Counted from the first letter of the stretch, positions 1 through 34,965 are shown. The stretch is DNA of 34,965 bases from Selenomonadaceae bacterium (GCA_017444245.1 JAFSXD010000103.1:1-34965), one strand, 5' to 3'. Made by a program: numbers and translations. Notes: a model not told the origin generated them from the sequence alone.

Positions 1-1605
1 GACAGGGCAAGCATTTTGTACGCGAATGAACATCTTGACGACAACGAAAATTTTTTCAATCTCAAGCAATCCGCGTTGGCTCGTTCCCGCGCAGATTGGC
101 TTATCGGCATGAATCTTTCACGCGCCTACACTCTTGCCGCTCAACGCGCAGGTTACCGCAGAATTGTTTTGCCGATTGGTCGAGTGAAGACGCCGACGCT
201 TGCGCTTGTGGTTCGTCGTGAACGGGAAATTCAAAACTTCAAACCAAAAGATTTTTACAAAATTCATGCGGAGTTTCGTCACGTCAACGGAACTTTCACT
301 GCGATTTGGAGACCCGACGAAGAATTTATCAAGTCGGAAAGTCCGAAAGCCATTGACGAAGACGGGCGGTTGTTAAGCAAATCTGCTGTCACGTATTATT
401 TGAAAAAATTTTCTCAAGAGCCGCACGACGCCGAAATTACCGAATTTGTCACGACGAAACGAAAAGAATCTGCGCCGTTGCCTTTTTCATTGTCGAGTTT
501 GCAAATTGCCGCAGGAAAAAAATTTGGTTACACTCCTCAACAAGTTCTTGACGCCGCGCAGAGTTTGTACGAAAAAAAATTTACGACTTATCCGCGTTCA
601 GATTGTCAATTCCTTCCGATGACGCAATTTTCCAACGCAGAAAAAATTTTGGCGCATTTGGCGAATTTTGACGACGAAATTTTAAAGCAACTCGTTGACC
701 ATGCCGACACGCAAATTAAAAGTCGCGCTTGGAACACGTCAAAAGTTTCTGCGCATCATGCAATTATTCCAACCGTGAAACCGTTGACGGACGGCGTCAC
801 GCAGATTGAATTGAACGTTTACAATCTCATTGCGAAAAATTACGCGGTTCAATTTCATCAGTTGCATTTGTACGAAGAAACCGCCGTGACTGTCACTTAC
901 AAGGGAGAAATTTTTTCTGCGCGGGCGAAAAAAATTTTACAAAACGGTTGGCGAGAATTTTACACCATGCCAAAGGTTGTTGCCGACGACGAAGTTGAAA
1001 AACTTCCGCAAATGGCGCAAGGCGATGAAGTCACTTACGAGAACGCCGAAGTAAAAATCGGCACGACGAAAAAACCTTCGCGGTTCACGGCGTCAACTTT
1101 GGTGCAAGGCATGAAAAATATTCATGAGTTCGTGAAGGATGCGGAGTTGCGCGCAAAACTCAAAGACGTTTACGGAATCGGCACGGAAGCAACGCGGGCG
1201 GCAATCATTGAAGATTTAATAAAGAGAAAATTTTTAATTCAATCGCGCTCAAAAACTTTGCAACCGACAGAGCAAGCGTTCCTTTTGATTGACGCCTTGC
1301 CGGACGCCTTGACTTATCCCGACGCAACGGCGATTTGGGAAGACAGACTTTATTCTATGTCCGAAGGAAACGGCACGCTTGAAGATTTTTTGAGCGGGCA
1401 AGCGAAATTCACGGGAGAACTTTGCAAGGCGGCAGTCAACGCCAATTTTCCAAAAACTTCCGGCGCGTATTCATGTCCGCGCTGTAAAACCGGCACGTTA
1501 GTGCAACGCAACGGCAGGAACGGAATTTTTTGGGGTTGCAGCAACTATCCGAACTGCACAATGACTTGCAATGACAACGGCGGCAAACCCGCGTTACAGA
1601 TTTAA
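1..1605 (+). CDS. topB: DNA topoisomerase III (type IA), 5' end cut by window edge
   Basis: The frame is open from base 1, so the start and the N-terminal Toprim region lie outside the window; 534 residues are visible. Type IA topoisomerases relax or decatenate DNA by cutting one strand through a tyrosine. The catalytic tyrosine is in TTYPRSDCQF, with the Tyr codon at 589-591; this form is typical of TopB rather than TopA. SAHHAIIPT and GIGTEATRAAII, both characteristic of the family, follow. The C-terminus carries a four-cysteine zinc ribbon (CPRC, then CSNYPNC) ending about 12 residues before the stop. Plasmid and ICE-borne TopB copies exist, but the neighbours here are chromosomal housekeeping genes. 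murI starts 52 bases downstream on the same strand. Confidence 0.93.
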   Translation, partial: DRASILYANEHLDDNENFFNLKQSALARSRADWLIGMNLSRAYTLAAQRAGYRRIVLPIGRVKTPTLALVVRREREIQNFKPKDFYKIHAEFRHVNGTFTAIWRPDEEFIKSESPKAIDEDGRLLSKSAVTYYLKKFSQEPHDAEITEFVTTKRKESAPLPFSLSSLQIAAGKKFGYTPQQVLDAAQSLYEKKFTTYPRSDCQFLPMTQFSNAEKILAHLANFDDEILKQLVDHADTQIKSRAWNTSKVSAHHAIIPTVKPLTDGVTQIELNVYNLIAKNYAVQFHQLHLYEETAVTVTYKGEIFSARAKKILQNGWREFYTMPKVVADDEVEKLPQMAQGDEVTYENAEVKIGTTKKPSRFTASTLVQGMKNIHEFVKDAELRAKLKDVYGIGTEATRAAIIEDLIKRKFLIQSRSKTLQPTEQAFLLIDALPDALTYPDATAIWEDRLYSMSEGNGTLEDFLSGQAKFTGELCKAAVNANFPKTSGAYSCPRCKTGTLVQRNGRNGIFWGCSNYPNCTMTCNDNGGKPALQI

Positions 1606-1657
1606 AAATGATGAGCAAAAAAAAAGTTTTGGTTGCATGAGCGGAGGCGGTAATTGG

Positions 1658-2437
1658 TTGAAGATAGCGTTTTTTGATTCGGGAATCGGCGGGCTGTCGG
1701 TACTTCATCACGCCATGAAAATTTTGCCGAACGAAGAATTTATTTTCTTTGCTGACGAAGACAATGTACCCTACGGCGTGAAAAGTCGCGAACAAGTTTT
1801 GAGTTATGTTGACGCGGCGTTTAAATTTTTAACCGCGCAGAACGTCGGCGCAATCGTCGTGGCTTGTAACACCGCAACTTCGGTAGCCGTCCGCCCGATG
1901 CGCGAAAAATATTCTCTGCCGATAGTTGGAATGGAACCGGCAATAAAAGTTGCGTTGGATTTGTATCCGAAAAAAAAAGTTTTAGTCACGGCAACTGAAA
2001 TCACAATTCGCGGAGAAAAAATTCACAACTTGATTGACCGCCTCAACGCAAAAAAATTTGTTGAATTGCGCGCGCTGTCGAAGTTGGTGGAATTTGCGGA
2101 GCGTCAAGAATTTAATTCAGCTGACGTGGAAAAATATTTGCGTGAAGAATTTGCGCCGTACGACTTTGAAAATTTTTCGTCGGTGGTTTTGGGCTGTACG
2201 CACTTCAATTATTTCAAGGACACCATGAAAAAAATTTTGCCCGCGCACATGAAATTTTTGGACGGCAACGCGGGAACGATAAATTATTTGGCGCGGCTGG
2301 CAAATTTGAAATTTGGTGAAGGAAAAAAAAATCCGCCCGTTGAGTATTTCTACTCGGGGCGGCGCGTCACGTCGTCTGAAGAATTGGCGCGGCTTGAAAA
2401 ATATTTGCGGCGGCTTGACGAAATGTATTTGATTTAG
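1658..2437 (+). CDS. murI: Glutamate racemase
   Basis: Interconverts L- and D-glutamate to supply D-Glu for peptidoglycan; cytoplasmic. The start chosen is TTG at 1658, seven bases after GGAGGCGG (1643-1650). It gives an N-terminus MKIAFFDSGIGGLSV that matches the family, and 259 residues, the normal length. The frame stays open further upstream, but those codons overlap the end of topB and have no family similarity. Both catalytic cysteines are visible: VACNTATS in the N-terminal half and GCTHF in the C-terminal half. The active-site Asp-Ser is in FDSGIGG, and VPYG is present. The gene converges on rbgA, and its TAG stop lies in the first unit of a heptamer repeat array. Confidence 0.95.
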   Translation: MKIAFFDSGIGGLSVLHHAMKILPNEEFIFFADEDNVPYGVKSREQVLSYVDAAFKFLTAQNVGAIVVACNTATSVAVRPMREKYSLPIVGMEPAIKVALDLYPKKKVLVTATEITIRGEKIHNLIDRLNAKKFVELRALSKLVEFAERQEFNSADVEKYLREEFAPYDFENFSSVVLGCTHFNYFKDTMKKILPAHMKFLDGNAGTINYLARLANLKFGEGKKNPPVEYFYSGRRVTSSEELARLEKYLRRLDEMYLI

Positions 2438-2463
2438 CTTGTAGCTTGTAGCTTGTAGCTTGT
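2436..2463. repeat. Heptamer tandem array, 4 x AGCTTGT
   Basis: Four perfect head-to-tail copies of AGCTTGT fill the space between the converging genes murI and rbgA. The first copy includes the end of the murI stop codon. The same heptamer family, in variant form, occurs at 11534-11547, 13768-13799, 22600-22627 and 31703-31744. This is the only member not placed in front of a ribosome-binding site. There is no hairpin with a T-run, so it is not an obvious terminator. Confidence 0.85.
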
Positions 2464-2478
2464 AGAAAATTTTTTCAA

Positions 2479-3354
2479 CTAGTAATTTGCAGGAATTTCG
2501 TCCAGCGTCACTTTACCGAGCTTGCCCGTGCGGAACTCCGATAAAACTAATTTAACGGCTTTGTCAACGTCTAAAATTCCGCCGCGACGTATGCAACCGC
2601 GCTTGAATCCGATTTTTTCTAAAAGTTCTTGACCCGTTGCAGGAAGTGAATCAGAAAATTTAAACCGTTCGCAGATGCCGACGGGATTTTTTTTTGCAAG
2701 CGTCTCAAGCAACAAATACGTCATCGGCTCCAAATCATGAATCTCATCACTAATCGCGTAAGTCCACGCCAACTTCAACGCAACAGTTTGATCCTCAAAT
2801 TTCGGCGGCAAAATTCCGGGCGTGTCCAAAAGTAAAAGTCCGTCAGCAATTTTTATCCACTGCTTGGCACGAGTGACGCCGGGACGATTTTCAATTTTCG
2901 TGTGATTGATTCCCGCCAGCCGATTGATTAGCGACGACTTGCCGGCGTTCGGAATACCGATAACCATTGCGCGGGCGGCACGCGGTTTTGCTCCGTACTT
3001 TACGAGCTTGTGCGTATTTTTTTCAGCTAACTTTTTCGCTTCGGCAATTAATTGCTTGATTCCCGTACCTTTCACGGCGTCGACGGCAACGGCGGAAATT
3101 TCGTCGTCATGAAATTTTTTCAGCCAAAGTTTTGTGTCTTCGGGGGACGCCAAATCCGATTTCGCCAGCGCAATTAATTTTGGTTTTTCGCCGAGCAATT
3201 TTTGCAAATTTGGATTTTGACTGCTGAACGGTATTCGCGCGTCCAAAACTTCTATCACGAGGTCGACTAATTTCAAATTTTCTTCAATCAGTCGTTCCGC
3301 CTTTTTCATGTGTCCCGGAAACCACTGCAACGTTTCCGCTAATTGCTCACTCAA
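2479..3354 (-). CDS. rbgA: Ribosome biogenesis GTPase RbgA/YlqF
   Basis: A circularly permuted GTPase that acts late in 50S subunit assembly. The motifs run in the permuted order G4-G1-G2-G3: AKSD (residues 64-67), GIPNAGKSS (133-141), PGVTR (158-162) and DTPG (177-180). The N-terminal WFPGHMKKAE signature of the family is present. At 291 residues the length is normal. The start is TTG at 3354, about nine bases after a GAGG; it overlaps the upstream kinase gene by eight bases, suggesting translational coupling. The G4 motif is unusual: it reads A-K-S-D where N-K-x-D is expected. Identity is secure from the permutation and the N-terminus. Confidence 0.94.
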   Translation of the reverse strand: MSEQLAETLQWFPGHMKKAERLIEENLKLVDLVIEVLDARIPFSSQNPNLQKLLGEKPKLIALAKSDLASPEDTKLWLKKFHDDEISAVAVDAVKGTGIKQLIAEAKKLAEKNTHKLVKYGAKPRAARAMVIGIPNAGKSSLINRLAGINHTKIENRPGVTRAKQWIKIADGLLLLDTPGILPPKFEDQTVALKLAWTYAISDEIHDLEPMTYLLLETLAKKNPVGICERFKFSDSLPATGQELLEKIGFKRGCIRRGGILDVDKAVKLVLSEFRTGKLGKVTLDEIPANY

Positions 3355-4183
3355 GTTTCAAATCCTCAAACGGAATTTCTTCCGTCGTGTCCAAATTCAC
3401 GTCGTCAAGTACAACGTCTTCGTCGTCTTCGATTTTGAAAAAGTCGCCGTCAGATTGCAACATCCACGTTTCATTTGCGGGCGCGGAATTTTTTAGTACG
3501 CGTTCAACATTTTTGCTGTCGCTTGCGTAATAAAATTTTTCTGCCTCTTCAGGAGAAAGCCCGCCTTGAATTTTTCGCGCGATTAAACGTTCCTTCAAAA
3601 TTTCCGGACGTGCCTTGATGAAAACCGTGTAGTCCGCCAGCACGCGAATATTTGTCCAGCGCGGCTCTTTCAACAGCAAATAATTTCCCTCAAGCAAAAT
3701 TATATCGTCCTCAACGCTCAACACGTCGTGAACAACGTCGTGAATCATTCTGTCGTAAATATTCCAGTCCGTGCCTTCTTGCCGAACTTCGCGCAATTTC
3801 GTCTGCAAAGTGTCAACGTCGAAAGTTTCAGGCGCACCCTTGATGTCGTTCATCAAAATTTCTTGACCGTCGCGCGAAATTTTATTTGCCTTGAGATAAT
3901 CGGCGGGGTAATGAAAGCCGTCCATGCCGAGCGCGCGAATGTTTGAAATTTCCATGTTTTCGCGGCTAAGCCGTTCAAGGAATTGTGCAAGCGTCGTTTT
4001 TCCGACAGCGGGCGGCGCGGCAATGAATCCTACAACTTTTCTGTCCGTAATTTCATGCAGTTCGCTAAGTTTCATCAGGAACGGCTTAAAAATTTTTTCA
4101 ATCGCGCCCTTGCTGAAACGAACTTCCTGCGGCAAGCCGTTAATTTCAGTTTGGTACGTTATCCAATTTTTATTTTCTTCCAA
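3347..4183 (-). CDS. P-loop nucleoside/sugar kinase of the uridine kinase/PRK fold
   Basis: Walker A motif AAPPAVGKTT lies near residue 55, followed by the MDGFHYPADYL segment and GAPETFDVDTL, which are typical of the PRK/uridine-kinase-like family that also holds YggC/FrcK-type and pantothenate kinases. IILLEGNYLLL is the Walker B-like strand, and an ARKIQGG lid region follows. The substrate cannot be told from the sequence; a nucleoside, sugar or pantothenate-like acceptor is possible. The start chosen is TTG at 4183, six bases after AGGTG. A GTG at 4192 in the same frame has no ribosome site. The C-terminal 30 residues are rich in Asp/Glu (IEDDEDVVLDDVN) and look like an added acidic tail. 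It overlaps rbgA by eight bases and follows the FtsZ-like gene by 68 bases. Confidence 0.75.
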   Translation of the reverse strand: MEENKNWITYQTEINGLPQEVRFSKGAIEKIFKPFLMKLSELHEITDRKVVGFIAAPPAVGKTTLAQFLERLSRENMEISNIRALGMDGFHYPADYLKANKISRDGQEILMNDIKGAPETFDVDTLQTKLREVRQEGTDWNIYDRMIHDVVHDVLSVEDDIILLEGNYLLLKEPRWTNIRVLADYTVFIKARPEILKERLIARKIQGGLSPEEAEKFYYASDSKNVERVLKNSAPANETWMLQSDGDFFKIEDDEDVVLDDVNLDTTEEIPFEDLKLE

Positions 4184-4221
4184 TTTGTTCACCTAAATTT
4201 TTTCAGCACAACCAAATTACC

Positions 4222-4261
4222 ATCGATCCATCGATCCATCGATCTAACGATCTATCGATCC
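4222..4261. repeat. Octamer tandem array, 5 x ATCGATC(C/T)
   Basis: Five head-to-tail octamers: ATCGATCC, ATCGATCC, ATCGATCT, AACGATCT, ATCGATCC. They lie between two minus-strand genes, and the last units overlap the 3' end of the FtsZ-like gene. The final codons of that gene (Asp-Arg-stop) come from the repeat itself. Related arrays are at 11557-11588, 20886-20925 and 32951-32966, all reading ATCGATC(C/T) on the + strand. Confidence 0.9.
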
Positions 4262-4935
4262 AATTTTCCGGCAAGGATTGCAACTTTAACTTTGTCGCCA
4301 AGTGTTTCGTCGACAGTCACGCCCCAAATAATTTTTGCGTCTTCGTGCGCCGCCGCTTTAACTTTTTCCAACGCCGCCTTCAACTCCGGCATTGTCATTG
4401 AATCTGCCGCCTTCACGTTCATCAAAATTGCCTGCGCAGATTTTATTTCGTGTCCGTCCAACGCATTCGTTACCGCGTCTTCAATATTTGCGCCCGCGCC
4501 GATAGATGAAACGGCTTTACCGGAATTTTTCAGCGCAGATTTCACGTCCGCAAAATCTAAATTCAAAGTTCCTTCAACGTTCAAGAAGTCGTCGAACGCG
4601 CGAATAACTTGGTAAATTTTTTGGCTGAAATTCTGCGCGGGAAGTTGGACAATCGCATCACTCAAATTTTTATTGTCGGCGGCTTGAGCTTCAGTCACGA
4701 GATAAATTTTCAGCACGGGAAGGCGTGAGAAAAATTTTTCCGCGTAATAAACTTCGCGCCCGTCGGAAATGATGAAAACAACGTCGTCACTTGAAATTTG
4801 CTGAATAGTTTCTTCGCAAGATTTTTTGTCCGTCACTTTAAAAATTTTCAAGCCCTCAATATTTTTCAGCGCGTCCGTCTCAACAGTGATGCTGCCAATG
4901 ACAACCGCAGAAAATTTTACTTTTGATTCTGCCAT
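4252..4935 (-). CDS. FtsZ-like protein lacking the GTP-binding loops
   Basis: 227 residues, against about 350-400 for FtsZ. The C-terminal two thirds follow FtsZ closely. NLDFADVK at 125-132 is the T7 (synergy) loop, then SIGAGANIEDAVTNAL, AQAILMNV and IIWGVTVDETLGDKVKVAI (203-221), matching the FtsZ segment around IIFG.VID..LGD..RVTVIA. The N-terminal part keeps the strand pattern (VKFSAVVIG, DVVFIISDG, LKIYLVTEA) but has neither the glycine-rich T1 loop nor the tubulin signature GGGTGTG; GREVYYA stands at the latter place. It should therefore not bind GTP in the usual way. There is no C-terminal FtsA/ZipA-binding peptide. It is the last gene of the Hsp70 operon, with AAGGGG as ribosome site, and its stop lies in an octamer array. 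Family assignment is by eye; function is unknown. Confidence 0.75.
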   Translation of the reverse strand: MAESKVKFSAVVIGSITVETDALKNIEGLKIFKVTDKKSCEETIQQISSDDVVFIISDGREVYYAEKFFSRLPVLKIYLVTEAQAADNKNLSDAIVQLPAQNFSQKIYQVIRAFDDFLNVEGTLNLDFADVKSALKNSGKAVSSIGAGANIEDAVTNALDGHEIKSAQAILMNVKAADSMTMPELKAALEKVKAAAHEDAKIIWGVTVDETLGDKVKVAILAGKLDR

Positions 4936-4974
4936 GAACTTAACCCCTTTTCTTCAAGCGTCGACTGCAAAAAA

Positions 4975-6543
4975 TTATCTGACGCCCTTTTTAATTTTGA
5001 TTGACTTGTTGACGCCGCTTTTTTCGTCGCGTGCAACAACTTCAAGCGTGCCGCTCTTGTCGTACTTGAACGTGACGTTGATGACGGGAACGCCCGCCGG
5101 CGCAGTGTCTTCAATCTCAAGCAACAAGTCTCCGTAAAATTCATGCGCGTCAATGTCCGCAATGTTTTCGCAGTCTGAACCTGCCTCGTAAATATAAATC
5201 GGTATCGTCGTTTGATCGTCCATCGTCGTGGTGTAAAGTTTCGTTTTTTCGCACGGATAAACGTCACCCTTACGAATAATTTTTGACAAAACTTTGCTCA
5301 CGCCGTCCGACGCCAAAACTTCGACGCCGAGTGAATGCGAAATTATATCTTCAAATTTTTCTTGCGGCTGTTCAGTTTGTTCACTCTGTTCAGTCTGTCC
5401 GCTCTGTTCAAGTTCCGTTTTGACGCCGCTAAAAGTTTCTGCGACAAAACACGCGCCAACCGCAACAAGAGTACCTAAATCAAGTTGCGTGTCCGTGCGC
5501 TTGCCGAAAATATTTTCAACGTCCGCTTTAACTTTCGGAATGTGACAACTGCCGCCCGCAAGAATTACCGTGCCGATTTCTTCCGGTTTAAACTTTCCGC
5601 TTTCGGCGATAAATTTATTTATGCGCGAAGAAATTTTTTCGTACAGCGGCTGACAAATTTCATTGAACTTTTCCCGCGTCAACGTAACGCTGAAGTCATA
5701 ATTTTTTCCGTCATATTGAAAAAGATTCATCAAGTCCGCCGTGTACGTCTCTTGCTCACTCAACGCAATTTTGACATCCTCCGCCGCCTCAAGCACGCGC
5801 CCTTTCATCGAATAATATTCGTTGTACTCCAGCGAAGATTTTTTTTGCGTCGAAAGATCCAATCCCGTTTCGTTCTGAATAATTTCAATGAAGTAGTTGT
5901 AAATCAGCGCGTCGAAATCATCGCCGCCCAATTTTCTGTCGCCGTCAATATCCAGCGCGCGATACGTACGATTTTGTTGATCCGCCTGCAAAACGCTGAT
6001 GTCAAAAGTTCCGCCGCCCAAATCCACGACAAAAATTTTTTCGTCAAGACCAAGTTCATGGACAACCGCAACCGCCGCCGCCATTGGTTCAGTGATAATT
6101 TGCAAGACGTTGAAACCCGCCGCAACGCCCGCTTTTTTCGTCTCGTCCTTTTGGTTCGCCGTGAAGTACGCGGGAACGGTTATGACTGCGTTAATGTTCG
6201 CGTCGTCACCGCAACGAAGTTTTTTTATAATTTGTCGCTTGACTTCCTTCAAAATTTCGGCGGCAACTTTCGTCGGCGTGAAACTTTTTCCGTGAACATT
6301 CCATGTCTTTTCAAAATCCGCCATGTAAGTTTTCGACGAACGAATTACATTCACGGGGTCGATAATTCCGCGTTGCTTCGCCTTCTCTCCGACAAAAATA
6401 TTTTTTTCGTCGTCGACGTACAACACCGAAGGCAACATTTCCCCGCTGCCGGCAAAGCGTATGAAATTTGGTCTGCCGCGTCGCAGGTAACAAGCCAGCG
6501 TGTTCGTCGTGCCTAAATCTATTCCCACAAAAATTTCTTCCAT
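4975..6543 (-). CDS. Hsp70/DnaK-family protein (third Hsp70 of operon)
   Basis: 522 residues. The ATPase domain looks intact: GIDLGTTNT (phosphate 1, residues 7-15), a Lys in RSSKTYM at the place of the catalytic Lys of DnaK, ITVPAYF, TEPMAAAVA, VDLGGGTFDIS (phosphate 2) and VILAGGS (adenosine). Between the nucleotide-binding domain and a beta-type substrate domain lies a Gln/Glu-rich repeat linker (EQSGQTEQSEQTEQPQ, encoded at about 5365-5415) in place of the hydrophobic DnaK linker. The substrate part resumes at DIISHSLGVEV, and the helical lid of DnaK is missing. The ATG abuts the stop of the upstream Hsp70-like gene, with AAGGAA as ribosome site. It is a diverged Hsp70, not the housekeeping DnaK; there is no dnaJ or grpE nearby. 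Confidence 0.88.
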   Translation of the reverse strand: MEEIFVGIDLGTTNTLACYLRRGRPNFIRFAGSGEMLPSVLYVDDEKNIFVGEKAKQRGIIDPVNVIRSSKTYMADFEKTWNVHGKSFTPTKVAAEILKEVKRQIIKKLRCGDDANINAVITVPAYFTANQKDETKKAGVAAGFNVLQIITEPMAAAVAVVHELGLDEKIFVVDLGGGTFDISVLQADQQNRTYRALDIDGDRKLGGDDFDALIYNYFIEIIQNETGLDLSTQKKSSLEYNEYYSMKGRVLEAAEDVKIALSEQETYTADLMNLFQYDGKNYDFSVTLTREKFNEICQPLYEKISSRINKFIAESGKFKPEEIGTVILAGGSCHIPKVKADVENIFGKRTDTQLDLGTLVAVGACFVAETFSGVKTELEQSGQTEQSEQTEQPQEKFEDIISHSLGVEVLASDGVSKVLSKIIRKGDVYPCEKTKLYTTTMDDQTTIPIYIYEAGSDCENIADIDAHEFYGDLLLEIEDTAPAGVPVINVTFKYDKSGTLEVVARDEKSGVNKSIKIKKGVR

Positions 6544-8070
6544 TTAAGTTTCCTTCTTCCCTCTGCCGTGCTCCCTGCCCAAGCTCAAAATTTTTTCTTC
6601 GATGAAAACGATCTGCGCCTTGCCGTCAGCTTTTCTTTCCTCAAAAAATTTCAAGCAAACTTGTCCCGCCGCGTTGATTCGCATTTTGAAAAGAATTGCT
6701 TGCGCCGACGTGTACAGGATTGAATCAAGTTGAACGTCTCCAATGAAAACCGCGCCGCCCTCCGCCGAAATTTCCATTTCGTCACAAAAACTTTGGTACA
6801 GCGAAAGACGCCACTTATTTTTTTTCAACTCGTCCACGAAAATTGGCTTGTACGGCGTCACGAATCCGCGTATTTCATTTCGTTTTATGCAACGCAAAAA
6901 TTTTTCGCCGCGCTGAATGTAAATCCCGCAGGGCACGACAGATTTTGATTTCACGCGCAGATTTTCTTCGTCCGTCAAACGGCGATACTTCACCGCACCG
7001 ATTGCCGCGCCCAACGTCAAATCTTCACGCTCAATTTCTGCGGCGTCAAAAATTTCTGCGCCAAAATAATTTTCTAAAATCTCCAAGAAATAATCCGTTG
7101 ACGAAGTGCCGCCAAAAACTTTTACCGTCGTGACTTCTTCAGGAAAAATTCCCGCGTCGTCAAGCACGCCGTCAAGCAGGGAAATAATTTTTTCCTTCAC
7201 GTCGTCGCACTCAATCGCCGAAAAAATTTCCTGCCGCGTCAATTCAAATTCATGCAACTTTCCTTTGCCGTCAATCAAACTGCCGCCGGAAATTTCTTCC
7301 TCGTCGAAAAAAATTTCTTCCTTCATTTGCCGAATCAATCGTACAAGTTCCGCGCCGAAAATTTTTACTTCTGCCGCGTACTTCGTCGTAAAAATATTTT
7401 TCAAAATCGAATCGTCGACGTTGACGCCGCCGTAATTCAAAGTCGCTGATGAAAGTTGCGTGACGGAAAAAATTTTTGGTGTGCGTTTAATTTGAAAAAG
7501 TGTAGCGTCCAAAGTCGTCGCGCCAAAGTCGAAAATTAAAATAATCTGCGCGGAATCGTTTTGAAAAATTTCTTCGCGGGAAAAAATTTCAGCGAACGGT
7601 TCAGTTACAATCGTCGAAATCGGCACGTCGGCACAAATTGCGGCGCGTCGAATTATTTTTTTTTGCACTTCGGAGAATGCGGCGGGAACGGTAATTGTCA
7701 CGTCAAAATTTTCATCGCGGGCGGCTTGGTTGGAAATGTTGCGCCAAATTTTTGTGAGAATGTCTTTTAGCGCGGCGTCCGCAGAAATTTCATGCTCAAG
7801 ATTTGGAATGAACTTTTTCCAATTTTTTTGAGCAAGTTTCGGCGTCAACCGCAAAATTTTATTGTCAACGTCCGCACTCGTCAACGCGGCATCGCCGATT
7901 TTCGTTTCGACTTCGCCATTGATTTTGTCGTAGAAAATTGCAGACGGCAACGCGAAATTTCCGGCAATGTTCATGTTCAATTTCACGGGCTGAACTCTGC
8001 GGAGTTGCGAAGAAAATTTTACCGCCTTGATGTAGCACGCGCCAAAATCTATGCCAACGTATGTTTTCAC
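6544..8070 (-). CDS. Degenerate Hsp70/actin-fold protein, probable pseudo-ATPase
   Basis: 508 residues with the Hsp70 layout but altered nucleotide-binding motifs. Phosphate 1 reads GIDFGACYIKAV where D-L-G-T-T-N-S is expected. Phosphate 2 reads DFGATTLDA (181-189) where DLGGGTFDV is expected. The adenosine motif reads VFGGTSS. ITVPAAF and TEPFAEIFS still mark the family. The Lys equivalent to DnaK Lys70 cannot be placed with confidence. The C-terminal 130 residues are only weakly like an Hsp70 substrate domain. Translation starts at GTG 8070, whose last bases form the TGA stop of the upstream coiled-coil gene (GTGA overlap), so the two are probably coupled. I infer a structural or regulatory Hsp70-like partner; residual ATP binding is not excluded. 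Confidence 0.8.
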   Translation of the reverse strand: MKTYVGIDFGACYIKAVKFSSQLRRVQPVKLNMNIAGNFALPSAIFYDKINGEVETKIGDAALTSADVDNKILRLTPKLAQKNWKKFIPNLEHEISADAALKDILTKIWRNISNQAARDENFDVTITVPAAFSEVQKKIIRRAAICADVPISTIVTEPFAEIFSREEIFQNDSAQIILIFDFGATTLDATLFQIKRTPKIFSVTQLSSATLNYGGVNVDDSILKNIFTTKYAAEVKIFGAELVRLIRQMKEEIFFDEEEISGGSLIDGKGKLHEFELTRQEIFSAIECDDVKEKIISLLDGVLDDAGIFPEEVTTVKVFGGTSSTDYFLEILENYFGAEIFDAAEIEREDLTLGAAIGAVKYRRLTDEENLRVKSKSVVPCGIYIQRGEKFLRCIKRNEIRGFVTPYKPIFVDELKKNKWRLSLYQSFCDEMEISAEGGAVFIGDVQLDSILYTSAQAILFKMRINAAGQVCLKFFEERKADGKAQIVFIEEKILSLGREHGRGKKET

Positions 8071-9902
8071 TGCGCCGCCCCACCGTCAAACTTCAGCACA
8101 ACCATTTTCCCTTCGGAGAAAAAACTTTCAACGTCGCCGCTCTCCGTCAAATAATCCATATAGTACGGCAAGCGTTCCACTTCGTCAATAACGTTGTCTT
8201 CGTTTTCGTTCGTCGTCTCCTTGCGCGTTACGCTCATCCTGTCAATGTCGCCGGAAGTCATCGGCTCTTTCGGCAAGACTGACGCGGTGTAAACGTGGCA
8301 AGCCGTGAGGTATTCATTAATTTTTTTCAAGAAAGTCATGTAAAATTTTGATTCTTCTGCGCGGGTGTCGTCGTCGAATGCGTCCAAAGTTTCCTGACGC
8401 GCGCCGCGATAAATTGAAATCGGAATCGTCGCCAAGAAAAATTTTGACAGTGTGTTGAAGAAAGCTTCCGTGACTTCTTCGGACAATGCGTCTTCATTAA
8501 ATTTTTTGCGGCGAACTTTGTCCGAAACTTTTTTCAAATTCTGCCGGTAATTTTCTATGATGCGAATGAAACTTTCTTTTTTGGCGTAATCGGAACTTTC
8601 AAGAAACGACGTAATGCCTGACAAGTCGGTAGCGATTTTGAGATTTTTAAAAACTTCGTCGGGATGATTTGAGAAAAAAACTCTGCCCGTCGGCTTGATG
8701 TCAAAATTTTCAATGGTGAGATAATCTTTTTCCTTCAGCGTGTCAAAAAATTTTTCAAACTCGGAAATATTTTTCTGTACGGATTCAATCAAGCCGGCTT
8801 GAGTTTCAACCGTCGTTTTAATTTCGCCCAAAGATTTTTCCTGCGCATCGAATTTATTTTGAACGTCCGCTTTGACTTCGCCTAAAGATTTTTCTATTGC
8901 GTTAAGATTTTCTGAAAGCGTTTCAGCAGAACTTTGCGTGTCCGATTGAGATTTAAACTCCGTGAAAGATTTTTCTTGCGCGTCGAATTTATTTTGAACG
9001 TCCGCTTTGACTTCGCCTAAAGATTTTTCCTGCTCGTCGATATGCCCCTGCAAGTTCGCCAAAAATTTTTTCTGCTCTTCAAAAGTTGCCTGCGTGGAGT
9101 TCATGAAATTTTGTATCGTGGCGAAATTATTTTGCCAACGAATCAACGCGTTATGATGATCCTGCAAAATTTTATTGAACTCGTTGAAATTCTGCGCCAA
9201 ATTTTTCTGCGTATCTTCCAAAGTTTTTTGAGAAGTTTCCAACGCCGCAATTTGTTCGGCAAATTTTGAAACGTCGCCGTCGGCAGTCGTTGCCTGCGGT
9301 TGAGTTTCCAGCGTCGTCACGCGCACAACGAGATTTTGTAAATCGTCGCCAAAATTTTTTACGTTGCCGTCCATGATGTCGACGCCTTCCATGACATTTT
9401 TCAGCGTCTCTTCCAGACTTTGAATCCGCGTTTCAAGTGAATCAAATTGCGCGCTGAAAGTTTGAACGCTGTCAGTGACTGCGGTAATTCTTTCGTCAAA
9501 GCCGCTCAAAATTTCGCTGTAATCCACGCGCTCAAGTTTTTCAATTCGTTTTTGGAAATTCGTATGAACGTTGAGCACGTCGAGTAAAATTCTTTGAAGT
9601 TCGTCAATGCGCGATTCAAGGGCGGGAACTTTTTTTGCAACGTCAGCTTTTTCAACTACAACTAATCTGTCCAAAATTTTTTCTGCGTCGCTCTTCGTTG
9701 CGTACTGTTTTGAAGTCGAACTCAAGTCTTGAACTTTACGGCTAGCGTCGGCGGCAATTTTTTCAATGTTCTTTACTTGGCTTTCAACTTGTTCAGAATT
9801 TTTTTCCACGTTGCCTTGAACTTCGTCAATTCGTTCAGTGAGTTTGCTCCTGCCCCAAATTCCAAGAAGTCCCAAAAGACCGCCTAAGCCTATCATATCC
9901 AT
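8067..9902 (-). CDS. Long coiled-coil protein with hydrophobic N-terminus
   Basis: 611 residues from ATG 9902, which lies ten bases after GGAGG; a TTG three bases earlier is an alternative. The N-terminus MDMIGLGGLLGLLGIWGRS is short, hydrophobic and glycine-rich, like a membrane anchor or amphipathic helix. Residues about 25-400 are an almost continuous run of heptads rich in Glu, Lys, Gln, Asn and Asp, including the duplicated segment KSLGEVKADVQNKFDAQEKS. The last 210 residues form a separate, probably globular domain (around FFSNHPDEVFKNL, FIRIIENYRQNLKKV, FFLATIPISIYRGAR) that I do not recognise. It lies between two Hsp70 genes, 27 bases after the first and overlapping the second. I infer a membrane-attached scaffold for the Hsp70-like proteins. 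Confidence 0.8.
   Translation of the reverse strand: MDMIGLGGLLGLLGIWGRSKLTERIDEVQGNVEKNSEQVESQVKNIEKIAADASRKVQDLSSTSKQYATKSDAEKILDRLVVVEKADVAKKVPALESRIDELQRILLDVLNVHTNFQKRIEKLERVDYSEILSGFDERITAVTDSVQTFSAQFDSLETRIQSLEETLKNVMEGVDIMDGNVKNFGDDLQNLVVRVTTLETQPQATTADGDVSKFAEQIAALETSQKTLEDTQKNLAQNFNEFNKILQDHHNALIRWQNNFATIQNFMNSTQATFEEQKKFLANLQGHIDEQEKSLGEVKADVQNKFDAQEKSFTEFKSQSDTQSSAETLSENLNAIEKSLGEVKADVQNKFDAQEKSLGEIKTTVETQAGLIESVQKNISEFEKFFDTLKEKDYLTIENFDIKPTGRVFFSNHPDEVFKNLKIATDLSGITSFLESSDYAKKESFIRIIENYRQNLKKVSDKVRRKKFNEDALSEEVTEAFFNTLSKFFLATIPISIYRGARQETLDAFDDDTRAEESKFYMTFLKKINEYLTACHVYTASVLPKEPMTSGDIDRMSVTRKETTNENEDNVIDEVERLPYYMDYLTESGDVESFFSEGKMVVLKFDGGAAQ
8830..9029. repeat. 65-bp near-identical direct repeat inside the coiled-coil gene
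   Basis: Bases 8830-8894 and 8965-9029 agree at 63 of 65 positions and are offset by 135 bases, exactly 45 codons. Each encodes a GEVKADVQNKFDAQEKS segment. Recombination between the copies would lengthen or shorten the coiled coil by 45 residues without breaking the frame. Confidence 0.9.
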
Positions 9903-9929
9903 CAAATTTTTTCCTCCCGTTTCAGGCAA

Positions 9930-11510
9930 CTACTCCAAATCACTGCGTTTGGCAAATTTCATGTCGCCTTGAATAATTTTTTCGTCTTGCAAATTTTTCA
10001 GCTCAACGTTTATGTCCAAGCTGCCGTCCACCTGCGCGGTGAAGGTAACTTCAACTTTCACATCGCTTGCCTTCAAATTCGGCGGCAAGTTGTCAATAAT
10101 CAATGAATCAATCTGATCTACGCCTTTGTCGTAACCGTATTTCGCGGCGGGATAATTTTTTATATCGCGTTCGTAGTAATTAATTTCAAGCCGCCGTTGA
10201 TTGTCGTAGGAAAGATAGAACGTCCGCTTGCGCGTGCATGGCAGAGGCTCATCTTCGGGAATAATCATTTGAAATTTTTCAAACTCCATGCCTTCGGCGG
10301 CGGTAATTCCCATTTGCACTGTCGTTACGTGTTTTGTCAACGTGTCAATCTCGGCGTAGCGTCCGGCAAGAATCGTTGCGCCGCGCGAAATTAAAGTTGA
10401 AACGTCGTCGCTGAAAATTATATCTTGACTTTGCAAGCGTTCTTCCAAAATTTTTTTGACAAGCGGCACGTTGGAACTTCCGCCCGCCAAAACAATCCGC
10501 TCGATTTTCTCAACGCCTTTTTCCCGCGCAGATTGGATTGTATTCAAAGTTATTTCAGCGGTTCTGCCGATGTATTCGCCGATAAGATTTTCCAATTCGT
10601 CACGCGTCAAAGAAAATTCAAACGTATCAGATTTTCCGTCCGGCAAAGCGATGTTGAAAAATTCTTCGGCGTTTTCGTCGTCGGACAAATCCTCTTTAAT
10701 TAAATTAGCCGTGCGCCAAATTTCGCTCATGTTCAAACGGTAATTCGCGGCGGAAATTTTATGAAAGTCTTCGTCGAATTCTTCTTCGGTTGCGGGAAAT
10801 TGCGTGCCGAATTTTGAATTGACTTCCGCCAAAATTTTTTCGGCAATTTTTTCCGTCAGCAAATTTCCGCCAAGATGTTTGTCGCCACCCGTCGTAATTT
10901 CTTCAAACGCGCCATGAATTTTTTGAATAACCGAAACGTCGAAAGTTCCTCCGCCGAAATCGTAAACCAAAATGACTTCGTCGGGGCTGTCCGCGTCCTT
11001 TGCGCTTTCGTAAGCAACGGCAGCGGCGGTTGGTTCTGCGGCAAGTTTCACGTTCTCAAGACCGGCGGCAGAGGCGGCGTTTTTCACTGCGCTTTTTTCC
11101 GTCGAACTGAAATTTGCGGGCACTGTGATAACTGCGCGGTCAATGCAACCTACAGCCGCGCCAAATTCTTTGACGAGTTTGCTTTCAATTCCCTGCACGA
11201 TTTTGTTCAGAAAAAGTTTTGCGGCGTCACGGGGGCGCAGGGAAATTTCTTCGCCGTTCTCCGCCAAAATTTCGTAACGTTGCGAATCGCCGATTGTCGT
11301 TTTGAAATTTTCCACGCCCGCCGACGGATTTTGCGTCAAAAGTTTTTTTGCGGTGCTACCGATAAAATATTCGTCCGGACTGCGGAAGTACAACACAGAC
11401 GGAATAATTTCACTTTTATCGTAGCGCAAGGCGCGAATCCTGCCGCTTTTATTCACGTAGGAAACGACGGTGTTAGTCGTACCTAAATCAATTCCAATTT
11501 CTTTTCCCAT
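9930..11510 (-). CDS. Hsp70/DnaK-family protein (first Hsp70 of operon)
   Basis: 526 residues. It has the most canonical ATPase domain of the three: GIDLGTTNTVV (6-16), a Lys in ENFKTTIGD at the DnaK Lys70 position, ITVPANFSS, AAEPTAAAVAYE, YDFGGGTFDVS (about 183-193) and VLAGGSSNVP (about 340-349). The substrate part is short and beta-rich (about residues 390-515), and the alpha-helical lid is missing. The DnaK linker and PLSLG motif are replaced by VTTVQMGITAAEG. The start is ATG 11510, 12 bases after GAGGT, with two heptamer repeats just upstream. The coiled-coil gene ahead ends 60 bases away in an octamer array. A specialised, operon-bound chaperone is inferred; its client is unknown. Confidence 0.9.
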   Translation of the reverse strand: MGKEIGIDLGTTNTVVSYVNKSGRIRALRYDKSEIIPSVLYFRSPDEYFIGSTAKKLLTQNPSAGVENFKTTIGDSQRYEILAENGEEISLRPRDAAKLFLNKIVQGIESKLVKEFGAAVGCIDRAVITVPANFSSTEKSAVKNAASAAGLENVKLAAEPTAAAVAYESAKDADSPDEVILVYDFGGGTFDVSVIQKIHGAFEEITTGGDKHLGGNLLTEKIAEKILAEVNSKFGTQFPATEEEFDEDFHKISAANYRLNMSEIWRTANLIKEDLSDDENAEEFFNIALPDGKSDTFEFSLTRDELENLIGEYIGRTAEITLNTIQSAREKGVEKIERIVLAGGSSNVPLVKKILEERLQSQDIIFSDDVSTLISRGATILAGRYAEIDTLTKHVTTVQMGITAAEGMEFEKFQMIIPEDEPLPCTRKRTFYLSYDNQRRLEINYYERDIKNYPAAKYGYDKGVDQIDSLIIDNLPPNLKASDVKVEVTFTAQVDGSLDINVELKNLQDEKIIQGDMKFAKRSDLE

Positions 11511-11533
11511 AAAAATTTTTTACCTCACAATTT

Positions 11534-11547
11534 AGCTTGTAGCTTGT
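11534..11547. repeat. Heptamer repeat, 2 x AGCTTGT
   Basis: Two copies plus a partial third. On the minus (coding) strand they read CTACA-AGCTACA-AGCTAAA and end just before the GAGGT ribosome site of the first Hsp70 gene. This gap also holds the octamer array at 11557-11588, the only place where both repeat families meet. Confidence 0.75.
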
Positions 11548-11556
11548 AGAAATTCT

Positions 11557-11588
11557 ATCGATCCATCGATCTATCGATCCATCGATCT
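11557..11588. repeat. Octamer tandem array, 4 x ATCGATC(C/T)
   Basis: Four alternating copies: ATCGATCC, ATCGATCT, ATCGATCC, ATCGATCT. The array supplies the last codons of the upstream coiled-coil gene, which ends Ser-Met-Asp-Arg-stop, in the same phase as the end of the FtsZ-like gene (Asp-Arg-stop). Confidence 0.9.
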
Positions 11589-12281
11589 ATTCTCCGCCTG
11601 AAGTTCGACGGTGTACGTCGCGTCTTCTCCAAGTCGCCCGTTAACTGCCTTGAATGCAAAATCAAAAATCCTCAACAAATTTTCAACGTCCTCATCCGGC
11701 GAACCAACCTCAAGCGCATCCGTTATGTACTCGAAAAGCATTTCAAGATGTCCCTGCTGTAACAAATTCGCCAAAAAATTTGTCGGCGTGTCGCCCGTGC
11801 CAAAAATTTCTTGCAACGAAACTTTCACTTCATCAGATAAATTTCTGTACGCTTGATACGCCCGCTCAACCTCCAAATAATTTTCCGCATAATAATTCAG
11901 CCGCGCAGTTTTCTCCGCAAGCTGACGTTTCTTTTCCTCCAAAGAGTCCAGCAATTCCTCAATCTGCGTGCGCGCCGCCTTCAACTTTTCTTCGCGCTTT
12001 TCAATTTCCTCAAATTGCCGTTCCAAATCGCTGTTTAAATCGGAATTTTGCCGCAACAAGTCAATGACTTCAAAATTTTTGTCGGAGATTTCTTTTTCCA
12101 ACTGCGACTTAACGCCCTGCAACTTTTCAATGGAAACTTGAGCATCGCCAAGTTTATTTTGCGATTGGTCGAAATCTCTCTTTGAAACAAAATTTTCCAG
12201 ATTGAACAACATTTTTTGAACGTCGAACAAATTATTTTTGATGACTGCAAGCACTCGTTCCGAAAAAGCTTTATCGTTCAA
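11571..12281 (-). CDS. Small coiled-coil protein, first gene of the Hsp70 operon
   Basis: 236 residues from TTG 12281, which has a strong GGAGGT seven bases upstream. Residues about 35-150 form a coiled coil (LEKEISDKNFEVIDLLRQN, FEEIEKREEKLKAARTQI, EEKKRQLAEKTARL). A C-terminal helical part follows (FLANLLQQGHLEMLFEYI, NLLRIFDFAFKAVNG). There is no signal peptide or membrane segment. A coiled-coil protein directly ahead of an Hsp70 gene recalls GrpE by position and shape, but I see no GrpE sequence signature and do not call it that. Upstream, a TAGAAT-like -10 at 12358-12363 on the minus strand lacks a convincing -35. No CIRCE element is present. The last residues come from the octamer array. 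Confidence 0.72.
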   Translation of the reverse strand: MNDKAFSERVLAVIKNNLFDVQKMLFNLENFVSKRDFDQSQNKLGDAQVSIEKLQGVKSQLEKEISDKNFEVIDLLRQNSDLNSDLERQFEEIEKREEKLKAARTQIEELLDSLEEKKRQLAEKTARLNYYAENYLEVERAYQAYRNLSDEVKVSLQEIFGTGDTPTNFLANLLQQGHLEMLFEYITDALEVGSPDEDVENLLRIFDFAFKAVNGRLGEDATYTVELQAENRSMDR

Positions 12282-12400
12282 AGTTTGACCTCCAAAAAAA
12301 TTTAAAGCAGGAAAAATTTCGACTAAAAAAAGTTTTTACCTTCAAGAAGTTTTGCCTATTCTATCACAAAGTTAATGTTTCGTCGCTCAAATCCAAAAAT

Positions 12401-12425
12401 AAAAAAATTCCCGACGAATCGGGAA
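12401..12425 (-). terminator. Rho-independent terminator of pyrH-frr-uppS
   Basis: A perfect 7-bp stem, TTCCCGA/TCGGGAA (12408-12414 with 12419-12425), encloses a four-base loop. On the minus strand it is followed by seven T (A-run at 12401-12407). It lies 21 bases beyond the uppS stop and separates that operon from the Hsp70 operon. Confidence 0.88.
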
Positions 12426-12446
12426 AAAATTTTTTGTCAGAATTTG

Positions 12447-13190
12447 CTAGGATTTAACGCCGCCGAATTTTCTTTCGCGGTGGGAAAAATCAATCAGCGC
12501 GTCGACAAATTCTTCCGGCGAAAATTCAGGCCATTGAGTATTCGTAAAAAAAAGTTCCGCGTAAGCCGATTGCCAAAGTAAAAAATTGCTGATGCGAATA
12601 TCGCCGCTGGTTCGTATTAGCAAATCGACGGGAGGAAGTCCGCAAGTGTCCAGAGCGTCCTCAAAAGTCGACGCGGTAATTTGCGCGGGAGAAATTTTTC
12701 CTGTGGCAACATCCTGCGCCAATTTCTGCGCGGCACGCAAAATTTCATCTTGTCCGCCGTAATTCGCCGCTATGTTGAACTTGACGCCAGTATTATTTTT
12801 CATCAGTTGCGTTGCCTCGCGAATTTGATTTTGAATACCCGCAGAAAATTCCTCGACGCGTCCCAAAAATCGAAGGCGCACATTTTTTTCATGCATCTCA
12901 AGTTTTTCTTTTTCAAGGTACTCCGAAAATAATTTCAGGAGAAAATCAACTTCGGCATGCGGGCGTTTCCAATTTTCCGTAGAAAATGCGTAAACCGTCA
13001 ACGCTTCCAGATTCAAATTCACTGCGACAGTCAAAATTTTTTTCAGCGTCTTCATTCCGGCGGAATGCCCGGCACTTCTCAAAAGTCCGCGATAACTTGC
13101 CCAACGTCCGTTGCCGTCCATGATTATGGCGACGTGACGTGGCAATTTTTCTTTGTCGACGCGATTTAAAATTTCCTCGTCTCGAATCAA
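12447..13190 (-). CDS. uppS: Isoprenyl transferase (undecaprenyl diphosphate synthase)
   Basis: Cis-prenyltransferase that makes the C55 lipid carrier for peptidoglycan and surface glycans. HVAIIMDGNGRWA carries the catalytic Asp (residue 25). VYAFSTENWKRP, NIAANYGGQDEI and RTSGDIRISNFLLWQ follow; the last differs slightly from the usual RTSGEQRISN. At 247 residues the length is normal. The TTG start at 13190 overlaps the frr stop (TTGA), so translation is probably coupled. It is the last gene of pyrH-frr-uppS. cdsA, which often follows, is absent here. Confidence 0.96.
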   Translation of the reverse strand: MIRDEEILNRVDKEKLPRHVAIIMDGNGRWASYRGLLRSAGHSAGMKTLKKILTVAVNLNLEALTVYAFSTENWKRPHAEVDFLLKLFSEYLEKEKLEMHEKNVRLRFLGRVEEFSAGIQNQIREATQLMKNNTGVKFNIAANYGGQDEILRAAQKLAQDVATGKISPAQITASTFEDALDTCGLPPVDLLIRTSGDIRISNFLLWQSAYAELFFTNTQWPEFSPEEFVDALIDFSHRERKFGGVKS

Positions 13191-13744
13191 ACTTCCATGA
13201 CTTCCTTTTCTTTGATTGCGCGCGCCTCGTCAACCATTTTAATGTACTTGTCCAAAAGTTTTTGAATTTTTTCCTGTGCCTCTTTGCGGTCGTCTTCGGT
13301 AATTTCTTTAGCCTTCTCCATTTTTTTGATAACTTCGTTGGCGTCGCGGCGAACGTTGCGCATTGAAACTTTGCACTCTTCAGCTTTTTTGTTAACGACT
13401 TTGACGAGTTCCTTGCGGCGTTCCTGCGTGGGCTGGGGAATTGCAAGACGAATTGCCATGCCGTCGGAATTTGGCGTAAGACCGAGATCAGATTTTTGAA
13501 TGGCGCGTTCAATGCTTTTGAGTGATCCTTTGTCGTAGGGTTTAATCATGAGCATGCGCGGTTCGGGGACAGTGACGTTTGCAATTTGGTTGACGGGCGT
13601 CATCGTGCCGTAATAATCCACCAGTACTTTATCTAAAAGACTTGGGGTAGCTCGCCCTGCGCGAAGTGTTCCGAATTCTTTTTTCAGTGCCTCCAGACAT
13701 TTTTTCAATTTTTCTTCCGTCGTGCTGATAGTTTCCTTTGTCAT
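13187..13744 (-). CDS. frr: Ribosome recycling factor
   Basis: Splits post-termination ribosomes together with EF-G. 185 residues from ATG 13744, seven bases after AGGAGT. A TTG just before the ATG is too close to that site. Family segments: LRAGRATPSLLDKV, YYGTMTPVNQIANVTVPEP, IQKSDLGLTPNSDG, RLAIPQPTQERRKELVK and VRRDANEVIKKMEK. It lies 56 bases after pyrH across a heptamer repeat array, and its stop overlaps the uppS start. Confidence 0.97.
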   Translation of the reverse strand: MTKETISTTEEKLKKCLEALKKEFGTLRAGRATPSLLDKVLVDYYGTMTPVNQIANVTVPEPRMLMIKPYDKGSLKSIERAIQKSDLGLTPNSDGMAIRLAIPQPTQERRKELVKVVNKKAEECKVSMRNVRRDANEVIKKMEKAKEITEDDRKEAQEKIQKLLDKYIKMVDEARAIKEKEVMEV

Positions 13745-13767
13745 CAAGATTACTCCTTTCGTTTAAG

Positions 13768-13799
13768 AGCTTGAAGCTTAAAGCTTAAAGCTTGAAGCT
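13768..13799. repeat. Heptamer tandem array, 4 x AGCTT(G/A)A
   Basis: Four heptamers (AGCTTGA, AGCTTAA, AGCTTAA, AGCTTGA) plus a partial AGCT fill most of the pyrH-frr gap. On the coding strand the array ends about 14 bases before the frr ribosome site. The unit order is mirror-symmetric, so the stretch could also fold on itself. Confidence 0.85.
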
Positions 13800-13800
13800 G

Positions 13801-14550
<750 letters not shown>

Positions 14551-14569
14551 TCACTTCCTTTCGTGATTA

Positions 14570-14602
14570 ACTGATTAAATTTTACAAGTTCGTTTAATCA
14601 GT
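14570..14602. promoter_or_regulatory. Perfect 10-bp inverted repeat on the pyrH promoter (candidate operator)
   Basis: ACTGATTAAA (14570-14579) is the exact reverse complement of TTTAATCAGT (14593-14602), with 13 bases between. One arm touches the -10 and the other fills the spacer up to the -35 of the pyrH promoter. A dimeric regulator bound here would block RNA polymerase. The spacer between the arms is too long for me to name a family. Confidence 0.6.
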
Positions 14603-14607
14603 GTCAA
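14579..14607 (-). promoter_or_regulatory. Sigma-70/A-type promoter of pyrH
   Basis: On the minus strand: TTGACA (14607-14602), a 17-base spacer, then TAAAAT (14584-14579). This is a perfect -35 and a good -10 at the best spacing, about 70 bases ahead of the pyrH start. Confidence 0.82.
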
Positions 14608-14616
14608 GCAAACAAG

Positions 14617-14650
14617 AAAAGCGACGCGTTGAAAATTCTACGTCGCTTTT
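14617..14650 (-). terminator. Terminator after the hybrid kinase genes (possibly bidirectional)
   Basis: A 10-bp stem AAAAGCGACG/CGTCGCTTTT (14617-14626 with 14641-14650) with a 14-base loop. It lies 22 bases beyond the kinase stop and just ahead of the pyrH promoter. The T-run is stronger on the plus strand; the minus-strand tail (TTTTCTTGTTTG) is broken. Confidence 0.65.
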
Positions 14651-14671
14651 TTCGCAAGTAAATTCGTTGCA

Positions 14672-16729
14672 TTAATCCTTCGCAATATGATCGTTGACTG
14701 TGGAAATAAGATGAGCAATGTCAAATGGTTTGGCTACGTGTGAATCCATTCCGCTTTCCATACTCATTTTTTTATCCTGTTCACGCGCGTTGGCACTCAA
14801 CGCAATTATCGGCAAAACATTTGTATCCTTGCGACCAAGCGCGCGAATTGCTCTCGTTGCCTCGTAACCGTTCATAACCGGCATTTGAATATCCATCAAA
14901 ACTAAATCGTAATAATTCGCCGGATGATTTTTTATCGCCTCCACCGCATCGCAACCGTCCGCAACAGACTCGACAAGAAATCCGCTTTCGGACAAAATTG
15001 TTTCAGCCAACATTCGATTAACGTCAATGTCTTCAACCAACAAAATCCTGTACGTGCCCTGTGCTTTCACTTCGCGCGGAGTTGGCGGCAATTCCTCTTC
15101 TTCATTCGTCTGCACAATTTTCAGCGGCAAGCTCACGGTAAACGTTGAGCCTTCGTTTTTGTTGCTCTGAACGGAAATTGATCCGCCCATTATGTTCAAC
15201 AATTTTTTCGTTATCGTCAAGCCAAGCCCCGTGCCGTGATAACCCGTCTGCGTCGACGTGCTTTCACGTTCAAAGGCGTCAAACATTTTTTTCATGAAAT
15301 CTTCGGACATGCCAACGCCATTGTCGACAACGGAAAATTCGTAGCGACCATAGCCGGAATTTGAAACACTTTTTTGCCGCGCAGTTATTTTAATCGTGCC
15401 GTCGTTTGGCGTGAACTTTACGGCGTTGCTGATTAAGTTGCTCATTATTCGGCGGAATCTCAACGAATCGACGTAAACTTCTTGTTCCGGCAAATTAATT
15501 TCCGTTTCAATGTGAATTGCTTTTTCTTCCGCCTGTATTTTAAACATGTCCGTGACAATTTGCAGTTGCCGCCGCAAATCGCATGCCGTGTTCTGAATTT
15601 CCGTTTGACCGAAATCAATTTTGCCCATTTCAAGCAAATCGTCAATGAGTTCCAGCATGTGATGATTGGACTCGTCAAGTTTTGTCAAATATTCTTTCAA
15701 AAGTTCCGGCTCGTTGATGTGGCGTTGAGCAAGCGCGGTAAATCCCATTATCGCATTCATCGGCGTGCGAATATCGTGTGACATGCTGAAAAGAAACGCT
15801 GCCTTTACTTCGTTGGCATGCTTTTCGCGTTCCAGTGCCATTTCGATATTCAACTTTTCCGTCAACTCTTTGCGAACGCTCATGACGTGTTCGGTTATGT
15901 CACGGTAACACATAATCACATGATGCTTGAGAGATTTAGTTTGCGTCCGCACGATTAAAACTTCCATGTGAATCGTACGATCTTTTTCGTCGTGACAACG
16001 ATAATGGAAAGTATAATTTTCTTCGTCCTGTATTCGTTTCAAAATTCTTTCCAGCGAATTTTCTTGAAGAAAGAAAGATTGATCTTTTTTAATTACATGT
16101 CTTTTTGCGTACTCGGCTACGACAGTTTCAAAGGGCGCATTTTTTTTGTCCAAGTTCAAAGATTCTACAATGTCTTCAAAATAATTGTTCATCAACTTGT
16201 AAGGGCGCATCGTTCCTTTGTCGAAGTCCACCAAGTAAATTGAGCCGAAGCCGATACTTAAACCTTCAATGACTTTTGCACGACGGATATTTTCTTCGCG
16301 GGCGTCGTGTTGGGCGGTTATGTCGCGAATGAAAACGTAAAAAACGTCGCCATATTGTTTTGTCGTGACCAATCGTCCGTAGTCGTCAACCCAGCGAATA
16401 GATCCGTCTTTGCGGATAATTCGATATTCGACGTAGTCAACATTTCTGTCGTCGCCGGCAATTTGCTCTTGTATGGATTTTTCGACGCGATCCAAATCGT
16501 CGGGGTGAACAATTCCTTTGAATGAATAGCCCGTCAAGTCTTTAAACTCGTCTAAATTTTTGCAACCAAACATTTCCAATAAAATATCATTGGCGTACAA
16601 AATTTTTTCTTCTTCATCCGCGCGGTAGACAAAAAATCCTCCCGGCATCCTCTGCGTCAATTTATCAATGACAAACGGGTTATCCCAATGCTCTTCGTCT
16701 TCTTCAGAAAAATTTGTATATGGCAACAA
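14672..16729 (-). CDS. PAS-containing hybrid histidine kinase with receiver domain
   Basis: 685 residues, no membrane segment. A PAS domain occupies about 28-140 (YRADEEEKILYANDILLEMF, ending VFIRDITAQHD), and a second PAS-like region about 150-285 ends in CYRDITEH. HisKA holds the phospho-accepting His318 in FSMSHDIRTPMNAIMGF. HATPase has N-box NLISNAVKFTPNDG, then DNGVGM and GTGLGLTI. The receiver domain runs 560-680, with phospho-acceptor Asp613 in LVLMDIQMPVMNG. There is no HPt domain. The start is TTG 16729, directly after the stop of the upstream kinase, with AGAAGGTG overlapping that stop, so the two are coupled. It is probably a cytoplasmic partner of the upstream sensor; the output regulator is not in the window. 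Confidence 0.93.
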   Translation of the reverse strand: MLPYTNFSEEDEEHWDNPFVIDKLTQRMPGGFFVYRADEEEKILYANDILLEMFGCKNLDEFKDLTGYSFKGIVHPDDLDRVEKSIQEQIAGDDRNVDYVEYRIIRKDGSIRWVDDYGRLVTTKQYGDVFYVFIRDITAQHDAREENIRRAKVIEGLSIGFGSIYLVDFDKGTMRPYKLMNNYFEDIVESLNLDKKNAPFETVVAEYAKRHVIKKDQSFFLQENSLERILKRIQDEENYTFHYRCHDEKDRTIHMEVLIVRTQTKSLKHHVIMCYRDITEHVMSVRKELTEKLNIEMALEREKHANEVKAAFLFSMSHDIRTPMNAIMGFTALAQRHINEPELLKEYLTKLDESNHHMLELIDDLLEMGKIDFGQTEIQNTACDLRRQLQIVTDMFKIQAEEKAIHIETEINLPEQEVYVDSLRFRRIMSNLISNAVKFTPNDGTIKITARQKSVSNSGYGRYEFSVVDNGVGMSEDFMKKMFDAFERESTSTQTGYHGTGLGLTITKKLLNIMGGSISVQSNKNEGSTFTVSLPLKIVQTNEEEELPPTPREVKAQGTYRILLVEDIDVNRMLAETILSESGFLVESVADGCDAVEAIKNHPANYYDLVLMDIQMPVMNGYEATRAIRALGRKDTNVLPIIALSANAREQDKKMSMESGMDSHVAKPFDIAHLISTVNDHIAKD

Positions 16730-18982
16730 TCACACCTTCTCTTTTGATTCATCGGACTCGGAATTTTTTGATGAACTCAACACAACTTTCCTAAGTTTTT
16801 CCATAGCCTGCGCCACGTCGATAGGTTTTGCAATGTGATCATTCATTCCTGCATCTTTAGCCGCCTGTATGTCTTCGCTAAAAGCGTTTGCTGTCATCGC
16901 TATAATAGGAACTTTTGCAAGCCGCTCGTCTTCCAATTCGCGAATTTTTCTTGACGCCGTGTAGCCGTCCATTATCGGCATTTGCACATCCATAAGGACA
17001 ACGACGTATTCACCGCTTGACGCCGCAACTTTTTCAACCGCTTGCTTGCCGTTCTCCGCCACGTCGACGATAAAGCCCACGTCTTCCAAAATCATTTTTG
17101 CAATTTCTCTGTTAACTTCAATGTCATCAACCAAGAGCAAGTGAAGTGAATCAAAACTTACCTCATCAACTTGTTCATTTTCGCTTAAACTGTTTTCAAA
17201 TGATTTGTCCGAAAGTTTAAAGCTGACGTTTATGATAAACTCCGTGCCTTGATTGGGCGCGGTTTCAACTTCGATAGTGCCGCCCATCATGTCGACAATG
17301 CTTTTGGTAATTGCCATGCCCAAGCCCGTGCCTTGTATGCCGCTTACGGTGGACGTTCGCTCGCGTTCAAACGCATCAAAAACTTTCGCCTTAAACTCCG
17401 CCGTCATGCCAATGCCGCTGTCCTTCACGCGCAATTCATAGTTGCCGACGTTATTTTCCGCGTCGCCGATTTGTGTAAGTTTCACGCTAATTTTTCCGCC
17501 GTTGGGAGTGAATTTATATGCGTTGCTAAGTAGATTTAAAATTACTCTGTTCAAACGATTTTTGTCACACAAAACGTACGGATTTTTTATCTGCGAAGTG
17601 TCAACGGAAAAATCTATTTCCTTGCCTTGCATTTGGGTATCGAACATGTCGTAAATTTCAGCCATTGACTTTTTTAAATCCATGTCGATTGGATCGAGTT
17701 CCATTTTTCCGCTTTCGATTCGGCTCATATCGAGTATGTCATTAATCAGCGAAAGAAGATGTTGACTTGAACTTTCAATCTTCGTCAAAAAATTTTTAAT
17801 CTCCGTCGCCGAAACATTTTTACGTTTAGCCAAATCAATGTAACCGATTATCGCATTCATCGGCGTGCGAATGTCATGGCTCATGTTGGAGAGGAATTGA
17901 GATTTTGCCTTGCTGCCTTCTTCTGCGCGAATTTTTGCGGCGATAAGTTCAGCCTGTTGCTTTTTCAACTCCTCTTGTTGACTGTTGATAGTTTCTAAAT
18001 TTTCTTGAAGGCGTATCGTGTAAGCGCGTTGAGTTTGAGAATTTCTGTACTGCAAGAAAATGTAAATGAAGAGTAAAAACAAGACGCCGACGCTAAGCGC
18101 AATGGAACTTGCAAGCCAAGGACGACTTTTTATCATTTGTGCAAGAGTTATATTTTCGTAGCGTTGGCTGATCCATTTTTGATCAAGCTCATCTAAGACG
18201 CCTTCCTGTTGCATTTGTATCAGCGAGGCGTTTACCTTCACGCGCAACATGGTATCTTCCGGATGCATTGCCAGCGTGCCGTAAACATGCATGACGGCGT
18301 AGCTTGGAAAAAATTCATCGAGGTGATATCTTTCCAGAAAAACATTTCCAATTTGTATTGGGCAAAGTGCAAATTCGTATTCGCCGCGCTTCAGTTCGGA
18401 AAAAATTGCGTCGTAAGTGGGAAGGTAAGCTACTTCGTCATCGAGACCGAGTCCCGGCATTTTGTGCAACGAGGCAACGCGCCGCCCGTAAAGATCAGCC
18501 ACAGAGGAAATTTCTTTTTTGCCGTAAACCACGTATTGTTTTTCAGTCGTGGGAAGGGTAGCTATTACATTCGGATTATTTACTATCATGTCCGATTCCA
18601 TGTTCATGATAATATCTGCGCGTCCCTCTTCAAATTCTTTTTGAACTTCGGCTGCCGTCATCAATCGCAAATCCAAATTCATTTTCATTCGGTTGGCAAT
18701 TTCATTCATCATCTCAACATCGAGCCCGGCGTAATTTCCGTTTCCGTCGACGTACGAATACGGTTCGTAGTCAATTTTCGTGACGACGTGCAAAGTTTTT
18801 TGGAAAGTGTTTTGCGCTTGAATTTCGACTGTCGGCTTGGGCTTGAACACGTCGAAAACGATTAAGTATGTCACGACACAAATTAAAAGCACGATAACGG
18901 ACAGAACCACAGCTGCCGTTATAACTCTGTTCTTTTTTTCAAAATATCTCGTCTGAATTTCTACAGGTGGCGGTTTATCCAT
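16730..18982 (-). CDS. Hybrid histidine kinase with periplasmic solute-binding sensor (BvgS/EvgS-like)
   Basis: 750 residues. Membrane segment about 20-43, then a family-3 solute-binding domain about 62-285 (LHVVTKIDYEPYSYVDG, GLDVEMMNEIANRM, ADIIMNMESD), membrane segment about 290-311 and a coiled-coil linker (ENLETINSQQEELKKQQ). HisKA has His369 in SNMSHDIRTPMNAIIGY; HATPase has NLLSNAYKFTPNGG, DSGIGM and GTGLGMAI. The receiver has Asp665 in VVLMDVQMPIMDG. No HPt domain. ATG 18982 follows AAGGAAG by eight bases. The sensor domain suggests detection of an amino acid or similar small solute outside the membrane. Its start lies just beyond the hairpin end of the recombinase element at 19030-19047. 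Confidence 0.93.
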   Translation of the reverse strand: MDKPPPVEIQTRYFEKKNRVITAAVVLSVIVLLICVVTYLIVFDVFKPKPTVEIQAQNTFQKTLHVVTKIDYEPYSYVDGNGNYAGLDVEMMNEIANRMKMNLDLRLMTAAEVQKEFEEGRADIIMNMESDMIVNNPNVIATLPTTEKQYVVYGKKEISSVADLYGRRVASLHKMPGLGLDDEVAYLPTYDAIFSELKRGEYEFALCPIQIGNVFLERYHLDEFFPSYAVMHVYGTLAMHPEDTMLRVKVNASLIQMQQEGVLDELDQKWISQRYENITLAQMIKSRPWLASSIALSVGVLFLLFIYIFLQYRNSQTQRAYTIRLQENLETINSQQEELKKQQAELIAAKIRAEEGSKAKSQFLSNMSHDIRTPMNAIIGYIDLAKRKNVSATEIKNFLTKIESSSQHLLSLINDILDMSRIESGKMELDPIDMDLKKSMAEIYDMFDTQMQGKEIDFSVDTSQIKNPYVLCDKNRLNRVILNLLSNAYKFTPNGGKISVKLTQIGDAENNVGNYELRVKDSGIGMTAEFKAKVFDAFERERTSTVSGIQGTGLGMAITKSIVDMMGGTIEVETAPNQGTEFIINVSFKLSDKSFENSLSENEQVDEVSFDSLHLLLVDDIEVNREIAKMILEDVGFIVDVAENGKQAVEKVAASSGEYVVVLMDVQMPIMDGYTASRKIRELEDERLAKVPIIAMTANAFSEDIQAAKDAGMNDHIAKPIDVAQAMEKLRKVVLSSSKNSESDESKEKV

Positions 18983-19029
18983 CGCGCGCGCTTCCTTCTA
19001 AAAAACTGAAATTATCATGCTGTGAAAAT

Positions 19030-19047
19030 CCCCGCTTGAGGGCAGGG
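19030..19047 (-). other. Hairpin resembling the right end of IS605/IS607-type elements
   Basis: On the minus strand it reads CCCTGCCCTCAAGCGGGG: a six-pair stem (one G-T pair) with loop CCTCAA, 14 bases after the tnpA stop. Similar CAAG-containing hairpins end many tnpB-bearing elements. The match is from memory of such ends and no element boundary is proven. Confidence 0.45.
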
Positions 19048-19060
19048 AACGAATAATTTT

Positions 19061-19663
19061 TCAATTCTCGTCGGCGTCGGTTATTGCCTCTTTGATTTTT
19101 CTCAATCGCCTGCGATTCTTACTTAAATTCATTGAATAACAACGCAACAAACTCACGATCTCTTCAAAAATTTCCTGTGCATCAAGTTTCACCGAGCCGA
19201 CTTCACTCATCACGACAATTTCACAGTTGTACTTTTGAAACAAGTGCTGAAAAAAATCAAAGCCGACACGCGAAAGGCGATCCTTGTAATTGACAACGAC
19301 TCTTTCGATTTTTCCTTCGATAACTTCATCAAGCATTTCAAAAAAATCATTTCGTTTTTCAAAATTTATTCCGCCGGACGTATCCGAATAAATATCCGCA
19401 ATTATGTAACCGTTGGCAAAGCAAAATTGTTTGAGACTTTCAATTTGATTTTCCAAATCAGATTTTTGCTTGGAGGTTGAAACTCTGGCGTAAATTACAG
19501 TTTTTCTTTTAATCCCTTTGTTCAAAAATTTATAAACGTCTTCTTCGTTGTAGTCATAACGCTTGTTTGGCAAAACATTAACTCGAATGATTCCTTCTTT
19601 GACATACTTGGTTAACGTCGGTCGCGTTATTCCCAAAAGTCTGAGCACATCCTTAGCTAACAT
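19061..19663 (-). CDS. tnpA: IS607-family serine recombinase/transposase TnpA
   Basis: 200 residues in the IS607 order: a MerR-type helix-turn-helix first (about 1-48, LGITRPTLTKYVKEGII, then a wing with RYDYNEEDVYKFL), followed by a serine-recombinase catalytic domain. The catalytic serine is Ser62 in IYARVSTSKQKSDLENQ; YKDRLSRVGFDFF holds the conserved arginines. The length is normal, so it appears intact. ATG 19663 follows AGGAGGTG by seven bases. The partner tnpB, usually directly downstream, is missing: the next gene is the solute-sensing kinase. It may be a derivative that lost tnpB, or one that never carried it. Confidence 0.9.
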   Translation of the reverse strand: MLAKDVLRLLGITRPTLTKYVKEGIIRVNVLPNKRYDYNEEDVYKFLNKGIKRKTVIYARVSTSKQKSDLENQIESLKQFCFANGYIIADIYSDTSGGINFEKRNDFFEMLDEVIEGKIERVVVNYKDRLSRVGFDFFQHLFQKYNCEIVVMSEVGSVKLDAQEIFEEIVSLLRCYSMNLSKNRRRLRKIKEAITDADEN

Positions 19664-19771
19664 AAGCTTTCACCTCCTGCGAAGGATTTTAACATTACAA
19701 TAATTGAGTGTCAATCGCTTTTAACGTTTTTAACATGTTTAAGAGCCGGTCTTTAGCAAACGCGTTCCAAC

Positions 19772-19800
19772 TTGACACGGTAATTGCTTTTGAGTAAAAT
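19772..19800 (+). promoter_or_regulatory. Sigma-70/A-type promoter of the solute-binding lipoprotein gene
   Basis: TTGACA (19772-19777), a 17-base spacer, then TAAAAT (19795-19800), 44 bases ahead of the GTG start. It has the same hexamers and spacing as the pyrH promoter. Confidence 0.82.
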
Positions 19801-19844
19801 CCAACTAAAAATTTTCACAAAAATGTATGGGGAGAAGGACAGAC

Positions 19845-20873
19845 GTGTTAAAAAAAATTACCAGCCTGTGTATCGCGGCGGGCATCGCGTTAGCTTCGGT
19901 AATGCTTAGCGGTTGCGGCGCGGACGACGGCAAAAAAGAAGGCGGAAAAAATTTAAGCAACAAACTTGTCATTTACACTTCAATGAAAGAATCTTTAATC
20001 GGCGGAATTGTCGACGGTTTCAAAGCGAAATATCCTGACATTGACGTAGATTATCAGTCGGCGGGCGCGGGAAAAATCATGGCTAAGCTTGAGGCAGAAC
20101 AGCAAAGCGGTCACATCATGGCGGACGTCATCTGGACGAGTGAAGTTCCGGATTTTTATCAAATGCGCAATGACGGAATGCTTGAAAAGTATCAGCCAAC
20201 CGTATTGGACGAAATTTTAAATCCCTTCGATGATTACGACGGCTCATTCACGGCGGCACGTCTTGGGACGTTGGGTATCGTGATAAATACTGAAAAAGTT
20301 TCTACGCCGCCGGCAGGTTGGGAAGAAATTGCGACAAGTCCCACATACAAGGACGCTTTCGGAATTGCCGACCCCGCGCTTTCAGGTACGGCTTACATGA
20401 GCGTGGCACTTCTTGAAAAACAATTTGGTTGGGATTACTTTATTCGTCTTCACGACAACGGCGCGATTAAAAGCAAAGGTTCGGGGCGCGTGGTTGACGA
20501 CACGGCTAACGGCACATTGAATGCTTGTCTCGGCGTCGATTACATAACCGCCAACAAAATTGATAAGGGCGCGCCGCTCAAAATGATTTACATGCCGGAA
20601 AGTATCATGATTCCCAGTCCCGTTGCAATTTTCAAAGACTCTGAACACAAAGAGGCGGCAAAAAAATTTGTCGATTACGTTTTGTCCCAAGAGGCTCAAC
20701 AGAAAGTTGCAAACGCCGGTACAGTTCCCGTTCGTACTGATGTGACAATGCCGGAAAGATATAATTTGCCGACGCCGGAACAGGCAATGCAAAACAGCAT
20801 AAAAATTAATTACGTTGAAATTCTTCCGCACAAGGAAGAAAATATCCGTAAGTTTTCCAACCTTTTTAAGTGA
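19845..20873 (+). CDS. ABC transporter solute-binding lipoprotein (Fe3+/phosphonate-type)
   Basis: 342 residues from GTG 19845, five bases after AAGGA. An ATG 18 bases earlier would put the ribosome site inside the gene. Lipoprotein signal MLKKITSLCIAAGIALASVM with lipobox LSGC (Cys24). The mature protein has the family-1/6 solute-binding look of iron(III), putrescine or 2-aminoethylphosphonate binders: KLVIYTSMKESLIGGIVDGF, VDYQSAGAGKIMAKLEAE, DVIWTSEVPDFYQMR and LSQEAQQKVANAGTVPVRTD. No permease or ATPase gene is near, so it is an orphan binding protein here; it might serve a transporter elsewhere or the solute-sensing kinase. The ligand cannot be read from the sequence. Confidence 0.88.
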   Translation: MLKKITSLCIAAGIALASVMLSGCGADDGKKEGGKNLSNKLVIYTSMKESLIGGIVDGFKAKYPDIDVDYQSAGAGKIMAKLEAEQQSGHIMADVIWTSEVPDFYQMRNDGMLEKYQPTVLDEILNPFDDYDGSFTAARLGTLGIVINTEKVSTPPAGWEEIATSPTYKDAFGIADPALSGTAYMSVALLEKQFGWDYFIRLHDNGAIKSKGSGRVVDDTANGTLNACLGVDYITANKIDKGAPLKMIYMPESIMIPSPVAIFKDSEHKEAAKKFVDYVLSQEAQQKVANAGTVPVRTDVTMPERYNLPTPEQAMQNSIKINYVEILPHKEENIRKFSNLFK

Positions 20874-20885
20874 GTAGAAAATTCC

Positions 20886-20925
20886 ATCGATCCATCGATC
20901 CATTGATCTATCGATCCATCGATCT
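20886..20925. repeat. Octamer tandem array, 5 x AT(C/T)GATC(C/T)
   Basis: Five octamers between the solute-binding gene and ilvD (ATCGATCC twice, ATTGATCT, ATCGATCC, ATCGATCT), ending five bases before the ilvD ribosome site AGGAGA. Here the flanking genes are on the + strand, yet the unit reads the same way on the + strand as in the arrays between minus-strand genes. Confidence 0.9.
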
Positions 20926-20945
20926 AAAATAGGAGAGTATGAAAA

Positions 20946-22598
20946 ATGAGAAGTGACGTAGTAAAAAAAGGCGCGACGCGTTGCGCACACAGATCCCTTT
21001 TCCACGCAAACGGTTTTGGCGCAGAAGAACTTTCACGCCCGCTGATTGGCGTCTGCAATTCATTCAACGAAATTATTCCAGGTCACATGCATTTGAAGTC
21101 CATAACAGAGGCGGCAAAGTTGGGCGTCGCGGCGGCGGGCGGCACTCCAATAGAATTTCCCGCAATAGGAGTTTGTGACGGCATCGCAATGGGGCACACG
21201 GGGATGAAATATTCTCTGGCTAGCCGTGAACTTATCGCAGATTCCATTGAGGCTGTGACAATGGCAAGCGGATTCGACGCGCTGATTTTAATTCCGAACT
21301 GCGATAAAGTTGTACCCGGCATGCTTATGGCGGCGGCGCGATTGAATATCCCGTCGATTATCGTAAGCGGCGGTCCAATGTTGGCGGGAAGATTTCACGG
21401 GCGAAATATCAGCGTAAGTCAATCTTTCGAGGCGGCAGGAAAATTTGCGGCGGGGCAAATGTCTTTGGAAGAGATGACGGAGCTTGAGTCGAAAGCATGT
21501 CCAGGTTGCGGCTCATGCGCGGGACTTTTCACGGCAAATACGATGAACTGTCTTAGCGAAGCGTTGGGCATGGCGTTGGCTGGAAACGGAACAATTCCTG
21601 CCGCGTACAATGGCGCACGTTTAATTTTGGCGAAACGCGCCGCAAAAGTTTTGTTGGACATGCTCAAGAAAAATATTCGCCCGCGTGACATTTTGACAAT
21701 GAAGGCGTTTGAAAATGCAATTACGGTTGACATGGGCATTGGCGGTTCGTCGAATACAGTTTTGCATTTAACGGCGATTGCCAACGAAGTCGGAATAAAA
21801 ATTCCTGCGACGCTGTTTGATGAAATTTCTGCGCGGACGCCGTACATCACGAAACTTAGCCCCGCAGGAACGAATCACATGCAAGACCTTGACGAGGCGG
21901 GCGGAATTTCTGCGGTTATGCATGAACTTTCAAAGAAAAATTTAATCCACCTTGACGCATTGACGGTTGAAGGGACGATTGGCGAACGTATCGAAGGCGC
22001 GGAAATTGAAAATCCCGAAGTGATTCACAGCGTCGATAATCCGTATCGTGCGACGGGCGGCATTGCGATTTTGCAAGGTAATCTTTGCCCTGATTATGCC
22101 GTTGTGAAGGCGTCGGCAGTCAAAGAAGACATGCTCGTTTACAAGGGAACGGCGCGCTGTTTCAATTCCGAAGAAGACGGCGTCAACGCGATTATGGAAG
22201 GAAAAATTCATGACGGCGACGTTGTTGTTATTCGCTACGAAGGACCGAAGGGCGGACCGGGCATGCAAGAAATGTTGAATCCTACGGCTGTCATCACGGG
22301 CATGGGTTTGAAGGTCGGTTTAATCACGGACGGAAGATTTAGCGGCGCAAGTCAAGGCGCATGCATCGGGCACATTTCACCGGAGGCAATGGAAGGCGGC
22401 GTTATCGCGCTGATTGAGGACGGCGATATAATTTCAATCGACATTCCGAACAGAAAATTGGAACTTGAAGTCAGCGACGAGGAACTTGCCAGACGTCGCG
22501 CTAATTGGGTTAAGCCTGAACCGAAAATTAAGACGGGCTATCTTGCACGCTACGCAAAACTTACAACTTCTGCGTCGACGGGCGCGGTTGTCATTTAA
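20946..22598 (+). CDS. ilvD: Dihydroxy-acid dehydratase
   Basis: Dehydrates 2,3-dihydroxy acids to 2-oxo acids in valine, isoleucine and leucine synthesis; an iron-sulfur enzyme. 550 residues, normal length. [36 protein letters not shown] (Cys119) and [18 protein letters not shown] (Cys185/188/191) carry the cluster and metal ligands. [20 protein letters not shown] and [11 protein letters not shown] are near the C-terminus. ATG 20946 lies nine bases after AGGAGA. There are no other ilv genes in the window and I see no T-box or leader peptide in the short upstream gap, which holds the octamer array. Confidence 0.97.
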
Positions 22599-22599
22599 A

Positions 22600-22627
22600 A
22601 ATCTAAAACTAAAAGCTAGAAGTTAAA
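22600..22627. repeat. Degenerate heptamer array
   Basis: Four loosely conserved heptamers (AATCTAA, AACTAAA, AGCTAGA, AGTTAAA) directly after the ilvD stop and directly before the AAGGAAG ribosome site of the Uma2 gene. They match the AGCTAAA form seen at 31724-31744. Confidence 0.55.
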
Positions 22628-22642
22628 AAGGAAGTGAGAGAA

Positions 22643-23224
22643 ATGTTGTTGAATGAAGCTTTGAATCGTGACTACGAAATTATCGGAGGCGAAAAATTTA
22701 TGGCACCAATGCCAAGACTTAATCACAGCGGCATAGTTCTGCGTTTAGCCGCAAGAATTTTTAATTACATTGACCTTAATAAGTACGGCTATGTTTTCAC
22801 CGACAATGTTGACGTGCATTTTCCCGACGGAAACCTTCTCGATCCGGATTTGGTTGTTGTCACTAAAGAAAATGAAAAAATCCTTGATTGGGGGGGTGCG
22901 ATTTATGGCGTACCCGACATGGTCGTTGAAGTTTTGTCGCCCTCCACTCGCACGAGAGATTTGACGATTAAGAAAGACATTTACGAATCAAACGGCGTTA
23001 AAGAATATTGGATTGTCGATCCGTACATGAGAACCGTCGACGTTTACATTTTGCGCAACGGCAAGTACGAACTTGACGGCTCTTATACAAAATTTGATTC
23101 TTACGAATGGGAAAATCTTAGCGACAAAGAAAAAGCCGAATACAAGTCCGAGATTAAAGTTTCAATCTTTGAAGATTTATTCATCAAGGTTGACGACATT
23201 TTCTCTTGGGGCTACGAAGACTGA
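22643..23224 (+). CDS. Uma2-family (DUF820) putative nuclease-fold protein, copy 1
   Basis: 193 residues from ATG 22643, eight bases after GGAAG. Uma2 proteins have a PD-(D/E)XK nuclease fold, abundant in cyanobacteria and some Firmicutes, with uncertain function. Here DPDLVVVTKE and GVPDMVVEVLSPSTRTRD hold the acidic residues, followed by KKDIYESNGVKEYWIVDP. The C-terminus (SIFEDLFIKVDDIFSWGY) is almost identical to copy 2. A run of seven G at 22890-22896 (codons for Trp-Gly-Gly) is in frame. It stands at the left edge of the polysaccharide cassette; copies 2 and 3 stand near its right edge. Confidence 0.85.
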   Translation: MLLNEALNRDYEIIGGEKFMAPMPRLNHSGIVLRLAARIFNYIDLNKYGYVFTDNVDVHFPDGNLLDPDLVVVTKENEKILDWGGAIYGVPDMVVEVLSPSTRTRDLTIKKDIYESNGVKEYWIVDPYMRTVDVYILRNGKYELDGSYTKFDSYEWENLSDKEKAEYKSEIKVSIFEDLFIKVDDIFSWGYED

Positions 23225-23236
23225 AAGGAGAATTTT

Positions 23237-24346
23237 ATGGTCGATACGCCTTTTTTTTCAATTATCGTTCCTGTCTACAACGCCGAACGTTACATAAGAA
23301 TTTGCATCAACAGTATCTTGGAGCAAACTTTTAAAGATTTTGAAATTATAATCGTTGACGACGCCTCAACAGATAATTCTTACAAAATTTGCAAAGAACT
23401 TTACGGCGAAAATGAACGCGTTAAACTTTTTCGCCACAAAAAAAATTTGGGCTTTCCTTCATTCGGCAGAAACGAGGGAATTGAAAAAGCTCGCGGCGAA
23501 TACATTTGGTTCGTTGACAACGACGACGCAATATTGCCCAATGCTCTTGAAAAATTGCACAAAGCCGCGCAACTTGACGGAGGAGTAGACGCAATTCATT
23601 TGCTTGGGCGTTACACCACTCCTCAGGACGACGACAAGCCAATTAATTTAACCGAATTAACTTTGCACTTGGAGAATAGACCGGAAGGTTTTTTAGATGA
23701 GAATATTGAGAAAAGGTTAACTGAAAATTGGGCTACTAATAGAATTTGGCTTGCTACTTGGATGGGTTGCTATAAACGGAAATTTTTGAATGAAAATAAA
23801 ATCAGATTTTCCCATCAGCGCGGTGAGGATGTTCCCGTTGCCTTTGCAGCAATGTGTTTTGCAAAAAAATATTTTATGTTGAGAGATTCGGTTTATATTT
23901 GGCGTCAACTTGAAGAATCACTGTCTCATCAAAAAAATCTTGCTCAACTTCGCAACTGCATATTCAGCATATCCAAATGTGCTGTCCAAATTTCAGAATA
24001 CATTTTGCGTATTCCGCAAATTCGTGATAACCGGATATTAAGGGAACAATGCATGATACAAAGCATCACGAATCACTTTCATGAAGTGATATTTCCGCTT
24101 TACAACAGCGGGCAAGTTTCGCCTGAACTGGATCAAGCTGTTTATGAGGCACTGCTTCCAATTTTTGGAGAAAATACTACACTCTTTAAATACTTTTTTC
24201 ATGGATTCAATACGATGTGGCGTCAGGTGAATATTTTGGCGCAACAAAATTATTTATTGCGGCAAAAAGACGAGCTCATTGCGCAGCAGAGCAAATTACT
24301 TGAACAGATGAACTCTTTGCTGGCACAACAAAACCTTAGCGAATGA
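23237..24346 (+). CDS. Family 2 glycosyltransferase
   Basis: 369 residues, ATG six bases after AGGAG. GT-A fold: FSIIVPVYNAERYI at the N-terminus, IIVDDASTDNS (41-42 Asp-Asp), then RNEGIEKARGEYIWFVDNDD with the metal-binding DNDD at 94-97. It should transfer a sugar from a nucleotide donor to a cell-surface glycan at the inner face of the membrane; donor and acceptor are unknown. There is no membrane segment. The last 35 residues are a Gln/Leu-rich heptad tail (QQSKLLEQMNSLLAQQN) that resembles the start of the next protein, LicD. Codon use in 23,240-27,000 looks less biased to K-I-F runs than in neighbouring genes, hinting at a separate origin. Confidence 0.9.
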   Translation: MVDTPFFSIIVPVYNAERYIRICINSILEQTFKDFEIIIVDDASTDNSYKICKELYGENERVKLFRHKKNLGFPSFGRNEGIEKARGEYIWFVDNDDAILPNALEKLHKAAQLDGGVDAIHLLGRYTTPQDDDKPINLTELTLHLENRPEGFLDENIEKRLTENWATNRIWLATWMGCYKRKFLNENKIRFSHQRGEDVPVAFAAMCFAKKYFMLRDSVYIWRQLEESLSHQKNLAQLRNCIFSISKCAVQISEYILRIPQIRDNRILREQCMIQSITNHFHEVIFPLYNSGQVSPELDQAVYEALLPIFGENTTLFKYFFHGFNTMWRQVNILAQQNYLLRQKDELIAQQSKLLEQMNSLLAQQNLSE

Positions 24347-24367
24347 ATTTAACGGAGTGATTAATTT

Positions 24368-25462
24368 TTGGAAAATCCTACTGAAACTTTGATTCAACAA
24401 AACAAATTGCTTGAAGGACAAAACAAATTACTTGGACAAATAAACGACTTACTGACGCGGCGAAAATCTCCTTCCAAAGAAATTTTCGTGGACAATATCG
24501 ACCGTGACGAAATGCGAAACGGTTTTTTGGTGACAAGTCACAGGAAAAAACTTTGGAATGTACAAATTGGACTGATAAACGAATTTGCTCGGATATGTAA
24601 AAAACATAATCTGACATGGTTTGCTTGCGGAGGGACGCTTTTGGGCGCGGCACGTCACAAAGGTTTCATTCCTTGGGACGATGACGTTGATGTTGCGATG
24701 ATGCGCCCCGATTACAATAAATTTCTTAGCATTGCTGCGGAAGAAATTAAGTATCCGTACTTCTTAGACAACTGGTATAACTACACCATTGAGAGTGAAG
24801 AAATTCCCGAAGAAAAAAACGCTCCCAAATTTCAATACATTTCGCGTGAACTCGAAATGAAAAGACCAATGCGATGGTTTACGCAATGGCCCTCTTTTCG
24901 GATTCGCGATAGCCGCACAACATTTGCAGAGGGCGATTTTATCGGAGTAAACACAATACATCAGGGAATTTGGATCGACGTTTTTCCGTTTGACGTTATG
25001 CCGCCTTTTACAGAGGATAAACATAAGGCGAATTTTGAAACGGCACGAGAACTTTTAATGGCAACTGCCACGCCACGAGTAATAAAGCAGTTTATGGATA
25101 GTAAACAGCCACTTTTAATATCCTACGATGAATTGAATAAATTTCTCAAGCTCCCCTACAGGCAACGCGGTCTCCAATTTGACGCTTTTGCCGAAAAAAT
25201 TTTCTTTCAATCTGAAAAAATCGGAGACATGAGAAATTACGCAATATTTGAGGGCTGTACGTATGACACAAAAGATTTTGAAAAGATCGTTCACCTGCCA
25301 TTTGAAAATATTGAAATATGTGCGCCGTCGAATTGGGATAACGTTTTAAAAACTCTATACGGTAATTGGCATGAAATGAAAATAACTCACAACCATTCAA
25401 TCGAATGGAGCGCGGATATTCCGTACAACGAATATTACAGAACTTCGGCGTACTTTAAATAA
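24368..25462 (+). CDS. LicD-family phosphotransferase
   Basis: 364 residues from TTG 24368, ten bases after GGAG. LicD proteins have a nucleotidyltransferase-like fold and move phosphocholine or a pentitol phosphate from a CDP donor onto surface glycans; the family includes mammalian fukutin/FKRP. The core is WFACGGTLLGAARHKGFIPW followed by DDDVDVAMM (104-112), with the metal-binding aspartates. GIWIDVFPFDVMP is a further family segment. Residues 9-30 form a heptad head (QQNKLLEGQNKLLGQINDLL) similar to the tail of the glycosyltransferase upstream. The IspD/TarI-type cytidylyltransferase genes directly downstream suggest that a CDP-pentitol is the donor. Confidence 0.88.
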   Translation: MENPTETLIQQNKLLEGQNKLLGQINDLLTRRKSPSKEIFVDNIDRDEMRNGFLVTSHRKKLWNVQIGLINEFARICKKHNLTWFACGGTLLGAARHKGFIPWDDDVDVAMMRPDYNKFLSIAAEEIKYPYFLDNWYNYTIESEEIPEEKNAPKFQYISRELEMKRPMRWFTQWPSFRIRDSRTTFAEGDFIGVNTIHQGIWIDVFPFDVMPPFTEDKHKANFETARELLMATATPRVIKQFMDSKQPLLISYDELNKFLKLPYRQRGLQFDAFAEKIFFQSEKIGDMRNYAIFEGCTYDTKDFEKIVHLPFENIEICAPSNWDNVLKTLYGNWHEMKITHNHSIEWSADIPYNEYYRTSAYFK

Positions 25463-25483
25463 ATTCACAAGGGAGACAAAATC

Positions 25484-26208
25484 ATGAGTAACATTGCGCT
25501 CGTATTGGGCGGAGGAAGCGGAACAAGGATGCATCAGGATATTCCTAAACAGTTCCTGACAGTAAACGATTGCCCGATAATTATTTACACGTTGGAGGCC
25601 TTTCAGAATCATCCGGAAATTGACGCTATCGCCGTTGTCTGTCTCGATGGTTGGGAAAATGTTTTGAAAGCTTACGCTAGGCAATATGGAATAACAAAGT
25701 TAAACCACGTTTTCAATGGCGGTAACACTGTTCAAGCATCCATCCGCAACGGTGTGTTTGAATTACACGGGGGGGGGTGTACGCTGACGACGATATTGTC
25801 ATAATCCATGACGGCATCCGTCCGATAGTTGACATCGATGTTTTATCAAGCGTAATTGCGACCTGTAAAAAATATGGTAACGGCGTAACTTCTTTACCCT
25901 ACAACGAGCAAATTTTCAGAAAGAAAGATGACATTTGCACGACAGAATATATTGTGCGTGATACTTTGCGCCGCGTTCAAACTCCGCAGGCTTACAAATT
26001 AGGCAAATTATTTTGGGCGTATACCGAAGCTTTCGAAAAGGGAATCGGTATTCACGGATCATCTTACACAAACACAATGATGGTAGACTTGGGCGAAACT
26101 TTATATTTCGCGGCCGGTTCAGAAAAAAATATCAAACTCACTACCATTACGGATATAGAAATTTTTCAATCATTATTGGAGGTCCAAAAACCTAAATGGC
26201 TTAGATAA
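25484..26208 (+). pseudogene. IspD/TarI-like cytidylyltransferase, frameshifted at a G9 run
   Basis: The first part (25484-25804) begins NIALVLGGGSGTRMHQDIPK and runs in frame to a tract of nine G at 25769-25777, then leaves frame and stops. The second part (from 25777) continues with DDDIVIIHDGIRPIVD to KNIKLTTITDIEIF. A tract of ten or seven G would join them into one protein of about 240 residues, the size of the intact paralogue at 26262. All catalytic parts are present across the two pieces. It could be a phase-variable gene caught in the off state, a pseudogene, or a miscounted homopolymer. The ribosome site GGGAGA precedes ATG 25484 properly. Confidence 0.8.
25769..25777. repeat. Homopolymer of nine G inside the cytidylyltransferase gene
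   Basis: A run of nine G in a moderate-GC genome, at the exact point where the reading frame breaks. Gain of one G or loss of two restores the frame. Confidence 0.9.
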
Positions 26209-26212
26209 ATGA

Positions 26213-26256
26213 ACCTCCAATTAGGGAGGTGAATTGCGGTTAATTTTTAGCCGCAA
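26213..26256 (+). promoter_or_regulatory. Two adjacent hairpins around a displaced ribosome-binding site
   Basis: Hairpin 1: ACCTCC (26213-26218) pairs with GGAGGT (26225-26230), which is itself the only good ribosome site ahead of ATG 26262. Hairpin 2: TTGCGGTTAA (26234-26243) pairs with TTAGCCGCAA (26247-26256), ten pairs with one G-T. Unfolded, the ribosome site is 31 bases from the start; with hairpin 2 folded only eight bases remain. No T-run follows, so it is not a terminator. Confidence 0.5.
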
Positions 26257-26261
26257 CATTT

Positions 26262-26975
26262 ATGAGCAACATTGCATTGGTTTTATCCGGCGGTACTGGT
26301 GCCAGAATGCATCAGGATATTCCGAAACAGTTTTTGACGATTAATGAACGTCCTGTCATTATACACACTTTGGAAGTTTTTCAAAAACACCCCGAAATTG
26401 ACGTTATCGCAGTCGCTTGCCTTGAGGGTTGGGAAAATTTCCTTTGGGCTTATGCAAAACAATTCAACATTACCAAATTGAAACACGTTGTACGTGGCGG
26501 TGAGAACTGTCAAGCGTCGTCAAGAATCGGTTTGTACGAACTTGAGAAACATTACAAGGCTGATGATGTTGTTTTGATTCATGACGGTATTCGTCCGCTT
26601 TTGCCCGCCGAAATGATTTCCGATTGCATTATGACGACGCGAAATTACGGCACAGCAATTTGTGTAGTTCCATGCACGGGGACAATGATGGAAACGGAAG
26701 ACGGCGTTACCTCGAAGAGTCATTATCCGCGTGAACATTTAAAGAGCGGTCAAACTCCCAACGGCTTTATGCTCGGGGAAATTTGCGATATTCACAGACG
26801 CGCACTCGAAAAGGGCATTACAAATTCTATCGGTTCTCATACGTTGATGTTGGAACTTGGCAAGACCGTTCGCCTGTATTACGGTTCGGAAAAAAATATT
26901 AAGCTCACTACAGTTGAAGATATTGAAATTTTCAAGGCACTGCTTGTCGCAAAGAAAACCGATTGGTTGAAATAG
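26262..26975 (+). CDS. IspD/TarI-family cytidylyltransferase, intact copy
   Basis: 237 residues. The N-terminal glycine-rich loop LVLSGGTGARMHQDIPKQFL includes the catalytic Arg/Lys positions; VVLIHDGIRPLL and KNIKLTTVEDIEIF are family hallmarks. The family joins CTP to methylerythritol phosphate (IspD), ribitol phosphate (TarI) or xylulose phosphate. Its setting among LicD, GT2, AraD and an SDR favours a surface-glycan precursor over isoprenoid synthesis. It is a tandem paralogue of the frameshifted gene upstream, starting with the same residues, but the middle third has diverged (CTGTMMETEDGVTSKSHYP). ATG 26262 has no close ribosome site; see the hairpins at 26213-26256. Confidence 0.85.
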   Translation: MSNIALVLSGGTGARMHQDIPKQFLTINERPVIIHTLEVFQKHPEIDVIAVACLEGWENFLWAYAKQFNITKLKHVVRGGENCQASSRIGLYELEKHYKADDVVLIHDGIRPLLPAEMISDCIMTTRNYGTAICVVPCTGTMMETEDGVTSKSHYPREHLKSGQTPNGFMLGEICDIHRRALEKGITNSIGSHTLMLELGKTVRLYYGSEKNIKLTTVEDIEIFKALLVAKKTDWLK

Positions 26976-26987
26976 GCGGTGAGTGCT

Positions 26988-27680
26988 GTGCTTGAGGAAC
27001 TGAAAAGGCAAGTTTACGAAGCAAATATTTTGTTGCCGAAATATAATCTTGTGAAATTTACTTGGGGAAATGTTTCAGGCATTGACCGAGCAAGAAAAAT
27101 TTTTGCCATTAAACCTTCGGGCGTTGAATACGAATCAATGACGCCGAATGATATTGTGCTTGTCGACCTTGACGGAAATGTAGTTGAAGGAAAATTGAAA
27201 CCGTCTTCAGACACTGAAACGCATAGAGTTTTGTACAAAAATTTTCCTAGTATCGGCGGAATATGTCATACTCATTCAAATTGGGCGACGATTTTTGCGC
27301 AAGCGGGAAAAAATATTCCTGCTTACGGAACAACGCATGCTGATGACTTCTACGGAGAAATTTCTTGCACGCGCGATATGACTGATGAAGAGATTAAAAA
27401 CTCTTACGAATACAACACAGGCGCTGTTATCGTCGAACTTTTTCAAAAACGCGCCATAAATCCTGAACAAATTCCCGCCGTTCTTGTCAAAAATCACGGA
27501 CCTTTTACGTGGGGAAAAAATTCTGTGGACGCTGTGTATAAAGCCGTAGTTTTGGAAGAAGTCGCAATGATGGCGTTGCACTGCAAAATTTTGGACGCCA
27601 ACCTTCCGCCAATGTCACAAACACTTCTTGACAAACATTTTCTGCGCAAACACGGGGCGAACGCTTACTACGGACAATAA
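26988..27680 (+). CDS. araD: L-ribulose-5-phosphate 4-epimerase
   Basis: 230 residues from GTG 26988, eight bases after AGGCGG, giving the family N-terminus [23 protein letters not shown] nine bases earlier overlaps the ribosome site. Class II aldolase fold: [33 protein letters not shown] and [10 protein letters not shown] with zinc-binding histidines, and [10 protein letters not shown]. It interconverts L-ribulose 5-phosphate and D-xylulose 5-phosphate. With no araA or araB nearby, a role in arabinose breakdown is less likely than supply of a pentulose phosphate to the cytidylyltransferase next door (inference). Confidence 0.9.
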
Positions 27681-27707
27681 AAATTTTTTCGGAAGGAGAT
27701 GAACTCC

Positions 27708-28289
27708 ATGCTTAACGACGCGCTTCTCTATGAATCTTATGAGATTATCAGAGGTGAAAAAATTATGGCACCGTCAGCGGGAGCTTACCATAATAACGTT
27801 ATGGGCGGACTTTATATTCGTATCGGGCTTTATGTTCGTACGCGGAGGAATGGCTATGTTTTCACTGACAGCATGGATGTTCATTTGCCCGACGGAAATT
27901 TGGTCAAGCCTGATTTGACCGTAATTAAATCCGAAAATGCCGCCATAATTAATTGGCAGAAATCAATTAACGGCACGCCCGATATGGTTGTTGAAGTTCT
28001 TTCGCGCTCAACAAAAAATAAAGATTTGACGATTAAAAAAGATATTTACGAAGCCAACGGCGTCAAGGGGTATTGGATTGTCGATCCTTGGGCTAAAAGC
28101 GTTGCGGTTTATCTCCTGCGCGACGGAAAATTTCAATTTGAACACGAATATTTTAAATGCGACGCTGACGAATGGGACAGTTTCGATGAAGAAGAAAAAG
28201 CCGCCTATAAACCCGAAATTAAAGTTTCAATCTTCGACGATTTATTTATCAAGGTCGACGATATTTTTTCTTGGGGCTACGATTTCTAA
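27708..28289 (+). CDS. Uma2-family (DUF820) putative nuclease-fold protein, copy 2
   Basis: 193 residues from ATG 27708, nine bases after AAGGAG. An ATG at 27699 overlaps that site. It has KPDLTVIKSEN, GTPDMVVEVLSRSTKNKD, KKDIYEANGVKGYWIVDP and a C-terminus SIFDDLFIKVDDIFSWGY nearly identical to copy 1. Copy 3 starts 18 bases after its stop. It lies between araD and the SDR gene, inside the polysaccharide cassette rather than beside nucleic-acid genes. Confidence 0.85.
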   Translation: MLNDALLYESYEIIRGEKIMAPSAGAYHNNVMGGLYIRIGLYVRTRRNGYVFTDSMDVHLPDGNLVKPDLTVIKSENAAIINWQKSINGTPDMVVEVLSRSTKNKDLTIKKDIYEANGVKGYWIVDPWAKSVAVYLLRDGKFQFEHEYFKCDADEWDSFDEEEKAAYKPEIKVSIFDDLFIKVDDIFSWGYDF

Positions 28290-28307
28290 TTTTTGGAGTG
28301 ATTCCGA

Positions 28308-28901
28308 ATGCTTAACGACGCGCTTTTCTATAATCTTTACGAAATTATTGAGGGGGAAGAATTTATGGCACCTGCAGCACCGCTTGAACACAGCAGTTTT
28401 ATTGTTGAACTTGCGACTACGATTAAACTTTATTTGCGCCGCAATAATAGCGGCTACGTTTTTCCTGATGACGTTGACGTTCATTTGCCGGACGGAAATT
28501 TTTTCAAGCCCGATTTGGTCGTTGTGACGAAAGAAAATGCGGCAATTCTCAATCGTCGAAATGCAATTTACGGCGTCCCCGACATGGTTGTTGAAGTTCT
28601 TTCGCGTTCGACTAAAAAACGTGACCTTACCGTAAAAAAAGATGCTTATGAAAAAAACGGCGTCAAGGAATATTGGATTGTCGATCCGCTCTATCAAAGT
28701 ATCGACGTTTACATTTTGCGCGACGGAAAATTTCAACTCGACGGCGAATACACCCACTACGAAGAAGACGACGTCGAATGGGTTCATATGTCCGAAGAAG
28801 ATAAAGCCGCCGTTAAATCGGAAATAACTTTGTCGATTTTCCCCGACCTCACAATTAAACTTAGTGAAATTTTTGTTTGGGCAAAAGATTTTGGATATTA
28901 G
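28308..28901 (+). CDS. Uma2-family (DUF820) putative nuclease-fold protein, copy 3
   Basis: 197 residues, ATG nine bases after GGAG. Shares its first residues MLNDAL with copy 2. KPDLVVVTKEN, GVPDMVVEVLSRSTKKRD and KKDAYEKNGVKEYWIVDP match the family. The end has diverged (SIFPDLTIKLSEIFVWAKD). The stop is eight bases before the SDR start, so it is transcribed with it. Confidence 0.85.
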   Translation: MLNDALFYNLYEIIEGEEFMAPAAPLEHSSFIVELATTIKLYLRRNNSGYVFPDDVDVHLPDGNFFKPDLVVVTKENAAILNRRNAIYGVPDMVVEVLSRSTKKRDLTVKKDAYEKNGVKEYWIVDPLYQSIDVYILRDGKFQLDGEYTHYEEDDVEWVHMSEEDKAAVKSEITLSIFPDLTIKLSEIFVWAKDFGY

Positions 28902-28909
28902 GAGAATTT

Positions 28910-29965
28910 ATGTACATCAATCACGAAATTTATAAGGCTGACATTGACGCGACGGCAAATGAAAATCTTGACTGGAACAAACTGCGCGGAAAAAGTTTGT
29001 TGCTCACGGGCGCAACGGGACTTATCGGCACGATGATTATCGATGTGCTGATGAAAAAAAATCATGACGAAAATTTAAACGTCACGATTTACGCCGCCGG
29101 GCGCAATGAAAAAGTTGCCGCGCAGAGATTCGCTGATTATTGGAACGACAAAAATTTTAATTTCGTCAAAATGAACGTCAACGAGCCGATTAATCAAAAT
29201 TTTTCCGTCAACTTCATAATTCACGCCGCAAGCAATACACATCCCGTGCTTTATTCGACTGACCCTGTCAACACGATGATGGCAAATATTTTTGGAACGC
29301 ACAATTTGCTTGAATACGGTTTGAAATGTGACTTGGAGAGATTTTTATTTCTGTCTTCAGTTGAAATTTATGGCAAGGCGTTAAATCCTGACGAAGATGT
29401 TTTTGACGAAAAATATTGCGGTTACATTGACTGCAATACTCTCCGCGCAGATTATCCCGAAAGTAAACGCGCGAGCGAAGCCCTTTGCAATGCGTACATA
29501 AATCAGCATGGCGTTGACGCGGTAATTGCCCGTCCTTGCAGAATTTACGGCGCGACGATGCGTCTGGACGACAGCAAAGCTATGTCCGAATTTATAATGA
29601 ATGGTGCACGCGGGGAAAATATTATTTTGAAAAGTCAAGGCTTGCCAAAATTTTCTTACTGCTACGTCGCCGATTGTGTGACGGGAATTTTTTACACGTT
29701 GCTGAAAGGAAAATGCGGCGAAGCTTATAACATTGCCGATTCAAGTGAAATTTTAACGCTTAGAGAAATTGCCGAATACATCAGCGAAATTTGCGGCACG
29801 AAAGTTATTTTTGAGTTGCCCGACGAAATTCAATCGCGCGGTTTTTCAAAATCTGTTCGCGCCATTTTAACCAACGACAAATTGCGCGGGCTCGGCTGGA
29901 CGCCAAAGGACGATACACGCTCCGGCGTCAAGAAAACTATTGACATTGTCAAAACGATTTTGTAG
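28910..29965 (+). CDS. NAD-dependent epimerase/dehydratase (extended SDR)
   Basis: 351 residues from ATG 28910, six bases after AGGAGA; upstream codons in frame overlap the Uma2 gene. The Rossmann motif TGATGLIGTMI sits near residue 32. SSVEIYG and YPESKRASEA hold the catalytic Ser and the Tyr-x-x-x-Lys pair. GEAYNIADSSEILTLREIAE and the C-terminal LGWTPKDDTRSGVKKTID are typical of nucleotide-sugar SDRs. In pneumococcal serotype 17F an SDR reduces CDP-xylulose to CDP-arabinitol; such a role would fit the cytidylyltransferase and AraD here, but a UDP-sugar epimerase or decarboxylase is equally possible from sequence alone. Confidence 0.82.
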   Translation: MYINHEIYKADIDATANENLDWNKLRGKSLLLTGATGLIGTMIIDVLMKKNHDENLNVTIYAAGRNEKVAAQRFADYWNDKNFNFVKMNVNEPINQNFSVNFIIHAASNTHPVLYSTDPVNTMMANIFGTHNLLEYGLKCDLERFLFLSSVEIYGKALNPDEDVFDEKYCGYIDCNTLRADYPESKRASEALCNAYINQHGVDAVIARPCRIYGATMRLDDSKAMSEFIMNGARGENIILKSQGLPKFSYCYVADCVTGIFYTLLKGKCGEAYNIADSSEILTLREIAEYISEICGTKVIFELPDEIQSRGFSKSVRAILTNDKLRGLGWTPKDDTRSGVKKTIDIVKTIL

Positions 29966-29996
29966 AATCAAAAAAAATTTTTGCGGGGAAGAGTAA

Positions 29997-30830
29997 ATGG
30001 AGACAGAAACTTTTGACTTGGACGAAAGCGAACTTTACATAGGTTTTGTTGGCGGCGGCGCGTTGACTGAATCAATCATAAACGCGATACGCGGGACGCT
30101 GTTGCCGTCGGGAAATATTTTTGTCTCCGATCACAAGCGCAAACGTTGCACTGAACTTACCAGCCGCTACAGAGTAAACGCTTCCGTAGGCGTCGATCCG
30201 TTCATTGACAAAGTTAAGTTGCTTGTGGTTGCCGTCAAGCCGAAAGACGCGCCCTCCGCCTTCGCTGAAATCAGAAATAAAATTACGCTGAACACTGTAA
30301 TAATTTCCGTCATTGCGGGATTGAAAATTGAGTTGCTGGAAAAATTTTTTCCGCACAGCACGATAGTTCGCGCCATGCCAAACGTACCAATTTTAGTCGG
30401 CGAAGGAATGACAGCGTACACAATCAACAGACAAGCCGTTCCTTCCGACAGAAAACTTGTAGAACAGTTTTGGGCGTCAATCGGCAGAGCGATAGAGCTT
30501 GAAGAAAAATTCATGGACGCAGTGACAGGCTTAAGCGGTTCCGGTCCTGCCTACGCCTTCTTGATGATTGACGCGCTTTCGGACGGAGGAGTTGCCGCAG
30601 GACTTTCACGCGCCGCCGCCATCGAACTCGCCGCACAAACTTTATTGGGCGCGGCAAAAATGGTTTTGGAGACGGGCGAACACCCCGCCGCACTTCGTGA
30701 TAAAGTTACAAGTCCCGCCGGCACAACGATTGAAGGCATAAGAGTTTTAGAAAAAAATGGAGTACGTAGCGCGTTGATTGAAGCGGTGCTTGCCGCTACG
30801 GAAAAATCTCGCTTACTTGGCGGAGGTTGA
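29997..30830 (+). CDS. proC: Pyrroline-5-carboxylate reductase
   Basis: Last step of proline synthesis. 277 residues. IGFVGGGALTESII is the NAD(P) loop, with Gly-Gly-Gly-Ala where most members have GAGNM; VVAVKP, RAMPNVPILVGEGMTAY, TGLSGSGPAYAFLMIDALSDGG and SPAGTTIEGIRVLE are standard. About 14 residues precede the first strand, slightly longer than usual; GGGGAAGAG is the ribosome site. folD begins five bases after the stop. Confidence 0.94.
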   Translation: METETFDLDESELYIGFVGGGALTESIINAIRGTLLPSGNIFVSDHKRKRCTELTSRYRVNASVGVDPFIDKVKLLVVAVKPKDAPSAFAEIRNKITLNTVIISVIAGLKIELLEKFFPHSTIVRAMPNVPILVGEGMTAYTINRQAVPSDRKLVEQFWASIGRAIELEEKFMDAVTGLSGSGPAYAFLMIDALSDGGVAAGLSRAAAIELAAQTLLGAAKMVLETGEHPAALRDKVTSPAGTTIEGIRVLEKNGVRSALIEAVLAATEKSRLLGGG

Positions 30831-30834
30831 TGAA

Positions 30835-31701
30835 ATGTCTGCAAGAATTTTATACGGAAAAGATTTTGCCGCACAAATAAAAGAATCTGCGCGGGTTGAA
30901 ATTGAATCGCTCAAAAATAAATTTGGCGTGACGCCTGGACTTGCCGTCGTGATTGTCGGAGAAAATCCCGCGTCTCAAGTTTACGTTCGCAACAAGCACA
31001 AAACTTGCGTGGAACTTGGAATAAATTCTACGGTCGTTGCGATGCCGGAAACTTCGACTAAAGAAGATTTACTCGCGAAAATTGACGAACTCAACGCGGA
31101 TAAAAATGTTAATGGAATTTTGGTGCAACTGCCATTACCCGCCGAAATTAAAGCGCACTCCGAAGAAATTTTAAATCGGATAGATCCGCTGAAAGATGTT
31201 GACGGATTTCATCCCGTGAATGTCGGCAAACTGGTGACGGGAAGTCCCGCGCTCGTTCCGTGCACTCCTGCGGGTTGCATTGAGATGCTTGACCTTGCGG
31301 GAATTAAGATTGACGGCAAGCGTGCAGTCATAATCGGGCGCAGTAATATTGTCGGCAAGCCGATGTTACATCTTTTAATGGCGCGGCATGCGACGGTTAC
31401 CGTTTGTCATTCGCACACAAAAAATTTGGCAGACGTGACGCGCGAGGCAGAAATTTTAGTGGCGGCTATGGGCAGACCAAAATTTGTGACGGCTGACATG
31501 ATTCGTGAAGGCGCGGTAGTCATTGACGTTGGGATAAACAGAATTGCGCCAAAAAAATTAGTTGGCGACGTAGATTTTGATGCGGCGGTAGAAATTGCCG
31601 GCGCGATAACTCCCGTGCCTGGTGGCGTCGGTTTGTTGACTGTTGCCATGCTCATGAAAAACGTCGTCACGGCTACTAAATTACAATTAAAAATTTCCTG
31701 A
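30835..31701 (+). CDS. folD: Methylenetetrahydrofolate dehydrogenase/cyclohydrolase
   Basis: Bifunctional one-carbon enzyme. 288 residues from ATG 30835, close to GGAGG at the end of proC; upstream codons in frame lie inside proC. YVRNKHKTCVELGI has the catalytic Tyr and Lys. GILVQLPLPAEI, DGFHPVNVGKL, VPCTPAGCIEML, IIGRSNIVGKPM and TPVPGGVGLLTVAML are all present. Normal length and intact. Confidence 0.96.
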   Translation: MSARILYGKDFAAQIKESARVEIESLKNKFGVTPGLAVVIVGENPASQVYVRNKHKTCVELGINSTVVAMPETSTKEDLLAKIDELNADKNVNGILVQLPLPAEIKAHSEEILNRIDPLKDVDGFHPVNVGKLVTGSPALVPCTPAGCIEMLDLAGIKIDGKRAVIIGRSNIVGKPMLHLLMARHATVTVCHSHTKNLADVTREAEILVAAMGRPKFVTADMIREGAVVIDVGINRIAPKKLVGDVDFDAAVEIAGAITPVPGGVGLLTVAMLMKNVVTATKLQLKIS

Positions 31702-31702
31702 A

Positions 31703-31744
31703 AACTACCAGCTACAAGCTACAAGCTAAAGGCTAAAGGCTAAA
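31703..31744. repeat. Heptamer tandem array, 6 units (AGCTACA to GGCTAAA)
   Basis: Six head-to-tail heptamers drift in sequence from left to right: AACTACC, AGCTACA, AGCTACA, AGCTAAA, GGCTAAA, GGCTAAA. The array starts right after the folD stop and runs into the AAAAGG ribosome site of the next gene. It is the longest heptamer array in the window. Confidence 0.85.
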
Positions 31745-31753
31745 AGGTTGAGA

Positions 31754-32935
31754 TTGAAAATGTTTTTGTTATACGTATTCGGATTTTTGGCGTTGATTAT
31801 CGCATTGTCTTTAATCGGCGTCAGTTTTTTATTGGACGGGCAAATTAAACGGCGAATCTACAAAATTATTTTGTTCATCGACGTGGCAATTATCGTATTG
31901 ATGTTTGTCGGCTTTGCAATTCGCGCAAATTTGCCGAATGAACTTGTCGACGCCTTCGGAAGTTTTTCAGCAGTTTTTTTCTTGACGCAATTTTCCTGCG
32001 GCGTGCTCACCATAATTGCCGTAGCGGTTCGCGCAGTCCACAGAAAATTTCACAAGGCAACACCATTCAGCCCCGAACGTCGACGAGTTTTATCATACGG
32101 CATGATTTATCCGCTAATGTCGTTGGCAATTTCACTCTACGGAAACAGAATCGAACGTTTCGACGTGACGGACAGATTTTTCGACATTCCCGTAAAAAAA
32201 TTGCCGCCTGAACTTGACGGCTTTACAATCGCGCAGATTAGTGACGTTCACATTGGACCATATTTTTCTTTGGAGCGGCTGGAACTTGTGCTGAAAAAAA
32301 TTGCGGCGGCGAAACCGGATTTGCTCGCGATAACGGGGGATATTTTTGACAACGTCGCGATGAATCCTTCGGCAATTAAACTCGTCGACAGTTTCACGGA
32401 CAAATTTAAATTCGGAATTTGGTATTGTCATGGAAATCATGAACATCACAGGGGAATTTCCGCGATTGAAACGGAATTGACGCGGACAAAAATTCATTGG
32501 CTTGTAAATCGTTCGGAAAAAGTCACGGCGAATTTGTACATGCTCGGCGTTGATTATCCTTCGTCGTCACCGGTGATGAGTTCGGGCGGGCGCGGCGAAA
32601 TGGACAAAGTTTTTGAGAATCAGAAACGCGAATTTGTCACGAAGGCATTGGAGGGCGTCCCCTACGATTCGGTTTGCGTTTTACTGGCGCATCATCCGGA
32701 GTTCATTGACGACGGCGCGGAAAAAAATATTCCGTTGACTTTGACGGGGCACACTCACGGCGGACAATTCGGTTTGCTGGGCTATTCACTCCTGCCGCTT
32801 TTCAAGTACACGCGCGGAATGTTCGTCCACGAAGATTGTTTTGGTTACGTCAACACGGGCTTGGGAAGTTGGTTTCCTTGCAGAATTGGTTGCCCGCCCG
32901 AAATAGTTTATTTTACGTTGAGAAAAAAAGTTTAG
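31754..32935 (+). CDS. Membrane-anchored metallophosphoesterase (YkuE/YaeI-like)
   Basis: 393 residues from TTG 31754, six bases after AAAAGG; ATG 31760 is an alternative. The N-terminal 130 residues hold three or four membrane segments (FLLYVFGFLALIIAL, IILFIDVAIIVLMFVGFA, FFLTQFSCGVLTIIAV, MIYPLMSLAISLYG). Then comes a calcineurin-like phosphoesterase domain with all metal motifs: ISDVHIGPYFS, TGDIFDN, CHGNHEHHRG, LLAHHPEF and LTGHTHGGQFG. YaeI-type members act on UDP-diacylglucosamine in some bacteria, but here the substrate is open. It follows folD across a heptamer array. Confidence 0.88.
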   Translation: MKMFLLYVFGFLALIIALSLIGVSFLLDGQIKRRIYKIILFIDVAIIVLMFVGFAIRANLPNELVDAFGSFSAVFFLTQFSCGVLTIIAVAVRAVHRKFHKATPFSPERRRVLSYGMIYPLMSLAISLYGNRIERFDVTDRFFDIPVKKLPPELDGFTIAQISDVHIGPYFSLERLELVLKKIAAAKPDLLAITGDIFDNVAMNPSAIKLVDSFTDKFKFGIWYCHGNHEHHRGISAIETELTRTKIHWLVNRSEKVTANLYMLGVDYPSSSPVMSSGGRGEMDKVFENQKREFVTKALEGVPYDSVCVLLAHHPEFIDDGAEKNIPLTLTGHTHGGQFGLLGYSLLPLFKYTRGMFVHEDCFGYVNTGLGSWFPCRIGCPPEIVYFTLRKKV

Positions 32936-32950
32936 TAGGAAAGAATAACC

Positions 32951-32966
32951 ATCGATCCATCGATCC
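32951..32966. repeat. Octamer repeat, 2 x ATCGATCC
   Basis: Two perfect copies between the metallophosphoesterase gene and the shared terminator. Same unit and same + strand reading as the other three arrays. Confidence 0.8.
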
Positions 32967-33011
32967 AAAAAAAATAGCGTCATTGAAAATTTCTGACGCT
33001 ACTTTTTTTTT
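32967..33011. terminator. Bidirectional rho-independent terminator
   Basis: An eight-pair stem TAGCGTCA/TGACGCTA (32975-32982 with 32994-33001) with an 11-base loop. It has a run of eight A on the left and nine T on the right, so it can serve both converging genes. Its right T-run contains the start of the stop codon of the PHP gene. Confidence 0.9.
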
Positions 33012-33828
33012 ACCGTTCAATAAAAAACTTTTCTGCAATTTCATCTGGGATTGTAAATTCTCCAAGCTCATCTACGTACCTCGACGCGACGCCGTGAAAG
33101 TCACTTCCGCCGCCAACCATTAAATTGTATTTCTTAGCCATGCTCAAATATTTTTGTGTTTCAATCGGCTTGTGAATTGGATAATACGCCTCGATAGCGT
33201 CAACCTTGTTGCAAATTTTTTCAACAAGCTCGTCATCGCCAACAAGTGAAGGATGTGCAAGCATTGCCACGCCGCCGGCGTTGCGAATAACCGTTATAAT
33301 CTCTTCGACCGTTGGAAAATATCTTGGCGCGTATGCGGGCTTTCCCTTGCCCAACATTTTTTCAAATGCCTCGCGGATGTTTTCAAATATGCCTTTCTTT
33401 ACCAAAGCACGGGCAATGTGCGCTCTGCCGATTGTTCGACTGCTGCCCGTCACTTGCAAAACGTCCGCTTCCCGAATATTATATTTTCGTTTTTGAAGAT
33501 TGCGAATCATCTCTGTAAAACGAATCCAGCGCGCCTCCATAATTTCATTTATCATGTCGGAAAGTGCGCCGTTATAAATGTCGATGTTGTAACCAACTAT
33601 GTGAACGTCGTGATTCAAATCAAGTGCGCTGAATTCGACGCCAAAAATAATTTTCAAACTCCTATCTGAACTAATTCCGTTCTCATAAATGTACCTGACA
33701 CCGTCAACGGTATCGTGGTCTGTTATGGCAAGGTATTTAAGACCAACGTTTTTTGCCTTGTCTAAAAGTTCTTCGGGTGTTAAACTTCCGTCTGAAAAAT
33801 TTGTATGAGTGTGCAAATCACTTGCCAT
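33010..33828 (-). CDS. PHP-domain phosphoesterase (RNase AM/TrpH type)
   Basis: 272 residues. SDLHTHTNFSDGSLTPEEL at the start and AITDHDTVDG carry the metal-binding His/Asp set of the PHP fold. IIFGVEFSA, GRAHIARALVKKG, VAMLAHPSLVG and GGSDFHG follow. Proteins of this size and order act on 3',5'-nucleoside bisphosphates or trim short RNA 5' ends (YciV/TrpH). ATG 33828 has a GAGG about ten bases upstream. It follows spoVS by 40 bases, a gap that holds a small AGGAG/CTCCT hairpin (33848-33860). Confidence 0.87.
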   Translation of the reverse strand: MASDLHTHTNFSDGSLTPEELLDKAKNVGLKYLAITDHDTVDGVRYIYENGISSDRSLKIIFGVEFSALDLNHDVHIVGYNIDIYNGALSDMINEIMEARWIRFTEMIRNLQKRKYNIREADVLQVTGSSRTIGRAHIARALVKKGIFENIREAFEKMLGKGKPAYAPRYFPTVEEIITVIRNAGGVAMLAHPSLVGDDELVEKICNKVDAIEAYYPIHKPIETQKYLSMAKKYNLMVGGGSDFHGVASRYVDELGEFTIPDEIAEKFFIER

Positions 33829-33868
33829 GCGTCAACTACCTCACTTTAGGAGAAACTCCTCCTGTTAA

Positions 33869-34129
33869 TCAGCGTGGCTCGACAATGAGTTTAATTGCAG
33901 TGCGCTCATTACCGTCAATCTCAATGTCCGTGAATGCAGGGATGCAAATAAGATCCACGCCGTGCGGTGCGACAAATCCTCGCGCGATGGCAACAGCTTT
34001 AACCGCCTGATTTAACGCACCTGCTCCTATCGCCTGCATCTCCGCTATCCCACTTTCTCGAATCACGCCCGCAAGAGCACCTGCGACCGAATTGGGATTG
34101 GATTTAGCCGATACTTTCAGGATTTCCAT
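33869..34129 (-). CDS. spoVS: Stage V sporulation protein S (SpoVS, Alba-like fold)
   Basis: 86 residues, the exact family size. MEILKVSAKSNPNSVAGALA, EMQAIGAGALNQAVKAVAIA and GVDLICIPAFTDIEI are near-invariant in SpoVS. It is needed for spore coat assembly in Bacillus but is also found in non-spore-formers, so it does not prove sporulation. ATG 34129 follows AGGAGG by eight bases. The order ymdB then spoVS on one strand is common in Firmicutes. I see no convincing terminator or promoter in the 121 bases between it and ymdB. Confidence 0.95.
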   Translation of the reverse strand: MEILKVSAKSNPNSVAGALAGVIRESGIAEMQAIGAGALNQAVKAVAIARGFVAPHGVDLICIPAFTDIEIDGNERTAIKLIVEPR

Positions 34130-34250
34130 GACGCCGCCTCCTTAATGTAAAATTTTTTGTTTGAATTTTCTCAACAGTTAATTCGTCAACCAACAAAAAA
34201 ATCCTGCACTAAACCCTTAATTTTTGGCGACAATGTACATACAAATTATT

Positions 34251-34965
34251 TTAATTTCCAACAAAAGTTATACGTTCTATCTTTGTCGGCAAATTATTTT
34301 TGTCATCAATTTCAATGACAACCGCACAATAAATGTACGGCGGCGTTTCGGCAACTTCAAACCTCAACGGAAAACCGGTCAAGAATTGTTTCAGCACCGG
34401 TTCGATTTTCACGCCGATAACCGAATCACGAGAGCCGACCATTCCCAAATCGGTGATGTATGCCGTGCCGTTTGGCAAAATCCGTTCATCAGCCGTCTGC
34501 GTGTGCGTGTGCGTGCCTACAACCGCCGTAACTTTTCCGTCAAGAAAATATCCCAGTGCCAACTTTTCCGACGATGCTTCAGCATGAAAATCCACCAAGA
34601 TGATGTCACATTCGCGCCGAATTTTTTTCACAATTTCTTCCGCGATAGTGAAGGGATTGTCAATCGGCGGCATGAAGACGCGACCCAATAAATTTATCAC
34701 GCCAATATTTTTTGAGCGGTGCGGATAAATGCAATAACCTTTGCCCGGTAAAGTTTCGGAATAATTTGCAGGGCGAATCAAAAAAGGTTCACGCTCCAAA
34801 ATTTCAAAAATATCTTTCCTGTCCCAAACATGATTTCCCGTCGTGATTATATCCGCGCCGCCGGACAAAATTTCGTTTAGCGTCAACTCCGTCAAACTTT
34901 TTCCGTGCGCGGCGTTCTCCCCGTTGACAACTACCACGTCGATATTTTTTTCGCGTTTAATTTCC
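34251..34965 (-). CDS. ymdB: YmdB-family metallophosphoesterase, 5' end cut by window edge
   Basis: 238 residues are visible and the frame is open to the last base; about 25-30 N-terminal residues, including the first metal motif, lie outside. VVVNGENAAHG, ITTGNHVWDRK, ILVDFHAEASSEK, GTHTHTQTADERIL and TDLGMVGSRDSVIG match the TIGR00282/YmdB family. YmdB is a 2',3'-cyclic nucleotide phosphodiesterase that affects biofilm and RNA turnover in Bacillus. The gene upstream, usually rny, would lie beyond the window. Confidence 0.93.
   Translation of the reverse strand, partial: EIKREKNIDVVVVNGENAAHGKSLTELTLNEILSGGADIITTGNHVWDRKDIFEILEREPFLIRPANYSETLPGKGYCIYPHRSKNIGVINLLGRVFMPPIDNPFTIAEEIVKKIRRECDIILVDFHAEASSEKLALGYFLDGKVTAVVGTHTHTQTADERILPNGTAYITDLGMVGSRDSVIGVKIEPVLKQFLTGFPLRFEVAETPPYIYCAVVIEIDDKNNLPTKIERITFVGN

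What the first reader, a model, noticed from the sequence alone, without database searches (positions are those of the whole stretch)
4252..12281. Six-gene operon: three lidless Hsp70s, two coiled-coil proteins and an FtsZ-like protein
Seen: six minus-strand genes with junctions that overlap, abut or lie within about 60 bases (GTGA overlap, TAA/ATG abutment). The order is coiled coil, Hsp70, membrane-type coiled coil, degenerate Hsp70, Hsp70, FtsZ-like. Known: housekeeping dnaK sits with grpE and dnaJ and has a helical lid and DVLLLD-type linker; all are missing here. Inference: a dedicated assembly in which actin-fold ATPases, a long scaffold and a tubulin-fold subunit work together at the membrane, perhaps acting on division or envelope. 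I know of no described system with this set.
Basis: partly seen in the sequence, partly recalled or inferred. Interest (0 to 1): 0.85.

Follow-up and report, generated by a model that had tools for sequence, protein, structure and literature searches.

The report
Orphaned chaperone module from injection machine
In giant rumen bacteria of the genus Quinella, a six-gene set of stripped-down Hsp70 chaperones, coiled-coil partners and a GTPase-dead FtsZ turns out to be the chaperone half of a contractile injection (T6SS-like) gene cluster that has lost its injector, which suggests that a weapon's assembly engine was re-used for another job.

Summary
In detail: six tightly packed minus-strand genes (CC236, HspA, CC620, HspB, HspC, FtsZ-like). 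HspA and HspC keep the Hsp70 ATP-site motifs and lack the lid; HspB is a conserved pseudo-Hsp70; the FtsZ-like protein is a shortened whole FtsZ without the GTP-binding motif but with the T7 loop.

The interpretation needs revision. The window belongs to GTDB genus Quinella. In 13 other Quinella genomes, a second Selenomonadaceae genus, a complete genome of another Negativicutes family and a Desulfovibrionaceae MAG, the module lies, in the same order, inside a contractile-injection-type locus (VgrG, Hcp-like tube, DUF4280/AHH effector, putative sheath). The HspA tree nests the window-type clade (6 genomes) inside injector-linked forms; a second clade lost the injector independently, and in both clades HspC lacks the VWA domain it has in injector loci. 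The coiled-coil protein ends in a domain resembling GrpE in predicted structure (suggestive, not proven). FtsZ-like adjoins HspC in only 2 of the 4 genomes that have it, so the division link is weak. Best reading: a membrane-tethered Hsp70/exchange-factor machine, once the assembly ATPase of an injector, now working without it on an unknown client.

The parts
11571..12281 (-). CC236: 236-aa coiled-coil protein, gene 1; homologous to the coiled-coil gene at the start of the injection-type locus in relatives (L089:7483-8301)
   Evidence: 5e-45; dN/dS 0.07-0.18
9930..11510 (-). HspA: 526-aa lidless Hsp70 with intact phosphate-1, K70-, E171- and phosphate-2-type motifs
8067..9929 (-). CC620: 611-620 aa; N-terminal Gly/Leu hydrophobic stretch, long coiled coil, C-terminal helical + beta domain
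8070..8711 (-). C-terminal domain of CC620: AlphaFold2 model pLDDT 92; GrpE-like resemblance (4ani_A Z 7.1, 1dkg_B Z 6.8), below the tool's noise level for helical folds
   Evidence: sequence profiles not significant
6544..8070 (-). HspB: 508-aa pseudo-Hsp70; conserved GxDFGAC instead of DLGTTN
4975..6543 (-). HspC: 522-aa lidless Hsp70, ATP-site motifs intact; lacks the C-terminal VWA domain of injector-linked orthologues
4252..4935 (-). FtsZ-like: 227-aa shortened FtsZ, tubulin signature motif absent, T7-type loop NLDFADVK kept, no C-terminal tail

Best explanation
The operon is the chaperone module of a contractile-injection-type (T6SS-like) locus that has been cut loose from the injector. 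Shown by sequence: the same genes in the same order flank the injector genes in relatives, and the HspA tree nests the window's clade within injector-linked forms. Inferred: HspA and HspC are ATP-driven, lidless Hsp70s; HspB is a non-catalytic partner; CC620 is a membrane-tethered coiled-coil scaffold whose GrpE-like end exchanges their nucleotide. In the injector this machine would build or recycle the tube/sheath polymer, the job that the AAA+ protein ClpV does in classical T6SS. In the window's clade it works without injector genes beside it and without the VWA domain, on a new, unknown client. The pseudo-FtsZ, kept in 4 of 6 genomes of the clade, may be an adaptor: it has the T7 (bottom) face but no GTP pocket, so it could cap or bind FtsZ filaments.
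For: Order CC236-like, 1010-1033-aa Hsp70-like, DUF4280/AHH, putative sheath, Hcp-like, VgrG, g436, g215, HspA, g251, CC, HspB, (CC), HspC-VWA, SrfB-like, g270 in Quinella G034 and in a complete genome of another Negativicutes family, G111; partial or variant forms in others. VgrG identity: 11/11 members Phage_base_V, profile 2.7e-16 to a T6SS VgrG; DUF4280 in 8/10 and AHH in 6/10 members; Hcp-like tube only weak. HspA tree: window clade 100/100, joined to injector-linked rows at 95/97; second injector-less clade 100/100; the deepest ingroup rows are all injector-linked. HspC is 516-568 aa in the window clade and 511-513 aa in the second clade, against about 670-730 aa with VWA in most injector loci. 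The second clade's genomes (G004, G006, G019, G035, G044) have no hit to this sheath family, so the module can exist without this injector. GrpE-like fold; conserved N-terminal GL stretch; dN/dS 0.03-0.36 for five genes.
Against: GrpE resemblance is Z about 7, below the tool's noise level for helical bundles, and profile comparison is not significant (GrpE ranked 9th of 33 families). The 'sheath' is named by position and size only (no PDB or Pfam match). The client is not identified. The root of the HspA tree is weakly placed (open forks). Four of the six window-clade genomes also carry an injector elsewhere, so the module may still serve it in trans. FtsZ-like is adjacent in only 2 genomes. 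Most genomes are fragmented MAGs.
Confidence: 0.5

Rival explanations
1. The module still serves a contractile injector encoded elsewhere in the genome, as a second chaperone set acting in trans.
For: G002, G011, G026 and G052 carry the related putative-sheath gene on other contigs; G052 has both a full locus with its own Hsp70 set and the window-type module.
Against: Genomes with the full locus have their own HspA/B/C-VWA set there; G023 (94% complete) has only a divergent second-type sheath gene; G000 has none found at 77% completeness; the second injector-less clade is in genomes without this sheath family; VWA is lost in both clades.
Confidence: 0.2
2. One reading: the set acts on cell division or the envelope, with FtsZ-like as a working subunit of a joint assembly with the Hsp70s.
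For: The window-type FtsZ-like (59% identity or more) occurs in 4 of the 6 genomes with the window-type module and in none of the other 60 of the genus (chance about 2e-5 if genomes were independent, which they are not); T7 loop kept; CC620 has a hydrophobic N-terminus; the genus has large cells (PMC9585023) and several FtsZ homologues.
Against: FtsZ-like adjoins HspC in only G000 and G026; in G002 and G023 it is on other contigs. Short FtsZ-like proteins occur in Quinella genomes without this module. The module's likely ancestral setting is an injector locus.
Confidence: 0.15
3. FtsZ-like is a chance neighbour, and the other five genes are a general stress-proteostasis Hsp70 set.
For: Loose linkage of FtsZ-like; in G026 a WYL regulator lies between HspC and FtsZ-like, and the WYL-FtsZ-like pair stands alone in G002.
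Against: Patchy presence (25 of 66 genomes), specific gene order shared with injector loci, lidless Hsp70s, conserved pseudo-Hsp70.
Confidence: 0.15

Closest known systems
DnaK-GrpE (Hsp70 chaperone with nucleotide exchange factor)
   Same: Hsp70 nucleotide-binding domain with intact motifs in HspA and HspC, beta part of the substrate domain, a partner with a GrpE-like predicted fold
   Different: No lid, changed linker and T199-equivalent residue, three different Hsp70s of which one is a pseudo-Hsp70, exchange-factor-like domain on a long coiled coil with hydrophobic N-terminus, no DnaJ in the operon
Type VI secretion system / contractile injection systems
   Same: In relatives the module lies among VgrG, Hcp-like, DUF4280/AHH and putative sheath genes
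   Different: The window has none of these; no ClpV-type AAA+ gene was noticed in the full loci read; the putative sheath has no detectable sequence match to known ones
CoCoNuT CnuD Hsp70-like NBD/SBD proteins (PMC11090510)
   Same: Hsp70-like NBD/SBD units with coiled coils; VWA proteins in some operons
   Different: No McrB/McrC-type genes seen here; three Hsp70s; injector setting
SrfABC
   Same: In injector loci the module is followed by a large Hsp70/actin-fold-like protein with a weak SrfB match (0.0064)
   Different: Match is below the curated cut-off; the SrfB-like gene is absent from the window's operon
FtsZ
   Same: Whole-protein fold and T7-type loop
   Different: No GGGTGTG signature, about 80 residues shorter, no C-terminal tail

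Membership tests
Hsp70 (HspA, HspC) | Nucleotide-binding motifs (phosphate 1, K70, E171, phosphate 2, adenosine) | tested here: met
   T199-equivalent is K in HspA and R in HspC
Hsp70 (HspA, HspC) | Helical lid and DVLLLD linker | tested here: not met
   HSP70 model match stops at about 493-498 of 599; linker region differs by reading (EDIISHSLG in HspC)
Hsp70 (HspB) | Nucleotide-binding motifs | tested here: not met
   GxDFGAC in place of DLGTTN, K70-equivalent lost in the window copy; overall PF00012 match 1e-16
FtsZ | Tubulin signature GGGTGTG and GTP pocket | tested here: not met
   absent in the alignment with the genome's own FtsZ
FtsZ | FtsZ fold and T7 loop | tested here: met
   Z about 25 over 220 or more residues; NLDFADVK
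GrpE | Helical bundle plus beta wing | tested here: inconclusive
   4ani_A Z 7.1, 1dkg_B Z 6.8, 9a81_A 6.5, 9bls_B 6.5, under the tool's helical noise level
GrpE | Sequence profile match | tested here: inconclusive
   hhalign P 0.06-0.07, GrpE 9th of 33 families; no PF01025 hit
Contractile injection system / T6SS | Spike, tube and sheath genes in the window's locus | tested here: not met
   none next to the operon; the related sheath gene was not found in G000, 77% complete
Contractile injection system / T6SS | Spike gene in the homologous loci of relatives | tested here: met
   VgrG; tube only weak, sheath by position only

The most novel reading that the evidence does not exclude
A new class of Hsp70-based polymer-remodelling machine: two lidless Hsp70 ATPases, a pseudo-Hsp70 and a membrane-tethered GrpE-like coiled coil that stands in for ClpV in an undescribed contractile injector, and that was freed from the injector at least twice, once recruiting a GTPase-dead FtsZ as adaptor to act on FtsZ filaments in giant bacteria.
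Probability: 0.2. Interest if true: 0.92.

Novelty: new variant of a known kind. Interest (0 to 1): 0.7.

Why it matters
Contractile T6SS-type injectors are known to use AAA+ ATPases (ClpV/ClpB) for sheath recycling. An injector locus with a multi-Hsp70 module in that place, and two independent escapes of this module from the injector, would offer a testable case of weapon machinery turned to a cell-internal task, in one of the largest and still uncultured rumen bacteria.

Tried and rejected
Defence-system membership: PADLOC gave only a candidate model (PDC-M61B) that overlaps the Hsp70 part, and coiled-coil noise. PDB profile search of the CC domain found nothing convincing; Foldseek alone found no match at E <= 0.001. 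Sequence proof of GrpE kinship failed. PDB and Pfam matches for the putative sheath failed. HspB was not found in the plasmid collection, nor the putative sheath in the phage collection. The idea that FtsZ-like is only a C-terminal domain was rejected by its structure model. Alignment A8 (SrfB-like) contains one wrong row (a PP2C-like protein) and was not used.

Full report
1. What is there. The window (one contig of a 1.64-Mb MAG, about 77% complete) holds six minus-strand genes at 12281-4252 with gaps of 60, 0, -4, 0 and 39 bases. Three carry Pfam HSP70. HspA and HspC keep the Hsp70 ATP-site motifs, while the residue equivalent to T199 is changed; HspB has a conserved substitute, GxDFGAC, for the first phosphate motif. 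The HSP70 match of HspA and HspC ends before the lid. The FtsZ-like protein matches FtsZ_C, and its model (pLDDT 86) aligns with solved FtsZ over the whole protein (Z about 25), but the GGGTGTG motif is gone and the T7 loop NLDFADVK is kept. Orthologue comparisons give dN/dS 0.03-0.09 for HspA and HspC, 0.17-0.25 for HspB, 0.07-0.18 for CC236 and 0.23-0.36 for FtsZ-like: all are kept by selection, with synonymous sites near saturation in many pairs.

2. Organism. A genome of the window's genus group (G031, L133) matches Quinella sp. 1Q5 (L165). PMC9585023 states that GTDB places its Quinella bins in Selenomonadaceae and describes large oval cells (mean 4.2 x 2.8 um). So the window's genus is most likely GTDB Quinella. 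That paper's main text has no occurrence of 'hsp70' or 'injection'.

3. Relatives. HspA (E <= 1e-60) is in 25 of 66 genomes of the genus, two of which (G002, G052) have two copies. Six genomes form the window type: G000, G002, G011, G023, G026, G052 (84-88% identity to the window's HspA). CC236-HspA-CC620-HspB is intact in G000, G002, G011, G023 and G052; in G026 the contigs break within it. HspC follows in G000, G002, G026 and G052, lies at a contig start in G011, and is elsewhere in G023. FtsZ-like (60-65% identity) is in G000, G002, G023 and G026, next to HspC only in G000 and, with a WYL regulator between, in G026; the WYL-FtsZ-like pair stands apart in G002.

4. The injector. In 13 further genomes, and for the second copies in G052 and (contig cut within g436) G002, the module lies directly downstream of VgrG, g436 and g215. 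VgrG is secure (2.7e-16 to a T6SS VgrG; 11 of 11 members). Eight of ten members of the spike-side family match DUF4280 and six carry an AHH nuclease domain. The tube gene is a weak Hcp match. The 754-aa protein before it is called a sheath by position and size only. The complete genome G111, of another family of the class, has the whole set in the same order, and so, over its length, has a contig assigned to a Desulfovibrionaceae MAG (L157), which may be transfer or mis-binning. With the CC domain as probe, 28 of 380 genomes of the class match (26 in the genus, plus G157 and G111); in a draw of 398 genomes from the phylum no genome outside the class matched.

5. Direction of change. In a tree of 29 HspA proteins with two outgroups the six window-type rows are one clade (100/100), sister to four injector-linked Quinella rows (95/97). 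Four rows of a second injector-less type are one clade (100/100) inside injector-linked rows; G006 has the same arrangement but its HspA is split and was not in the tree. The deepest ingroup rows are all injector-linked, though the forks near the root are open. HspC has a C-terminal VWA domain in injector loci and lacks it in both injector-less types. The window retains CC236, HspA, CC, HspB and HspC in the order of the full locus; this is best read as loss of the injector genes between and after them, not as a new gathering of genes.

6. Mechanism. The CC620 C-terminal domain (pLDDT 92) shows GrpE structures among its best second-look matches, over the helical bundle and the beta part. This is at a Z that the tool itself calls within noise for helical folds, and profile-profile comparison does not support it, so it is a suggestion that gains weight only from its Hsp70 neighbours. 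A paralogue of the same domain (g251) sits beside it in injector loci. CC620 starts with a Gly/Leu-rich hydrophobic stretch conserved in the window clade and in three of its four nearest injector-linked relatives, a possible membrane anchor. I infer a membrane-tethered Hsp70 machine with a pseudo-Hsp70 subunit. Its old client would be the tube/sheath polymer; its present client is unknown. The pseudo-FtsZ could cap FtsZ filaments, but this rests on motif anatomy alone.

7. Verdict. The idea of a dedicated assembly is supported, the division/envelope idea is not, and the origin from an injector locus is the main new fact. No paper found in the library describes Hsp70 modules in contractile injector loci, but the library lacks most subscription papers and preprints.

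Noticed in passing
genus-wide: Quinella genomes mostly give 2-6 matches to the FtsZ C-terminal domain, against 1-2 in other families of the class; several carry short FtsZ-like proteins next to a full-length FtsZ (L045, L048, L055).
   Followed up: partly
L102:9972-18232, L103, L105, L108, L109: A second injector-like gene set with a divergent sheath-like protein (about 26% identity), usually two Hcp-like genes, and by reading a DnaJ-like, two FHA-like and two PP2C-like proteins; an SrfB-like protein follows in L103, L105, L108 and L109.
   Followed up: partly
L207, L208, L210, L212: Another pair in Quinella: an Hsp70 of about 485-490 aa beside a 318-360 aa protein with a GrpE match.
   Followed up: no
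L157 (JAFTDR010000318.1): A nearly complete injector/Hsp70 locus on a contig assigned to a Desulfovibrionaceae MAG, possibly gene transfer or mis-binning.
   Followed up: partly
window 25484-26975: Two adjacent similar IspD-like reading frames; the first is split in two overlapping frames (25484-25804, 25777-26208), as if a tandem copy was broken by a frameshift.
   Followed up: no
window 22634-23224, 27699-28289, 28308-28901: Three similar proteins of about 196 aa that look like Uma2-type proteins.
   Followed up: no
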